Shown one piece after another: positions 1-64,000 of a DNA stretch of 64,000 nucleotides; positions within the stretch are counted from its first letter, which is position 1, and every line of letters starts with the position of its first letter. The position numbers and the translations under genes are program-made. The DNA comes from Armatimonadota bacterium (GTDB lineage: Bacteria > Armatimonadota > HRBIN16): assembly GCA_026003175.1 (NCBI GenBank), contig BPGT01000001.1, positions 1,550,001 to 1,614,000 of the forward strand, in the 5' to 3' direction. Under the pieces are notes generated by a model that did no database searches, was not told where the DNA came from, and was given only the letters and a program-made list of their open reading frames with translations.

Positions 1-138
1 CAGCACCGCTCCGTAAATCGCTGCGATGAAGGGATTGCAGAGAATGCCTCAGGTACTACCCACCTTGCGCGACAGCACAGACAATACCAGCCCTGCAACT
101 GCCCCACCCAGCGCGGCAAGAATAGCTTTTATCGGCAT
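1..138 (-). CDS. Small DUF6132-like membrane protein with an in-frame TGA (partial)
   Basis: This gene runs off the window edge. It starts at ATG 138, 7 bases after the trxA stop, with an AAGGGGG ribosome site inside trxA. The first 29 codons encode a glycine-rich membrane helix. Codon 30 (bases 51-49) is TGA, and the same frame then continues as GILCNPFIAAIYGAVL to the edge without another stop. The part after the TGA looks like the end of the DUF6132 family, which I recall as having a GG-T-C-P-L-T-C-N-P motif followed by a YGAxLG helix. Aligned that way, the TGA falls on the first conserved Cys, four residues before the second Cys. Readings are selenocysteine, a recent nonsense mutation, or a base error. 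I see no convincing SECIS hairpin, only a 4-bp CTGC/GCAG stem. The function of the family is not known to me. Confidence 0.6.
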
Positions 139-145
139 GGGTGCA

Positions 146-571
146 CTATCCCCCTTGCTGGTTCTCTTCGCTGGCTGTCGGTGCTGGCGCTTCGGCTGGC
201 AAGTAGGGCAGTATCTTCGCCATGATATGCTGTTTAGGCATCAAACCAACCAGACGCTCGCGAGCGAAACCTCGTGTGAACAGGATGAGCGTCGGAATGC
301 CCTGAATGCCGTAGGCGTTGGCGGTAATCGGGTTCTCGTCGGTATTGAGCTTCACCACCTTCAGCCTGCCCTGATATTCACGGGCAATCTCTTCCAGAAT
401 GGGTGCGAGCATCCGGCAAGGCGCGCACCAGGGCGCCCAGAAGTCCACCAGCACCGGAATGTCCGATTCCAGCACCTCTTGCTTGAACGTGCTGGCATTG
501 ACGTGCTTAATCAGACCGCTTTCCGCATGGTCGGATGCCGGTCGCCGTCCGAATAGTCCGAACAAACCCAT
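146..571 (-). CDS. trxA: Thioredoxin
   Basis: This is a cytoplasmic thiol-disulfide oxidoreductase. The WCAPC active site lies near residue 50, within the typical [12 protein letters not shown] context, and the cis-proline loop (GIPTL) is near residue 93. At 141 residues it is longer than the usual 105-110, with about 30 extra N-terminal residues ([10 protein letters not shown]...) and a Pro/Glu/Gln-rich tail. The extension is not a signal peptide. The ATG at 571 is preceded by a near-perfect Shine-Dalgarno, AAAGGAGGTGATAG. It appears to be co-transcribed with the small TGA-containing gene 7 bases downstream, which suggests a redox link between the two (inference). Confidence 0.95.
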
Positions 572-667
572 ACTATCACCTCCTTTATCCGCATGTCGTT
601 GCGAGAGGCAAAGCCGCGAAGCCGCTTCTTTTTGACTGCGCGGCGCCTGCCATAGTATTAGATACGC

Positions 668-720
668 TTTACGCGGAGGAGGATTCGCGATATAATATTG
701 TCCCCCTGCTTGCGGGGGAG
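668..720 (+). promoter_or_regulatory. Candidate sigma-70 promoter and leader hairpin of nanE
   Basis: TTTACG (668-673) and TATAAT (691-696) are 17 bases apart, upstream of nanE. The predicted transcript would begin with a CCCCC-TGCTTG-GGGGG stem-loop (about 702-718) followed by about 60 bases before the start codon. The -10 is perfect and the -35 is weak. The hairpin has no U-tract, so no attenuation is claimed. Confidence 0.5.
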
Positions 721-781
721 ACTACAGGGGGGCTAACGGCTCGGCGGGAATGAGGTTCGGTCGGGCAGTGGAGATAAACGG

Positions 782-1489
782 ATGGTTTCGCCACTTTTGA
801 GAGAGGGTCTTATCGTTTCATGTCAGGCACCAGAAAGTACCCCGTTGGGGCAGCCGATGGTACTGGCGGCGCTGGCAGAGGCGGCGGTACGTGGCGGTGC
901 GGTGGGCATCCGCGCTAATCTGCCACGAAACATCCGCGCGATTCGGGATCTGGTGCAGGTGCCGATTATCGGCATCTACAAGCACACATTGCCGGATTAC
1001 CCGGTGTACATCACTCCCACCTTCGAGCACGCTCGTGCCGTCGTAGAGGCGGGTGCGGACATCGTGGCGATAGACGCCACCACACGCGATCGCCCTGAGC
1101 CACTGCCAGAGCTGATACGGCGCATCCACGAAGAACTCGGCGTGCCTGTCATGGCGGACATCTCCACGCTAGAAGAGGGCGTTGCTGCAGCGGAGATGGG
1201 TGCAGACCTGGTAGCAACCACCATGTCGGGCTACACTCCATACACGCAAGACCGCCGTGCACTGGGAGCAGACATCGCGCTGGTCGCCCAGCTGGTGCAG
1301 AGGCTCAGCGTGCCGGTTATCTGCGAAGGGCGGATTTCTTCCCCGGAGGAAGCCCGGCTCGCGCTGGAGGCAGGGGCGTGGGCGGTAGTAGTGGGCACAG
1401 CCATTACGGCGATAGACCAGGTCACGGCGCGTTTCGTGCAGGCAATGCGGCAATGCGCCTCGCGCCGCGGCGACGAGAACAGTTCTTGA
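782..1489 (+). CDS. nanE: Putative N-acetylmannosamine-6-phosphate 2-epimerase
   Basis: NanE converts ManNAc-6-phosphate to GlcNAc-6-phosphate in sialic acid and amino-sugar catabolism. The 235-residue length and TIM-barrel pattern match the family: an N-terminal GLIVSCQAP strand, GIRAN, the IIGIYK strand with the conserved lysine, the DIVAIDAT strand, MADIST, TTMSGYT and the CEGRI strand near residue 180, then the phosphate-binding VVVGTAIT. No other sialic-acid genes (nanA, nanK, transporter) are in the window. The gene stands alone and converges with pth, their stop codons directly abutting (1489/1490). Confidence 0.92.
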   Translation: MVSPLLREGLIVSCQAPESTPLGQPMVLAALAEAAVRGGAVGIRANLPRNIRAIRDLVQVPIIGIYKHTLPDYPVYITPTFEHARAVVEAGADIVAIDATTRDRPEPLPELIRRIHEELGVPVMADISTLEEGVAAAEMGADLVATTMSGYTPYTQDRRALGADIALVAQLVQRLSVPVICEGRISSPEEARLALEAGAWAVVVGTAITAIDQVTARFVQAMRQCASRRGDENSS

Positions 1490-2119
1490 TTAAGGACGTG
1501 CCCGGTTCGTAGAAGGGTTCTGTGCATTGAACCGATTCATCGCCGCCTGTACGCCTTGCGTAATAACCGCTTCCGCTGCATCGGCGGCGCGTTGCAACGC
1601 CTCCTCGATAATCGGTTGCTCCTGAGGCGCAAAGCGTGAAAGCACATATTCCACCATCTGCCCCGGCGGTGGACTGCCAATGCCCACGCGCACACGCGGG
1701 AACGCCTGCGTACCCAGGCACTGGATGATGGAAGCCAGCCCGTTGTGTCCGCCGTCGGAGCCAGAAGGACGAATGCGGATTCTGCCTGTCGGCAGCGCCA
1801 CATCGTCCACAATCACCAGCAGGCGCTCCGAATCCAGCGGGTATCTCTGCAGCAGAGCGCGTGCCGCCTCTCCACTGCGGTTCATATAGGTCATCGGCTT
1901 CGCCAGCAGTACGGGGATATCGGCTATCGTGCCCATTCCGTAGTGTGCGTGGTTGCGGTGTATACTCAGGCGGATTCGGTGGCGGCTGGCAAGGATATCC
2001 ACCACGTCGAAACCGATATTGTGCCGGGTATGGGCATACTCCGCGCCCGGGTTGCCCAGCCCCAGCACTATCCATTCAGGGGTTATTTGCGGCTCTCGTT
2101 TGTGAGACCACAGCGGCAT
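1490..2119 (-). CDS. pth: Peptidyl-tRNA hydrolase
   Basis: This enzyme releases peptidyl-tRNAs that drop off the ribosome. The N-terminal GLGNPGAEYAHTRHNIGF block holds the catalytic His, followed by the KPMTYMNRSG substrate loop and the DD-alpha-LP-GxIRxRxxGSDGGHNG block. All are canonical. At 209 residues it is slightly longer than usual, with a 14-residue N-terminal lead. It is the last gene of the glmU-prs-pth transcript, starting 4 bases after prs; this gene order is common in bacteria. Confidence 0.96.
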   Translation of the reverse strand: MPLWSHKREPQITPEWIVLGLGNPGAEYAHTRHNIGFDVVDILASRHRIRLSIHRNHAHYGMGTIADIPVLLAKPMTYMNRSGEAARALLQRYPLDSERLLVIVDDVALPTGRIRIRPSGSDGGHNGLASIIQCLGTQAFPRVRVGIGSPPPGQMVEYVLSRFAPQEQPIIEEALQRAADAAEAVITQGVQAAMNRFNAQNPSTNRARP

Positions 2120-2123
2120 GTTG

Positions 2124-3105
2124 CTATGAGTTCCTTGTGCGCACCAGCTCCGCCTGCCGCTCGAATAGCACGCTGACCGAGTCGTCGTTGTGGATGCGCA
2201 GAATCGCCTCCGCCAGCAGCGGCGCTACCGACAGCACAGTAATCTTTTCGTTGATCTTGTCGGGTGTTACCGGAATGGTGTCGGTGACGATGAGTTTACG
2301 GATAGGTGAGCGCAGAATCCGTTCCGGGGCGTTGCCGGAGAGCACCGGGTGCGTGCAGCAGGCTATCACTCCCGTCGCGCCGCGTTCTATCAACGCCTCC
2401 GCCCCCTGCACCAGCGAGCCGCCTGTATCTACCATATCGTCGATCATGATGGCGGTTTTGCCTTCCACGTTGCCTACCACTTCCATCACTTCCACTTTGT
2501 TCGGTTCGGGGCGTCTTTTGGCGATAATGGCGAAAGGCACATCCAGCATCTCAGCCAGCGCTTTGGCACGGGGGGGTACCTGCTACATCCGGCGAAACCA
2601 CCACGCAGTTCTCGTGTGCCAGACCGGACTCGATGAGGTATTCCCCGATAATCGGGCCGGCGTACAAGTGGTCTACGGGCAGGTTGAAGAAGCCCTGAAT
2701 CTGCTGGGCGTGCAGGTCTACGGTAAGGATGCGGTTTGCTCCCGCCACTTCCAGCAGGTTGGCAACCAGGCGGGCAGTTATCGGCTCACGCGGTTTGACC
2801 TTCTTGTCCTGCCGGGCGTAGCCGTAGTAGGGCATGACGCAGGTAATGCGCCTTGCCGACGCCCGACGGAAGGCGTCTAGCATGATGAGCAGTTCCATCA
2901 GGTTCTCGTTCACGGGAGCACAAGTCGGCTGCACGATGAACACATCCAGTCCACGCGCGTTTTCCCCTACCTGCACGCGTATCTCCCCGTCCGAGAAGCG
3001 GGATACCAGTATCTGCCCCAGCGGTATCCCCAAACAGTCCGCGATGTTTGCTGCCAGCAACGGATTGGCGTTGCCGGTAAAGATGCGCATACGGTCCTTA
3101 TTCAT
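2124..3105 (-). CDS. prs: Ribose-phosphate pyrophosphokinase, frameshifted in this sequence
   Basis: Prs makes PRPP from ribose-5-phosphate and ATP for nucleotide, His and Trp synthesis, and is normally essential. The N-terminal 178 residues (bases 3105 to about 2577) contain the RFSDGEI motif, the [13 protein letters not shown] site and [12 protein letters not shown]. The C-terminal part lies in another frame from about 2570 down to 2124 and contains the PRPP loop [10 protein letters not shown]. The two join perfectly (VAGT then [10 protein letters not shown]) if one base is removed from the run of seven G at 2570-2576, beside GGTACC. I regard it as an intact gene with a +1 indel that is either a sequence error or slippage. 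It starts 3 bases after glmU. Confidence 0.93.
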
Positions 3106-3108
3106 AGG

Positions 3109-4503
3109 CTAACCCTCAGATGAAGATTGTTCCCGTCGTCGTTTCGCCCACTCCTCTTTCACTACCTGGCGGCATCGGGCGATTGCCAGCGAATCCGGTG
3201 GCACATTATCGGTAATCGCCGAGGCAGCGGCGATATATGCGCCGTCACCTATCTCTACAGGCGCAATCAACGTGGCGTGGGAACCGATGAAACAACCTTT
3301 GCCGATGACGGTGCGATGTTTGCGCTTGCCATCGTAGTTGCAGGTGATGGTTCCTGCGCCGATGTTGGTGTTCGCACCCACGTGCGCGTCGCCCACGTAG
3401 GTAAGGTGTGCCATGCTGACGTTCTCCTCGATCACTGCGTTCTTCACTTCCACAAAGTCGCCAACCTTAGAACCATTACCCACAACGGTACCCGGGCGCA
3501 GGTTGGCGAACGGACCCACCCGCACGTTATCACCCAGACGACTCTCCACCACCTGCGACGCCAGCACGGTGGTGCGGTGACCAATCTGACTGTTCTCGAT
3601 ACGCGCCATCGGTCCGATTTCGCACTCCTCGCCGATGGTGGTAGAGCCTAGGATATAGGTGTTCGGGTAAACAGTGGTATCCTGCCCGATTCGTACATCG
3701 GCGTCGATATAGGTATTCGCCGGGTCCACGATGGTCACCCCTGATAGCATCAGGTTCTCCAAGATGCGCCGACGCAGACGCGACGCCACATCCGCCAGCT
3801 CCACGCGGGTGTTTACTCCCAGTGTTACCTGCCAGTCGTCGGCGATGACCGCTTCCACTTTTTCGCCTTTGCGTGTGAACAACCCTATCACGTCGGTCAG
3901 ATAGTACTCGCCCTGCGCGTTGTCGGGACGCACCTCTTGCAGCGCGTCGAACAGTGCAGGAGCCTTGAAGCAATAGATGGAGGTGTTGATTTCGCGCACT
4001 GCCAGCTGCTGGGGGGTAGCGTCTTTTGCCTCTACCACACCCAGCACCTTGCCATTGGGATCGCGCAACACCCGCCCGTACATTCCGGCGTCGTGGGGCA
4101 GCACTGCGCTTAATAAAGTAGCCACCGCGCCGCTGCTGCGGTGATGCTCTACCAGCTTGCGCAGGGTATCGCCGTCTATCAGGGGGGTATCCCCCGGCAA
4201 CACTAGCAGGTCACCGTCGTAGCCACCCAGCAACTGCCTCGCACTCATAACGGCGTGCCCCGTGCCGAGCTGCTCCTCTTGCAGAGCGAACTCACACTGC
4301 CCCTGAAATCTGTCCCGCACGCGCTCCGCTTCGTGACCGACAACCACGATGGTACGAGAGACTCCCGCCGACTCGCAGGCGTCCAGGAGATATGAAAGCA
4401 ACGGTTTTCCGCACAGGGGATGGAGCGGTTTAGGCAGACGGGATTTCATTCGGGTGCTTTTGCCAGCCGCCATGATGACGGCGGTTAGGGAAGGTTTGCT
4501 CAC
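3109..4503 (-). CDS. glmU: Bifunctional UDP-GlcNAc pyrophosphorylase / GlcN-1-P N-acetyltransferase
   Basis: GlmU performs the last two steps to UDP-GlcNAc for peptidoglycan. The N-terminal nucleotidyltransferase domain has AAGKSTRMKSRLPKPL and the LPGDTPLI loop. The C-terminal half is a left-handed beta-helix of hexapeptide repeats, ending with the acetyl-CoA-site NYDGKRKH region and an Ala-rich turn. I choose the GTG at 4503 because GGAGGAG lies 4 bases upstream and the nucleotidyltransferase fold begins 8 residues later. This gives 464 residues, the normal family length; an upstream ATG at 4578 would add 25 atypical residues. It is the first gene of the glmU-prs-pth operon. Confidence 0.95.
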   Translation of the reverse strand: MSKPSLTAVIMAAGKSTRMKSRLPKPLHPLCGKPLLSYLLDACESAGVSRTIVVVGHEAERVRDRFQGQCEFALQEEQLGTGHAVMSARQLLGGYDGDLLVLPGDTPLIDGDTLRKLVEHHRSSGAVATLLSAVLPHDAGMYGRVLRDPNGKVLGVVEAKDATPQQLAVREINTSIYCFKAPALFDALQEVRPDNAQGEYYLTDVIGLFTRKGEKVEAVIADDWQVTLGVNTRVELADVASRLRRRILENLMLSGVTIVDPANTYIDADVRIGQDTTVYPNTYILGSTTIGEECEIGPMARIENSQIGHRTTVLASQVVESRLGDNVRVGPFANLRPGTVVGNGSKVGDFVEVKNAVIEENVSMAHLTYVGDAHVGANTNIGAGTITCNYDGKRKHRTVIGKGCFIGSHATLIAPVEIGDGAYIAAASAITDNVPPDSLAIARCRQVVKEEWAKRRREQSSSEG

Positions 4504-4555
4504 ACTGCTCCTCCACAAAGACGTGCCCTTCCGGGGCACGATAACGCTTTTTAAC

Positions 4556-4569
4556 GATAACATGTTATC
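4556..4569. promoter_or_regulatory. 14-bp perfect palindrome between divergent glmU and deacetylase genes
   Basis: GATAACATGTTATC is a perfect inverted repeat, 53 bases upstream of the chosen glmU start and 77 bases upstream of the deacetylase gene. It is a candidate operator for a dimeric regulator of two cell-wall genes. No regulator is identified, and no second copy was noticed in the window. Confidence 0.35.
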
Positions 4570-4645
4570 ACCAACCACCCCCTTTGGTCAAGGGTGCAGA
4601 TAAGAATGGGGGCGCACTGATTTCTATGGTAAAATAAGGTCGGGG

Positions 4646-5473
4646 ATGATATCCATGAAGCGAGCTGCCGTTCTTTTATGGATGATGAATATCGTCTTAG
4701 CGCTTGTTGTTGCCGGACTGTGGTGGAAGCATTTGCGGCAGCGCGACGCCACGTTTGGCAGCGAGGGGATTCCCTACAGCGTCCAGCAAGTCTATGAGCA
4801 GCTGCATACTGCCAAGATATATCGGGGCAACCCCGCCCGCAAATGGATTGCGCTCACCTTCGACGATGGTCCGCATCCTTACCACACGCCTGTCCTGCTC
4901 AGCACTTTACGCCGATTGAAAGTGCGGGCTACCTTCTTTGTGGTGGGCAAGAACGTAGACCGTTATCCCTACCTGGTGCGCCAGATGGTAAAAGACGGTC
5001 ACGAAGTGGAAAACCATACCTACAACCATCTGCGCCTGAGTCAGTTGCCTTTGGGGATTGTGCAGGAAGAGATAGAAGCGGGAGCAGCGGCCATATGGCG
5101 CGCTACGGGACATCTCCCGCGCTTTGTACGACCACCCGGAGGCATGGTCAATCACTCGGTGCGGCAGGTCGCCCAGTTCGACGGCTATGTAACGGTTATG
5201 TGGACGATAGACCCTGCCGACTATGAACGTCCAGATGTGAGAACACTCAGGCAGCGGTTGTTTGCCGGTGTGCGACCAGGCAGTATCATCCTGTTGCATG
5301 AGAAAGTGCCGCAAACGGTAGAGATACTTCCTGAGTTTGTACGGGAAATGCGCAGGCAGGGCTATGAGTTCGTCACCGTCGAGGAGATGTGGAAGGACAT
5401 GCAGCGATCGGTGCTGCAGATGGCGTCTTATGAACGTGATGGCTTGCCGTTGCCCTTCTTCGGTGGTTCCTGA
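4646..5473 (+). CDS. Membrane-anchored polysaccharide deacetylase (NodB domain)
   Basis: This is a carbohydrate esterase family 4 enzyme that would deacetylate peptidoglycan or another GlcNAc polymer outside the membrane. An N-terminal hydrophobic segment (about residues 6-26) acts as signal anchor. The NodB motifs are all present: TFDDGPH near residue 72 (catalytic Asp), the metal-binding H-x3-H in HTYNH near 126, RPPGG near 165 and the LLHE His near 217. The 275-residue length is normal. It is transcribed away from glmU, and its last 46 bases overlap the convergent small membrane gene. An alternative start is the ATG at 4655. Confidence 0.92.
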   Translation: MISMKRAAVLLWMMNIVLALVVAGLWWKHLRQRDATFGSEGIPYSVQQVYEQLHTAKIYRGNPARKWIALTFDDGPHPYHTPVLLSTLRRLKVRATFFVVGKNVDRYPYLVRQMVKDGHEVENHTYNHLRLSQLPLGIVQEEIEAGAAAIWRATGHLPRFVRPPGGMVNHSVRQVAQFDGYVTVMWTIDPADYERPDVRTLRQRLFAGVRPGSIILLHEKVPQTVEILPEFVREMRRQGYEFVTVEEMWKDMQRSVLQMASYERDGLPLPFFGGS

Positions 5474-5646
5474 GCGTACAGCTCCGACAGCTCGGCAAAC
5501 AGGTTGCGTTCCACCTCTGAACGTTCCTTCTCGTCGTACTCTTCGATGCGCTGCTCCAGCAGTCGCGCCAGACGTATTACCCGCCACACGAGCATCACGA
5601 CGACCAACCCGCCCAGTGCCCATATCAGGATGCGCAACACATCCAT
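5428..5646 (-). CDS. Small single-span membrane protein of unknown function
   Basis: This 72-residue protein has one hydrophobic helix (about residues 5-22, ILIWALGGLVVVMLVW) followed by a charged Arg/Glu-rich, probably coiled segment. ATG 5646 is chosen because GGGAGGT, overlapping the ruvC stop, lies 7 bases upstream. It would be the last gene of the deoC-to-ruvC operon. Its 3' end overlaps the convergent deacetylase by 46 bases. I do not recognise a family. Confidence 0.7.
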   Translation of the reverse strand: MDVLRILIWALGGLVVVMLVWRVIRLARLLEQRIEEYDEKERSEVERNLFAELSELYAQEPPKKGNGKPSRS

Positions 5647-5651
5647 GAGGT

Positions 5652-6149
5652 TTACCTCCCGCGAGTTTCCAGACCCTTCGCCCATGCGCTGTGCGCGTGG
5701 CACAGCGCGACCGCCAGCGCGTCGGCGGCGTCGTCGGGTTTGGGTGTTTCAGCAAGACCCAGCAGTTTGGTCACCATATACTGTATCTGTTTCTTCTCCG
5801 CACCGCCATAGCCCACCACCGCCGTTTTCACCTGTAATGGTGTGTACTCTACCCACCCGATACCGCGCTGAGCTACCGCCAGCAAGATAACGCCGATGGT
5901 GCGTCCCACGCTGAGCGCGGTGGTCTCGTTGCGGTTGAAGAACAATCGTTCGGTGACCACCACATCGGGCTGGTACTCGTCTAGCAGACGACAGACCTGC
6001 TCGTAGATACGCTGTAACCTGTGCGGCGCAGCAAGATTGGCCGGCGTGGTGATACAGCCAAAAGCCAGCACTATGAGCTTTTGCCCATCTTGCTGCAACA
6101 CGCCGTAGCCTGTGATGGCTGTGCCCGGGTCGAAGCCAAGAATGACCAT
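5652..6149 (-). CDS. ruvC: Holliday junction resolvase RuvC
   Basis: RuvC cleaves Holliday junctions together with RuvAB. The four acidic active-site motifs are visible: GFDPGTAITGYG at the N terminus, VVVTERLFF near residue 65, and the C-terminal DDAADALAVALCH. The 165-residue length is typical. An AAAGGAG ribosome site precedes ATG 6149. ruvA and ruvB are not adjacent; the gene sits in a deoC-recO-M16 transcript. Confidence 0.96.
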   Translation of the reverse strand: MVILGFDPGTAITGYGVLQQDGQKLIVLAFGCITTPANLAAPHRLQRIYEQVCRLLDEYQPDVVVTERLFFNRNETTALSVGRTIGVILLAVAQRGIGWVEYTPLQVKTAVVGYGGAEKKQIQYMVTKLLGLAETPKPDDAADALAVALCHAHSAWAKGLETRGR

Positions 6150-6163
6150 CGAAGCCGCTCCTT

Positions 6164-7597
6164 TTATCGCGCTTGCAGCCTTTTCGCCTGCGCTGCCAGG
6201 CGCGCCAGCTTCTTGCCGTCGCCCACTACCAGCACCAGCAGTCGGTCAGGATGGATGTACTTTCGCGCCGCTGCCAGCACGTCCTGCGCGGTGACTGCCT
6301 GTACTCTCTCGATATAGGTGTCGTAAGTGTCACGGGGTAACCCGTATATCTCCAGCAACATCTGCGCCGAGACCGCGTCGCTTGCCGTTGGGAAGCGGAA
6401 AACGAAGGAGTTTATCAGGCTGTCCTTCGCCTGCTGCAGCTCTTCCGCGCCGGGCGGCTCTTCGGTAAGACGGCGCGCCTGTTCCTTCATCAGGTGGATA
6501 ACCTCTTCCGCCGACTCGCTTTTGGTCTGGCATGCCATCACGAAAAGCCCTCTCGGGTTGGCAGGTGCGAAGCTGCTCCACACCGCGTAAGCCAGTCCTC
6601 GCTTATCACGTATCTCCTGTGTGAGGCGCGACGTGAACGACCCGCCCAGGATATAGTTCAACACATCCAGTGCAGCGCGTTCGGGAACACCGCGTGGCAC
6701 ACCCAGATGTCCCACGCGCACGTGAGCCTGTTCTGCTTGTCTGGCGATAAAGGCTGTGGAGGCGTTCTGTTCACTGGGCGTCGGTATTACGGGTAGGGCA
6801 GGGATGGAGCCATGCCAGTTGCCGAATAACCGGCGCATTTCCTCCAGCATGACGCGCCGATCAAAATCGCCTGTGACCGCAATCCAGAGGTTACGTGGCG
6901 TCACCAACTTGCGATGCCACTCCTGTAAGTCACGGCGAGCAATTTTCTGCACCGTCTGTGCGGTAGGTAACCTTCCGAGCGGGTGCTTCGCCCCGTACAC
7001 CAGCCCAGCAAACTCTCGGCTGGCGATGCCCGCGATGTCGTCGTTGCGTCGGCGGATTTCCTCTATCGCACGCACCTTCGCCAGATTCACCTGCTCCTCG
7101 CGAAAGGCAGGGGTGCGCAGCAGATCCACCAGCAGGCGCAACCCCTTGCGCCAGTCCCGTGCCAGCGTGGAGAAGGTGAAGCTGATAGTGTCTCCTTCGT
7201 CGGCGATGTCCAGATGCGCTGCCATGTCCTCGATAGCGGTGTTGAACGCTTCTGGCGAGCGAGTAAGGGTTCCGCCGTTTCGCCACGCGCGCACGAAAAC
7301 GGTACTCAGCCCCGCTTTGTCCGCCGGCTCGTATAGCCGCCCTCCGCGCAGGCGCACTTCCAACTCTACCAGAGGCAGGTCATGGTCTTCCAGCAGGTAC
7401 ACCACGACACCATTGGGCAACACCACCCGTTCCGGCTTGGGCAGGGTGTACTGCAAAGGCGGGTATTCGATGCCCGTCGGAGGTACAGCGAAAGCGGACG
7501 CCGTCCAGCGCAGGAGTAATACCATCGTTATTATTGTAACGAAATAGACGGCTCGGACAGAGCCTCCTGAGAGCGCAGTTTCACGGCTTTCCCTCAT
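6164..7597 (-). CDS. M16-family peptidase-like protein lacking the zinc motif
   Basis: This is the partner subunit of the adjacent M16 protease. It has a signal peptide (hydrophobic residues about 19-38) and then the two-lobed pitrilysin fold: the N-terminal RVVLPNGVVVYLLEDHDLPLV strand pair and the C-terminal RRDTYDTYIERVQAVTAQDV motif. The HxxEH zinc motif expected after the first strands is absent (the position reads STVFVRAW), so it should be catalytically dead. Such active/inactive pairs form heterodimers in this family. Its ATG overlaps the stop of the upstream active subunit (ATGA), which implies translational coupling. Confidence 0.92.
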   Translation of the reverse strand: MRESRETALSGGSVRAVYFVTIITMVLLLRWTASAFAVPPTGIEYPPLQYTLPKPERVVLPNGVVVYLLEDHDLPLVELEVRLRGGRLYEPADKAGLSTVFVRAWRNGGTLTRSPEAFNTAIEDMAAHLDIADEGDTISFTFSTLARDWRKGLRLLVDLLRTPAFREEQVNLAKVRAIEEIRRRNDDIAGIASREFAGLVYGAKHPLGRLPTAQTVQKIARRDLQEWHRKLVTPRNLWIAVTGDFDRRVMLEEMRRLFGNWHGSIPALPVIPTPSEQNASTAFIARQAEQAHVRVGHLGVPRGVPERAALDVLNYILGGSFTSRLTQEIRDKRGLAYAVWSSFAPANPRGLFVMACQTKSESAEEVIHLMKEQARRLTEEPPGAEELQQAKDSLINSFVFRFPTASDAVSAQMLLEIYGLPRDTYDTYIERVQAVTAQDVLAAARKYIHPDRLLVLVVGDGKKLARLAAQAKRLQAR

Positions 7598-9084
7598 CTT
7601 CTCTCCTCCGAAGCAGGTTCCAGCACAGCGACCGTACAGTTATCCTTGTGCAGGTACTTCCGCGCTACGCGCATTACGTCCTGAGCGGTGACCCTGCGTA
7701 CGCGCTCCACAAAGCGAAACAGCTCGCGCCAGTCGCCCAGCACCGCATCCGCCCATAGCAGCTGCGTTGCCATGCCCTCGTTGGAGCGCAGCTCGCGGAT
7801 GAAATCCGCCTCAGCCCATGTGCGCATCCGGTTCAGTTCGGCTTCAGTAACCGGCTGGGCGCGCAGACGGTTTATCTCGCGCCAAATAGCCTGTTCCAGT
7901 TCCTGTACGGTGTGGGGATGGCGTGGCACGGCGTCTATGACGAACAGGTTCGGGTAGCGGTCACCCGGCGCCGAGTAAGCGGAGACGCTCAGCGCGATTT
8001 TCTGCTTCTCCACCAGTTCGCGGTACAGACGTGAAGTACGCCCGCGCGTCAGGATACCCTGAATCACCGCGAACACCACATCGTCATCATGAGGGGCGCT
8101 CGGTTTGTGGAAGCCCATCAGCATCTGCGGATTGGCAGGCATCTTCACGACCACGCGCCGAACGCCTCGCTGGGGAGGCTCTTCTGGAATGCGTCTTTCC
8201 GGCAGAGGTTGGGCGGGAATGGCAGCGAAGTACTTTTCCACCAGCGCGATGACACGCCCCGGTTCCACGTCTCCCACCACCGCCAGCCAGGTATTGTTTG
8301 GAGCGTAGAAGGCGCGGAAGAAGCGGTCAATATCCGCCGTGCGCAGGCGAGACACATCCGGCTCCCAGCCGATAACGGGATTGCGATAGGGATGCACCAG
8401 AAACGCGGTTGCCAGAAACGCCTCCCACAGTGCGCCTTCGGGGCTGTCGTTCACGCTCTGGCGACGCTCTTCCAGTACCACATCGCGCTCCTGATAGAAC
8501 TGCCGCCAGACAGGATGGCTCATCTGGTCTGCCTGCATCAGCGCTGCCAGCTCTATACGATTCGCAGGCACACTGACGGTGTATACGGTCACATCGTTGG
8601 ATGTCCATGCGTTGGTACCGGGGCTGCCTGCTCGTTCAAAGATGCGGTCGTATTCCTGCGGTATCAGCCATTGGCTCGCCTGTTGTAGCAGTTCTTGCTC
8701 GCGTTGCTGCAGTTCGGCGATGCGCTTTTTGTCCGCCTTATCGCCTCTGGCGCGTTCCGCTTCCAGTTCGTCGCGCAGGCGTTCTATCTCGTCCCAAATC
8801 GGTTTTTCCTTCTCATAATCGCGCGTGCCGATGGTGGTGGTGCCTTTGAAGAGCATGTGTTCCAGCATGTGCGTTACACCGGTACGGCCGCTCTCCTCGT
8901 CTACGCCGCCCACACGGTGCAGGATATAGAACGCACAGGTAGGGGATTGTTTGCGGGGTAAAATCAGCACATGCAACCCGTTGGACAGGCGATGCTCCAC
9001 CACGCGCTCGGCGAAACTGGTTTGGGCGTGGGCGATACCGCAAAACAGGTACAGTATCGTCAGTGCTGTGTAAACAGACCTCAT
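7594..9084 (-). CDS. Secreted zinc peptidase, M16 family (catalytic subunit)
   Basis: This is a pitrilysin-type zinc metallopeptidase. HMLEH (HxxEH) lies near residue 72 and the distal Glu block (ERDVVLEERRQ) near 190. A highly charged predicted coiled coil (about residues 95-135, rich in E, R, K and Q) is inserted after the zinc motif; I recall this in bacterial periplasmic M16 proteins. I use the ATG at 9084, which gives a clean signal peptide (MRSVYTALTILYLFCGIAHA) and begins 2 bases after the recO stop. It probably pairs with the downstream inactive M16 protein. Confidence 0.93.
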   Translation of the reverse strand: MRSVYTALTILYLFCGIAHAQTSFAERVVEHRLSNGLHVLILPRKQSPTCAFYILHRVGGVDEESGRTGVTHMLEHMLFKGTTTIGTRDYEKEKPIWDEIERLRDELEAERARGDKADKKRIAELQQREQELLQQASQWLIPQEYDRIFERAGSPGTNAWTSNDVTVYTVSVPANRIELAALMQADQMSHPVWRQFYQERDVVLEERRQSVNDSPEGALWEAFLATAFLVHPYRNPVIGWEPDVSRLRTADIDRFFRAFYAPNNTWLAVVGDVEPGRVIALVEKYFAAIPAQPLPERRIPEEPPQRGVRRVVVKMPANPQMLMGFHKPSAPHDDDVVFAVIQGILTRGRTSRLYRELVEKQKIALSVSAYSAPGDRYPNLFVIDAVPRHPHTVQELEQAIWREINRLRAQPVTEAELNRMRTWAEADFIRELRSNEGMATQLLWADAVLGDWRELFRFVERVRRVTAQDVMRVARKYLHKDNCTVAVLEPASEERR

Positions 9085-9086
9085 CC

Positions 9087-9848
9087 TTAGCAAACCTCTC
9101 CTCCCTCCAGCAGTTCCTGTCGCAGTTGCCACAGTACCCGCGTACTTTTCAATTCTCTATCCAGATGATACCTCAGGTGCAGGTGGACAGCGTGTTGTAT
9201 CTGCTCTGCAGCGGGTGTGCCAGGGTAGTCCACCTGCCCTACCGCATTCAACACGCGCCATGTGAGCCATGCTAGTCGGGACAGCTTCACCGTGCCGGTC
9301 ACCATGCGTGCGCATGAAGCGCATAATGCTCCCCCCGTTTCAGGTTGGAAGGCAATCTGCTCGCCGTCCACCGGATTACCGCAGCGGGCGCAGGTGTCCA
9401 GCACAGGCGCGTATCCCTGTTGGTGCATGAGTGCGTTCTCGAAAAGACAAAGGGTCCACATCGGATGCTCGCTGGTCTCCAGTTCATTCAGAACGCCTGC
9501 CAACAGGTCAAAGAGGTGCTCATCAGGCACGCCCTCCTCCAGCAAGCGGTCTACCAGCTCGCAGGCGTAGATAGCAGCGGTGGCGTTGACCAACAGGCGA
9601 TGTAGACGCGCTCGTGCCCGCTCAACAGAGGCTTGAGTTATAATCCAGAAGGTCTTGCCCTGCGCGAGGTGAAATCGCGCCTGCACACAGGTCTCGGTAG
9701 CTCCGGCCAGTTTGCTGGTAGGTTTGCGTGCGCCTTTGGCAATGGCTGAGAGTTTTCCCATCTCGCATGTGAGGAGGGTCAGCACCTTGTCCGCTTCGCC
9801 CAGCGGACGCCTGCGCAGGACGATTGCTTGCACGTTCACGGGGGGCAA
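9087..9848 (-). CDS. recO: DNA repair protein RecO
   Basis: RecO loads RecA on SSB-coated DNA with RecR. The protein has an N-terminal OB fold (AIVLRRRPLGEADKVLTLLT), a helical middle and a four-Cys zinc finger (CARC near residue 152 and CASC near 173). At 253 residues the length is typical. The start is TTG at 9848, immediately after the deoC stop, with GGAGGAGG 7 bases upstream at the end of deoC. A GTG three codons in is the alternative. Confidence 0.93.
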   Translation of the reverse strand: MPPVNVQAIVLRRRPLGEADKVLTLLTCEMGKLSAIAKGARKPTSKLAGATETCVQARFHLAQGKTFWIITQASVERARARLHRLLVNATAAIYACELVDRLLEEGVPDEHLFDLLAGVLNELETSEHPMWTLCLFENALMHQQGYAPVLDTCARCGNPVDGEQIAFQPETGGALCASCARMVTGTVKLSRLAWLTWRVLNAVGQVDYPGTPAAEQIQHAVHLHLRYHLDRELKSTRVLWQLRQELLEGGEVC

Positions 9849-10526
9849 CTATGTTCCCTCCTCCAGCTGCTGTAGCAACGTCACGCCGCTGCTGGTGCCG
9901 ATGCGGTCCGCTCCTGCTTGCAACAGTTCCAGTGCAAGGCTGAGCGTACGGATACCGCCTGCCGCTTTGACTTTCAGGGAAGGTGGCGCGGCAGAGCGCA
10001 AGAGCCTCACGTCATCGATAGTGGCTCCGCCCTCGCCGAAGCCGGTGGAGGTCTTCACGAAATCCGCGCCGCTTTCCGCCACGACGCGCGTTGCCTGTAT
10101 TTTCTCCTCCAACGTCAGGTAGCAACACTCGATAATCACCTTGAGTACCACCGCCGGTGTTGCCGAGCGACACAAGGAGGCTATCTGTTCTATCTCGTGG
10201 CGCACGGTGCGCCAGTCGCCCGATTTGAGGGCAGGTAAAGCGATGACCATATCCAGTTCGGTGGCTCCCGACGCCAGAGCCTGTTCCGCTTCATAAAGCT
10301 TTACCGATGGCATGTTCGCTCCCAACGGGAACCCCACCACCGTGCCCACCGCGACCCCACTGCCTGTCAGATGGCGCACGGCACGCTCCACCCAGCACGG
10401 CTGGATGCAAACGCTGGCGAACCGGTACTGCAACGCCTCGTTGCACAGCCGGTCGATGTCGGCATGTGTGCTGGTAGGGCGAAGCAGGGTATGGTCGATG
10501 CGCTGAGCAAGTTCTTCTCGGTTCAT
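9849..10526 (-). CDS. deoC: Deoxyribose-phosphate aldolase
   Basis: DeoC splits deoxyribose-5-phosphate into acetaldehyde and glyceraldehyde-3-phosphate. The family blocks are present: RIDHTLLRP at the N terminus, VGFPLGAN, ELDMVIALPALKSGDW, the Schiff-base lysine in VLKVIIECCYL, DFVKTSTGF and VKAAGGIRT. ATG 10526 gives the expected 225 residues; upstream codons in the frame are atypical Cys-rich sequence. It is the first gene of the deoC-recO-M16-M16-ruvC operon, divergent from rodA. Confidence 0.95.
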   Translation of the reverse strand: MNREELAQRIDHTLLRPTSTHADIDRLCNEALQYRFASVCIQPCWVERAVRHLTGSGVAVGTVVGFPLGANMPSVKLYEAEQALASGATELDMVIALPALKSGDWRTVRHEIEQIASLCRSATPAVVLKVIIECCYLTLEEKIQATRVVAESGADFVKTSTGFGEGGATIDDVRLLRSAAPPSLKVKAAGGIRTLSLALELLQAGADRIGTSSGVTLLQQLEEGT

Positions 10527-10727
10527 TTGTATCCTGCAAAAAGTTGCTTCACCACAGGCGCAGCAACCTGCGCAGAGTGCAAGGTACGGCTCCCTGTGGT
10601 GCACACTTGCACTACACTCTGCACACTCTCTCCTCAGTATTTTCGCACAAGCGCGAGCGAAATGCAACCCGTACGCCCTTGCTGTTGCCCAGTAAAGCGG
10701 GTACACTCTATTCGCGGAGCGGCGGCG

Positions 10728-11828
10728 ATGAGAAAATACCTGCGAGAGCTGGACTGGACGACGCTACTGATAGCCCTTCTGCTGTGCGCAGTGGGGCTGG
10801 TGATGGTCTACAGCGCACGACGGGCGCAGGGGGATGGCATCCTTTTCGTACGCAAGCAAGCCATCGCGATGGGCATTGGGGTCGTGACGATGTTTGTTAT
10901 CGCCTATTTTCCGATACAGACTTGGCAACGGTGGACAAGGTGGTTTTATACGATAAACATCCTTCTGCTGCTCTATGTGGACTATTTCGGCAAGGTGACC
11001 AAAGGCTCCCAGCGCTGGATTCCCCTGCCGGGCGGCTTCCACTTCCAGCCTTCGGAGGCGGCAAAGGTTCTTGTCGTGCTGACGCTTGCAGCGTGGCTTG
11101 CCAGCAGGGAGGAGAAGCTGCGCGACCGATGGACGGTGGTGAAATCGCTACTGTACATCGGGCTCCCCGTGCTATTGATATTCAAGCAGCCCGACCTGGG
11201 CACATCGTTGGTGGTGATGGCGATATGGTTTGGGATGATGATGCTAGCGGGGGCGAACCTGAAGCATTTGGGAATGGTTTTGCTGGCAGGGCTGGTGGCT
11301 TTTACCGCTTTATGGCACCTGAACGTGCTGGAAGAGTATCAGAAGAATCGGCTTGTTGCTTTCCTAAACCCTCAACTCGACCCGCGTGGCTCCGGCTATC
11401 ATATCCTGCAGGCGCGCATTGCGGTGGGGTCCGGGCAGGTGTTCGGCAAGGGGTTGTTTCATGGCACGCAGAACGTACTGTTATTCATTCCTGAGCAACA
11501 TACTGACTTCATCTTTACGGTAGTAGCGGAGGAAACGGGGTTCGTCGGCAGCGTGGCTTTGTTGTCTGCGTATGCTCTGTTGTTATGGAGGCTTTCACGC
11601 CTGGTTCTACAGGCGCACCGTCTGTACCCGCGTCTGATTGCGGCGGGGATCACCACCTTCTTCGCCTATCACATCATCGTCAATACGGGTATGGTCATCG
11701 GTATCCTACCGGTGGTGGGGGTATGGCTACCCTTCGTCAGCTTTGGGGGCACGGCGGTGATCACCTGTTTCCTCGCGCTGGGCTTTATGCAAGCCATCCA
11801 CCGGCAGCAGTTCGAGATGATGTTTTAG
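10728..11828 (+). CDS. rodA: SEDS peptidoglycan glycosyltransferase RodA
   Basis: RodA polymerises lipid II for side-wall elongation, partnered by a class B PBP that is not in this window. It has about ten membrane segments, the SEDS loop NPQLDPRGSGYHILQARIAVGSG (written in part) near residue 220, PEQHTDFIFTVVAEETGF near 260, and the C-terminal GVWLPFVSFGGTAV motif. ATG 10728, preceded by GGAG, gives 366 residues, the usual RodA length. FtsW is the alternative, but the HTDFIF...G-G-V order and short termini favour RodA. Confidence 0.9.
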   Translation: MRKYLRELDWTTLLIALLLCAVGLVMVYSARRAQGDGILFVRKQAIAMGIGVVTMFVIAYFPIQTWQRWTRWFYTINILLLLYVDYFGKVTKGSQRWIPLPGGFHFQPSEAAKVLVVLTLAAWLASREEKLRDRWTVVKSLLYIGLPVLLIFKQPDLGTSLVVMAIWFGMMMLAGANLKHLGMVLLAGLVAFTALWHLNVLEEYQKNRLVAFLNPQLDPRGSGYHILQARIAVGSGQVFGKGLFHGTQNVLLFIPEQHTDFIFTVVAEETGFVGSVALLSAYALLLWRLSRLVLQAHRLYPRLIAAGITTFFAYHIIVNTGMVIGILPVVGVWLPFVSFGGTAVITCFLALGFMQAIHRQQFEMMF

Positions 11829-11910
11829 GGCGGTTTCCGGGGTTTGGAAAGGTTCCAAAGGGTATCATTTTGGCACCAGTAAAGGGTAATCTCAACCCTG
11901 CCTCCTGCGT

Positions 11911-13212
11911 TCACTCATCCCCCGTCAGCCCAAAGTTGCGCACGAGGATGCCGAAGTCGAACAGACTGATTTCTCCATCCCCGTCGAAGTCGGTGGCAGG
12001 GTCATACCCCGGCTCGCCGTACAGTGTGCCGAACGCTGCTACCAGCCTGCCGAAGTCGAACAGGCTGACCTCGTTGTCACCGTCGGCGTCGCCACCTAGC
12101 AACGCGACGTTCAGCGTGCCGCTCGCAGGCACGCTCACCTGGTGCAGCACCCGCCGCAGCGAACGGTCCGCCTTGAATGCCAGGTCCCATGTGCCTACCG
12201 GCAGGGCAATCTGCACACTTCCCGACGCATCCGGCGACACTTGCTGGACCTCCAGTGGCTGCAGGTCGTCTGGCTGGCGTATCTCTACCCGCAGGCTCAC
12301 CAGCGAATAATCGCCGATAAAATCGTTCAGTGTAATAGCGCAAGCGGTGTTTGAACGGGGCATCGCAGGCGGAATGCCCGTGCCTATCGTCACGTCGTCA
12401 AAGTAGAAGTCGACAGCGTTGCTGGCGAGACCGCGGATGCGTACGGTGGTCGCGCCGTAAGCAGGGTTGCGCGGCTCGGTTTTGGTCGCGCCGTCCAGAA
12501 TGAACAGCACCTCATTCGGTTTCCACAGCCATATCGCCGCGTGATGCCAACCTGCTGTGCGGGTAGTTCCTCCAAAGTTCGCCCAGGTGAACGCACCGCC
12601 TCCCTGACTGGCAAAGGAATCGGGCGGATAGTATGCCGCATCCGAAATATCTCCGCGTATCTGGTAGGTGTTCCAGTTCGCCTTGGGGTCAAAGCTGGCT
12701 GCACCTAGCGAGAAGCTCTCCACCTGCCCGGTGGTTACTCCCGCACCCACATCCAGCAAGCCGTTCGTGTAGTATAACAGCTCCACCCAGGCGTTCGCCT
12801 GCCTGCCTGCCGAGCCGGTATCGTAAAACCACCAATCCACGTACGCCCCCACGCCCAGCGGCGCGGAGAGGTTGAGGAAATTAGCGCGATGTGCGCCCGC
12901 CTTCAGCCACAGGCTCTGCTGACCACTATGCGCCTTCGCGTCGGGCGGTTGGGGCAGATAGGGGTCTCCCGTGTAGGCAGGGTGTGTGTACGGGTTGACA
13001 ACGTTGATCAGCTGCAGGTTGGGTGGAGCAATCTGCCCATGCCACACGTTGCTCGTGAGCCATATCGGGTCGAACAGGTTACTCGGGTTATCATACTGTT
13101 CGAACTGCTGCTGTCCCTGATAGCTCTCGAAGTCATCCGAGAAGACCACCTGGGCGGTAGCGTTGTTTGCTGTTAACATAGCCAGTACGCAAATGGTAGC
13201 GATAGCGCGCAT
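11911..13212 (-). CDS. Secreted beta-sandwich protein with C-terminal dockerin-like module
   Basis: A signal peptide (MRAIATICVLAMLTANNATA) leads into a LamG/concanavalin-like region, rich in aromatic residues and beginning FSDDFESY, up to about residue 275. A short Ig/carboxypeptidase-regulatory-like domain follows (about 285-375), then two calcium-loop repeats, GDADGDNEVSLFDFG and DFDGDGEISLFDFG, ending NFGLTGDE. The repeats resemble dockerin EF-hand loops, but no cohesin is seen here. It may bind carbohydrate or be surface-attached. An AAAGGAG ribosome site precedes ATG 13212, and the 5' leader carries a long inverted repeat. The same C-terminal module ends the protein at 60871-61980. Confidence 0.8.
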   Translation of the reverse strand: MRAIATICVLAMLTANNATAQVVFSDDFESYQGQQQFEQYDNPSNLFDPIWLTSNVWHGQIAPPNLQLINVVNPYTHPAYTGDPYLPQPPDAKAHSGQQSLWLKAGAHRANFLNLSAPLGVGAYVDWWFYDTGSAGRQANAWVELLYYTNGLLDVGAGVTTGQVESFSLGAASFDPKANWNTYQIRGDISDAAYYPPDSFASQGGGAFTWANFGGTTRTAGWHHAAIWLWKPNEVLFILDGATKTEPRNPAYGATTVRIRGLASNAVDFYFDDVTIGTGIPPAMPRSNTACAITLNDFIGDYSLVSLRVEIRQPDDLQPLEVQQVSPDASGSVQIALPVGTWDLAFKADRSLRRVLHQVSVPASGTLNVALLGGDADGDNEVSLFDFGRLVAAFGTLYGEPGYDPATDFDGDGEISLFDFGILVRNFGLTGDE

Positions 13213-13264
13213 GGTTGCAAGTCTCCTTTCGCTATGCTCACGGCTTGGCAGGAGCCTTCAGTGT

Positions 13265-13323
13265 AACCACAGGCTTATGAAGCCCGGGGTACGCTGCGTC
13301 CCAAAGTCCATAAGGCTGTGGTT
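13265..13323 (-). promoter_or_regulatory. Long inverted repeat in the leader of the secreted dockerin-like gene
   Basis: Arms 13265-13279 and 13309-13323 are complementary at 14 of 15 positions, with a 29-base loop. On the minus strand, the 5' arm can instead form a local CCATAA/TTATGG hairpin that reuses the same bases, so two mutually exclusive folds exist. It lies 53 bases upstream of the start codon at 13212. It may be a leader RNA switch or an operator. I could not match it to a known riboswitch class. Confidence 0.4.
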
Positions 13324-13431
13324 ATGGTTTGCTAGAGAATCCTATCATGCAATCGAGATGTTGTCAAACTAGTATCTTTGCGAGTTTTCGGGTATGGCAC
13401 TTTTCGGATGGACAAGGAAATCGCACGGTGC

Positions 13432-14622
13432 TCAATGTGAGCGTGCGACTGCTTCGCCCGGAGAGGCACTGCCCTTCGCGAAGTGCGCCAGCAGAATGGG
13501 TGCGGCAAACGTCGTCAAAAATATCACCGCCAGAAGCGCAGCATAGTGGGCATCACCCAGCACGCCGTTTTGCTTGCCTACCGTAGCGAAAATCAGTCCT
13601 ACCTCACCGCGCGGAACCATCCCTGCGCCGATAAGCGCGTGGCGGATGCCTTTGCCCCATGCTCCCCAGCCGGCAAGAAACTTGCCCAGAAAGGCAGCCA
13701 CCGTACCCAGTAACGCCAGCGACAGTGTGGAACGGTTTGACGGCTCCAGGGGATTGAACAGGTGCACGTTCACCGCCACGCCGACACTGACAAAAAAGAT
13801 GGGCGTGAAGAAGTCGGCAATCGGCTTGAGCTCATGTTCAATCTGCTTGGTGCGTCCGATGGAAGAAAGCACCAGTCCTGCCGCAAAAGAGCCAACTATC
13901 GCCGCCGAACCAACCTTCTTCGCTGCCAGCGCAAAGGCGAACGCCATCACCAGCGCGGCGGTGACCAGTGCGCCGCGTACCGTCATGCGGTCTACTACGC
14001 GCAGCAGAGAGGGCGCCAGCATACGCCCCGCTACCAATGCAAACGCTACAAACACCAGTGCTACCACTGTCGTCTGTACGACGAACAACAGACTGACGCT
14101 GCCCTGCGCCACTATCGCCGAGACCACAGCTAGGATGACCAGCCCCAGCACATCATCCAGAACCGCCGCTCCCAGCACGATGCGTCCCTCTATGCTGTTC
14201 AGCACACCCAGGTCAGCCAATACACGAGCGGTGATGCCGATGCTGGTGGCACAGAATGCTGCACCGAACAAGATAGCGGTCGTCCCGGTAATGCCCAGAG
14301 CCACACAGGTCAGGTAGCCTCCGACAAACGGCATTGCCACGCCGATAAGAGCCACCACTAATGACTTTATCCCCACACGCAGGAGCGCACTCAGGTCGGT
14401 CTCCAGACCGATTTCGAACAGCAGCAGCATCACCCCCACTTCCGCCAGCAGGTGCAGTATCTCACTGTCAGACACCCAGCCCAGCACGCTCGTCCCCAAA
14501 AGCACGCCCGCCAGCAGCTCGCCCAGTACCGGAGGCTGTTTCACACGCTCCGCCAGCTGAGCCATTACACGAGCGAACAGCAGTATCAGAATCAGCATGA
14601 GCAAGAATCTATCCAGCGTCAT
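13432..14622 (-). CDS. Cation:proton antiporter, CPA2 family
   Basis: This inner-membrane Na+(K+)/H+ exchanger has about twelve hydrophobic segments over 396 residues. It has the QPPVLGELLAGVLLG opening helix, the EVGVMLLLFEIGLE motif and the paired-aspartate transport site VLDDVLGL near residue 155, typical of electrogenic NapA-type exchangers. There is no C-terminal TrkA-N/RCK domain, so KefB-like ligand gating is unlikely. AGGAGGACAGG precedes ATG 14622. It is a single gene, divergent from the phosphoesterase at 14769. Confidence 0.9.
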   Translation of the reverse strand: MTLDRFLLMLILILLFARVMAQLAERVKQPPVLGELLAGVLLGTSVLGWVSDSEILHLLAEVGVMLLLFEIGLETDLSALLRVGIKSLVVALIGVAMPFVGGYLTCVALGITGTTAILFGAAFCATSIGITARVLADLGVLNSIEGRIVLGAAVLDDVLGLVILAVVSAIVAQGSVSLLFVVQTTVVALVFVAFALVAGRMLAPSLLRVVDRMTVRGALVTAALVMAFAFALAAKKVGSAAIVGSFAAGLVLSSIGRTKQIEHELKPIADFFTPIFFVSVGVAVNVHLFNPLEPSNRSTLSLALLGTVAAFLGKFLAGWGAWGKGIRHALIGAGMVPRGEVGLIFATVGKQNGVLGDAHYAALLAVIFLTTFAAPILLAHFAKGSASPGEAVARSH

Positions 14623-14768
14623 CCTGTCCTCCTGCAGGGTTTTGCCTGCTAATTATACCCGTGAAACGTTCTAAACTGTTCCTGTCGTTCACCGCTTGTT
14701 GCACACCAAGCAGGGAGCATGCCCTTCGAGGGAGAAGAATGTAGCATTCAATAAAGAGGTAAACGCCA

Positions 14769-16838
14769 GTGGGTAAACGCGCTATCTGGATATGTGTGCT
14801 GATACTGCTCAGCGTGACCGCACGGGCAGAGCGGTTTCGCTTTCTGCATATCACCGATACACATATCGGCGTGAGCGCGCATCACCAGGAGACACGTGAT
14901 TACATCCAGACCTTTAACGCCTTAACCCCACAACCCGCTTTCATCGTCAACACCGGCGATTGCACCGAGCTGGGCTCCACCGAGGAGTATAGGCGCTATC
15001 GTGAGATAATGAGCGAGCTGCGCATCCCGCTTATCAACGTGCCGGGCAATCATGATGTGCGCTGGAGCGCTATCGGTAAAGAGGGCTTTGCGAAGTGGTT
15101 GGGTCCTCTGCGGATGCACTGGGAACGCGAGGGATGCCACTTCTTTGCACTGGACAGCACCGCCCTGCTGGAGCACCACGGACACTTCGAGGAAGCCGAC
15201 CTGCGCTGGCTGGAACAGCGTCTGCGCCGACTGTCGAAGGGGGCGCCGGTTTTCCTCTTCTTCCACCACTGGGTGGCAACGGGCGAGAAGATGGTGGACA
15301 ACGAGCACCGCCTACTGGACATTATCGCACCTTACAATGTGAAAGCGGTGTTCGTAGGACATGGCCATAAGGACACAACGTGGTGGCGCAACGGTGTGTT
15401 GTTTCTGATGGCGCGCGGATTGTATCAGGGGAGTTACCATCAGGTAGAAGTGGATGACTCTGCGATTCGCATCTGGCGTGTGGCGAAAGAAGAGAATGAA
15501 CCCGCTTTGCTGGCGGAGCTACCTCGTGCACCTCAGCCGATACCACAACTGCGCGTGCAGAGCTTACGCTTGCATGGAGGCGAACTGCTTGCTCGACTGC
15601 GGTGGAGGTCATCTGAAGGCACACAACCCGAGCGGTGGGAGGCTCGCTTGGATGACAGCGCGTGGCAAGCCGTTGCTGTGGAAGGCGGCGGTGCAACATT
15701 TACCGTACGCGTACCGATGGGGGACGCTATCCCCGGAACCCACCGTGTAGACTTTCGGGGCGTATACGACGGGAAGCCCTGTGAGGTCTCGGCTATTGTG
15801 GAAGTGCCCGGGGCTGTTCGTCCGCTGTGGGTGTTCCGAACCGGCGGCTCTGTCAAAGCGCAGCCCATCATATATGATGGCACGGTGTATATCAGCAGTT
15901 TTGACGGTACGCTATATGCTGTGGACATTGTCTCTGGCAGGCTTCGCTGGAAAACGTTTATCGGTGGCACACTGGTTGCTGCTCCTGCGGTGACCGAAGA
16001 GGTAGTGGTTGTCGGCAGCACATCAGGCACGGTGGCGTGTCTGCGGCGATCCGACGGGCGAGTTCTGTGGAGAACCAGCCTGCCTCCACCCGTTTTTGCC
16101 TCTGCGGGCATTTATGAACAGGTGATATGCACTGCGGCAGGCGACGGCAAGATTTACGGGCTATCCCTGCGCGACGGCAGCGGGCTGTGGGAGTTTCAGA
16201 CGGGCATGTTCGTACAGTCGCGTATTGTACCGGCGCGCGGAATGTTCATCGCAGGATGCTGGGACAATCACGTGTATGCGCTCGACGCCCGCACAGGGAC
16301 ACTCAGGTGGAAGCAGAAGTTTGGGCGCTCTTTCTATTACGCACCGGCTATCGGTTCCCCGGCAACCGATGGGGCGCGTGTGGTAGTGCCTTCCAATGAT
16401 GGTGTGTTACACGCCATGCGTGTGGTAACAGGCGAGGTGTTATGGGAGGTAGCTTCCGCGCAGGGCGACAGCTTTGGCTATCCTGCGCCGCTGTTGAAGG
16501 AGGGTACGGTCTATTGTGGGGCACTGGGAACGCGCGGGCTGGTGTATGCGGTAGACGTGCGCACCGGGCAGCTGCGCTGGGTTGCAAAAACGGGGCAAGT
16601 TATGTATGATTCTGGATGTGCATCGGCGCAAGGTTACCTTTTCACTGCGGCGGTAAACGGCGTGGTATACTGGATAGAGGAAAGTAGTGGTCGAATCGTG
16701 CAGAGTTACCGGCTAGCAGAGGGACATGTTTTTTGTGTACCCGAAACGGACGGTGAGCGGTTCGTGATCGGGTCGTTGAATGGGGCAGTTTACGCTTTTC
16801 CTGCGCGAATCCGAAGCGATGAGACGTTTGAGAAGTGA
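14769..16838 (+). CDS. Secreted metallophosphoesterase fused to a PQQ-type beta-propeller
   Basis: A signal peptide (WICVLILLSVTARA) is followed by a calcineurin-like phosphoesterase with its metal motifs: HITDTHIG, NTGDCTE, GNHD, FFHHW and GHGH (residues about 25-205). A short linker domain follows. From about residue 355, a PQQ-enzyme-like propeller has at least six blades of the G-T-V-Y-x(5-8)-LYAVDxxxGxLRW type. It starts at GTG 14769 with AGAGGT upstream. Such phosphoesterase-propeller proteins are probably exported; the substrate is unknown. The response regulator gene begins 12 bases downstream and may be co-transcribed. Confidence 0.88.
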   Translation: MGKRAIWICVLILLSVTARAERFRFLHITDTHIGVSAHHQETRDYIQTFNALTPQPAFIVNTGDCTELGSTEEYRRYREIMSELRIPLINVPGNHDVRWSAIGKEGFAKWLGPLRMHWEREGCHFFALDSTALLEHHGHFEEADLRWLEQRLRRLSKGAPVFLFFHHWVATGEKMVDNEHRLLDIIAPYNVKAVFVGHGHKDTTWWRNGVLFLMARGLYQGSYHQVEVDDSAIRIWRVAKEENEPALLAELPRAPQPIPQLRVQSLRLHGGELLARLRWRSSEGTQPERWEARLDDSAWQAVAVEGGGATFTVRVPMGDAIPGTHRVDFRGVYDGKPCEVSAIVEVPGAVRPLWVFRTGGSVKAQPIIYDGTVYISSFDGTLYAVDIVSGRLRWKTFIGGTLVAAPAVTEEVVVVGSTSGTVACLRRSDGRVLWRTSLPPPVFASAGIYEQVICTAAGDGKIYGLSLRDGSGLWEFQTGMFVQSRIVPARGMFIAGCWDNHVYALDARTGTLRWKQKFGRSFYYAPAIGSPATDGARVVVPSNDGVLHAMRVVTGEVLWEVASAQGDSFGYPAPLLKEGTVYCGALGTRGLVYAVDVRTGQLRWVAKTGQVMYDSGCASAQGYLFTAAVNGVVYWIEESSGRIVQSYRLAEGHVFCVPETDGERFVIGSLNGAVYAFPARIRSDETFEK

Positions 16839-16850
16839 GGGAAGCAAAAG

Positions 16851-17429
16851 ATGGAAAGTTACCGTATCTTGATTGCCGAGGATGAGCCGCTGACTCGCAT
16901 GATGCTCCGGGCGCGGCTGGAGAAAATCGGGCATCAGGTAGTGGCTGAGGCAGAGAACGGCGTGCAGGCGGTGCAAGCGGCGCGTGTGCACGAGCCCGAT
17001 TTAATCATCATGGATATCCGTATGCCGGAGCTGGACGGTATTGAGGCAGCGCGCGCCATCATTCAGGAACGCCCCTGCGCCATCGTGTTCCTTACCGCCT
17101 ACAGCGAACAGGAGCTGGTGGAAGCGGCGAGCGAAGCAGGGGCGTTTGGCTATCTGGTGAAGCCGTTCCGCAAAGAGGATTTGGGACCTGCCATCGAGAT
17201 TGCGATGCTTCGATTCCGCGAGCTACAAGCGCGCAACAGGGAGGTGGAGGAGCTAAAGGAAGCCCTCGAAACCCGCAAGTTAATCGAGCGAGCCAAAGGC
17301 ATCCTGATGCAGCGCCTGGGGCTGACCGAAGAAGAGGCGTTCAAACGTATTCATTTTCAGGCACGCAACCAGAATAAGAAGATGCGCGAGATCGCCGAGA
17401 GCATTATCACTGCCGCCGACTTGATTTAG
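16851..17429 (+). CDS. Response regulator with ANTAR RNA-binding output domain
   Basis: The receiver domain (residues 1-120) has the acidic pocket EDE, the phospho-acceptor in IIMDIRMPELDG, the T of FLTAYS and the K of LVKPF. The C-terminal three-helix ANTAR domain (about 135-190: RAKGILMQRLGLTEEEAFKRI, written in part) binds tandem hairpins in leader RNAs and prevents termination. No cognate histidine kinase is adjacent. The hairpin-rich leaders in this window could be ANTAR targets, but that is speculation. It converges with pilT with a 2-base gap. Confidence 0.94.
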   Translation: MESYRILIAEDEPLTRMMLRARLEKIGHQVVAEAENGVQAVQAARVHEPDLIIMDIRMPELDGIEAARAIIQERPCAIVFLTAYSEQELVEAASEAGAFGYLVKPFRKEDLGPAIEIAMLRFRELQARNREVEELKEALETRKLIERAKGILMQRLGLTEEEAFKRIHFQARNQNKKMREIAESIITAADLI

Positions 17430-17431
17430 TA

Positions 17432-18559
17432 TTACCGGTGGCGGAGCATCTGTTTCAGCTCCGCCACGTTTCCGGCGTGCGCCAAAGCCTCCTCGTAGGT
17501 GATAAGCTGTGCAGCAACTAGTTGCTCCAGTGCCTGGTTCAGCGTGTTCATACCGTAGTGTTCGCCCTCACGCATAGCGGCATACAGGTCGTCGGTTTTG
17601 CCATCTTCAATCAATTTGCGCACTGTTGGCGACCCGACCAAAATTTCCACGGCAGGTAGCCTACCTGCTCCATCCGCACGCAATACCAGACGTTGTGCTA
17701 CTGCACAAATTAACGTGTTCGCCAGCTGTACTCGCAAAGGCACACGCTCCTCCGGTGGGAAACTGTTCAGGATGCGTGTGATGGTGGCAGGGGCAGACAT
17801 GGTGTGTAGTGTCGCAATCACCAGATGCCCCAGCTCCGCCGCTGTCAGGGCGACGCGCATGGTTTCCACGTCGCGCATCTCGCCGATGGCAATCACATCT
17901 GGATTCTGACGCAGCACGCTGCGCAGAGCTGTAGCAAAAGAGGCGGTGTCTGTGCCCACTTCGCGCTGCAGAATCACGCTCCGCTTGTCCTCGAAAACGT
18001 ACTCTATCGGCTCCTCGATGGTGACGATATTGGCGGTGCGCGTACGGTTAATCTCCTCAATCATCGCCGCCATCGTGGTCGATTTACCACTGCCGGTTGG
18101 CCCGGTGATGAGGATCAGTCCCTGTTGCTGGGAAACGAAATCTTTAAACACCAGCGGCAAGTTGGCTTCCTCGATCGTGGGCGGTTGCAGAGGAATGATG
18201 CGCAACGCTGCGCTGATACTGCCTCGCTGCAAGAAGAGGTTACAACGCACCCGTGCCATTCCCCCGATGGTGAACACAGTATCAATCTCAGCGTGCTCTT
18301 CCAGCTGTTGCATCTTCTCGTCTACATCCAGAGGTTCCACACTCTCACGGGGATGGGCTGAAGCCAGAAGGGCATCGCGAGCAGCACTGTACAGGATGCT
18401 ATAAGCCAGCTCGTGGCAGTCCAGCGGGGTGAGTGGAGACAGGTCACTGACTACTACTTTCCCATCGATGCGCAGCACCGGAGGGCTACCAGCCTTGAGA
18501 ATGACATCTGAAGCACGTCGCGAGATGGCGTATTCCAGTAAATCGTGAATGTTATGCAT
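17432..18559 (-). CDS. pilT: Type IV pilus retraction ATPase PilT
   Basis: PilT is a hexameric cytoplasmic ATPase that depolymerises type IV pili. The N-terminal SDVILKAGSPPVLRIDGKV domain, the Walker A GPTGSGKST, the Asp box TIEEPIEY, the Walker B IAIGEMRD and the His box HLVIATLHT are all visible. At 375 residues it is slightly longer than typical, with an insertion around residues 55-80 (ASAHPRESVEPLDVDEKMQ, charged). No other pilus genes are nearby. Confidence 0.94.
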   Translation of the reverse strand: MHNIHDLLEYAISRRASDVILKAGSPPVLRIDGKVVVSDLSPLTPLDCHELAYSILYSAARDALLASAHPRESVEPLDVDEKMQQLEEHAEIDTVFTIGGMARVRCNLFLQRGSISAALRIIPLQPPTIEEANLPLVFKDFVSQQQGLILITGPTGSGKSTTMAAMIEEINRTRTANIVTIEEPIEYVFEDKRSVILQREVGTDTASFATALRSVLRQNPDVIAIGEMRDVETMRVALTAAELGHLVIATLHTMSAPATITRILNSFPPEERVPLRVQLANTLICAVAQRLVLRADGAGRLPAVEILVGSPTVRKLIEDGKTDDLYAAMREGEHYGMNTLNQALEQLVAAQLITYEEALAHAGNVAELKQMLRHR

Positions 18560-18671
18560 GACCCAGTTGTATCCTGCTTAACCAGATATAGGGAAGGCGA
18601 AAACGATTCCCTTCTCCATTATATCACAAACCTCGTGTGCTCCTCGCTGTAGGAGGTACGGGGAAAAGGCA

Positions 18672-18701
18672 TTGACATCTTATCGTAAGTGCTGGTAGCA
18701 T
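18672..18701 (+). promoter_or_regulatory. Sigma-70 promoter of the Uma2 gene
   Basis: A perfect -35 TTGACA (18672-18677) and TAGCAT (18696-18701) are separated by 18 bases, 21 bases before the GTG start of the Uma2 gene. A GGAGGGAG ribosome site follows. Confidence 0.65.
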
Positions 18702-18722
18702 GTAGGCGGAGGGAGATAACCG

Positions 18723-19301
18723 GTGGCAGTACGTTCCGCTCCATACATCTCTGAGGCAGATTATCTGCAGGCAGAACGCCAGGCGCAGACCAAAAGCGAG
18801 TACCTTGCCGGTCAAGTGTTCGCGATGGCGGGGGCGTCGCGCGTGCATAACAGGATTACGTTTAATCTGGGGGGACAGCTGTACGCAGCCCTTCGTGGCA
18901 GAACTTGCGAGGCATACATCGGCGATATGCGCGTGAAGGTTCAAAAAGCCAGTGCTTACTTTTATCCCGATGTGGTCGTTGTGTGTGGGCAACCGCAGTT
19001 TGAAGACGAACAAGAGGACAATTTGCTGAATCCGGTGGTTATCGTAGAGGTGCTCTCCCCGTCTACCGAAGACTTTGACCGGACGGAGAAGTTTTTCGCG
19101 TATCAGAAGTTGGATTCGCTACGCGAGTATCTGCTTGTTTCGCAGGATAAGGTGTGCGTAGAACATTTTATCCGCCAGCCCGACGGGCAGTGGCTCAAGC
19201 GAGAATACACGCAGTTGGAGCACACCATCCAGCTGGAAAGTGCAGGTATAGCTCTGCCTGTACAGGCAATCTATGAAGGCGTGACGTTTTCTTCGCCATG
19301 A
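18723..19301 (+). CDS. Uma2 family nuclease-like protein
   Basis: This is a PD-(D/E)xK-fold protein of the Uma2 (DUF820) family, abundant in cyanobacteria and Armatimonadota; its physiological role is unknown. Visible motifs are the N-terminal YLAGQVFAMAGAS, the Asp of YFYPDVVVVC and the E-x-S of VVIVEVLSPSTEDFDRTEKF, then the YLLVSQDK strand. It starts at GTG 18723 after GGAGGGAG. The propeller gene follows 26 bases downstream in the same direction. Confidence 0.9.
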   Translation: MAVRSAPYISEADYLQAERQAQTKSEYLAGQVFAMAGASRVHNRITFNLGGQLYAALRGRTCEAYIGDMRVKVQKASAYFYPDVVVVCGQPQFEDEQEDNLLNPVVIVEVLSPSTEDFDRTEKFFAYQKLDSLREYLLVSQDKVCVEHFIRQPDGQWLKREYTQLEHTIQLESAGIALPVQAIYEGVTFSSP

Positions 19302-19327
19302 CGTCCCACTTGACTGAGAGGTGCACG

Positions 19328-21596
19328 ATGCAAGAGGTACTAATGATAGCATTGCCCTTGATGCTGGTTATAGCCGCAGCCACTCAGGCACAGCCTGCGT
19401 CAGATACCCCTTTCCTTCAGGAAACCGCCGAGCGCTACTCGCTGGGCTCCCCCGATGCCAATGACGTGCGTTCTGTTGCTGTAGACGCACAGGGCAGTGC
19501 ATGGGCGGCGACGCGCGCCGGCGTGTACACTCTAACTAAAGCGCGAAACCGCTGGCAGGCAATGACCTCTCCTGACCATGTGGGGCCCGCTTTCGTTGTG
19601 TTCGCGGATAGCCGGGGGTACCATCTGGGCAGGCGCATGGGATGGATTGTACCGTGCAGCAGGCGATGGTTTGCAGAAGGTATCCGGGATTACGCAACCG
19701 GTATCCGCTCTATGCGAGGTGGATGGGGAGATAGTGGCTTTTGGTCCCGACGGAATGTGGCGCGTGAAAGGGAACACGGTCATCCCACAAAAGCTACCCT
19801 GCGCCCGGAGTGTGCGGGCAGTGCTTCCAGATAGCAAGGGTGGCATCTGGATTGGCACCGATGTCGGGTTGTTCCACTACTCATCCGCGGGCACGGCCTG
19901 GCGGTATGACGAAGAATATCTGCTCAGCGCATCGGTGCGCGGGCTGGCGTTCGCGCCGGGTGGCGACCTATGGATTGGCGGACTGGGCGGGATCACCATC
20001 CATCGTGAAAGCAAACGGGCAGGGCATCTGACGGTCGCCGATGGCTTACCCAGCATGCAGGTGCGGTGTGTGCGTCGCGCCCCCGATGGCAGGATGTGGA
20101 TTGGTACACCTGCGGGCGTTGTGCGTACAGATGGCCAGCGATGGTCACTGCTTCACAGCTTGCGCTGGTTGCCGGACGACGACGTGCGCGATGTGGCTTT
20201 TGACGGTGACGGAACAGCGTGGGTGGCTACCGCCGGGGGCGTGAGCGCGATACGCCGGCGTATGATGACCCTCGTTGAGAAAGCAGAACACTACCTGAGC
20301 ATCTGCCTGGCTCGGCATGTGCGGGAACCGGGGTTGGTAGAGAAGTGCCTCTTGCAGGTTCCGGGCGACGTGAACACGTGGAGACCGCGCGACGACGATA
20401 ACGACGGCGAGTACACCAGCATGTACCTAGTGATGGAATGCTTCCGATATGCCGTGACAAAAGACCCCGCTGCTCGTGCCAACGCCCGCAAAGCCTTTGG
20501 CGCGCTGCGTTTCCTGCAAACGGTCACTGGCACGCCCGGGTTTGTGGCGCGGACGGTGATTCCCGCGAACTGGGAGCCAATGAACGACCCCAACCGCGTG
20601 TACACCGATGCCGAGTGGGCGGACGAGCACGTCAGCGACCCGCGCCACAAGCGCGTGCATGAGCGGTGGCGATTAAGCAAGGACGGCAGGTGGCTGTGGA
20701 AAGGCGATACCAGCAGCGACGAGATCACCGGGCATTTCTACGGCTATCTGTTCTTTTACGACCTCGTTGCCGACGAACAGGATAAGGCGCAGGTGCGTGA
20801 GCATGTACGCCGCGTGATGGACTATATCATTGAAGGTGGGTATGTATTGCGCGACATCGACAGTATGCACACGCGATGGGGGGTCTGGTCGCCCGATAAG
20901 CTGAATGCAGACCCCGATTGGGCTCCTGAACGCGGCATCAACTCGTTAGAGATACTTTCTTTCCTCAAAGCGACCTACCATATCACCGGTGATGTGAAGT
21001 ACGAGCGTGAATACCGCAAGCTGCTGGACGAACACGGCTATCGTGAGAACGTAAAGCGAGCGAAGACCTTCAACCCGGCATGGCGCACGCACATCGACGA
21101 TGAGCTGCTTGCTCTAGCTTTCCCGGCTTTGCTCCTGTACGAAAACGACCCCGATCTGAAGCGGCTATACCGGCAGGTACTGGACATATGGTACGAAGGG
21201 GTGAAACATGACCAGAACCCCTGGTTCCACTTCCTGTATGCATCGCTCACCGGCTCTTCGCCGGAGATGGAAGACTCGCTGATGTTCCTGCGTGATGCAC
21301 CGCTGGACCTGGTGCGCTGGACGGTGGACAACACCCGACGCGAAGACCTGAAGCTGGTGCGTTCACCGGAGATAGAAAGCTGGCAAACCGACCGTCTTCC
21401 ACCGCCCAGCGAGCGAGGTGTGATGCGCTGGGATGACAATCCCTGGCGCGCCGTACAGGGAGATGGTGGGCGTACCGAGAGTGACGGCGTGTTCTGGTTG
21501 TTGCCCTACTGGATGGGCAGATACTATGGCTATATCCAGCCACCTACGCAAAGCAAGCAGGCTGTAACCTGGCAACATGTGGAACAGTCTAATTAG
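19328..21596 (+). CDS. Secreted propeller protein with helical C-terminal domain, frameshifted here
   Basis: A signal peptide (MQEVLMIALPLMLVIAAATQA) is followed by two-component-regulator-type propeller repeats (D-x-x-G-x-x-W-x-G-T/A-x-x-G-L/V) up to about residue 320. A roughly 420-residue helical region follows, with YTSMYLVMECFRYAVTKDP, rich in W, Y, D and E, which may be an alpha/alpha toroid. The reading frame changes at the GGGGG of 19614-19618, next to GGTACC. Removing one G joins FADSRG directly to TIWAGAWDGLYRA, a perfect repeat. I therefore treat it as one gene with a +1 indel. ATG 19328 is preceded by GAGAGGT. The function is unknown; a surface sensor or glycan-active protein is possible. 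Confidence 0.75.
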
Positions 21597-21625
21597 ATGT
21601 AAGCACGCGAAGGGAGGGTATTCCT

Positions 21626-22702
21626 ATGAAAACTCTTGTCTCCCGTTGGAGATTGCTGGTGGCGGCAGTGGTGCTTGCCGTTGGGGTAGCGATATCTGTA
21701 CCTGCATCGGCAGACGACCTCGGCAAGCTGTTCAAAAAGACCGAGAGCGGCAAGAGTAAATCGGACGATAAGTCGTCGCCCAGCAAGAGCGAAGGGCGCA
21801 GTACGCCGTCCGTGTCGCCCAACAACGACAAATCTGGCGCAAATGACAACGACCTGTTCCGCAAGCGAGGTAGCAACAGTTCGTCTCCATCGCCTACGCG
21901 CCGGCCCATTCCGTCGCCGTACGCTTCGGGAAATCGCCCTCAGCCCAGCGGAGGCGACAATCAGCCGCCTGTCGGACAGGGCGATTACTGGGTGTATCCT
22001 TCTGAAGTGGAAACGCCTTTCGGCAACCGCCCACGCCCATCCAGCAACGGTATGATCAACCTTGCCCGCAGAACCGGCGAGTGGCAGCCGAAGATTTACT
22101 TCCCGCCAGTCAACGACCAGTACCGACGTCACTATCCGCGTGGTGTCGCATATGGTTTCTATCTGCGCGTGTACGAGCCGTATCGGGCGTGTCCGTCGGT
22201 GTATGTGTTCTACCCGACGATGCCTGCTTACATCTCCACCGAGCGCATCGTGGTGATAGAGCGACCGGTGTTCGTAGAGGTGCCGGTGTTCACCTACCGC
22301 GAGAGCTACTATCTGGAACGCAACCTGCCCTCTCGGCTGGATGTGACCATCGGCGACATCCAACGGGCATGGCGGTACAACAGTCCCGACCTGATACGCC
22401 GACATCTGCGCTTCGATATGTACGTGGCGGTGTACCTGCGCGGCAAGTACGCCTACTCGATACCCGCTGAGGACTATTGGACGATGACTGTAGATGCTAT
22501 GCGCAACACCCGCACGGTGCGCTTTGCCTTCGATGAGATTCGCAAGCGCACAAACGACGCCTACGTGCTCTACGGGCAGCACGTGTACGAGGACGAGGAC
22601 GGACAGGTACGCACGACCTATATCAGCTATACCCTCGAGCGCATGGGCGGCGAGTGGATTATCACCGAGGTAGGTTCCAGCCCAGAGCCGATAGTGCAGT
22701 AA
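21626..22702 (+). CDS. Secreted protein of unknown function with Ser/Lys-rich linker
   Basis: A signal peptide (about residues 1-29, ending PASA) is followed by a 120-residue low-complexity stretch rich in S, K, P, D and G. A Tyr/Arg/Pro-rich segment follows (YGFYLRVYEPYRACPSVYVF), then a compact C-terminal domain (about 235-355) with an alternating helix-strand pattern that could be SnoaL/NTF2-like (DIQRAWRYNSPDLIRRHL, EWIITEV). An AGGGAGG ribosome site precedes ATG 21626. I do not recognise a named family. Confidence 0.7.
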   Translation: MKTLVSRWRLLVAAVVLAVGVAISVPASADDLGKLFKKTESGKSKSDDKSSPSKSEGRSTPSVSPNNDKSGANDNDLFRKRGSNSSSPSPTRRPIPSPYASGNRPQPSGGDNQPPVGQGDYWVYPSEVETPFGNRPRPSSNGMINLARRTGEWQPKIYFPPVNDQYRRHYPRGVAYGFYLRVYEPYRACPSVYVFYPTMPAYISTERIVVIERPVFVEVPVFTYRESYYLERNLPSRLDVTIGDIQRAWRYNSPDLIRRHLRFDMYVAVYLRGKYAYSIPAEDYWTMTVDAMRNTRTVRFAFDEIRKRTNDAYVLYGQHVYEDEDGQVRTTYISYTLERMGGEWIITEVGSSPEPIVQ

Positions 22703-22881
22703 TACGGCTCTGATAGCGTTTGACGCAGGGGGCACGGAAGGGAAACATTACCTGTCACCGTGCCCTCGTGCTCTCTGTGGTTCCGGTTTGCAACGATTAC
22801 CACACCCTTTACCTCCAGAATCACTTCAGGTTTGCCGATATTTCTATCAGGTGCTGCTAAGATACCCCAAAGGATAACGGC

Positions 22882-24996
<2,115 letters not shown>

Positions 24997-25009
24997 GGAG
25001 GAGTGTCAG

Positions 25010-26146
25010 ATGGCTAATATACGTAAATATCAAGCAAAAACCATTACGGAAGCACTGGCAATGGTTCGCGCCGATTTGGGGCGTGATGCGGTGATTGTGC
25101 AAACGCGCAAGGTGAACAAGCGCGTGCTGGGTGTGTGGGGGCGCGAGATGGTGGAGGTATGGGCTTCAGACAACCCCGAACTGGAAAACCTGCGCCGCCC
25201 GCAAAAAGCTGCAGCTCCTGTGGCTGCGCAGCCTGCCGTAGAAGAGTCGTCCCGTATTGAGCAACTGGAACACGAAATCCAGAACCTGAAAGCGATGATT
25301 GCTCAGCTGGCGCGACAGGGGGTGGCGGTAGTAGCGGGTGATGCTTCTGTTGGCGCGTGCACGGAGAACCGATGGTTTGCTCTGTTGCGGGAGGCGGAAG
25401 TGGAGGAAGAGGTCATTCGCAGCCTGCTGCAGTCTGCCCCTGAGGATACCCTTTCCGAAAGCGCGCTGCAATCGCTCGTTGCCGACAGACTGCCTACTTC
25501 TGGCGCCATTGCGCTGCAGGAAGGACATCCCAAAGTGGTAATGATGGTGGGACCGACAGGCGTGGGCAAGACCACCACTATCGCCAAGCTGGCAGCGCAG
25601 TACGCGCTTCTGCAGAAGCGTCGCGTAGGGCTGATTACCATTGACACCTACCGCATCGCCGCGGTGGAGCAACTACGCACCTACAGCCAGATTATCGACG
25701 TGCCCATTCGCGTGGTATACAGCAGTAGCGAATTGCTCGCCGCCGTACACGAGTTCGCCAGCATGGACGTGGTGTTTGTGGATACTGCTGGGCGCAGCCA
25801 GCGCAACAGCATGCAAATCGGTGAGCTCAAAGCCTGTTGCGAACGGCTCAACGACTGTGAGGTGCATCTGGTGCTCAGCAGTACTACCAAAACAAGCGAC
25901 CTGTACGACATCGTGCAACGCTTTTCGGTGATGCCCTTGCACCGGGTGATATGGACAAAGCTGGACGAGAGCACCACCTTTGGCAACATACTGAACGTGG
26001 CGGTGAAGCATCCTCTACCCATCTCGTACATTACCACCGGACAGCGCGTGCCAGAGGATGTGGAAGTCGCTGAGGCGAATAAGCTGGCGTTACTGGTGGT
26101 GGGCGGAGCAGCTGCCCCCATCCTGATTCCGACGCCAGCCGCATGA
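25010..26146 (+). CDS. flhF: Flagellar biosynthesis GTPase FlhF
   Basis: FlhF is an SRP-type GTPase that sets the site and number of flagella. The N-terminal B domain (RKYQAKTITEALAMVRADLG...VIVQTRKV) is followed by an N domain. The GTPase has P-loop VGPTGVGKTTTIAKLA near residue 185, IDTYRIAAVEQL, VDTAGRS and the WTKLDE specificity motif. ATG 25010 follows AAGGAGGAG. The partner ATPase flhG/ylxH does not follow; instead a glycosyltransferase overlaps the stop codon. Confidence 0.95.
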   Translation: MANIRKYQAKTITEALAMVRADLGRDAVIVQTRKVNKRVLGVWGREMVEVWASDNPELENLRRPQKAAAPVAAQPAVEESSRIEQLEHEIQNLKAMIAQLARQGVAVVAGDASVGACTENRWFALLREAEVEEEVIRSLLQSAPEDTLSESALQSLVADRLPTSGAIALQEGHPKVVMMVGPTGVGKTTTIAKLAAQYALLQKRRVGLITIDTYRIAAVEQLRTYSQIIDVPIRVVYSSSELLAAVHEFASMDVVFVDTAGRSQRNSMQIGELKACCERLNDCEVHLVLSSTTKTSDLYDIVQRFSVMPLHRVIWTKLDESTTFGNILNVAVKHPLPISYITTGQRVPEDVEVAEANKLALLVVGGAAAPILIPTPAA

Positions 26147-27081
26147 GTATCGCACTGTCGCTCATTATCGTCAACTGGAACACGCGCGAGCACCTTCGTG
26201 CTTGCCTGCGTTCTATCTTCGCATATCCCCCTGATGAGCCGTTTGAGGTATGGGTGGTGGACAACGCCTCGTCCGACGGCAGCGTGCAGATGGTACGTGA
26301 GCAGTTTCCGCAAGTGTACCTCATCGCGAACGAGCGAAACGTAGGCTACGGCAGGGCGAACAATCAAGCACTTCGGCAGGCGCAGGGCGAGTTCGCACTG
26401 ATTTTGAACAGCGACATCGAAGCCACCCCCAACGCCTTACAGGCGCTGATAGATTTCATGCGCCAGCACCCCGATGCGCACGCCGCCGGAGGGCAGCTCA
26501 TTCTGCCAGATGGGAGCATCCAGCCTTCCTGTTCCGAGCGGCTCACACTGTGGGCGGTGTTTTGCGAGCAGAGCCTGCTGGCGAAGGCGTTTCCCCGCTC
26601 GCGCCTGTTTGGGGGATATACTCTAACGTGGTGGGGTTACGACAGCGTGCGCGAGGTGGAGCAGGTGGTCGGGGCATGCCTGATACTTCGTCGCCAGCCC
26701 GATGGTTATTTTCCCCTCTTCGACGAACGCTACTTCATGTATGCTGAAGACACCGAGCTGTGCCACCGTATTCGCCAGAGCGGAGGACGTATTTACTATG
26801 TGCCGCACGCCAGGTTCAAGCACCATCTAGGCGCAAGCAGTGAACAAGAGACGGTGCGTACCGAGATGGTGAAAGCGTACAATCGCAGCCGCCTTCTCTT
26901 CTTTCACGAGGTGCACGGCGCGTGGAGTGTGCCCGTTTATCGCCTGCTTATCGCAATGGGTGCATTGCTGAGGATGACACTATGGACAGGCGCGTGGTTG
27001 CTGGGGAAACCAAGCCGTGCTCATGCAGCGCGTCACGCCGCCATGTTCTGGGAGGTGTTTAAGGATGCGTGGAGGAGTTAA
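26143..27081 (+). CDS. Family 2 glycosyltransferase, rhamnosyltransferase-like
   Basis: The GT-A fold has the N-terminal LSLIIVNWNTREHLRACLRS block, the nucleotide-sugar Asp in VVDNASSDGS, the ILNSDIE DxD-like motif near residue 90, and the acceptor-side ERYFMYAEDTELCHRI block near 200. A C-terminal amphipathic or membrane-associated region follows (about 255-300). It begins inside the flhF stop (ATGA), so it is translationally coupled to a flagellar gene. That makes flagellin or envelope glycosylation a reasonable but unproven role. Its 3' end overlaps the convergent Uma2 remnant by 23 bases. Confidence 0.88.
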   Translation: MSIALSLIIVNWNTREHLRACLRSIFAYPPDEPFEVWVVDNASSDGSVQMVREQFPQVYLIANERNVGYGRANNQALRQAQGEFALILNSDIEATPNALQALIDFMRQHPDAHAAGGQLILPDGSIQPSCSERLTLWAVFCEQSLLAKAFPRSRLFGGYTLTWWGYDSVREVEQVVGACLILRRQPDGYFPLFDERYFMYAEDTELCHRIRQSGGRIYYVPHARFKHHLGASSEQETVRTEMVKAYNRSRLLFFHEVHGAWSVPVYRLLIAMGALLRMTLWTGAWLLGKPSRAHAARHAAMFWEVFKDAWRS

Positions 27082-27554
27082 GCAATCCCCACGCCCTGAA
27101 GACCTTTATCGGCTCCGGCTGTTGCCATAGCCATTCCACCTGTATCCACAACCCCTCCAGCACTTTGCTGTGATAGACGCCTTTGGATGCTATCAGCATC
27201 GCCTGGTACGCGCCGTCTTCGTCAAGCTGGTAAAACTCTGCCCGCTTGCGTTCGGGGTCTATCAACCAGTATTCGCGCACACCTGCGGCTTCGTACTCGT
27301 AGAATTTCTCGCCCCGGTCGCGGGCACGGCTTTCCGGGCTGATAACCTCCACCACCAGGTCCGCCGCGCCGTCCAGGTAGTTCTCTTTCAACCGGTGCAG
27401 ATTGGCGTTAGACACGAGCAACAGGTCAGGAGCACGGCTCAGGACTTATAGGCACGACCTCTCCTTCCACCCGCTCTGCATGGGTATCTTCATCCAGCCA
27501 CTCGTAGAACTGCTCGCAACTCATTCGGGCAGCAGATGCTAGCGTCGCCATCAT
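27059..27554 (-). pseudogene. Uma2 family gene with internal deletion
   Basis: An ATG pair at 27554 with GAGGTGATTC upstream opens a typical Uma2 N terminus (ATLASAARMSCEQFYEWLDE...GEVVPISP), which stops at a TGA near 27430. In a different frame, a typical Uma2 C-terminal half begins with SRAPDLLLVSNANLHRL and includes the active-site LVVEVISPESRARDRGEKF. In relatives about 50-60 residues separate the SP and RAPDLL motifs, so a deletion of roughly 150 bases has fused the two halves out of frame. Unlike the +1 frameshifts elsewhere, this is real decay. Confidence 0.8.
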
Positions 27555-27580
27555 GAATCACCTCAGAGCTATTATACCTG

Positions 27581-28927
27581 CTAATGCAACGGTGGAAGAA
27601 TATCCTTCTGCAGTTCCAGCATTTCGTCCACCATCTGCACCGCGTTGCGATAGGAATCCACCGTCGGATCCAACAGCACCGCTTGTAGCAGTTTGTCTTT
27701 CGAGTGTTCGGCGAATGCTTCCACTAACAGCTGGTGGATGCTCGCCTGCAGGCGCAACATCGCTGCAATGGCTTCAGGCAGAGGTTCCATCCGCAGCGGG
27801 TGAATACCGTCCGCGTCGCCGATGGCGGGCACTTCCACCACCGTCTCATCCGGCAGGTTCGGAATCGCACCGTGATTGGGCACATTGACCGCAGGCAGTT
27901 CATGGCGCACTCCGCAGGCGAGGGATTCCATAATAGGCGCAGCCAGTTCGCCTGAGGGTTGCAGGGGGGCGTCTTCCAGCCGCCAGGGTTGTGATGGCTC
28001 TGGTTTCCAGGGGCGGCGTGTGGGGTCGCCCGTTAGCGAGTAGACAAACTCGGGGATGCGTCCGGTCTGCCAGGGGTGACCGTCGGCGGGGTCATAGAAG
28101 TACTGCAGCTGGCTGCAGACGAACTCATCCGCCCAGCGGATGTACTCGCCATAGTGGTTGGCAGCCGGCGAAGGATACAGCCCGAACCGTCGGAACAGGA
28201 TGCGTCCTAATCCTATCTCGTGCCAATCGGAGAGCCAGTCACCCTCGCGCTCCTTCTCGCGCAGGAGGGGGTACAGGTCTTCACCGGTGCGCTTGTGGCG
28301 TATTGTCTGAAACCAGGTGAAATGGTTGATTCCGCACGCGGTGGCTTCTATCTGCTCGGCGGGAATGCCCAGAATGCGTGCGATTTGCTCCAACCCCATG
28401 AAGAAGCCGTGGCACAGCCCGACCACGCGAATGCTGGTCAATCGCGATACCGCCTCGCACAGCTTGTGTTCGGGGTTAGTAAAATTGATGAGCCAAGCCT
28501 CAGGGCATAATCGCTCCATTGCGCGGGCAATCTCGATGGTGGGCGCCATGTTGCGTAGCGCGTGGAACAGCCCGCCGGGACCGCCGTTCTCGCCGAATAC
28601 CTGTCGAAAGCCGTACTTGCGCGGAATATGAAAGTCCTGTGACCAGTACAGGAAACGGTTGACCTCGATGGCGGACACTGCAAACTGCGCTCCGTCCAGC
28701 GCATGGTGCAGGTCGGTGGTAGCCTCTATGGCCGCTTTCACACCCATCTTCTCAGCCACGTAACGGGCGTAGCGTTCCACATCGTGCAGGTGCCCAGCGA
28801 CCTGGTCCATCAGCACGAGATGCACACCTGCTTCGGTGAGCGGTTTGCTCAGCAACACGTCACGGATGGTAGAGGGCCCAAACGACCGACTTCCCGCGCC
28901 AATCAGCGCTATCTTCACCAGCGGCAT
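27581..28927 (-). CDS. Family 4 glycoside hydrolase (alpha-glucosidase/galactosidase type)
   Basis: GH4 enzymes use NAD+ and Mn2+ in an oxidation-elimination mechanism. The N-terminal Rossmann motif IGAGSRSFG, the metal-site NPEHKLCEAV, the catalytic Cys in VVGLCHG near residue 172 and the conserved His in GINHFTW near 200 are present. ATG 28927, preceded by GGGGGA, gives 448 residues, within the family range. The protein has no signal peptide, so it acts on imported di- or oligosaccharides. Substrate anomer and sugar cannot be told from sequence alone. Confidence 0.92.
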   Translation of the reverse strand: MPLVKIALIGAGSRSFGPSTIRDVLLSKPLTEAGVHLVLMDQVAGHLHDVERYARYVAEKMGVKAAIEATTDLHHALDGAQFAVSAIEVNRFLYWSQDFHIPRKYGFRQVFGENGGPGGLFHALRNMAPTIEIARAMERLCPEAWLINFTNPEHKLCEAVSRLTSIRVVGLCHGFFMGLEQIARILGIPAEQIEATACGINHFTWFQTIRHKRTGEDLYPLLREKEREGDWLSDWHEIGLGRILFRRFGLYPSPAANHYGEYIRWADEFVCSQLQYFYDPADGHPWQTGRIPEFVYSLTGDPTRRPWKPEPSQPWRLEDAPLQPSGELAAPIMESLACGVRHELPAVNVPNHGAIPNLPDETVVEVPAIGDADGIHPLRMEPLPEAIAAMLRLQASIHQLLVEAFAEHSKDKLLQAVLLDPTVDSYRNAVQMVDEMLELQKDILPPLH

Positions 28928-29013
28928 AATGTCCCCCAGTTGCAAAAGGTGGTTCATCTATGGTTTCGAGTCGGGGGTGGGTAACTCCTGCTCCTCCCCA
29001 GATCTCCTGTAGC

Positions 29014-29022
29014 TGGTATAAT
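29014..29022 (+). promoter_or_regulatory. Extended -10 promoter of rtcB
   Basis: TGG-TATAAT is an extended -10 element, 23 bases before the rtcB start and followed by GGGGAGGT. There is no good -35. The same TGG-TATA(A/C)T arrangement precedes the Uma2 gene at 44265, the AbrB operon and rplS. Confidence 0.6.
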
Positions 29023-29045
29023 ATGCAGTTGGGGAGGTGGACAGC

Positions 29046-30515
29046 ATGAGCGAAAAGTGGGAGGGCAAATTAGAGCGCATCGATACCTACCGATGGCGCA
29101 TCCCGAAGGATTATAAGAAAGGCATGCGCGTAGACGGCATCATCTACGCCAGCGCCCAGCTGATAGAGCACATTGTGCAGGACCAATCTCCTGAACAGGT
29201 GGCAAACGTGGCTACGCTGCCGGGTATCCAGAACTACTCCATCGCCATGCCCGACATCCACTGGGGCTACGGTTTTCCCATCGGTGGTGTGGCGGCGATG
29301 GACATCAAAGAGGGCGTAGTGTCACCCGGTGGCGTTGGTTTTGACATTAATTGTGGGGTTCGAATGCTTCGTACCGACCTCACCATCGAAGAGGTGCAAC
29401 CGCGCATCAAGGATCTGGTTGACCAGATTTTCCGCGATGTGCCTGCGGGGTTGAAAGGCGAGGGGTTGATTAAGGTCAACCCGCAGGAGCTGCGCGAAGT
29501 GATGCGCAAGGGCGCAATCTGGATGATTGAACATGGCTACGGCTGGGAAGAGGACCTGGAGCGTAGCGAGCAAAGCACCACCCTTACCGGATTGCTCCCG
29601 CCCGAGCCGTCTAACATCTCCAACCGCGCCATCGAGCGTGGCAAGACGCAGCTGGGCACCCTGGGCGGCGGCAACCACTTCCTGGAGATACAAGTGGTGG
29701 ATGAGATATACGATGCCAAAGTGGCTGAGGTCTTCGGCATCACGCAGGTTGGGCAGATTACGGTGATGATTCACACCGGCTCGCGCGGTTTCGGACACCA
29801 GACCTGTGATGACTATCTGGACGTGATGCAGAAGGCGCAGAAGAAGTACGGCATCGAACTGCCCGACCGCCAGCTTGCCTGTGCGCCCATCACTTCCGAA
29901 GAGGGTGAGGACTACCTGACGGCGATGGCGTGCGCGGCGAACTTCGCCTGGGCGAACCGTCAGGCGATTGCACATTGGGTACGGCAGGCGTTCGCAAAGG
30001 TGTTCGGCAGTAAACCGCAGGATCTGGGCATGCACCAGATATACGACGTAGCGCACAACATCGCCAAGATCGAGGAGCACGAGGTAAACGGCAAAGTCAA
30101 ATCGGTATGTGTGCATCGCAAAGGAGCCACCCGTGCCTTCGGTCCCGGACATCCCGCCGTGCCGGAGGTGTATCGCCAAGTGGGTCAACCGGTGCTGATC
30201 CCGGGCGATATGGGACGCTACTCCTTCATCCTGGTAGGCACGGTAACGGCGATGCGCGAGACCTTCGGCTCCACCTGCCACGGTGCTGGGCGCATGATGA
30301 GTCGACACGGTGCGATGCGGGAGGCGCAGGGACGCAATATCGCGCAGGAGCTGGCGGAAAAAGGCATTTACGTACGCGCCCAGAACAAGGGCACGCTTGC
30401 CGAGGAAGCCTCATACGCTTATAAGGATGTGGCGAACGTGGTGGACGTGTGCGAGGGCGTGGGCATCTCGCGCAAGGTCGCCCGCATGCGCCCGATTGGG
30501 GTGGTGAAGGGATAG
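29046..30515 (+). CDS. rtcB: RNA-splicing ligase RtcB
   Basis: RtcB is a Mn2+/GTP-dependent ligase joining RNA 2',3'-cyclic phosphate and 5'-OH ends, used in RNA repair. The family blocks are all present: PDIHWGYGFPIGGVAAMD, GGVGFDINCGVRM (metal Cys), GGGNHFLEIQ, HTGSRGFGHQ, the VAHNIAKIEEH histidines, the CVHRKGATRAF guanylation-pocket region, and the guanylate-acceptor His in TCHGAGR. ATG 29046 is preferred over the in-frame GTG 29037 because GGGGAGG is well placed for it. Length 489 matches the family. There is no archease or RtcA neighbour. Confidence 0.96.
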   Translation: MSEKWEGKLERIDTYRWRIPKDYKKGMRVDGIIYASAQLIEHIVQDQSPEQVANVATLPGIQNYSIAMPDIHWGYGFPIGGVAAMDIKEGVVSPGGVGFDINCGVRMLRTDLTIEEVQPRIKDLVDQIFRDVPAGLKGEGLIKVNPQELREVMRKGAIWMIEHGYGWEEDLERSEQSTTLTGLLPPEPSNISNRAIERGKTQLGTLGGGNHFLEIQVVDEIYDAKVAEVFGITQVGQITVMIHTGSRGFGHQTCDDYLDVMQKAQKKYGIELPDRQLACAPITSEEGEDYLTAMACAANFAWANRQAIAHWVRQAFAKVFGSKPQDLGMHQIYDVAHNIAKIEEHEVNGKVKSVCVHRKGATRAFGPGHPAVPEVYRQVGQPVLIPGDMGRYSFILVGTVTAMRETFGSTCHGAGRMMSRHGAMREAQGRNIAQELAEKGIYVRAQNKGTLAEEASYAYKDVANVVDVCEGVGISRKVARMRPIGVVKG

Positions 30516-30613
30516 GGCTCTCCATCCTTGTGAGCAGAAGAGGGTGTGAAGCCGATGGTGGCTCCTGTTCCCCAAAGCAGCCGTTGAGGCTTCTTGGCGG
30601 GGGCGAGGCGTGA

Positions 30614-30766
30614 TAGAATGCCGGTGATATCGAAGAGGCGACCAATGCCCTCTTGTATCACGCCACCCCTGCCGAGGAAGGTATTTGAAACAGCCATGTG
30701 CTGTGCAGGAAAATCTTCACTCGCCGAGAACCTCCAACCGCAATAGATGAAAGGAGGTTCTTTTTC
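30614..30766 (+). promoter_or_regulatory. Structured leader with terminator-like, SD-sequestering hairpin
   Basis: An extended -10 (TGA-TAGAAT, -10 at 30614-30619) would start a leader of about 143 bases. Hairpin 1 pairs GTGATA (30624-30629) with TATCAC (30656-30661) and AAGAGG with CCTCTT inside it. Hairpin 2 pairs ACAGC/GCTGT (30690-30704). Hairpin 3 pairs AGAACCTCC (30727-30735) perfectly with GGAGGTTCT (30753-30761) and runs into TTCTTTTTC, a terminator shape ending 3 bases before the ATG. Its 3' arm is the gene's Shine-Dalgarno. It is probably a cis-regulatory RNA; the ligand or protein is unknown. Confidence 0.55.
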
Positions 30767-30768
30767 AT

Positions 30769-33096
30769 ATGATAGCGATTTGCCTGCTTGGTGTGGTGCT
30801 GGCGACGGCTCCCGTGAACGCTGCTTCACAGGTGACTCTGGTGCGAAACGGTAACGCGCGGGCGGTGATCGTTGCACCAGCCAATGCACAGGGTGACCTC
30901 GCCGCAGCCATTAGTGACTTACAGGCGTACATCCAGAAAATGTCCGGTGCGCGTCTACTTGTGGTCACAGAGCCGCCCGCGAATCGCGCGGCTATCGTGT
31001 TACGTGTGGGTGTGCAAGGGCTGTCGGAAGTGGGGTATCGCCTGCGTACGGAAGACAACTATCTCTATATCGAGGGGGCGACCGAAGCGGGCGTGGTGAA
31101 CGGCATCTACGGCTTGCTGGAAGACCATCTGGGCGTGCACTGGTATATCCCGGGCGATCTGGGCGAGTATGTGCCGCGTCGGAAAACTGTCACCCTGCCT
31201 GCACTGAACGAAACACGCGAGCCTGCCATCCCCAGCGTCACCGGCTTCGGCGGCTACCAGGCGGACCCACCCAGAGGTGCGGAGTGGAAGCGACGCAACC
31301 GGCTATCCGGTTTTCAACCCTACTGGCACAGCCACAACTGGGAAGGTATTATCCCGACGAAGGAGGCGGAACGGCATCCCGAGTGGTTCGCGCTCATCGA
31401 CGGGCAACGCAAATGGCAGCTGTGCACCACCCATCCCGATGTCATTCATATCGCCATCCAGAGGGTGCTGGACTATTTCGAGAAGAATCCGCAGGCGAAA
31501 ACCTTCTCCCTGTCGCCCAACGACTTCGGCAAGTTTTGCCAGTGCGACCGTTGTCGCGCGCTGGACAGAGAACTGGGGGTAGACCCCTTCGCCCCCGGCG
31601 GGCAGTTTACCGACCGCCTGCTGGTGTTCTTCAACCAGATTGCGGAAGCGGTGGCGAAGCGTTACCCCGATAAGATTCTCTGCTTTTACGCCTACCTCAC
31701 GCACACCGACCCGCCCCAGAAGGTGAAGCCGCATCCCAATCTAATGCCGGTGATTTGCCACACGCCCTGGGAGTTCTGTCATGCTCACCCCATCACCGCT
31801 GACTGCGCCCCGTGCAAGCGGTTTCGGCAGATTGTGCTGCGCTGGCGTGAGCTGTGCCCGCACGTCGGCATTTACGACTACTATGGGCACTGGCAGTGGT
31901 TCGGGCAATGGCCTCTGGTGCATACGCTGAAGGTGGACATTCCCTTCTACGCGAAGGTGGGCATCGAACACCTGAACAGCGAAACGCATGACGACTGGTG
32001 GACACAGCCATTGAACATCTTCGCGGCGGTAAAGCTGGTGTGGAACCCGCAGGTCGATACCGATGCGCTGATTCGCCAGTTTTGCCAGTACCTCTTCGCC
32101 GACTCCGCCGAACCGGTATACCGTTACTTCACCCTGTATGAGACCCTGATGGCGAACATGCCGCTGGAGGCGAAAAACCACGAGGACTGGTGGGTTTACC
32201 CCTCGGCGGAGGCGATGGAGCAGGGGCGCCAGCTGCTGGAGGAGGCGTTCAAGAAGGCGCGTTCGGAGGCGGTGAAACAACGTGTGCGTAAGCTGCAAAT
32301 CGGACATCGTGTCTACACCGTGCAATGGCAAGCGGCAACTGCCCGACGCGCTGGCGATTTTATGCGTGCCCGCGAGGCAGACGTGCAGTTCGCTCAGATG
32401 GTGCAGGAGCTGCAAAACAGCGGTCAGCACGACATCATCGATATGTGGCTGGCGCGGCACGAGTCGCAGGAGCGCGGCAGCGAGGCACAGGCGTACGTAG
32501 AACTGCTGGCAAGCGCGGGCTATGCCACCACGCAGGCGCGAGAACAGGCATGGCGCGAGGCGCAAACGGAGGGGGCAGCGTTCGCCCGCAAGCTGGGCTT
32601 CATCACCGAATGGCAGGTAGTGGGACCCTTCCGCTGCTACCCCGGCGAGCTGGGCAAGGCGGACATTCCGGTGGATACGGTAAACCTGTCGCAGAGGTTT
32701 TCCACGCTGTCCGGGGAGGCGAGCTGGCAACAGGTCAGCGTGAATCATCCCTTTGGATTGCTGGACCTGCGCAGTCTGTTCTCCAGCGACCCCTGGATGA
32801 GTGCTTACGCCGCCTGTTGGGTGAAACTACCCGGTCCCACCGCTATCAGCCTGCGAGTGGGCAGTAACGACGGCGCGGCGGTATGGCTGGACGGCAAGCC
32901 CATTCTGGTGGCAGACGTGCCGCGTGGGTTTCAGCCCGACCAGGACCGCGTTTCGGTAGCCAGCGGCGGGGAAGTATGGCACCTGATAGTGGTTAAAGTC
33001 ATTAATCATGGCAACCTGTGGCACCTGGCTGTGCGCTTCACCGACCTCGTAGGGCGTCCTCTGCAGATACCCGTTCGTGCCACGCCGCCAGAGTGA
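30769..33096 (+). CDS. Secreted DUF4838 domain protein, probable glycan-active enzyme
   Basis: A short signal peptide (about residues 1-19) is followed by a glycosidase-type N-terminal beta/alpha domain (residues 25-130, ending GIYGLLEDHLGVHWY, as in alpha-glucuronidases and hexosaminidases). The DUF4838 TIM-barrel-like domain (about 170-440) has the WFALIDGQR, CQCDRCRALD cysteine cluster and NIFAAVKLVWNP motifs. A C-terminal PA14/jelly-roll-like part has GSNDGAAVWLDGKP. The reaction is not established. It sits behind a structured leader and about 130 bases ahead of an ABC importer. Confidence 0.85.
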   Translation: MIAICLLGVVLATAPVNAASQVTLVRNGNARAVIVAPANAQGDLAAAISDLQAYIQKMSGARLLVVTEPPANRAAIVLRVGVQGLSEVGYRLRTEDNYLYIEGATEAGVVNGIYGLLEDHLGVHWYIPGDLGEYVPRRKTVTLPALNETREPAIPSVTGFGGYQADPPRGAEWKRRNRLSGFQPYWHSHNWEGIIPTKEAERHPEWFALIDGQRKWQLCTTHPDVIHIAIQRVLDYFEKNPQAKTFSLSPNDFGKFCQCDRCRALDRELGVDPFAPGGQFTDRLLVFFNQIAEAVAKRYPDKILCFYAYLTHTDPPQKVKPHPNLMPVICHTPWEFCHAHPITADCAPCKRFRQIVLRWRELCPHVGIYDYYGHWQWFGQWPLVHTLKVDIPFYAKVGIEHLNSETHDDWWTQPLNIFAAVKLVWNPQVDTDALIRQFCQYLFADSAEPVYRYFTLYETLMANMPLEAKNHEDWWVYPSAEAMEQGRQLLEEAFKKARSEAVKQRVRKLQIGHRVYTVQWQAATARRAGDFMRAREADVQFAQMVQELQNSGQHDIIDMWLARHESQERGSEAQAYVELLASAGYATTQAREQAWREAQTEGAAFARKLGFITEWQVVGPFRCYPGELGKADIPVDTVNLSQRFSTLSGEASWQQVSVNHPFGLLDLRSLFSSDPWMSAYAACWVKLPGPTAISLRVGSNDGAAVWLDGKPILVADVPRGFQPDQDRVSVASGGEVWHLIVVKVINHGNLWHLAVRFTDLVGRPLQIPVRATPPE

Positions 33097-33226
33097 TTAG
33101 AGGTTTAACCATCCACCAGGTGATGAGGCAGGCATCGCCTTGCCGATGCTTTGCCTGTTCATGCCCCCTCCTGCTTGTGTATAATATGAGAGGGGCGTGT
33201 CAACAGCTTGCAAGGAACCTTTACCG

Positions 33227-34951
33227 ATGCACTTCTTGAAATCGCCGATTTACGATCTCAAACAAACTACCCGGGAATTTCGGTGGAGCGACGCCTTTGT
33301 TTTGTTGACCATTACAGCGTTACTCTACACGGGGGTACATTTCGGTTTCCATGCCCCCGAAGTGGTGAAGGGTCCAGGCATTGTCTTGGAGCCTTCTGCG
33401 CTGCCGTACTATGCATTGCGCTCGGTACTGCGGATGAGTGCGGCGTATCTGCTCTCGCTGACGTTTACGCTGGTATACGGTTACGCGGCGGCACGCAGTC
33501 GGCGGGCAGAGCAGATTCTGCTGCCTACCCTGGATGTTTTACAGAGCGTGCCGATACTCTCTTTCCTGCCGGTGGTGTTGCTGGGGCTGAGCGCCATCAT
33601 GCACGAGCGACTGGCTGCGGAACTGGCGTCCGTTGTGCTCATCTTCACCAGTCAGGTGTGGAACATGACCTTCTCGTGGTACCAGTCGTTGACCACGCTG
33701 CCGCGGGACCTGCGCGAGGCGGCAGATGTGTTTCGCATGAACTGGTGGCTGCGCATGTGCAAGATGGAGCTGCCCTTCGGTGCGATAGGGCTAGTCTGGA
33801 ACAGCATGATGAGCTGGGCAGGGGGCTGGTTCTTCCTGATGGCGGCGGAGATATTCACCGTCGGCGAGCGCGATTACCGTCTGCCCGGCCTAGGAGCGTA
33901 CCTGAGCGAGGCTTCTCACCAAGGCAACATCACCGCCATTTTGTGGGGACTGGGCACGCTGGTGCTGGTGATTGTGCTGCTCGACCAGCTGGTGTGGCGA
34001 CCACTGGTTGCCTGGAGTGAGAAGTTCAAGCTGGAGATGATCGAGCAGGAGACACACGCCAGCTCGTGGTTCTATGATATTTTGCGCACTTCAAAGCTAT
34101 CGGAGCGAGTGTCGGCTTTCTGGAAACGCATAGGGGAGCGCGTCGATGCGTGGACATTGCGCGTGTGGCCGTTCCGCTCAGAATATGTCTCTGCGCATCC
34201 CGAGCGCGAGGATGTCGCCTGGCGGCTTTTTTTCCTCATCATGCTGCTGCTGGTTGGCTATGGCACGTTGCGCGCTTTGCATCTGCTGACTCAGGTGCAG
34301 CTGTTGCAATGGCTGGACATCCTGCGGGGCGTATTCATGACCGCGCTGCGCGTGTTTGTCGCGCTGGCTATTGCGTTCGGCTGGACGGTTCCGCTGGGGG
34401 TGTATATCGGCATGAACGCCCGCCTAGCAGCATGGTTGCAGCCGCTGGTGCAGATTGCCGCCTCCATTCCTGCCACTGCTCTGTTTCCGGTGTTCGTGCT
34501 GATGCTGCTGAAACTGCCCGGGGGATTGAACATAGCAGCCATCCTGTTGATGCTAACCGGCACGCAGTGGTATCTTCTATTTAACGTGATCGCGGGTACC
34601 ATGGCTATCCCGCAAGAATTGCGGTTCACCGTGACCCTGCTGGGGCTCAACCGCTGGCAGCGGTGGAGGGTGTTGATACTGCCAGCGCTGTTTCCGTATC
34701 TGATTACCGGCGCGATTACCGCTAGCGGCGGCGCATGGAACGCCAGCATCGTCGCAGAATATGTGGAGTTTGGGGGAAAGACACTGCGGGTCAACGGTCT
34801 GGGAGACCTGATTGCATACAGTACCGCACAGGGCGACTTCCCTCTGCTGCTAGCTTCTACATTAACCATGATTCTGGCCGTGGTGCTCGTAAACCGCTTA
34901 CTCTGGAGACGGTTGTATCGGATCGCCGCATCACGCTATCGGATGGAGTGA
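33227..34951 (+). CDS. ABC transporter permease, two fused NitT/TauT-type domains
   Basis: Two BPD-type permease domains are fused in 574 residues: the first near 60-270 (EAA-like loop REAADVFRMNWWLRMCKMELP, cited in part) and the second near 355-565 (second EAA loop LLGLNRWQRWRVLILPAL). Each has about six membrane helices, so one polypeptide supplies the whole channel. This layout is known for some nitrate/sulfonate/taurine-class importers. A TATAAT sits at 33180-33185. ATG 33227 is chosen after AAGGA; GTG 33197 is an alternative. No substrate-binding protein is encoded nearby. Confidence 0.88.
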   Translation: MHFLKSPIYDLKQTTREFRWSDAFVLLTITALLYTGVHFGFHAPEVVKGPGIVLEPSALPYYALRSVLRMSAAYLLSLTFTLVYGYAAARSRRAEQILLPTLDVLQSVPILSFLPVVLLGLSAIMHERLAAELASVVLIFTSQVWNMTFSWYQSLTTLPRDLREAADVFRMNWWLRMCKMELPFGAIGLVWNSMMSWAGGWFFLMAAEIFTVGERDYRLPGLGAYLSEASHQGNITAILWGLGTLVLVIVLLDQLVWRPLVAWSEKFKLEMIEQETHASSWFYDILRTSKLSERVSAFWKRIGERVDAWTLRVWPFRSEYVSAHPEREDVAWRLFFLIMLLLVGYGTLRALHLLTQVQLLQWLDILRGVFMTALRVFVALAIAFGWTVPLGVYIGMNARLAAWLQPLVQIAASIPATALFPVFVLMLLKLPGGLNIAAILLMLTGTQWYLLFNVIAGTMAIPQELRFTVTLLGLNRWQRWRVLILPALFPYLITGAITASGGAWNASIVAEYVEFGGKTLRVNGLGDLIAYSTAQGDFPLLLASTLTMILAVVLVNRLLWRRLYRIAASRYRME

Positions 34952-34954
34952 AAG

Positions 34955-36262
34955 ATGAACAACGGGCAGGTACTTGTTGAACTGGAGCATGTGAGCCAGG
35001 TATACGCTACCGGCAGGAAACGGTTTTATGCTGTTCAGGACATCAACCTGAGCATTGGAGAAGGGGAGTTTGTGTGCTTACTGGGACCGTCGGGCTGCGG
35101 CAAAAGCACGCTATTGCGCCTCATCACCGGTTTGCAACGCCCCACCGAAGGAGTTGTCCGTTATCGGGGGCAGGAGCTGCGCGGGGTGAACCCGTACGCC
35201 AGCATTGTGTTTCAGACCTTTGCGCTCTTTCCATGGCTGTCGGTGCAGGAGAACGTAGAGGTCGCACTGAAGGCGAGGGGAGTTCCGCCCAAAATCCGCA
35301 CCGCACGCGCCCTGGACCTGCTGGACCGGGTGGGTCTGGACGGTTTTGAAAACGCCTATCCACGTGAACTGTCCGGTGGGATGCGCCAGAAGGTAGGCTT
35401 CGCCCGCGCGATGGCGGTGGAACCGGAACTGCTATGTCTGGATGAGCCGTTCTCCGCGCTAGATGTGCTGAGCTCGGAGGCGTTGCGAGGGGAGCTGATG
35501 GAGCTATGGCTGGACGGCAAAATCCCTACCAAGACCATCCTGATGGTGACGCACAACATCGAGGAGGCAGCGGAGATGGCAGACCGCCTCGTCATCATGG
35601 GTACATCCCCGGGACGAGTCATCGCGGAGGTGAACGTCGACCTGCCACATCCCCGACACCGCAAAACGCCGCAGTTCCTCAAGCTGATTGACCAGATTTA
35701 CGCCATCCTCGCCGGACAGACTCAACCCGAACCTGTAGAGATGGGAACCGCTCCGGGCAAGCCGGGTGTGACTCGCTGGCTGCCGCAGATACAGATCAGC
35801 GACCTGGTGGGCTTGCTGGAGCACCTGGCCGAGTCTTCCCAGCCCACCTACGACATCTACCAGCTCACGGAGGAGTTTGGCGCGGACTCCGACCTGGTGC
35901 TGCGCCTGATTGACACCGCAGAACTACTGGGCTTCGTGCGCGTGGGGCAGGGCGACGTGATGCTCACTCCGCTGGGTGAGACCTTCAGCGAGGCAAGCAT
36001 CCTCACGCGCAAGGAGATTTTCTCCACGCGCATCCGCCGATTGCCCATTTTCCAGTGGTTGATTAACATGCTGCATTTGGCGGAAAACCAGAGCCTGAAG
36101 CGCGATTTCGTGCGCGCTGCCATCGAGCTGGAGCTGCCCGCTGCCGAAGCGGAAAAGCAGCTCAACACCATCATTGAGTGGGGGCGTTACGGCGAGCTCA
36201 TCGCCTACGACGACGAGACCGAGACGCTGATGCTGGAACCGCTGGCAGGGGCAGCAGCATAG
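34955..36262 (+). CDS. ABC transporter ATPase with C-terminal AAA-associated domain
   Basis: The ATPase (residues about 7-250) has Walker A LLGPSGCGKST, the Q-loop FQTFALFPW, signature LSGGMRQ, Walker B LLCLDEPFSALD and the H-loop VTHN, as in nitrate/taurine importers. A roughly 150-residue C-terminal extension (about 280-430) matches the AAA-associated domain found on this ATPase class; it has a winged-helix look and may sense cell state. It starts 3 bases after the permease stop, so they form one operon. Together the two genes make a complete importer minus the binding protein. Confidence 0.9.
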   Translation: MNNGQVLVELEHVSQVYATGRKRFYAVQDINLSIGEGEFVCLLGPSGCGKSTLLRLITGLQRPTEGVVRYRGQELRGVNPYASIVFQTFALFPWLSVQENVEVALKARGVPPKIRTARALDLLDRVGLDGFENAYPRELSGGMRQKVGFARAMAVEPELLCLDEPFSALDVLSSEALRGELMELWLDGKIPTKTILMVTHNIEEAAEMADRLVIMGTSPGRVIAEVNVDLPHPRHRKTPQFLKLIDQIYAILAGQTQPEPVEMGTAPGKPGVTRWLPQIQISDLVGLLEHLAESSQPTYDIYQLTEEFGADSDLVLRLIDTAELLGFVRVGQGDVMLTPLGETFSEASILTRKEIFSTRIRRLPIFQWLINMLHLAENQSLKRDFVRAAIELELPAAEAEKQLNTIIEWGRYGELIAYDDETETLMLEPLAGAAA

Positions 36263-36320
36263 CCACGCAGAGCCTTGCCGGGGAGAGCGAGGCTCCCGCC
36301 AAGCCGTTGGTGTTGGAACC

Positions 36321-36826
36321 TAACCCCCCTGCCCCCCTTCCCTACGAGGGAAGGGGGTGTCCGGCGCGCGGCTCCCCTCTCCTCGCAGGAGAGGGGATGG
36401 GGGAGAGGTCAAAGTTTGGTAACCTAACCCCCCTGCCCCCTTCCCTACGAGGGAAGGGGGTGTCCGGCGCGCGGCTCCCCTCTCCTCGCAGGAGAGGGGA
36501 TGGGGGAGAGGTCAAAGTTTGGTAACCTACCCCCCCTGCCCCCCTTCCCTACGAGGGAAGGGGGTGTCCGGCGCGCGGCTCCCCTCTCCTCGCAGGAGAG
36601 GGGATGGGGGAGAGGTCAAAGTTTGGTAACCTACCCCCCCTGCCCCCCTTCCCTACGAGGGAAGGGGGTGTCCGGCGCGCGGCTCCCCTCTCCTCGCAGG
36701 AGAGGGGATGGGGGAGAGGTCAAAGTTTGGTAACCTAACCCCCCTGCCCCCCTTCCCTACGAGGGAAGGGGGTGTCCGGCGCGCGGCTCCCCTCTCCTCG
36801 CAGGAGAGGGGACGGGGGAGAGGTTG
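36321..36826. repeat. Five tandem copies of a 104-bp double-hairpin repeat
   Basis: Units start at 36321, 36425, 36528, 36632 and 36736 (104, 103, 104, 104 bp and a shorter last copy) and are nearly identical, differing in C-run length and a few bases. Each holds two GC-rich palindromes, CCCCCTTCCCTxxGAGGG-type and CCCCTCTCCT-CGC-AGGAGAGGGG, separated by TGTCCGGCGCGCGG, with a GGTCAAAGTTTGGTAA joint. There is no variable spacer. The same double hairpin forms the core of the MITE at 47030. The 180 bases between the array and the GH116 stop hold nothing I recognise. Confidence 0.95.
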
Positions 36827-37005
36827 ACTAACCAGGCATCGCGGCAGTGATGAGGAACATGTCGGCATCAGTGGTCAGCAACAACCTGGTTGACCTGTTC
36901 GGGGGTTGCGGTATCAGCTTGGCTGTTGATGGGCGTTCTGGCTGGGCTAGGGACGGGTTCGCATAGTCTACAGGCGTTTCCAGAAGCAACAAGCGTGCGT
37001 ATCGG

Positions 37006-40000
37006 CTACCACCTGATGTGCACGGTGATCCGCGCCGGAGCCCGCACATTCTGTTCCTGCAAGAAGCGAGCGGTGACCCGGTTACCCTCTTGTGACACAG
37101 AGGTTTGTATCGTTCGCCCGTTTATCTGCACACTGGCGGAGCGCAGGGTAGTGCCTTCCGGCAACTGGAACACCGTCTCGCGCAAGCGCAGGGAACCATA
37201 GCGCAGTTCTATCTGCTCGCGCTGCTCGTTGCGCCCCCGTTTCTGGGCAAACAGCCCCCACCCTGTGCCCGTGATAAAGAAGCTGCGATGGTGCTCGGGT
37301 TGCCAGCGCGGGGTAAAACCCAGCACCCCGTTAGGTGTGTCCAGAATCAGACCCTGCGCGGCGAGCAACAGCCCGAACGAGCTCATCGCGCGGGCATAGA
37401 ACTTGCCGCACTCCAGATCGTTGAACGGGTTGCCGCCCGGACCCGAGTCCAGCCCGTCGCGTCGGCGTCCGTCGTAGCGGCTGCGAGTGGTGTTCACTAT
37501 CTCTACCGCTTCTTGCACCATACCCTCCCACAACATCAGCCCGGCAGTAGCATATTCGATACCTGTCCAGACTTCGTCAGCGTAGATAATGAAGGGGTTG
37601 GGTCGTCCACCGTGAGGCCATGTGCACATCAGCAAACCGCCTTCGTCGTCCAGCACGTAGCGGCGGGGTACCTGGTTGTGCCCGCGCATGTTGCGGAGGA
37701 AGTTATGGCGGTAAATCGCCTTTAACGCTTGGCGTACCTTCTCACGCGGGTACAGGTATCCCAGCCCCAGCTGATGTGCCCACCATTGCCCCAGCAGCTG
37801 GTCACTGTGGCAACCGGTGTTGTAGTCGTGGGCGGGCGGGGTGCCTGGCTTCTGGATGTAGTACTCGCCGTTCCACAGCTGCGCATCCTGAAGGTGCATT
37901 CCCGCCAGACGGATGCGACGGTATCGCCGGGCAGAGGCGTTATCGCCCATACGCAGAGCCATCTGTTCCGCCGCCGCCAGCGCACACAGGTACTGTGAGC
38001 CGATAAAGGTGCTTGCTCCCGACACCGCACAGTCGTAGGTGTTCCACTGATGACCAGAGGGCGCGCCGTCCTCGTCGGCATCTATAGCCGAAATCAGCCA
38101 GTCGGTCGCCAGCTTCACCCGACTCCAGACCTTGCGCAGGAACCCAGGGTCCGGCGCGGTGAGATGTTCGCGATAGGCAGCGCAGATCGTGGCGCAATGC
38201 CCGTCGATGAAGGCGTTATGCGGGGCGTGCTGGCGGTGCGAGGTCTCGCCGTTGGGATGCAGATACACCAGCAGGTCGCTCTCACGCATGTTGCGTCCGA
38301 TTTCGGGAAAGAGGCGGGCGTGCGTTTGTGCATAGTTCCACACGTGTGTGCAGTTGAGCGGGCAGCAACCGTAGCTCCCCTCGAAACCGCCGAAGTAGCC
38401 ATCGCCTGACCAGAAACAGGTGGGACCGCGCAGGATGACCGCCTGCGAGGTGATGGCATCCAGCATCAGCGGGGGCAGATTGGACTGGTACATGGTCTGG
38501 TGGTACAGGCGCGTCCAGCCCCACAGAGTGTCCAGGTTCTGAAGCACGTAGCGGGAGACCTCATACGCGCTGCGGAACCAGCGGGTGTAGAGATTGCCCT
38601 TGTGTCCAAAGCGTTCCACGTTGGGATAGTGCCAGCCGAGCACAAAACTCACCGTTTGGGACTGACCCGGGCGCAGGTGCAGCGGCACGTCCATAGCGCT
38701 GTGAATACCCACCGAGGTGGCTTCCCGTTTCAAGTCAGCGAGAGTGCGCCATCTCTGGAAGCGAGGTCCCGGCCGGTCAGTTGCTAGCACGACTTCACCC
38801 CAGCGCGGATGCGCTGAGACGAGCTGCACTGGCTCGGCGATATCCTGCCCGGAGGCTGCAAGGAACAGTCGTGGCATCCACGTTGCCGGCACGTTACCCG
38901 CCAGACACAGTATCACTTTGCCCTTCTCCACCTGACGCATGAGCAACAGAGGCATCCCATCCGCCGTCTGCACCAGCACCTGCCAGCCTTCCGGCTGAAA
39001 GCCTTCCAGTCGCAGGTAGTTACGCACTCGCCACCGGGTTGCATCCAGCCCGGGCAGTAATTGCCGTCCCTCTGGCGTCCATTGCACGGAGAAGCGTCCG
39101 CTTTCGATGCGCATACCGGTTACACGCAGCGGCAGTATCTCCCGCAGGGGTTTCAGGCTCTCCACTGCGCTGAAAAGAGGTACAGGAGGTGCGTCCGAGA
39201 ATACGATGTGGTCAATATTGATGTGTCCCCATCCGCCGGAGTGCCTGTCGACAATCTGAATCTGTGCCTGCTTGCCGATGAACTCGGATACTTCCCACTG
39301 GTAGGGCTCCAGCCGTTCGCTGTTGCGCCCGGTGGCAGTACGCGCCACCTTACCGTCCACCAGCAGATGGATGCAGGTCTCGTCCGCATGACCGCCCCCG
39401 CCGATGAGGAAACCGATGTATCGCCTGCTGATGGTGAACGTGCGAGAAGTGAGGGTGCCCTGTGGCTCGTCGTTAGGCAGGAAGGTGTTGACCAGCCCCT
39501 TGCCCCAGAAGCCGCTGACCGGCTGCTGTCCGGGAGTGGTTCCGGTATGTGGTGCGTTGCCGAAGGCGGTGCCTTCCACCGTCCATCCCTCGTAGCTGCC
39601 CTTTTCGAAGTCTTCAAAGACCTCCCACGGAACGGCATCGTCGCTCCAGAAGTCGGGACGTGGGTCGGTAATCAACACGATGCCACCCGCTCGCAACGTC
39701 TGCAGCATGCCCGCCAGCATCCCTGGCAACTCAGGGTGCCACTGCGACAGGGAAGTGATGCTGCTCAGGCGGGGCAGCCAGAAGAGGGGCACGGACGAGA
39801 TATCCTCTCCCTGTACACGTTTCAACGTCAAGCTTCCCGGCGGTGGGTATCCTCCCTGCGCCATGTAGGCGGGCGAACCCGGTGCGCACAGAAGCACATC
39901 CCCCTGCGGTGCAGACTGGGGCAGGGTTGCCAACAGAGAGAGCGAGACCGTGCTCCTGCTGCGGTTACGCACCGTCCAGCGGAAAATGGCACAGGGAAGA

Positions 40001-40551
40001 GAGGAGTGGAAGGCATCCAGCGGGATTAGCGGATTGAACGCCTCCAGTATGATGTCCACTGGTAGGTCGCCAGTGTCAAACTGCAGGCGAGCGATGGGAT
40101 AACCGCCTTCGTAGGTCAGCGAAGGCAGTGCAGGAACGTCCTGTTCCGACACCGTCTGCAGGAGGTGCAGCTCGTCGCCGATGCGCAGGGCAAAGAAGGC
40201 GTTTTCTAGCCGCTCTTCAGTGAAGTTATTGAATATCTGCCACACCGACAGCCTGCCTTGACCGTCCAGCCACACCGCACCTGTGCCAAGCCCACCGATG
40301 GGCATCAGCACGTACTCGAGATTCTGCCCACGGTAGGTGCGTGGCGTTTGGATGGTACCCGTGATCAGTGGTGGAGCAGGAGGTAGTTCGCTTCTGCGGA
40401 CTTGCCAGACCGCAGCCTTTTGCTGGTCGTTATCTGCTTCAGCGGGGCGCATCAGGATCGTGCCCGCTGCACTTGCCAGCATCGCTTGCAGGAACTCCCT
40501 GCGACTGAGGCCCACACCACATTGCCCAGAGCAGCCACATTCGCGCCTCAT
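37006..40551 (-). CDS. Exported GH116-family glycosidase (beta-glucosidase/glucosylceramidase type)
   Basis: A twin-arginine-like signal (SRREFLQAMLASAAG) follows an odd Cys-rich lead (MRRECGCSGQCG). The GBA2-type N-terminal beta-sandwich starts with PIGGLGTGAVWLDGQGRLSVW. The alpha/alpha toroid catalytic domain (from about residue 690) has EGSYGCCPLNCTHVWNYAQ, FIDGHCATI and HQWNTYDCAVSGASTF, the last matching the acid/base Asp region. Around residues 310-455 a separate beta-sandwich of about 145 residues, containing WEVFEDFEKGSYEGWTVEG and DHIVFSD, is inserted. At 1181 residues it is longer than usual because of that insert. It probably cleaves beta-glucosides or beta-xylosides outside the cell. 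Confidence 0.85.
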   Translation of the reverse strand: MRRECGCSGQCGVGLSRREFLQAMLASAAGTILMRPAEADNDQQKAAVWQVRRSELPPAPPLITGTIQTPRTYRGQNLEYVLMPIGGLGTGAVWLDGQGRLSVWQIFNNFTEERLENAFFALRIGDELHLLQTVSEQDVPALPSLTYEGGYPIARLQFDTGDLPVDIILEAFNPLIPLDAFHSSLPCAIFRWTVRNRSRSTVSLSLLATLPQSAPQGDVLLCAPGSPAYMAQGGYPPPGSLTLKRVQGEDISSVPLFWLPRLSSITSLSQWHPELPGMLAGMLQTLRAGGIVLITDPRPDFWSDDAVPWEVFEDFEKGSYEGWTVEGTAFGNAPHTGTTPGQQPVSGFWGKGLVNTFLPNDEPQGTLTSRTFTISRRYIGFLIGGGGHADETCIHLLVDGKVARTATGRNSERLEPYQWEVSEFIGKQAQIQIVDRHSGGWGHINIDHIVFSDAPPVPLFSAVESLKPLREILPLRVTGMRIESGRFSVQWTPEGRQLLPGLDATRWRVRNYLRLEGFQPEGWQVLVQTADGMPLLLMRQVEKGKVILCLAGNVPATWMPRLFLAASGQDIAEPVQLVSAHPRWGEVVLATDRPGPRFQRWRTLADLKREATSVGIHSAMDVPLHLRPGQSQTVSFVLGWHYPNVERFGHKGNLYTRWFRSAYEVSRYVLQNLDTLWGWTRLYHQTMYQSNLPPLMLDAITSQAVILRGPTCFWSGDGYFGGFEGSYGCCPLNCTHVWNYAQTHARLFPEIGRNMRESDLLVYLHPNGETSHRQHAPHNAFIDGHCATICAAYREHLTAPDPGFLRKVWSRVKLATDWLISAIDADEDGAPSGHQWNTYDCAVSGASTFIGSQYLCALAAAEQMALRMGDNASARRYRRIRLAGMHLQDAQLWNGEYYIQKPGTPPAHDYNTGCHSDQLLGQWWAHQLGLGYLYPREKVRQALKAIYRHNFLRNMRGHNQVPRRYVLDDEGGLLMCTWPHGGRPNPFIIYADEVWTGIEYATAGLMLWEGMVQEAVEIVNTTRSRYDGRRRDGLDSGPGGNPFNDLECGKFYARAMSSFGLLLAAQGLILDTPNGVLGFTPRWQPEHHRSFFITGTGWGLFAQKRGRNEQREQIELRYGSLRLRETVFQLPEGTTLRSASVQINGRTIQTSVSQEGNRVTARFLQEQNVRAPARITVHIRW

Positions 40552-40704
40552 ATTCTAACCTCTGCTATGAACCATGATGGAGAGCACAATACCCTCTTCG
40601 GGATAACCTCCGACGATACCTGCGTGACTCTATGGGAACATGAAAGCGGATTCTGGAGCGTAAGAATACAGCAGATAAAACCGTTGGGTGAGGAGGTGAG
40701 CAAC

Positions 40705-41250
40705 ATGCGCAGAGCCATACCGTACATGCTTGGCGTGGCGGTAGTGGTTCTTATCATCTACGCTTTTCAGCCCGATGCCACTGTCAGCGTGGGGCAAACT
40801 GCGCCAGACGTGATACTGCGATTCACTGAGGACGGCGACCAAAGGGCGCTTGGCTCTTATCGCGGTAACGTGATAGTGCTGGACTTCTGGGCAACGTGGT
40901 GTGCTCCCTGCCGCTACACCATGCCCAAAATGGAGGAGTTTTACAAACGGTACAAAGAGCAGGGGGTAACTGTTATCGGCGTAGCTGTGGATATCGACGA
41001 CTACAACAAGGTTGTGCAGTTTGCTAAAGATCTGGGTATTACCTATCCCATTGCTGCCGACACGAATGGCGAAGCCAAGCAGTACTATCAGATCCGCACC
41101 CTGCCAACGCTGTTCGTGATTGATAAGGATGGGGTGATCGCTTTGCGATTGGAAGGCTACGATCCAGAGAGCACTGAAAAACAGCTGGAGGAAGCAGTGA
41201 AGCGTGCGTTGGAGAAGCCTGCCAAGCCGCTAATACCTCCGCGCAGGTAA
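40705..41250 (+). CDS. Membrane-anchored TlpA/ResA-like thioredoxin
   Basis: A single N-terminal membrane helix (IPYMLGVAVVVLIIYAF) anchors a periplasmic thioredoxin fold of the TlpA/ResA/AhpC-TSA class. The GQTAPDVILRF opening, the active site FWATWCAPCRYTMP near residue 70, and the cis-Pro region RTLPTLFVIDKDG are all present. It could serve cytochrome c maturation or general periplasmic thiol reduction. ATG 40705 follows AGGAGGTG by 6 bases. It is divergent from the GH116 gene. Confidence 0.92.
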   Translation: MRRAIPYMLGVAVVVLIIYAFQPDATVSVGQTAPDVILRFTEDGDQRALGSYRGNVIVLDFWATWCAPCRYTMPKMEEFYKRYKEQGVTVIGVAVDIDDYNKVVQFAKDLGITYPIAADTNGEAKQYYQIRTLPTLFVIDKDGVIALRLEGYDPESTEKQLEEAVKRALEKPAKPLIPPRR

Positions 41251-41406
41251 GCATGTGCCTGTACAAAGGTGCAAGCACCGATTGGTCTCACTGGAAAGTC
41301 GCGCTCTGTCGTGACCTCTGTTTCGGATGCGACGGAGCGTATCTCGCAGGAGTCGCTCCTGATGGCTCGAATCAATGTACAGGTTGCTCTGTTGCGAAGA
41401 TACAAT

Positions 41407-41498
41407 GGGAGATTGCTTCGGTCGCTACGCTCCCTCGCAATGGCACGATGAACATTGCCTGGCGTCATTGCGAAGCACGCCGTGTTGAAGCAATCCCC
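41407..41498. repeat. REP-like inverted repeat element
   Basis: The outer arms GGGAGATTGCTTC (41407-41419) and GAAGCAATCCCC (41487-41498) and an inner pair (CGCAATGGCACG / CGTCATTGCG) form a 92-bp imperfect palindrome. It resembles the GTCATTGCGA-type intergenic repeats seen in many environmental bacteria. It occupies part of the 306-base gap between the TlpA-like gene and iolB; the rest of that gap (41251-41406, 41499-41556) shows no gene. Confidence 0.65.
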
Positions 41499-41556
41499 TC
41501 CGGTAGGATACCCGCAACAGCGCAATACCAGTTTGTTTGCGTAAGGGGAACGACTG

Positions 41557-42369
41557 ATGATTAAACACGTAACCCTGCAGTACGGCTACAACGGGCTCGT
41601 AGAACCGGGCGAGATGGAGTACATCGAGTTCGGCGTCTTCAAGGGCAAAGCAGGCGACGCCTTCTCGTGGGACATCGGCGACCATGAGGCGGTGCTGGTG
41701 TTTTTGTCAGGCAGGTGTCGCTTGCAGGTGAACGGTGAGGATTACTCCATCGTCGGCGGACGGCGCAGCGTGTTCGACGGCAATGCCTGGAGCCTGTACG
41801 CCCCGAACGACACGAAAGTAGAGATAGAAGTGCTGGACGAAGCAGAGATAGCCATCAGCCAAACGCGCGCAACGACGGACGCTTCCCCCCGCCTTATCAA
41901 GCCCGAGGAGGTGAACGTGCGCGACGTGGGTGTGTGGAACTGGCGGCGCGACGTGAAGGACATCGTGGATAAGCGCACCCCTGCCTCGCGGCTGGTGGTA
42001 GGCGAGACCATCAACCCGCCGGGCAACTGGTCCAGCTGGCCTCCCCACAAGCATGACGTACACGACCCGCCCTGCGAGAGTAAGCAGGAGGAAGTATACT
42101 TCTTCAAGGTGCAACCTGCAAACAGCTTCGGTCTGGCGAGGCTTTACACCGCCGAGGGTGACGTAGATGAAGTGTTGCCCATCCGCGAGAACTCTGTACT
42201 GTTGATACGTCGGGGCTACCATCCGATTGCCGCCGCGCCGGGCACGCGTGTGTACTATCTGTGGACGCTGGCGGGCGAAAGCCGCGACCTGATCCCCAAC
42301 GACGCGCCCGGTTACCGCTGGATGAAGGATGCGGAAGCGGTGCTGCGCGAGTGGCAAAGAAATCTATGA
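41557..42369 (+). CDS. iolB: 5-deoxy-glucuronate isomerase
   Basis: IolB isomerises 5-deoxy-glucuronate to 2-deoxy-5-keto-gluconate in myo-inositol breakdown. It has a bicupin fold of 270 residues. The metal histidines lie in SSWPPHKHDVHDPP and the glutamates in KQEEVYFFKV near residue 185, with the third His in RRGYHPIAAAPG. It heads a three-gene run with a PIG-L deacetylase and a TIM-barrel isomerase. No iolA, iolC, iolD or iolG is in the window. Confidence 0.92.
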   Translation: MIKHVTLQYGYNGLVEPGEMEYIEFGVFKGKAGDAFSWDIGDHEAVLVFLSGRCRLQVNGEDYSIVGGRRSVFDGNAWSLYAPNDTKVEIEVLDEAEIAISQTRATTDASPRLIKPEEVNVRDVGVWNWRRDVKDIVDKRTPASRLVVGETINPPGNWSSWPPHKHDVHDPPCESKQEEVYFFKVQPANSFGLARLYTAEGDVDEVLPIRENSVLLIRRGYHPIAAAPGTRVYYLWTLAGESRDLIPNDAPGYRWMKDAEAVLREWQRNL

Positions 42370-42381
42370 GGAGGACAATGT

Positions 42382-43065
42382 ATGATCGGAAACTGGCAGC
42401 GTGTACTGGTGTTCGCCGCCCACCCCGACGATGAGATTATCGGCTGCGGAGGCACCATTGCCCGGCTCTCCGCGATGGGCAAGCAAGTGTTCGTGGTCAC
42501 TTTCTGCGCTGGGGAAACCAGCTACACTACCCCCGAAATGAAGGACAAGATCGCCGAGGTGCGCCGTGCGGAAGCAGATGCCTGCGACAGGGTGCTAGAT
42601 ATCACCGAACGGGTGATACTGGGCAAGCCCACCCAGGGCGTGGTGAACGATCGCGAGACGTATCAGGAATGCATACGCCTGATTCGCCGCTATCGTCCTG
42701 ACGTTATCTTCACCCACTGGAACGAGGACAAGCACCGCGACCACCGCGCTATCTCCACAGTCACCGACGAAGCCCGCTGGAAGGCTTATGAAAATGTGCT
42801 GGCGGACTTCGGCGAGCCGTGGTACACGCCGGAGCTTTACTATTATGAGGTGCTGGAGCTGTTCACGCATCCCTCCGTGCTGATAGACATCACCGACACG
42901 TTCCCGAAAAAACAGGAGGCGATGCAAACGCAGCAGAGCCAGTTCGCGGTGTTGCCCGGCATCATGGATTACATCGAAGGGCTGGCAAAGGTGCGTGGTT
43001 ATGCACGTGGAACCCGCTACGCAGAAGCGTTTTTGCGGTCGAATCTGTTGCCAACCTTTGGATAG
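42382..43065 (+). CDS. PIG-L family zinc deacetylase
   Basis: PIG-L (LmbE) enzymes remove N-acetyl groups from GlcNAc-type conjugates. The zinc and catalytic motif FAAHPDDEIIGCGG is at residues 10-23, and the third zinc ligand is in HWNEDKHRDHRA near residue 115. The 227-residue length is normal. It lies 12 bases after iolB and 9 before an isomerase. The substrate is not known; neighbours suggest an inositol- or amino-sugar-linked compound (inference). Confidence 0.93.
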   Translation: MIGNWQRVLVFAAHPDDEIIGCGGTIARLSAMGKQVFVVTFCAGETSYTTPEMKDKIAEVRRAEADACDRVLDITERVILGKPTQGVVNDRETYQECIRLIRRYRPDVIFTHWNEDKHRDHRAISTVTDEARWKAYENVLADFGEPWYTPELYYYEVLELFTHPSVLIDITDTFPKKQEAMQTQQSQFAVLPGIMDYIEGLAKVRGYARGTRYAEAFLRSNLLPTFG

Positions 43066-43074
43066 GAGGAGCAC

Positions 43075-43968
43075 ATGAAAATCAGCTGTTGCTGGCTGTA
43101 CGCCATTTCCAAATACGGCTACCCGCCCAGCCTGGAAGACACCTTTAAGGTGCTGGGCGAGATGCGCGACATGGGCTTTACCTATGTGGAGCTGGAAGGT
43201 GTGCGCGAACAGAACCTGATGGAGGTGTATCACCATCGCGCTGACCTGAAAGCACACTGTGAGATTCTGGGATTGAAAGTGATCAACTTCTGTCCTGTGC
43301 TGCCGGACATCGTATCGATGGACGAATCCCGTCGCCAGCGGGCGAAGGAGCTTTATCTCGTCGGTATCGAACTGGCGAACTACTTCGGCTGCGATACCAT
43401 CCAGACCGACAGCTTTACCCCGCCGCTGGAATTCGTGGGCGATGCTCCCTACAAGGAAGCCATCAAGTTTGGCAAGCAGTTCAAGGTCAAGATAGACCCG
43501 AACTTCCGCTGGGAGGAGCTGTGGTCGGCAATGGTGGACAGCTTCCGCTTCTGTGCGGAGCGGGCGAAGGACGCGGGGCTGAAGTTCTGCCTGGAGCCGC
43601 GTGTGGGCGAGCTCATCAGCAACACCGACGCCTTCCTGCGCCTGTGGGAGCACGTGGGCAGCGACAACTTCGGGATGGTGCTGGATACGGGACACCAGAA
43701 CGCGCAGAAGGAGATACTGCCGCTGTCGGTGGAGAAGCTGGGCAAACGCATTTTCTACGTGCACGTTTCGGACAACGACGGACGCACCAACGAACACCTC
43801 GCACTGGGCAAGGGCACGATAGACTGGGAAGGGGTGTTGACTGCGCTCAGGAAGCACGGCTACGATGGCTACGTCGCTATCGACATCGGCAACGTACCGG
43901 ATATCGAGAAGGCGTACATCGAGTCGCGCCAGTTTCTGGAGCAGATGTCGGCGCAGATGGGGTGGTAG
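43075..43968 (+). CDS. Sugar-phosphate isomerase/epimerase (AP endonuclease 2 superfamily)
   Basis: This is a xylose-isomerase-like TIM barrel. Visible features are the EMRDMGFTYVELEGV opening strand, the FCLEPRVGELISNTDAF Glu block near residue 175, GMVLDTGHQNAQ, YVHVSDNDG (His/Asp) near 225 and the closing GYDGYVAIDIG strand. IolE/IolI-like inosose enzymes belong here, which fits the iolB neighbour, but the family is broad. A strong ribosome site (AGGAGG) precedes the ATG. Confidence 0.88.
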   Translation: MKISCCWLYAISKYGYPPSLEDTFKVLGEMRDMGFTYVELEGVREQNLMEVYHHRADLKAHCEILGLKVINFCPVLPDIVSMDESRRQRAKELYLVGIELANYFGCDTIQTDSFTPPLEFVGDAPYKEAIKFGKQFKVKIDPNFRWEELWSAMVDSFRFCAERAKDAGLKFCLEPRVGELISNTDAFLRLWEHVGSDNFGMVLDTGHQNAQKEILPLSVEKLGKRIFYVHVSDNDGRTNEHLALGKGTIDWEGVLTALRKHGYDGYVAIDIGNVPDIEKAYIESRQFLEQMSAQMGW

Positions 43969-44015
43969 GAGAGAACGTCTTCACTCACCATCCTTGCGGT
44001 AGGGCTTCCTGTCTG

Positions 44016-44041
44016 GAGGGTCACGCACTATCGTGACCCTC
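44016..44041 (+). terminator. Perfect 10-bp hairpin after the iolB operon
   Basis: GAGGGTCACG (44016-44025) pairs perfectly with CGTGACCCTC (44032-44041) around a 6-base loop, 48 bases after the isomerase stop. There is no U-tract, so it may be a weak or Rho-assisted terminator, or a 3'-end stabiliser. Confidence 0.5.
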
Positions 44042-44065
44042 ACCCTGTCACATGCAACGGAATGC

Positions 44066-44185
44066 ATGATGCCACACCTTCAAACGAATAGCAATCTTCC
44101 CGCCGACCTGAACCGCGACAACAGGGTAGACCTGCTGGACTTTGCGATACTGATACGTAATTTCGGGCTCATAGGGGATGAATAG
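44066..44185 (+). pseudogene. Remnant of a dockerin-like C-terminal module
   Basis: A 39-codon open frame ends in NLPADLNRDNRVDLLDFAILIRNFG-type sequence and then LIGDE and TAG. This is one dockerin-like calcium loop plus the same NFGxxGDE-stop that closes the proteins at 11911 and 60871. There is no signal peptide, body or ribosome site, so I read it as the 3' end of a deleted secreted-protein gene. Confidence 0.75.
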
Positions 44186-44237
44186 AGCGGAGGTAACGGT
44201 CTCTCCAGAAGAATCTTTTTGCCTCCTGTTTGGAGAA

Positions 44238-44246
44238 TGGTATAAT
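44238..44246 (+). promoter_or_regulatory. Extended -10 promoter of the second Uma2 gene
   Basis: TGG-TATAAT places the transcript start about 12 bases before the ATG at 44265. This rules out the longer in-frame start at 44178. Confidence 0.6.
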
Positions 44247-44264
44247 ACGGGTGGTGAAGCCGAC

Positions 44265-44870
44265 ATGTCTCAAGCGACGCTGGTACAACCGAAAGAGCAA
44301 ACCGCCCTCGTCCGGCGCAGGTTTACGCTGGAAGAATACCACTGGCTCATCCGGCAGGGGTTCTTCGCGGACGAGCGGGTAGAGCTCATCGACGGGGAGA
44401 TTGTGTGTATGCCACCTACAGGACCGGAACACAGTATCAGCAACGACAAGGTTGTTTCCCTACTGATTCTGCTGTTAGCGAATAAGCCGTACTACGTGCG
44501 CGTGCAGAATCCGCTGGCTTTGGGCGAGCACGAACCGGTTCCTGACGTAGCGGTGGTGCCTGGCAGCCCCGACGATTACCGCCAATCGCATCCCACTACT
44601 GCCTTGCTGGTGGTAGAGATTGCGGACACCTCCTTACAGTATGACCGCACGACCAAGATGAGCCTGTATGCAAGCGCAGGCATCCCGGAATACTGGGTTG
44701 TGAACCTGATAGAGAGGCGGTTAGAGGTATACCGCGAGCCATCCTCGCCGGAGCCAGAGACCCCCTTCAACGCTTTGTATAAGAGCCTGCGCCTGTACTC
44801 TCCTCAGGAGAGCGTCTCTCCCCTCTTTGCGCCAGAGGTGAGTATCCCGGTGGAGCAACTAACAGGCTAG
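44265..44870 (+). CDS. Uma2 family nuclease-like protein
   Basis: The Uma2/DUF820 fold (PD-(D/E)xK type) has FTLEEYHWLIRQGFF, the Glu of ELIDGEIVCMPPTGPEH, the Asp of EPVPDVAVVPG, and LLVVEIADTSLQYDRTTK with the conserved Glu and Lys, followed by IPEYWVVNLIERRLEVY. Motifs are complete, so it may be active; the biological role of the family is unknown. The start at 44265 is set by the promoter just upstream, giving 201 residues. The ribosome site is weak. Confidence 0.9.
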   Translation: MSQATLVQPKEQTALVRRRFTLEEYHWLIRQGFFADERVELIDGEIVCMPPTGPEHSISNDKVVSLLILLLANKPYYVRVQNPLALGEHEPVPDVAVVPGSPDDYRQSHPTTALLVVEIADTSLQYDRTTKMSLYASAGIPEYWVVNLIERRLEVYREPSSPEPETPFNALYKSLRLYSPQESVSPLFAPEVSIPVEQLTG

Positions 44871-44954
44871 CAAAACCATCCTCTGGCGATACAGGACACC
44901 CCGCCTTGCATCGCGAAAAACACCTCCAGCAGACGCTAAAGGAGGCTAAGCGCG

Positions 44955-47019
44955 GTGAGGTTTGTATTTCAGTGTGTAAGTACTGGGCTTTTGTTGCTGC
45001 TTATCTTCTCACAGGCAGGAGCGAAACCGATGAACCTTTACGTCTCCCCCAAAGGCAACGATTCGTGGTCGGGCAGGTTGCCCAACCCCAACCGGGGACG
45101 CACCGATGGTCCCTTTGCCACCTTAGAACGGGCACGCGATGCCGTCCGCGAGCTGAAACGGCAGGGTAAACTGCCCCAAGGCGGTGTCACCGTGTGGTTG
45201 CGCGGGGGAACCTACTTCCGTCAGACCCCCTTCTCGCTGACTGCCGAAGACAGCGGCAGCGCGCCATCTCCCATCGTCTACAGCGCGTACCGCAACGAGA
45301 AGGTGCGCATTGTGGGAGGCAAAAGCGTCAACGGATGGAAGCCGATCACCGATAAGTCGGTGCTACGCCGACTGCCTCCTGAGGCGCGAGGTAAGGTAAT
45401 ATACATCGACCTGCGCTCGCAGGGCGTTACCGACTACGGACAGATGCGCCGACGTGGGTTCGGGCTGCCTGCCACCATCCCTGCCGGAATGGAGTTGTTC
45501 TATAACGGCAAACCGATGTCCCTTGCCTGTTACCCCAACAGTGGCTGGCTGAAAATCGCTGCTACTCCTGCCGGACAGCAAGGCGGGCGATTCACCTGCG
45601 ATGACCCTCGCCTGAATCGCTGGGTTGAGGCGAAGGATGTGTGGGTGCACGGCTACTGGACCTGGGACTGGGCGGATAGTTACGAGAAGGTGGTATCCAT
45701 AGACCCTGACCAAGGCGAAATTGTCACCGCCGAACCGCACGGCGTGTACGGCTACACCCCCGGCAAACGCTTCCGCGTGCTGAACCTGCTGGAAGAGCTG
45801 GACGCGCCGGGCGAATGGTATCTTGACCGCGACACAGGAATCCTGTACTTCTACCCACCTGACGAAGGCAAAGGGGAGGCGATGGTGTCGCTGAGTGAAG
45901 AGCCGTTAATGACCCTGCGGGATGTTTCACATGTGAAGATACAGGGCATGACCTTTGAAATATGCCGCGGCACAGGCGTGGAGGTGCGCGGTGGCAGTCA
46001 GGTAACCATTGCCGGATGCACCTTCCGCAACATCGGCACGGTGGGCGTTATCATCGAAGGTGGCAGTGAGCACAAGGTGGTCTCCTGCGATTTCATGGAC
46101 CTGGGCGATGGAGGCGTGCAGGTTTCCGGTGGCGACCGCAATACGCTGACACCCTGCAAACACGAGGTGTTGAACTGCCTGTTCACCCGCTTCAACCGCT
46201 GGAGCCGCACCTACCGTCCGGCGGTGCTGGTCAATGGCGTCGGCGTGCGCGTGGCGCATAACCTGATGTACGATGCACCTCACACCGCCATCTTGCTTGG
46301 CGGCAATGACCACCTGATTGAGTTCAACGAGATACACCACGTTTGCACGGAGACGGGCGATGCGGGCGCGTTCTATATGGGACGCGACCTCACCCAGCGC
46401 GGGTACCGTTATCCGCTATAACTACTTCCATGACCTCGGTAAGTCACTGCAGGCGGAGACCTTCGTGGACGTGATGGCGGTGTATCTGGACGACTGCACC
46501 TGCGGCACCACCATCTTCGGCAATCTGTTCGTGCGCGCGGGGCGGGCAGCGATGATTGGCGGAGGACGTGACAACACCGTGGAGAACAACATCTTCGTGG
46601 ATTGCGAGCCGTCGGTGCATGTGGACGCACGCGGGATGGGCTGGGCAAGCTTCTGGTTCGACGGGCGCGATAGCACGTTAATGGACAGGCTGAAAGCGGT
46701 TCCCTATCAAAAACCCCCGTGGAGCGAGCGCTACCCGGAGCTTGTAAACATCCTCAACGACGAGCCCGCTGTACCAAAAGGCAACAAGATAGTGCGCAAC
46801 ATCAGCGTGGGGGGACGGTGGATAGACCTGTACGACAACCTAACCGATAAAATCGTAACCATCCGCGACAATATCACGGATGGCGATGCCGGTGTAGAAG
46901 TAACCCCGAAGGGCGTGCGCCTGCGCAACGATTCGCCAGCGTTGCGGGTAGGCTTCCAGCCGATACCTGTAGAGAAGATAGGGCTGTATCGGGATGCGTA
47001 CAGGAAGAGTCTGCCGTAG
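44955..47019 (+). CDS. Secreted right-handed beta-helix protein, frameshifted here
   Basis: A signal peptide (LLLLLIFSQAGA) is followed by LYVSPKGNDSWSG, the typical start of secreted parallel beta-helix proteins, then helix coils from about residue 330 (VKIQGMTFEICRGTGVEVRG and similar; glycosaminoglycan- or pectin-lyase type). The frame breaks at GGG 46401-46403 beside GGTACC. Deleting one G joins LTQRG to TVIRYNYFHDLG, and the helix continues to 47019. It starts at GTG 44955 with AGGAGG upstream. It probably degrades or binds a polysaccharide. A MITE is inserted 10 bases after its stop codon. Confidence 0.8.
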
Positions 47020-47029
47020 CGGCGTGCAT

Positions 47030-47215
47030 GAGGGTGTTCGAGAATTGTTGAGAAGTTGGTTGTAGCGCAAGGAGAGAGGCGTTCTTGCTATCCCTGCCTT
47101 ACCTCACCCCCGTCCCCTCTCCTACGAGGAGAGGGGCGTTCCCCCTTCCCTTGCAGGGAAGGGGGCAAGGGGGTTAGGTTATCTATCCATTCAACCAGCA
47201 ATTTCGAACACCCTC
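47030..47215. mobile_element. 186-bp MITE related to the IS at 62083, with 9-bp target duplication
   Basis: The ends are inverted: GAGGGTGTTCGAGAATTG at 47030 and, reading inward from 47215, GAGGGTGTTCGAAATTGC. They match the inverted repeats of the complete IS at 62083-63072. GGCGTGCAT is present at 47021-47029 and again at 47216-47224 as a direct target duplication. The element has no gene. Its core (47099-47178) is a double hairpin, CCCCTCTCCTACGAGGAGAGGGG-like plus CCCCCTTCCC/GGGAAGGGGG, homologous in reverse orientation to the tandem repeats at 36321. It is probably mobilised in trans by the IS transposase. Confidence 0.9.
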
Positions 47216-47223
47216 GGCGTGCA

Positions 47224-47253
47224 TTGACTTTTCGCCCCTTTCTCGGATACAAT
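47224..47253 (+). promoter_or_regulatory. Sigma-70 promoter of lepA
   Basis: TTGACT (47224-47229) and TACAAT (47248-47253) are separated by 18 bases, with the start codon 23 bases further. The first T of the -35 is the last base of the MITE target duplication, so the element inserted exactly at the promoter boundary. Confidence 0.7.
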
Positions 47254-47276
47254 ACGCATCGGTGCAGGAGGCATCG

Positions 47277-49085
47277 ATGCGACACGCGCCGCAAGACCAT
47301 ATCCGAAACTTCTGTATCATCGCGCACATCGACCACGGAAAGTCCACCCTTGCCGACCGCATTCTGGAGTTTACGGGCGCGATTGACCCCCGCCAGATGC
47401 AGGAGCAGGTGCTGGACCAGATGGACCTGGAGCGCGAGCGAGGCATCACCATCAAGATGACCGCCGTGCGCTTGACCTATCGCGCGCGCGATGGGCAGGA
47501 GTACGAGCTGAATCTGATTGACACGCCGGGGCATGTGGACTTCACGTATGAGGTCTCGCGTAGCCTTGCCGCGTGCGAGGGGGCACTGCTGGTGGTAGAC
47601 GCCTCGCAGGGAGTGGAGGCGCAAACCATCGCCAACGTCAACCTGGCGATGAACAATGGACTGGAGATTATTCCCGTTATCAATAAGATAGACCTGCCCG
47701 CCGCCGACCCCGAGCGCGTCAAGGAAGAGATAGAGAATATCCTCATGCTGGATTCCTCCGAAGCCATTCTCGCCAGTGCGAAAGAGGGCATCGGCACGGA
47801 GGAGATTTTGGAAGCGGTGGTGCGCAAAATCCCTCCTCCTCGGGGCAACCCGAACGCCCCCCTGCGTGCGCTTATCTTCGACTCGCATTTTGACCCCTAC
47901 CTGGGCGTGGTGGTGTATATCCGCGTGGTGGATGGGATAGTGCGCCCGGGAATGCGCATTCGGTTCATGTCTACTGGGCGCGAGTTCGAGGTGACCAGTG
48001 TGGGCTTCTTCACACCGCGCCTGCAGGAGGGCGACGAACTGCGCACGGGTGAAGTGGGATACCTTACAGCAGGCATCAAGACCGTCGGCGATACGCGCGT
48101 GGGCGACACTATTACCGACGCCGAACGCCCCGCCGAAGAACCTCTACCCGGTTACAAGCCGGTTAAACCGATGGTGTACTGCGGGCTGTATCCGGTGGAG
48201 GGCGAAGAGTTCTCCGACCTGCGCGACGCGCTGATGAAGCTGCAGCTCAACGATGCCGCGCTGGTGTTTGAGCCGGAGACCTCCGCCGCGCTGGGGTTTG
48301 GTTTTCGTTGCGGATTTCTGGGCTTACTGCACATGGACATCGTGCAGGAGCGCCTGGAGCGTGAGTTCGGGCTGTCGCTGATTGCCACCGCGCCCAGTGT
48401 GGTGTACCGCATCACCACCACAAAGGGCGAGGTCATCATGCTGGATAACCCTGCGCACTGGCCCCCGCCGACCACTATCGCGATGGTAGAGGAACCCTAT
48501 ATCCGCGCCACTATCTTTGTGCCCAGCGAATATGTTGGGGCGATGATGGAGCTGGCGATGGAACGGCGCGGCGAGTTCGTGAAGATGGAATATCCCTCGC
48601 CTAACCGCGTGCTGCTCACCTACGATCTGCCTCTGGCGGAAATCCTGCTGGATTTCTACGACCAGCTCAAGAGCCGCTCCAAAGGCTATGCCTCTTTTGA
48701 TTACGAACCAGTTGGCTACCGGCAGTCGGACCTGGTGAAGCTGGACATCCTCATCAACGGCGAGCCGGTAGATGCGCTCAGCTTCATCACCCATCGCGAC
48801 CGAGCCTACAGCCGGGGACGTGCGTTGGTGGAACGACTGCGTCAGGTGGTACCACGCCAGCAGTTTGAGGTGCGCATCCAGGCAGCCATCGGCAGCAAAG
48901 TGATTGCGGCGGATCGCATTCCACCCTTCCGCAAGAACGTGCTGGCGAAGTGCTACGGCGGCGACGTCACCCGCAAACGCAAGCTGCTGGAGAAGCAAAA
49001 AGAGGGCAAAAAGCGCATGAAGCAGCTGGGCAACGTGGAGATTCCCCAGGAAGCATTCCTCAGTGTGCTGAAGGTGGCGGAGTAG
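47277..49085 (+). CDS. lepA: Elongation factor 4 (LepA)
   Basis: LepA is a ribosome back-translocating GTPase of the EF-G family. It has the G1 P-loop [13 protein letters not shown], switch GITIK, G3 DTPGH, NKIDLP, and the LepA-specific C-terminal domain ([21 protein letters not shown] through [21 protein letters not shown]). ATG 47277 is 5 bases after AGGAGG and gives 602 residues, the family length; the in-frame GTG at 47262 lies in the ribosome site region and is less likely. It is monocistronic between the MITE and tetR. Confidence 0.97.
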
Positions 49086-49088
49086 CCC

Positions 49089-49140
49089 TTGCACTTTCCT
49101 CTCCTTTTGGGTATTATCTGATTCGCTGAACAATTGTTCA
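49089..49140 (+). promoter_or_regulatory. tetR promoter with palindromic operator
   Basis: TTGCAC (49089-49094) and TATTAT (49112-49117) are 17 bases apart. The perfect palindrome TGAACAATTGTTCA (49127-49140) covers about +3 to +17, an ideal place for repression by the TetR protein encoded just downstream. A second site with the same half-sites lies at 49787. Confidence 0.7.
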
Positions 49141-49156
49141 ATATACAGGAGTGATG

Positions 49157-49816
49157 ATGACAGGCTCTTCCCTCTCACGCAGGCAGCAGGCGCAGATGCG
49201 CCGACAGCAGCTGATAGATGCTGCGCTCCATCAGTTCGCCGAAAAGGGCTACGACGGCGCGTCGATCCGCGACATCGCCCACGCTGCAGGCGTCACCGAG
49301 TCACTGGTCTACCACTACTTCCGCAACAAAGAGCATCTGTTCGAAGAGGTGCTCAAGGCACGTAGTTTTGCACCTATCCTTCGCCGCGTGCTGGACGAGG
49401 CTGGCAATGCTCATCCTGCGGAGGTATTGCACCGCGTGCTGGAAGAGTTTCTGGACATGCTGCGGCACAACGCCTCTATGGCACGCATGTTCATCATCGA
49501 GTTCATGCGCAACCCCGTATGTGCCCGCTATTTCCGCGCGATGGCAGAAGACAACACAGCAAATCTCACCCGTTACCTGCAGGAACAGCAACAGCGCGGC
49601 GTGTTTCGTGCCGATGTGGACGCGGAGGCGGTGGCGGGCATGTTACTGGGCATGGCGTTTGCCGTGTTCTTCACGTGGGGGCAGGCTCCCGAGCGCGAAT
49701 GGCAGCAACGACGCGAGAGATTCCTGAAACACAGCGTGCCCATGGTGCTCAAAGGTCTGTGGGCGGAACCAACGTCAGCTCATGAAATTGAACATTTGTT
49801 CAATCCACGTACGTAA
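49157..49816 (+). CDS. TetR/AcrR family transcriptional regulator
   Basis: The N-terminal helix-turn-helix (residues about 8-55: RRQQLIDAALHQFAEKGYDG, then ASIRDIAHAAGVTESLVYHYFRNK) is a textbook TetR DNA-binding domain, followed by a helical ligand-binding domain with the TetR_C look (FLDMLRHNASMARMFIIEF). ATG 49157 is preferred for spacing from AGGAG; an ATG at 49154 and GTG at 49151 are alternatives. It lies directly upstream of an efflux operon and between two matching palindromes, so autoregulation plus control of the pump is likely. Confidence 0.93.
   Translation: MTGSSLSRRQQAQMRRQQLIDAALHQFAEKGYDGASIRDIAHAAGVTESLVYHYFRNKEHLFEEVLKARSFAPILRRVLDEAGNAHPAEVLHRVLEEFLDMLRHNASMARMFIIEFMRNPVCARYFRAMAEDNTANLTRYLQEQQQRGVFRADVDAEAVAGMLLGMAFAVFFTWGQAPEREWQQRRERFLKHSVPMVLKGLWAEPTSAHEIEHLFNPRT
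49787..49804 (+). promoter_or_regulatory. Second TetR operator, inside the tetR 3' end
   Basis: ATTGAACA-TT-TGTTCAAT has perfect 8-base arms with a 2-base centre, the same GAACA-N2-TGTTC pattern as the site at 49127. It ends 19 bases before the -35 of the efflux operon and lies within the last codons of tetR. Confidence 0.65.
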
Positions 49817-49822
49817 AAGGTG

Positions 49823-49852
49823 TTGACGAGCCCGATACGTTTGTGGTATACT
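49823..49852 (+). promoter_or_regulatory. Promoter of the AbrB-efflux operon
   Basis: TTGACG (49823-49828) and TATACT (49847-49852) are 18 bases apart, with an extended TGG just before the -10. It drives the AbrB-TolC-adaptor-RND genes. Confidence 0.7.
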
Positions 49853-49863
49853 CCTGCCGAATG

Positions 49864-49894
49864 CATGATTTACATGATTAATATGAATCACATG
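49864..49894 (+). promoter_or_regulatory. Phased CATGATT-like repeats between promoter and abrB start
   Basis: CATGATTTA, CATGATTAA, TATGAATCA and CATG follow one another at 9-base spacing in the 5' leader, an AT-rich patch in GC-rich surroundings. AbrB/SpoVT-type proteins bind such phased AT-rich sites, so this may be the autoregulatory operator of the next gene. Confidence 0.4.
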
Positions 49895-49909
49895 AGGCAG
49901 GGGGATAAT

Positions 49910-50176
49910 ATGCACGGACGGGCGGAATGCAGGCTGGAAGATGCGACCTACGGCATGGTGACGGTTGGCGAACGTGGACAGATTGTCATACCGGCAGAGG
50001 CGCGTCGGGAGCTGGGTATCGAGCCGGGCGACAAGCTGATTATCATGCGCCACCCGATGTATGCTGGCTTCATCGCCTTTAAGATGCAGTCGGTGCGCGA
50101 GTTTCTGGAGATGTTCCAGAGGGAGGTCGAGCGATTGGAAAGCCAGTTCGGTCAATCAGGAGGTGCAGGCGAGTGA
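49910..50176 (+). CDS. AbrB/MazE/SpoVT-type DNA-binding protein
   Basis: The swapped-hairpin AbrB fold shows as YGMVTVGERGQIVIPAEARRELGIEPGDKLIIMRH (cited in parts) at residues about 14-50, followed by a 35-residue charged helix. ATG 49910 is chosen because AGGGGGATAAT precedes it and upstream start codons fall in the leader repeats. It is the first gene of the efflux operon; its stop overlaps the tolC-like GTG start. There is no MazF-like toxin partner, so it is a transcription factor, not an antitoxin. Confidence 0.85.
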   Translation: MHGRAECRLEDATYGMVTVGERGQIVIPAEARRELGIEPGDKLIIMRHPMYAGFIAFKMQSVREFLEMFQREVERLESQFGQSGGAGE

Positions 50177-51504
50177 AGATGTTGCGTTCGGTTGTAGCGT
50201 TGTTGGTTTTCGTGTTGTCGGCGGCTGTGTTGGCGCAGCAGCCGTCGGCGCTAACCCTTCAGGACAGCATTCGCATCGCTTTACAGAATAGCCGCACGCT
50301 ACGGAGCGTATTGCAAGACGAGCGCAAAGCAGGCGCGCGCGTTCGTGAGGCAAAAGGGGCAGGCCTACCACAGTTAGATGTATCGGCAAATTACCGCAGG
50401 CTGGACCGCGTGCCGAAGGCGAAGTTTCCCTCTTTTGACCCCACCACAGGCACCTTCACCTTCAACGAGATAGAGATTCAACCCATTGACTCTGGCACGG
50501 CGACGGTGAGCCTAAGCCAGGTCATCGATGTCAGCGGGGTGGTACGCACAGCGACGGACGCTGCCTCACTGTATTCCCGCATCGCCAATCTGGATGTTCA
50601 GCGTACGCGCAACGAGGTTGTGCTGCAGGTGAAGCAGGCATTTTATGACGTGCTGCGTACGCAGGAACTGGTGAAGGTAGCGGAAGAGGCGTTGCAGAAC
50701 GCACAGACGCGCCGCAAGCTGGCGCAGGCAGCGGTAGAAGCTGGCGTCAGCCCGAAACTGGATGTGATGCGTGCCGACGCTGCTGTGGCCGCAGCGCAAC
50801 AGGCGGTAATTGCCGCCCGCAACGCCCTGCAACTGGCAAAGGCGGCGTTCAACAACGTGCTGGGCAGGCGTGTGGACGAGCCTGTGGAGCTGCTTCCCGC
50901 CGACGAGCCAGAGCCGGAACAGGCAGACTTCAACCGGTATCTGCAGGAAGCGCTCTCCAGGCGACCGGAGATGATTCAGGCGAATCTGGGCGTGTCGCTG
51001 GCGGAGAAACAGGTTATCGCGGCGAAGCGCGACCAGTTGCCCAACGTCGTCGTGCGCGGGCAGTGGGATTTCAATTTGAAGACGTCCACCTTCCAGCCTC
51101 GCGAATCCAGCTTTACCACGATAGCCGCACTGCAGTTCAAGATTTGGGATAGCGGACAGACGCAGGGGCGCATCGAGCAAGCTCGTGCCGACGTGGACAA
51201 AGCGAAAATCACCATTGAGAACGTGCGCGAGGGAATCGCGCTGGAGGTGCGTAACGCCTACCTGAGCTTGCAGGAGGCTCGCGAGAAGGTGGCGGCGGCA
51301 GAGAAGGGGCTACAGGCGGCTACCGAAAGTCTGCGCGTCGCCCGCGTGCGCTACGAGGCTGGCGTCTCCACACAGCTGGAGCTGAGCGATGCCGAGCTGG
51401 CGTATACGCAGGCGGAGCAGAACCTCGTCAACGCGCGCTATGACTTGCGCGTGGCGTGGGCGCGCCTCGAGAAAGCGATGGGTAGATATGCACAAGCACC
51501 ATGA
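50173..51504 (+). CDS. TolC family outer-membrane efflux protein
   Basis: A signal peptide (VVALLVFVLSAAVLA) is followed by the duplicated TolC repeat. Each half has a long coiled-coil helix pair (VKQAFYDVLRTQELVKVAEEAL; VRNAYLSLQEAREKVAAAEK) and a beta segment (LSQVIDVSG; LQFKIWDSGQTQGRIEQA). It starts at GTG 50173, overlapping the AbrB stop, 7 bases after AGGAGGTG. It forms the outer-membrane channel of the tripartite pump and implies a double-membrane cell envelope. Confidence 0.94.
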   Translation: MKMLRSVVALLVFVLSAAVLAQQPSALTLQDSIRIALQNSRTLRSVLQDERKAGARVREAKGAGLPQLDVSANYRRLDRVPKAKFPSFDPTTGTFTFNEIEIQPIDSGTATVSLSQVIDVSGVVRTATDAASLYSRIANLDVQRTRNEVVLQVKQAFYDVLRTQELVKVAEEALQNAQTRRKLAQAAVEAGVSPKLDVMRADAAVAAAQQAVIAARNALQLAKAAFNNVLGRRVDEPVELLPADEPEPEQADFNRYLQEALSRRPEMIQANLGVSLAEKQVIAAKRDQLPNVVVRGQWDFNLKTSTFQPRESSFTTIAALQFKIWDSGQTQGRIEQARADVDKAKITIENVREGIALEVRNAYLSLQEAREKVAAAEKGLQAATESLRVARVRYEAGVSTQLELSDAELAYTQAEQNLVNARYDLRVAWARLEKAMGRYAQAP

Positions 51505-51525
51505 GAAAAAAGGAGGGACATATCG

Positions 51526-52992
51526 GTGTACCGGAAGGCAATTCTCGCAGGGTTCACCCTGCTGGGGCTGGTAGGTCTGCTGAGCGGATGTGCTCGGCGC
51601 GCACCTGTGTCTCCGGCACAGCAGGCAGCGGCACCGGCGACCGCTGTAGCGGTAGTGGGTGCACGCACGGGAGATATTCCCTTTACCATCTCGGTCACTG
51701 GCTCGTTGCAGACACTGGATGACGTGATGCTCTCGGCGAAGATTCCGGGCAAGATTGCGAAGGTCTTCGTCCGCGAGGGGGACATGGTGAAGGCGGGGCA
51801 GGTGGTCGTGCAACAGGATACCAGCGACCTGGAGGCGCAGCTGCGCCAGGCAGAAGCGGTGTTGAAATCGGCGCGGGCGAGGCTGAAGCAGGCAGAAACC
51901 GCCCTCGAGCTGCAGCCCACCCAGAACGAGACCAGCCTGCGTCAGGCGGAAGCTGCGCTGGAAGCGGCAAAGGCTCGCCTGAGAGCGCTGGAGACAGGAG
52001 CGCGCCGACAGGAACGCCAGCAGGTGGAGCAACAGGTTGCCTCGGCAAAGGCGAATCTGGAGAACGCTCAGGCGAATCTGGAGCGGGTGCGTCGCCTGTA
52101 TCAGCAGGATGCCGTGCCCAAGCAGCAGCTGGACGCTGCTCAGATGGCGTACGACATCGCGCTCGCGCAGTATCGCACTGCTCAGGAGCAGCTGAGCCTG
52201 GTGCAGGAAGGTCCGCGCCAGGAAGACATCGACGCCCAGCGTGCGCTGGTCAAGCAGGCCGAGGAGGCAGTACGTCTGGCGCAAACGGGCAACCTGCAGC
52301 TGCGCGTGCGTCAGGATGAGGTCAATGCGGCGAAGGCGCTGGTGGCGCAGGCAGAGGCTGGGCTGTTCTACGCTCGCCAGCAGTACGACAGCGCGTTCAT
52401 CCGCTCACCTATCAACGGTACGGTGGCGATGCGTGCGGCGCAACCCGGGCAGATGGCGGGGGCAGGCACGCCCCTGGTACGCATCGTGAACCTCAACGCT
52501 ATCTTCTTCGAGGCGCGCGTCTCCGAGACGGAGGTGCGCTATGTTCGGGTGGGGCAGCCGGTTACCGTCACGGTAGATGCCTACCCGGGCAAGCAGTTCC
52601 GGGGTACGGTGAGCCGAATCTATCCCGTTGGCTCAGAAGGTTCGCGCGATTTTATCGTGCGCGTGGACATGCAAAATGAAGGCGGTATGCTCAAGCCGCA
52701 GATGTTCGCACGCGGCGAGATACTGGTGGACGTGCACCGCAACGTCGTGCTCATTCCCAAAGACGCCATCCTCACCCAGGACGGCAAGCAGGTGGTGTTT
52801 GTGGTCAAAGAGGGCGTTGCGCGACGGGTGGCGGTGCAGACGGGCTACATCAACGGCGTCAACGCCGAGGTGCGTGGTATTCCGGCGGGCGCACAGGTCG
52901 TGGTACAGGGTCAGGAGAACCTGCGCGACGGCGACAAGGTGCGCGTGGAGCCGTTGCAAACCGCCGAAGCAGCAAGCGCGGGCGGTTCCTAG
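51526..52992 (+). CDS. RND efflux periplasmic adaptor lipoprotein (HlyD/AcrA family)
   Basis: Lipobox LLSGC at residues about 18-22 gives a lipid-anchored adaptor. It has the biotinyl-lipoyl half-motif SAKIPGKIAKVFVREGDMVKAGQ, an unusually long Ala/Gln/Glu coiled-coil hairpin (about 100-270), the second lipoyl half DSAFIRSPINGTVAMRAAQPGQ, then the beta-barrel and membrane-proximal domains. At 488 residues it is longer than AcrA (about 397) because of the hairpin. It starts at GTG 51526, 21 bases after the TolC gene. Confidence 0.93.
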   Translation: MYRKAILAGFTLLGLVGLLSGCARRAPVSPAQQAAAPATAVAVVGARTGDIPFTISVTGSLQTLDDVMLSAKIPGKIAKVFVREGDMVKAGQVVVQQDTSDLEAQLRQAEAVLKSARARLKQAETALELQPTQNETSLRQAEAALEAAKARLRALETGARRQERQQVEQQVASAKANLENAQANLERVRRLYQQDAVPKQQLDAAQMAYDIALAQYRTAQEQLSLVQEGPRQEDIDAQRALVKQAEEAVRLAQTGNLQLRVRQDEVNAAKALVAQAEAGLFYARQQYDSAFIRSPINGTVAMRAAQPGQMAGAGTPLVRIVNLNAIFFEARVSETEVRYVRVGQPVTVTVDAYPGKQFRGTVSRIYPVGSEGSRDFIVRVDMQNEGGMLKPQMFARGEILVDVHRNVVLIPKDAILTQDGKQVVFVVKEGVARRVAVQTGYINGVNAEVRGIPAGAQVVVQGQENLRDGDKVRVEPLQTAEAASAGGS

Positions 52993-53016
52993 TTCAGGCA
53001 GGGAGGAGAAGCGAGT

Positions 53017-56000
53017 ATGTGGCTTACCAGTGTAGCGATACGGCGTCCCGTTTTCATCCTGATGGTGTTTTCCGCCCTGGCGGTACTGGGATGGACGGCT
53101 GCCAGCAAGATGCGTGTGGAGCTGAACCCGAGTGTGGATTTCCCTTACATCACTGTGGTCACTGTCTACCCGGGTGCGGGTCCACGCGAGGTGGAAACGC
53201 TCATCTCCAAACCGATAGAGGACGCGGTGAACGGTATCAACGGCGTCAAGAACGTCACCTCGGTCTCCCAGGAAGGCATTTCGCTGGTTGCCATCGAGTT
53301 TAACCTGGGCGTTGACTCCGGTCAGGCAGCCGCTGATGTGCGCGAGAAGGTGGATGCCATCCGTGCCTCCCTGCCGCGTGAAGCGCTGTCGCCGTCCATC
53401 TCTAAGATAGATATCAATGCCTTTCCGGTACTCTACTACGGCATGTCCAGCGACCGTCCCAGCAAGCAGCTGCGGTATATCGCTGAAGAAATCGTGAGCA
53501 ACCGGCTGGCGCGTGTGCCGGGCGTGGCTTCGGTGTCGATAGTAGGCGGCGATGTCCGTGAAATCCGCGTAGAGGTGGATCGGGCGCGCCTCGATGCCTA
53601 CGGGCTGAACATCATGCAGGTGGTGCAGGCGTTGCAGGCAGCGAACCTGAACGTGCCCAGCGGGCGAATCGAAGAGCAGCGTCATGAGTACGCCGTGCGC
53701 GTGGTGGGCGAGTTCCAGAACCTGGACCAGATACGTAACGTGCGTATCCCGGTCACCAACCGGATGAACCCGATGGGTGCGCCCAATGTGGTACGCCTCG
53801 CGGACGTGGCTACCGTCAGGGATGACGTTGCCGAGCGCACCGAAGGGGCACGGGTGAACACCCGCAACACGGTGGCTATCATCATTACCAAAGCCGCCGA
53901 TGCGAATACGGTGGACGTCTGTAACGGCGTGAAGCGTGAAATAGATCAGCTCAAAAAGGAACTGCCCAGAGATATCGAGTTCGTGCTGACCCAGGACCAG
54001 TCCAAGTTTGTTCTGGAAAGCCTTACCGACCTGCGGGTTGCGCTCTTTCTGGCGGTATTCCTTGCCGTCACTATCGTGTACCTCTTCCTGCACAATATCC
54101 GCGGCACGTTCATCGTTTCGCTGGCGATACCCACCTCTATCATCAGCACCTTCCTGGTGATGTACGGATTTGGCTTCACCCTCAACACGATGACCATGCT
54201 GGCACTATCGCTGGCGGTGGGTATTCTGGTGGACGACTCCATCGTGGTGCTGGAAAATATCTTCCGCCACCTGACCCACGGCGAAGAACCCGCCGAGGCA
54301 GCGCTCAACGGACGTTCCGAAATCGGTCTGGCAGCGATTACCATCACACTGGTAGACGTGGTGGTGTTCGTGCCCATTGCCTTCATGGGGGGCATTGTGG
54401 GGCAGTTCTTCCGTTCGTTCGGCATCACGGTAGCCACTGCCACCCTCTTTTCACTGCTTGTTTCGTTTACGCTCACGCCGATGCTGGCATCGCGGTGGTT
54501 CCGCATGGGCGAAGAAGTGGAGGCAAAGCGCGGAGTGTTTGCGGCGTTTGACCGTTTCTACCATGCGCTGGACAGGCTCTATCGGCGCATTCTGGAGAAG
54601 GCGTTGCGTCGTCGCTGGCTGGTCATCGGCATCGGAAACGGTCTGCTGCTGAGCATTTTGCTCATCATCGCTGGCTCGCTGGTAGGCAGGCGATTCCTGG
54701 TGCCGGCGGGGTTTGTGGCGGGCGCCACCGCCGCCATAGGTTTCCTGTTCTGGCTGTTGGCGTTGATATGGCGCAGTAACCGCAAGCCACTATTCGTCGC
54801 CGGATGGGGCACGTTTATCATGGCGGGCGCGTTCTTCCTGTCAGGCTTGCTGGGGAGCGCGGTAGGACGCCCCTTGTTGCCCTTCCGCTTTGCGCCCGAC
54901 CAGGATCAGGGCGTCATCCAGATCTCTGTGGAGATGCCGGCGGGAACGTCGCTGGAGGCAACAGACCGAGTGCTTTCGCGAATCGAAGAGGTTATCTACA
55001 ATACCCCTTCCATTCGTCGCGATGTGGAACATATGTTCACCAGCATCGGCAACACTACTGCGGGTATATTCGGCACCGGCGGACGGGGAGCGCAGTACGG
55101 CGAGATACAGATTACCTGTGCAGAGAAACAGGCTCTGGGAGACAGGTTGACAGGGTGGCTTCCCTGGGTGAAGCATCCCTACCTGCGCACCCGCCCGAGC
55201 TCCGAAATCGCCGAGGAGATACGTCGAAAGGTAGGCACTATCCCGGGTGCGAAGATTAAAATCAACGCGGTTTCCGGTTTCCGCGGCGGCGCAGGTGCGC
55301 CCATCCAGATTGAGCTGACCGGGCAGGACACCGAATTGCTGGTACGCACCGCCGAACGTGTGATGGCAGTGGTTTCGCCGATTGAGGGCATTGTAGACCC
55401 CGATATCTCGTGGAAGCTGGGCAAGCCCGAGCTGCAGGTGCGCGTCGACCCCGACAAGGCGGCATCGGTAGGCATGACGGTGGCGCAGGTCGCTTCCGCG
55501 CTGCGCACTTACATCGAGGGCAATACCGATACCAAGTTCCGCGAGGGCGGCAAGGAGTACGATATCCGTGTACAGCTGCTTAAGGCGCAGCGTGAGGACG
55601 TGAACGCCGTCAGCGATCTGGTCATCGGTTACTTCAACGGGCGCCCAGTGCGTCTGTCGGATGTTGGCAGCGTGGAGATGAGCAGCGGTCCGACCAAGAT
55701 AGACCGCAAGAACCGCCAGAGACTGGTCACCTTCACCGCCTACCTCAAGCCCGGTTATGCGACGGGCAATATGCAGCTGGTGATTGATGAGGCGCTGGCG
55801 AAGGCGCAGTTGCCTCCCCCCGGCGTGCAGCTTCAGTGGGCAGGCGAGGTGCAGCGCCAGCAAGAAGAGGGAGGCTATTTGGGACAGGCGCTGATGCTGG
55901 CGATTGTGCTGGTGTACATGCTGATGGCGGCGCTGTTCGAGTCGTTGCTGATGCCGTTGACCATCATGCTGAGCCTGCCCCAGGCGATGATCGGCGCGTT

Positions 56001-56442
56001 GCTGGGACTGATTATCACCGGCAACTCGCTGAACATCGTGTCGATGATCGGTATCATCATGCTGATGGGGCTGGTGACCAAGAACGCCATCCTGCTGGTG
56101 GACTACACCAACACCTTGCGCAGCCGAGGGCTACCGCGTTTGCAGGCGCTGCTGGAAGCCGGCCCCACCCGTTTGCGCCCGATCCTGATGACCACCTTTG
56201 CGATGGTGTTTGGCATGTTGCCCACCGCTCTGGCAATTGGGCGCGGTTCGGAGTTCCGCGCGCCACTGGGCATCGCGGTCATCGGTGGGTTGTTGTTGTC
56301 TACTCTGCTGACGCTGGTGGTTATCCCCTGCGTGTACACGGTGTTCGATGACATGGGCAACTGGTTCGCGCGCACGATATTTCGACGGGGCGTATATCCC
56401 AAGCAACAGGTGCCCGTGCGCGAACCGGAGGTCGTCGACTAA
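53017..56442 (+). CDS. RND multidrug efflux pump, inner-membrane transporter (AcrB/HAE1 type)
   Basis: This is a proton-driven pump. TM1 comes with RRPVFILMVFSALAVLGW, the porter domains, and the proton-relay Asp pair in SLAVGILVDDSIVVLENIFRH near residue 408. The partner TM10 block has MGLVTKNAILLVDYTN. At the usual single TM7 position (about residues 532-622) there are three hydrophobic segments instead of one, giving a predicted 14 rather than 12 helices and explaining the 1141-residue length (AcrB about 1050). It starts 24 bases after the adaptor. Confidence 0.94.
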   Translation: MWLTSVAIRRPVFILMVFSALAVLGWTAASKMRVELNPSVDFPYITVVTVYPGAGPREVETLISKPIEDAVNGINGVKNVTSVSQEGISLVAIEFNLGVDSGQAAADVREKVDAIRASLPREALSPSISKIDINAFPVLYYGMSSDRPSKQLRYIAEEIVSNRLARVPGVASVSIVGGDVREIRVEVDRARLDAYGLNIMQVVQALQAANLNVPSGRIEEQRHEYAVRVVGEFQNLDQIRNVRIPVTNRMNPMGAPNVVRLADVATVRDDVAERTEGARVNTRNTVAIIITKAADANTVDVCNGVKREIDQLKKELPRDIEFVLTQDQSKFVLESLTDLRVALFLAVFLAVTIVYLFLHNIRGTFIVSLAIPTSIISTFLVMYGFGFTLNTMTMLALSLAVGILVDDSIVVLENIFRHLTHGEEPAEAALNGRSEIGLAAITITLVDVVVFVPIAFMGGIVGQFFRSFGITVATATLFSLLVSFTLTPMLASRWFRMGEEVEAKRGVFAAFDRFYHALDRLYRRILEKALRRRWLVIGIGNGLLLSILLIIAGSLVGRRFLVPAGFVAGATAAIGFLFWLLALIWRSNRKPLFVAGWGTFIMAGAFFLSGLLGSAVGRPLLPFRFAPDQDQGVIQISVEMPAGTSLEATDRVLSRIEEVIYNTPSIRRDVEHMFTSIGNTTAGIFGTGGRGAQYGEIQITCAEKQALGDRLTGWLPWVKHPYLRTRPSSEIAEEIRRKVGTIPGAKIKINAVSGFRGGAGAPIQIELTGQDTELLVRTAERVMAVVSPIEGIVDPDISWKLGKPELQVRVDPDKAASVGMTVAQVASALRTYIEGNTDTKFREGGKEYDIRVQLLKAQREDVNAVSDLVIGYFNGRPVRLSDVGSVEMSSGPTKIDRKNRQRLVTFTAYLKPGYATGNMQLVIDEALAKAQLPPPGVQLQWAGEVQRQQEEGGYLGQALMLAIVLVYMLMAALFESLLMPLTIMLSLPQAMIGALLGLIITGNSLNIVSMIGIIMLMGLVTKNAILLVDYTNTLRSRGLPRLQALLEAGPTRLRPILMTTFAMVFGMLPTALAIGRGSEFRAPLGIAVIGGLLLSTLLTLVVIPCVYTVFDDMGNWFARTIFRRGVYPKQQVPVREPEVVD

Positions 56443-56471
56443 AATCAGCCACTCCTTAGCCCAAACAGATA

Positions 56472-56502
56472 CCCCCTCTTCCCGATTGGAAGAGGGGGAT
56501 TT
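56472..56502. terminator. Rho-independent terminator of the efflux operon (possibly bidirectional)
   Basis: CCCCCTCTTCC (56472-56482) and GGAAGAGGGGG (56488-56498) form a perfect 11-bp stem with a 5-base loop, followed by ATTTTCT. It sits between the convergent efflux operon and the histidine kinase gene. Confidence 0.85.
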
Positions 56503-56536
56503 TCTACTTATCTGTCGCAGGTGTGGTTCGCGGTAT

Positions 56537-58561
56537 CTAAACCGAATTGTCTGCGGCAACGCTCGGCAGGTATATACGGAAGGTGGTACCTCTGCCGGGC
56601 TTGCTCTCTGCCACGATATGCCCGCCACTCTGTTTCACCACACCGTATACTACCGCCAGCCCTAACCCCGTGCCCTGGTCACCTTTGGTGGTAAAGAAGG
56701 GTTCGAAGATATGTTCTAAATGCTCAGGGGCGATGCCGGTCCCGGTGTCGCTCACCGATAACATCACATACTCCCCTGGCGCCAGGTCAGGCATTGTTTG
56801 CACTGCAGCGGCATCCAGTACCACGTTCGCGGTTTCGATGGTCAGCACGCCCCCGTCCGGCATCGCATCGCGGGCATTGATAGCCAGATTCAGGATAATC
56901 TGTTCTATCTGCACCGGGTCCGCCTTGACTTTCTTCAGAGTCGGGTCGGTTGTTACTCTCAGTTCCACTTGCTTGCCCAGCAAACGGTTCAGCAGGGGCG
57001 TGGCGTTATGGATGAGGTGGTTCAGGTCGATAATCTGAGGGGTGAGCGTCTGCCTTCTGGCGAATGCCAGCAGATGCCTGACCAGTTCTGCAGCCCGGTT
57101 TGAGGCATCCAGTATGCGCTGAATGTCTTCTACGACAGGGTGTCCTTCTGGCAGACGGGTGAGGGCGATATCTGCGTAGCTCATGATAGCGGTTAGCAGG
57201 TTGTTAAAGTCGTGCGCGATGCCGCCTGCAATGCGTCCGATACTATCCAACCTTTGTGTGCGAAGCAAATCGGCTTCCAGCCGCTTGCGCTCGGTAATAT
57301 CCACATCCATACACACGACTTGCACCCCATCTTGCCCAATTCGCACAGGGAACAGGGAGGAGATAATATAGCGGGGCGCACCGGAGGTCGTCTTCGTTTC
57401 CCATTCACGTAGAGGTACAGGTTGTCCTGTTTGCGCAATGCGCTTTACCATCTGTTCGAACTCTCTGGCATCTTGTTCAGACAACAGAAATTCACCCAGT
57501 CGCCTGCCCACTGCTTGCTGTTCGGTGAAGCCGTAGAGCTCTTCCGATGCCTTGTTCCAGAAAAGCACCCGTCCCTCGTGGTCATAGCCCTGTATAGCCA
57601 CGCCCGGTGCATTGTTGATTATCTGGTAAATCTGGGCGTACGCGTGTTGAAGAGCTTCCTCAGCATGCCGTCGCTCACTGACGGAAGCAGCCAGTAGTAA
57701 AGCGGGCAGGGTGGTTACCGCCATAAACACCCATAACAGCTCGATACTCCCCTGCAAGCCGAAGGGGGCAAATGGACCCCTTTGGTTAACGGTCATCCAC
57801 ACGGCGAAAGCTGCCGACACAAAGTTTGCGGCGGTCGTGCCGTGCTGTTCAAAACGCAAAGCTGCCCAAATCAGCAAGGGAAACACCACAAATACCAGTG
57901 GATAAGGTTCTACCTGTGTGGTAGGTATCCAGCCGCCAAAAGCCACAATCGTTACGACGCTGGTAAGCGCGAGCATTGTGATAAACTCCAGCAGGCGGTC
58001 CAGCTGCCAGCGAGGCAAACGGCTCCAAACCAGCAGAAGCGGTGCTACCAGTAAGTTGCCCATGACGTTACCCAGCCACCATATCAGCCAGACCTTTGGA
58101 AACTGCGCCCAGCTGACTGCTCCTGTCGTGCAAAGGCTCCCCACGCCAATAGTTGCGCTGGCGATGGTGCTGAGCAGTGCCGCCCACAGAAGCAGGCTCC
58201 ATACGTCCCGGAGCCGTTGCAGGGAGATGTCGAACTGTGCGACATGCCTCAGGAGAAACGCACCCAGGAAGGCTTCGAGGGTATTACCAACCGATATAGT
58301 AAAGGCAACCCACAGAGGCACCGGAGTGGTGGCAACGGTAACAAAACATCCTGCCGCTATCCCGAAAAGCATGGTGTAGCCACCCAGCAACACCGCTGCC
58401 AGCGAAAGTCCTGTAGGCATCCATATCAAAGTGGCGTTACCTTGTGCGAACGCAAACAGCAAGCCCAGCTTGGCTGTGCCCAGATAGGCGAGAGCCAGCA
58501 AGATATTCAGCAAAACTGTGCGCCATATAAGGGCATATTGTGATAATGATACTCTTGGCAA
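56537..58561 (-). CDS. MASE1-PAS sensor histidine kinase
   Basis: About eight to nine membrane helices of a MASE1 sensor (residues about 10-300; FAQGNATLIWMPTGLSLAA) are followed by a PAS domain (about 330-450, GRVLFWNKASEELYGF). The HisKA block has H-box IAGGIAHDFNNLLTAI with the phospho-acceptor His. The HATPase has N-box LNLAINARDAMPDGG, DTGTGI and FEPFFTTKGDQGTGLGL. The HDFNN type usually acts with a free receiver domain. The start is uncertain: TTG 58561 has GGAG 8 bases upstream and avoids overlap with yraN; ATG 58765 would add 68 residues. Confidence 0.9.
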   Translation of the reverse strand: MPRVSLSQYALIWRTVLLNILLALAYLGTAKLGLLFAFAQGNATLIWMPTGLSLAAVLLGGYTMLFGIAAGCFVTVATTPVPLWVAFTISVGNTLEAFLGAFLLRHVAQFDISLQRLRDVWSLLLWAALLSTIASATIGVGSLCTTGAVSWAQFPKVWLIWWLGNVMGNLLVAPLLLVWSRLPRWQLDRLLEFITMLALTSVVTIVAFGGWIPTTQVEPYPLVFVVFPLLIWAALRFEQHGTTAANFVSAAFAVWMTVNQRGPFAPFGLQGSIELLWVFMAVTTLPALLLAASVSERRHAEEALQHAYAQIYQIINNAPGVAIQGYDHEGRVLFWNKASEELYGFTEQQAVGRRLGEFLLSEQDAREFEQMVKRIAQTGQPVPLREWETKTTSGAPRYIISSLFPVRIGQDGVQVVCMDVDITERKRLEADLLRTQRLDSIGRIAGGIAHDFNNLLTAIMSYADIALTRLPEGHPVVEDIQRILDASNRAAELVRHLLAFARRQTLTPQIIDLNHLIHNATPLLNRLLGKQVELRVTTDPTLKKVKADPVQIEQIILNLAINARDAMPDGGVLTIETANVVLDAAAVQTMPDLAPGEYVMLSVSDTGTGIAPEHLEHIFEPFFTTKGDQGTGLGLAVVYGVVKQSGGHIVAESKPGRGTTFRIYLPSVAADNSV

Positions 58562-58689
58562 CCCCCTCACTCCTCTGCTTCTTGGCTTTGAGAGAAATGG
58601 ACAAGCTTTGTAAGTGCGCTCGAGTACGTTTACGCATAATGTATATTTCGGTATTTTGTAGGTATTCCTTCTGCCTGGCTGTTGTGCCG

Positions 58690-59038
58690 TTAAAATGCTT
58701 CTCGAAGCCAGCGCACGTACGCCTTGCCCGATTGCCACCATACCTCCACCACATCGAAACGGCATGGCGCATCGGGACAGAACAGGCTGAGGTATAGTTC
58801 AGCACACTGGCGCAGGCGAGCCTGTTTGCGTTCGTCTACCGATTCGCGTGGCAAGGTATACTCTATATTATGGCGTGCTTTGACCTCTACGAATAGGAGG
58901 ATGTCGTCCTCCTGCGCGATAATGTCCACTTCTCCATACGCACAACGCCAGTTGCGATGTAGCACGGTACAGCCCTTTTGGCTGAGATATTGCGCGGCGA
59001 TCTGTTCCCCCCGCGCGCGCCGTCTGCCGATTATCCAT
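58690..59038 (-). CDS. YraN family (UPF0102) nuclease-like protein, probable frameshift near start
   Basis: This is a small PD-(D/E)xK-fold protein: GEQIAAQYLSQKGCTVLHRNWR, then YGEVDIIAQEDDILLFVEVKAR with the active-site Glu, Asp and E-x-K. Its usual neighbour is rnhB, as here. The natural start is probably the ATG at 59038, which overlaps the rnhB stop (ATGGATAA). That frame reaches the conserved part only if one base is removed from the C6 run at 59007-59012. Otherwise translation would start at GTG 59100 inside rnhB, giving 136 residues with an atypical lead. Confidence 0.8.
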
Positions 59039-59664
59039 CTGTGCTCTCCAGAGGCAGGCGGAGCAGGTGGGCACAGAAGCTCTGCCGGTGTTGCGGGCAC
59101 AAACCAAACTGCTCAATCGCTCGCCGATGCTGGACGGTTCCGTAGCCTTTGTGCTGGGCGAAACCGTAGTGCGGGAACAGTCGGTGCAGTTGCTCCATCA
59201 GGTGGTCCGCGCACCACTTTAGCGACGATGGAGGCTGCACTGATGACGGGAACCCGCTCGTCACCGTTTACTACCGCCTCAGCAGGGCAGGGCAGTCCGT
59301 CGGGGATGTAAGAACCGTCTACCAGTACCTTCTGAAGGGGCAGAGAAACAGATTGCACCGAACGTCGCATTGCCAGCAAGGAGGCTTGCAGGATGTTGAG
59401 ATGTTCAATCTCCTCCACCGTCGCCAGGGCTACCGATACCGCTAGCGCGTGTCGGTATATCCATCGGCACGCTGGCTCGCGTTGCGCGGGGGAGAGCTTT
59501 TTGGAGTCGCGGACCCATACAGGAAAGGTGAAATCTGCCGGAAACGCCACACACGCAGCCGCCACCGGTCCCGCCAAGCAGCCGCGCCCTGCCTCGTCTA
59601 CCCCGGCGACCAGCGGGCTTAGCGTACAATGCGAATGCGCTGGGGAGGCCAGAAGAGAATCCAT
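59031..59664 (-). CDS. rnhB: Ribonuclease HII, frameshifted here
   Basis: RNase HII removes RNA from RNA-DNA hybrids and single ribonucleotides. The N-terminal part has GVDEAGRGCLAGPVAAACV (catalytic DE), RDSKKLSPAQR and SIVAKV. The C-terminal part (HLMEQLHRLFPHYGFAQHKGYGT) lies in another frame. Dropping one base from CC at 59207-59208 gives the canonical SIVAKVVRDHLMEQ. I read this as a single gene with a +1 indel. The N terminus overlaps lepB by 46 bases. Confidence 0.88.
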
Positions 59665-60398
59665 GCCTTGCCCACCACCCGACTGCGGTCAAGCAATCCC
59701 CACTTATGACCGTCGTTACTATCGTTGCGGTTATCGCCCAGCATGAGCAGCTTGCCGGGCGGGATTTTTTCGGAGGGAGCCTCGCGGATGTACGCCTCCC
59801 GATGCGGGTCCAATATCAGCTGGTTGTTCTCTCTGACGTTGCCGTAGTGGTCGATTTCATACACATGCCCGCCGATGATTTTCATGTCGTATTCCGGCGG
59901 ACTGGCGATATACGGCTCGTTGATCGGTTTGCCGTTTCGATAGAGCACGCCCTCGCGAATCTCCACAACGTCTCCCGGCACCCCTACGCACCGCTTGATG
60001 AACTCGATCTGGCGCGGGTCCGCCTCCGGCGGCGCTTTGAACACCAGGATGTCGCCGGGAATCGGCTCACGGAACCGCAGGGTGAACTTGTCCACCAGGA
60101 TACGGTCTTGCTCCAGTAGGGTGGGGCGCATGGAGCCAGAGGGGATATAAAAAGCCTGTACCACGAACGGGCGAATGACCATGAACACCAGAACGAAGGC
60201 GAGCACTGCCGACTCGACCAGTTCGTTTAGCGAGTACAGTCTGGGGCTATACACTGGCGACAGCCCCGCATTAGGCCGGCGCACCAGGCGCGCGTCCCAC
60301 GGCGTCAGCCCCAGACGTACCAGCGTCAGAACAGCTGAGATGAGCAATACGTAGCGAACGTTGAGGTTCGCTATCCATTCTACCCATTCGCCGGTCAT
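59619..60398 (-). CDS. lepB: Signal peptidase I
   Basis: LepB cleaves signal peptides outside the membrane. There are N-terminal membrane segments (about residues 15-32 and 58-80). The catalytic Ser is in [16 protein letters not shown] near 90 and the Lys in [16 protein letters not shown] near 135, with the [15 protein letters not shown] box near 220. The 259 residues include an extra membrane segment at the N terminus. ATG overlaps the rplS stop (ATGA). Gene order rplS-lepB-rnhB-yraN is a common bacterial operon. Confidence 0.95.
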
Positions 60399-60757
60399 CG
60401 TGGCGTGCGCAATTCCTTGATTCGTGCTGCTTTGCCAATCTTCTTGCGCAGGTAGTACAGCTTGGCGCGACGTACCTTACCTCTGCGTACTACTTCTATC
60501 TTATCGATACGCGGGGAATGCAGCATAAAGGTTCGCTCTACGCCAACGCCATGTGAGATTTTGCGCACGGTGAAGGTTTCACTGATGCCGCCGTGCTTGC
60601 GGGCAATCACGACGCCCTCGAACACCTGGATGCGCTCTTTGTTGCCCTCGATGACCTTTGCATGTACGCGCACCGTATCGCCCGGTCCGAATTCGGGCAG
60701 GTCGGTTCGCAGCTGGTCTTTGGTAATTTCAGCGAGTATCTGTTGCGCCGATGCCAT
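60395..60757 (-). CDS. rplS: 50S ribosomal protein L19
   Basis: This is a large-subunit protein at the 30S/50S interface. [34 protein letters not shown], the [18 protein letters not shown] block and [21 protein letters not shown] are canonical, and the 120-residue length is normal. It is the first gene of the operon with lepB, rnhB and yraN; usual partners trmD and rimM are not upstream. Its leader holds a strong hairpin plus U-run. Confidence 0.97.
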
Positions 60758-60786
60758 ATTTCAACCCCTTCCGGTATGGATGACAC

Positions 60787-60854
60787 AAAAAGTTCGCGAA
60801 CGCTTCGCGCGTTCGCGCCACTACAGTATACCAAACCTTATGGGCGTGGAGCAA
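60787..60854 (-). promoter_or_regulatory. rplS promoter and 5' hairpin with U-run (attenuator-like)
   Basis: On the minus strand, TTGCTC (60854-60849) and TATACT (60830-60825, extended by TGG) are 18 bases apart. The transcript would begin almost at once with a perfect 9-bp GC-rich stem (60817-60809 with 60803-60795, 5-base loop), followed by AAC and TTTTT (60791-60787), about 30 bases before the start codon. It looks like an intrinsic terminator in a leader, fitting autogenous control of L19. Confidence 0.6.
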
Positions 60855-60870
60855 GGGATGAAAGTAAATT

Positions 60871-61980
60871 TTATTCATCCCCCATCGCACCGAAGTTGCG
60901 CACCAGGATGCCAAAATCGAACAGGGTGACCTCTTCGTCGCCATCCAGGTCGGCGTCGGGATTCCAGTTGCTGTCGCCGGGCACTGAACCAAATGCGGCG
61001 ACCAGTGCACCGAAGTCGAACAGGGTCACCTCGTTGTCGCCGTCGATGTCGCCGTTGGTCAGCGAGACATCCACGCCGGTCACGTCCGCACTGGAAACCA
61101 CGACACCCGACACCACCACGCGCAGCCAGTGGCTGGCTTTGAAGGCGACGTCATACGTGCCCGCCTGCACGTTGGGGATGCTGTAGTCCCCACTGCCATC
61201 GGTATAAATGGTCTCGATGCGGACGGCGTGGCCGTTCTGGCGCAGCTGAACCATGATGGGTATCTGCGCCGGGTCACCAGTGTAATCACCCAGTTGCAGA
61301 TTGCCGCTGATGCTGAAGGCATTCAAGGCGTTCTGGGTGTCCAGAAGAAACGCTTCTATGCGTCCGGTGGCGGCGTTGTAGCCCTCACCCACGATGTAGC
61401 GTCCGTCGGGCGAGATGGCGTAAGCAACCCCAAGCACCGAGCCGTTGGTGAGCAGGCTGGCGTAGGTGATATTCAGGTCTTCCATTCCGCCCGACGCCGT
61501 CCAGCGAAAGGCACGATTATACTCACTGGAGTCTGCCCAGCCCACCACCACCGAGCCGTCCGCGGAAACGCCATACGCCCTGCTCCAATTACCGCCCAGC
61601 GTGCCGAGGTCCTGCATCCCGCCACCGGAAGTCCAGCGAAAGGCACGCTGATCCTGGCTGGCGTTGGTTGCCCAGCCCACCACCACCGAGCCATCCGCGG
61701 AAACGCCATACGCCCAGCTATGATCACCGCCCAGCGTGCCGAGGTCCTGCATCCCGCCACCGGAAGTCCAGCGAAAGGCACGCGGTAGCCCGCTGGCGTT
61801 GCGTACCTCGCCCACCACCACCGAGCCGTCCGCAGAAACGCCATACGCAAGGCTCTCACCACCGCCCGGCAGCGTGCCCAGCCAGATAATCTTTTGTGCG
61901 AACACGGGTGCCGCACACCACCACATGAACAACACTACCATGAGCATCCGTGTTCTCTGTGAGGGGGTGAAAGTAGACAT
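60871..61980 (-). CDS. Secreted HAF-repeat protein with C-terminal dockerin-like module
   Basis: The signal peptide includes MLMVVLFMWWCAAPVFA. Then come three nearly identical 45-residue HAF repeats (LGTLPGGGESLAYGVSADGS, VVVG..., AFRWTSGGGMQD), spaced exactly 135 bases apart at DNA level, and a diverged fourth. A Cna-B/regulatory-like domain follows (about 250-315). The end is two calcium loops, DIDGDNEVTLFDFG and DLDGDEEVTLFDFG, closing NFGAMGDE. ATG 61980 is chosen after AAAGGAGG. The near-identity of the repeats suggests recent duplication. The role is unknown; it is probably surface-exposed. Confidence 0.82.
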   Translation of the reverse strand: MSTFTPSQRTRMLMVVLFMWWCAAPVFAQKIIWLGTLPGGGESLAYGVSADGSVVVGEVRNASGLPRAFRWTSGGGMQDLGTLGGDHSWAYGVSADGSVVVGWATNASQDQRAFRWTSGGGMQDLGTLGGNWSRAYGVSADGSVVVGWADSSEYNRAFRWTASGGMEDLNITYASLLTNGSVLGVAYAISPDGRYIVGEGYNAATGRIEAFLLDTQNALNAFSISGNLQLGDYTGDPAQIPIMVQLRQNGHAVRIETIYTDGSGDYSIPNVQAGTYDVAFKASHWLRVVVSGVVVSSADVTGVDVSLTNGDIDGDNEVTLFDFGALVAAFGSVPGDSNWNPDADLDGDEEVTLFDFGILVRNFGAMGDE

Positions 61981-62014
61981 GGCGATACATACCTCCTTTC
62001 TCAACTGTCTCGCC

Positions 62015-63029
62015 TCACAGAGAATCTCCACGTCTGAGCGAACAAAGCATAGCATTTTCAGCAATATTTGTCAAGTGTTTTATGAGGGTGTTCGAAAAAT
62101 CGCATAGACCCCACACCCACCACCAACACACAAAACAACCGCTACCAGCCACCTGCACCACACCCACCATGTTCCACAACACAAACATGCCCCACACCCA
62201 CACCCGTGCAACCACCCACGAACGCGCTCGCCACACACTCCCATAAGCTCCCTTCACACTACCAAACACCTGCTCTATCCGATAACGCTCCCGCAACGCC
62301 CAACCATATGTCTGCGCACGTGCACGCGCACGCAACCGCGCATCCGCACGCACCTGCTGCCACACGCCATCCCGAACCACTGCCACAGGCAACCAACCCG
62401 CACGCTCCAGCGCAACCAATAACTGCGCCCGATAACCATACAACCCGTCCCCAACTAATAAAGTGCCACACGACAAACCACCAAGCCCATGACGCTCCAC
62501 CCACTCCCACAACAGACGCCCCTCATCCGCATATGCCCCCCCACACGATAACCCCATCACCCACACCCGACCCCCCTGCCAACACCCCAACGCCACCACC
62601 TTCACATGCGACCGCTGCTGACGTACCTGTGCCCCACGCAAATACTGCGCCAAAAACGGTGAGGCATACCCCACGCCCGTGCCATCCACAAACACACACG
62701 GCGTTTCACGGGTCGGTGTCTCTGACGCGATGCCCTGCTGGGCAAGCCAAGTGAGCAGTTGGTGCAGGCGTTCGTCTGCAAGATGCTGCAACAGGCAGGG
62801 GTTGGTCGGGCAGCAGTTCTGGGGCGAGGGCGAACAGTAGGCGTCGGTAGGAGGCGTTTTCGCGCACTCCCAGCAAGAGGAGGGTGAGGATGAGCGCTTC
62901 GGGGTATTTGTAGGGTCGCCCGCGGCGTGGGGGCAGAGGATGGATTTGGCAGAAGCGTTGGACGATGGTGAAGATGACCTTCACCGACAGGGTAGTGAGT
63001 CTGCTTTGTGGTAGGTATCGTCGTTTCAT
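62015..63029 (-). CDS. DDE transposase in two frames; reads out of the IS end
   Basis: The first frame (ATG 63029 to about 62800) has the N-terminal PPRRGRPYKYPEALILTLLL helix region. The second frame has the DDE triad: D in CVFVDGTGVGYASP, D in LLVGDGLYGYRAQ and E in YRIEQVFGSVKGAYGS. The frames join as LLPDQPCLLQHLADERLHQL if one G is dropped from 62798-62801; otherwise a +1 programmed shift is needed. The second frame has no stop inside the element: it runs through the inverted repeat and ends at 62015 in flanking DNA, adding about 22 foreign residues. Confidence 0.8.
62045..62073 (-). promoter_or_regulatory. Strong sigma-70 promoter of the HAF-repeat gene
   Basis: On the minus strand, perfect TTGACA (62073-62068) and TATGCT (62050-62045) are separated by exactly 17 bases. 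The first T of the -35 is the last base of the IS target duplication (62073-62082), the same geometry as the MITE at lepA. Confidence 0.75.
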
Positions 63030-63072
63030 GGAATCGGTATACCCGATACTAACCGATTTTTTGAACACCCTC
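62083..63072. mobile_element. Complete 990-bp insertion sequence (IS5-like) with target duplication
   Basis: The terminal inverted repeats are GAGGGTGTTCGAAAAATCG at 62083 and GAGGGTGTTCAAAAAATCG reading inward from 63072 (18 of 19 match). AGTGTTTTAT flanks both ends (62073-62082 and 63073-63082). The element carries one transposase on the minus strand. Its coding strand is extremely G/T-rich in the C-terminal half, so the + strand reads as a C/A-rich tract, unlike the neighbours and consistent with acquisition. The 9-10 bp duplication fits the IS903-like branch of IS5, but the branch is a guess. Confidence 0.93.
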
Positions 63073-63193
63073 AGTGTTTTATCTATCACTCATTGAGACT
63101 ACAGCAGGGGAGATCTTCTCTGCTCCATCGCCTACGAGGGTACAGACCCTGTGGTGGCGTAGAATATTACAGCACAAAGGGGAGGCGAGAAAA

Positions 63194-64000
63194 ATGGTAC
63201 GTCCATCCGCAGGATACGGTGGCGAACTGGACGAGGCGGTGTGGGCGCGTATCGAGGCGTCCATGCACTTTCGCGAGGGTGACCGCGTGCCGATATGGGA
63301 CTATATCGACAACCCCGCGGTGGTCAGGTATTTTCGGCAGCCGGGTGACGATTACGCTGCGGTGATGGTGCGGGTATATCACGGTCTGGGCATTGACCTC
63401 TGTCGTGGCTACGGACGTTCCTTCGAGCAGGCGGAAGATGGCACCGTGCTGGGTGAGGGCAGGGGACAGCATCTGGTGTCCGGGCAGACCGCGTGGAAAG
63501 TGCATTACGAGGTCGAAAGCATCGAAGACTTACGGGAGCACCTGCGCAAGGTGGAGCCGGTGTCGTGGGAGTGGATACGCACACAGTGGGTACCCCAGAT
63601 ACGTCGGGAGCAGGAACGATTTGCGCCGTACACGATGTTCGTTCCACCCACGGGGTGCGGTTTTCATGCCTCGTATGGTCTGATGGGTCAACAGCGCTTT
63701 GCTTATGCCATTTACGACGCCCCCAAAGAGGTAGATGCGCTACTGGAGCTGGAGGGAGAGAACGCCTACCGTTTCGCCAAAGTGGCGTCGGAGGAGCAGC
63801 TCTGCCCTCTGCATTTCATCGGCGATGACATCGCCTACAAGAACGGCTTGTTGTTTTCGCCCGATTTTCTGAGGCGTACGTTTATTCGGATGCTCAGGCG
63901 GTGCATCGAGCCTTTGCATGAGGCAGGCATCAGGGTCATTTTCCATAGCGACGGCAACCTGTGGCAGATTATGGACGACCTGCTGGATGCGGGCATCGAC
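63194..64000 (+). CDS. Uroporphyrinogen decarboxylase-family protein (3' end beyond window)
   Basis: This open frame runs 269 codons to the window edge with no stop. ATG 63194 follows GGAGG. The pattern fits the URO-D superfamily of the non-haem type common in Armatimonadota (methyltransferase/corrinoid-linked or unknown): RVPIWDYIDNPAVVRYF near the start, FVPPTGCGFHASYGLMG, the LHFIGDDIAYKNGLLFSPDFLR block and the HEAGIRVIFHSDGNL strand near the end. Classical HemE is less likely because the N-terminal RxPVWxMRQAGR motif is missing. Confidence 0.75.
   Translation, partial: MVRPSAGYGGELDEAVWARIEASMHFREGDRVPIWDYIDNPAVVRYFRQPGDDYAAVMVRVYHGLGIDLCRGYGRSFEQAEDGTVLGEGRGQHLVSGQTAWKVHYEVESIEDLREHLRKVEPVSWEWIRTQWVPQIRREQERFAPYTMFVPPTGCGFHASYGLMGQQRFAYAIYDAPKEVDALLELEGENAYRFAKVASEEQLCPLHFIGDDIAYKNGLLFSPDFLRRTFIRMLRRCIEPLHEAGIRVIFHSDGNLWQIMDDLLDAGID

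Follow-up and report, generated by a model that had tools for sequence, protein, structure and literature searches.

A short gene at the left edge of a 64,000-nucleotide stretch of an Armatimonadota genome (the window, G000:C1:1550001-1614000) is interrupted by an in-frame TGA, and the question is whether this codon ends the gene or is read as selenocysteine (Sec). Re-reading the window from position 138 to position 1 on the minus strand, we found an ATG, 29 sense codons, a TGA at 51..49 and 16 more codons up to the window edge, as an earlier, sequence-only reading of this DNA had reported. That reading had proposed following the contig past the left edge. There the frame stays open for 42 more bases, as far as G000:C1:1549959, and is then closed by a TAG (whole gene, L009:2959-3138:-). 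That is, 30 codons lie between TGA and TAG, and the gene, whose 5' 138 bases occupy window positions 1..138 (minus strand), has 60 codons including the TGA. With the TGA read as Sec, the 60-residue product is MPIKAILAALGGAVAGLVLSVLSRKVGSTUGILCNPFIAAIYGAVLGLLMVLGQNQPHSK. The TGA is codon 30 (window 49..51, minus strand), while the second thiol of the putative Sec-x3-Cys motif, Cys34, is encoded by a TGC at window 37..39 (minus strand). According to its hydropathy, a protein of this type has two hydrophobic helices and, between them, a loop with the conserved Cys motif, as expected for DUF6132. An AlphaFold2 model of a homologue from the same genus (L144) placed helices at residues 2-25 and 36-54 around the Sec loop with low confidence (pLDDT 66.6). 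A PDB sequence search returned nothing useful, and an Rfam search of the window gave no match. If the TGA is taken as a stop, only a 29-residue fragment is left, and standard annotation would probably drop so small a gene.

TGA serves as terminator in 10 of the 33 long ORFs taken from the window. Genome-wide reassignment of TGA was therefore rejected, in agreement with the sequence-only reading.

Within the genus, the TGA stands at the same codon in all nine readable members, the window gene among them. The gene is present in eight of the nine other genus genomes, and all eight of these readable loci carry the TGA in this column, as do many distant homologues; in the ninth genome (G003) the contig ends inside trxA, so that the locus is unreadable. 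The genus copies are about 76-88% identical. Over the 24 codons 3' of the TGA, 9 first, 0 second and 17 third codon positions vary among the nine genus sequences, which points to protein-coding constraint and purifying selection after the TGA.

These findings bear on the explanation that the sequence-only reading had named as the main rival, a plain nonsense mutation (or, equally, a sequencing error) in an ordinary Cys-form gene. There is at least one probable indel in the assembly, 2.5 kb away in prs, but the same TGA recurs in nine independent genus assemblies and in many other genera, and coding constraint persists 3' of it. We therefore rejected this explanation, which retains a negligible probability. 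As to prs itself (ribose-phosphate pyrophosphokinase, window 2124-3105, minus strand), its coding sequence falls into two frames at a C7 run (GGTACCCCCCCGTGCC). The other nine genomes of the genus each have it as one intact frame (about 327-338 codons), and the split is therefore likely an assembly or strain-specific indel. A second prs-like gene is located at G000:C1:749274.

A profile search of 291 Armatimonadota genomes recovered many more TGA-form homologues and some Cys-form ones. Codon 30 falls in the family's invariant Cys/Sec column: throughout our alignment (A1), residue 30 is Sec or Cys. The Cys forms in this alignment read CPLTCNP, CPLTCSP, CPLMCSP or CPLLCSP, and further variants were found among the phylum-wide matches. 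The TGA thus takes the place of the first Cys of the motif, which the sequence-only reading had given as CPLTCNP. Like selenoprotein genes in general, the locus combines an in-frame TGA with conserved coding sequence between it and a later stop, and it has homologues with Cys in the TGA column. Cys34 is encoded by TGC in all nine genus members. It is missing from some Sec groups (those with TSNP or TASP), so that not all members can work through a Sec-Cys pair. One group of Sec-form relatives (f21; L043, L085 and L087) has a longer, Cys-containing loop, for example TKGQCTTUGITASP.

We then looked at the Sec machinery. All four components expected alongside a selenoprotein gene, for which the sequence-only reading had proposed a search, were found in the source genome: selA (596 bits), selB (415 bits), selD (385 bits) and a tRNA-Sec (selC) with the anticodon tca (UCA). 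The selD gene has one in-frame TGA of its own, located at the classical SelD site (QVRCAGUASKLGP), and a well-known selenoprotein is therefore encoded independently in the same genome. Across the phylum, the TGA form occurs in 42 of the 291 genomes, every one of which has selA and/or selB (both in 34; several of the assemblies are incomplete), whereas either gene was detected in only 2 of the 15 genomes with a Cys form (Fisher p = 4e-11; both lists include the weaker-scoring f12 family, at about 20-29 bits). Taking only matches with E < 1e-7, machinery was detected in 31 of 31 TGA-form versus 1 of 8 Cys-form genomes (p about 5e-7, worked by hand with the hypergeometric formula). Genomes within one genus are not independent, so both p-values overstate the evidence; the association spans many families. 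One clear exception, G016, has a Cys form together with Sec machinery, a combination that is permissible. In another genus (g132), one genome (G237) has the TGA form and both selA and selB, whereas in the two others (G236 and G238) the codon is TGC and TGT, respectively, and neither selA nor selB exceeds the cut-off. The gene that lies downstream is of one type in all three genomes, and the loci therefore look orthologous. This looks like a switch from Sec to Cys together with loss of the machinery, which would make the genus a clean natural experiment.

Alternatively, translation could truly end at the UGA and yield a one-helix peptide of 29 residues, with the downstream conservation reflecting something else. 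TGA terminates other genes in the source genome. In bacteria, termination also competes with the insertion of Sec, and part of the product is therefore expected to be truncated. However, the 30 codons downstream correspond to a second helix, conserved as protein without second-position changes, and the region 3' of the TGA aligns with uninterrupted Cys-form proteins. Moreover, the TGA form is confined to genomes with Sec machinery. A genuine stop is thus very improbable.

Reading of the UGA as Sec would call for a SECIS element, and the sequence-only reading had suggested folding the 60 nt that follow the TGA. This segment forms a long hairpin (z -3.2 versus dinucleotide shuffles) that is conserved in the genus, as expected of a selenoprotein gene. 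The candidate SECIS starts 10 nt 3' of the TGA and, with a genus consensus of 17 base pairs, occupies window positions 1..38 (minus strand), its last bases lying past the window edge. Among the nine genus sequences, 94% of the cells of the 17-pair structure are paired. Counted on 31 diverse sequences, the same structure has 77% of its cells paired versus 37-55% in slid versions, and its covariation score lies above all 500 shuffles and all slid controls; part of this pairing and covariation signal is explained by the relatedness of the sequences and by the derivation of the hairpin from them, and the hairpin overlaps conserved codons. When the 31 diverse sequences were folded jointly with RNAalifold, the consensus had no more than 4 bp; this was the alignment used for counting the genus structure. 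The Leu48 codon, which pairs with the codons of Cys34 and Asn35, is TTG in eight of the nine genus members, although TTG makes up 13% of Leu codons.

According to a published bSECIS rule, a G is found within the first two loop positions (PMC13188914), and the hairpin of the window gene fails this rule. Since the same study reports a subset of bacterial SECIS elements that do not fit the bSECIS model (PMC13188914), the loop G is not a strict defining feature. Nor does the rule separate the homologues analysed here, being satisfied by 35 of 54 Sec and 6 of 8 Cys sequences, and folding z-scores differ weakly between Sec and Cys homologues (p = 0.046, among related sequences). The 11 Sec loci of the f12 group all have an invariant GC-rich hairpin of their own in this position; its loop (GGU, GUU, GGG or GGC) lies 20 nt after the UGA, and one locus (L102) shows a compensatory pair change from C-G to U-A. 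Of the six f12 Cys loci with comparable sequence, most no longer have the matching codons; L114 retains the majority of them. In two members of the f21 group (L043 and L085) the post-UGA hairpins differ in SECIS shape from that of the window gene, their small loops (GUG/GUU) being placed at a distance of 18 nt from the UGA.

TGA-form homologues also occur outside the Armatimonadota. A DNA pattern requiring the TGA matched 29 loci, of which 13 are clear homologues by profile score, while the rest look like chance matches. The 13 comprise six deltaproteobacterial/Syntrophaceae, four Zixibacterial, one unclassified and two Chthonomonad loci. All 11 non-Armatimonad TGA-form genomes have selA (10 over the cut-off, and one as a contig-end fragment).

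Directly upstream of the window gene, on the same strand and separated by a 7 nt gap, lies trxA (window 146..571, minus strand), encoding a thioredoxin with a WCAPC active site (Pfam Thioredoxin, 104 bits). The nine readable genus loci all have trxA as their immediate upstream neighbour, and so do five further Sec-form loci from other families and phyla; in six Cys-form loci, a thioredoxin gene follows closely downstream. The adjacency is not universal among the loci of the family. An OsmC protein neighbours one family locus. Upstream of four Zixibacterial Sec-form genes (L128, L130, L134 and L143) we found a DUF302-type ORF on the same strand (confirmed with Pfam for the L128 neighbour only, the other three looking alike), which hints at a sulfur or redox setting. 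Two repeats were also noted in the vicinity of the window gene: an intergenic segment (window 695-749) with seven more genome copies at about 81-95% identity, probably a dispersed repeat, and, some 2 kb left of the gene, a 195-bp segment duplicated exactly in tandem (L009:483-872; G000:C1:1547483-1547872).

Taken together, the conserved TGA, the exchange of Cys and Sec, the Sec machinery, the coding constraint, the conserved hairpin and the adjacency to trxA make it highly probable, on sequence grounds, that Sec is inserted at UGA codon 30 of the window gene, which supports the selenoprotein proposal of the sequence-only reading.

Which family does this protein belong to? The sequence-only reading had called it DUF6132-type. 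The window protein itself scores 14.2 bits against Pfam DUF6132 (PF19628), below the 23.2-bit gathering cut-off, and to this extent the assignment did not hold. Its motif and helices agree with it, and some Sec relatives exceed the cut-off (L071, 24.2 bits; G256, 24.1 bits; G257, 24.2 bits), as does a Cys relative (L045, 26.7 bits). At E-values up to 1, the DUF6132 model matches 17 of 18 family members. The window protein is best called DUF6132-like, linked to that family via intermediates. DUF6132, a family of unknown function, resembles the window family in its length of about 60 residues, its helix-loop-helix architecture and its motif, G-x-x-C-P-[LI]-T-[SC]-[NS]-P, and the putative Sec of the window family falls on the Cys of this motif.

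We found no Sec form of DUF6132 in the open-access literature, the only match being apparently spurious (subscription papers and preprints lay outside this scope). No selenoprotein model of NCBIfam matches any of the 18 + 14 family members. A prokaryotic selenoprotein inventory from 2026 lists 119 families (Table 1 of PMC13188914), none of which is the window family by name, domain accession or motif. With these families it has in common a UGA with a downstream stem-loop, Cys-form homologues and dependence on selA, selB, selC and selD. In contrast to those with a thioredoxin-like fold, it is a two-helix membrane protein of about 60 residues with a Sec-x3-Cys motif. Listed there as well are the YeeE/YedE thiosulfate-transporter selenoproteins (PF04143; PMC13188914), which are likewise membrane proteins with Sec in a glycine-containing motif, but are large polytopic transporters with a GUxSG motif; the TsuA/YeeE model matches only one member of the window family, and weakly (E 0.022). 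In Sec thioredoxins and thiol:disulfide interchange proteins a redox-active Sec is expected, as it is here, next to trxA; unlike them, the window protein has no thioredoxin fold, and the neighbouring TrxA is a WCAPC protein without Sec. With its UGA kept in dozens of bacteria equipped to make selenocysteine, the window gene almost certainly represents a selenoprotein family missing from current lists.

How might such a protein work? Guided by the stem-loop that starts 10 nt downstream, SelB and the Sec-tRNA(UCA) would insert selenocysteine at UGA codon 30. The resulting protein would form a two-helix hairpin in the membrane, with G-S-T-Sec-G-I-L-Cys-N-P in its short loop. At the membrane surface, Sec30 could serve as a nucleophile in redox chemistry or chalcogen transfer; it may form a selenenylsulfide with Cys34 in the subgroup of the window gene, and it may be recycled by the co-encoded thioredoxin. 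From the gene neighbourhood, we give such a thioredoxin-linked redox role of Sec30 an even chance.

Somewhat short of even odds is a competing view of the function, which likewise takes the protein for a selenoprotein. Its Sec, however, would serve as a metal ligand or as a carrier of selenium or sulfur, and would take no part in thiol-disulfide redox chemistry with thioredoxin. This view competes with the functional half of our explanation and leaves Sec insertion untouched. That neither the second Cys nor the trxA adjacency is universal would fit such a carrier, as would the DUF302 and OsmC neighbours at some loci, the listing of YeeE/YedE selenoproteins (PMC13188914) and the TsuA/YeeE match of one member. 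On the other hand, the carrier view has to contend with the trxA genes that adjoin the nine genus and five other Sec-form loci, and with the thioredoxins downstream of the six Cys-form loci; a metal-binding motif is not evident.

More speculatively, and with a probability somewhat below that of either functional reading, the family might stand for widespread, overlooked membrane mini-selenoproteins in which a single Sec, in the loop of the two-helix hairpin, passes reducing equivalents or chalcogen between thioredoxin in the cytoplasm and a partner in the membrane or periplasm. We know of no selenoprotein for which such a relay has been described. If Sec is indeed inserted, the prokaryotic selenoproteome would gain a family that is present in 42 of 291 Armatimonadota genomes and also occurs in Deltaproteobacteria and Zixibacteria. 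This family would also provide a first biochemical handle on DUF6132-type proteins, in that Sec marks their sole invariant Cys as a likely reactive residue.
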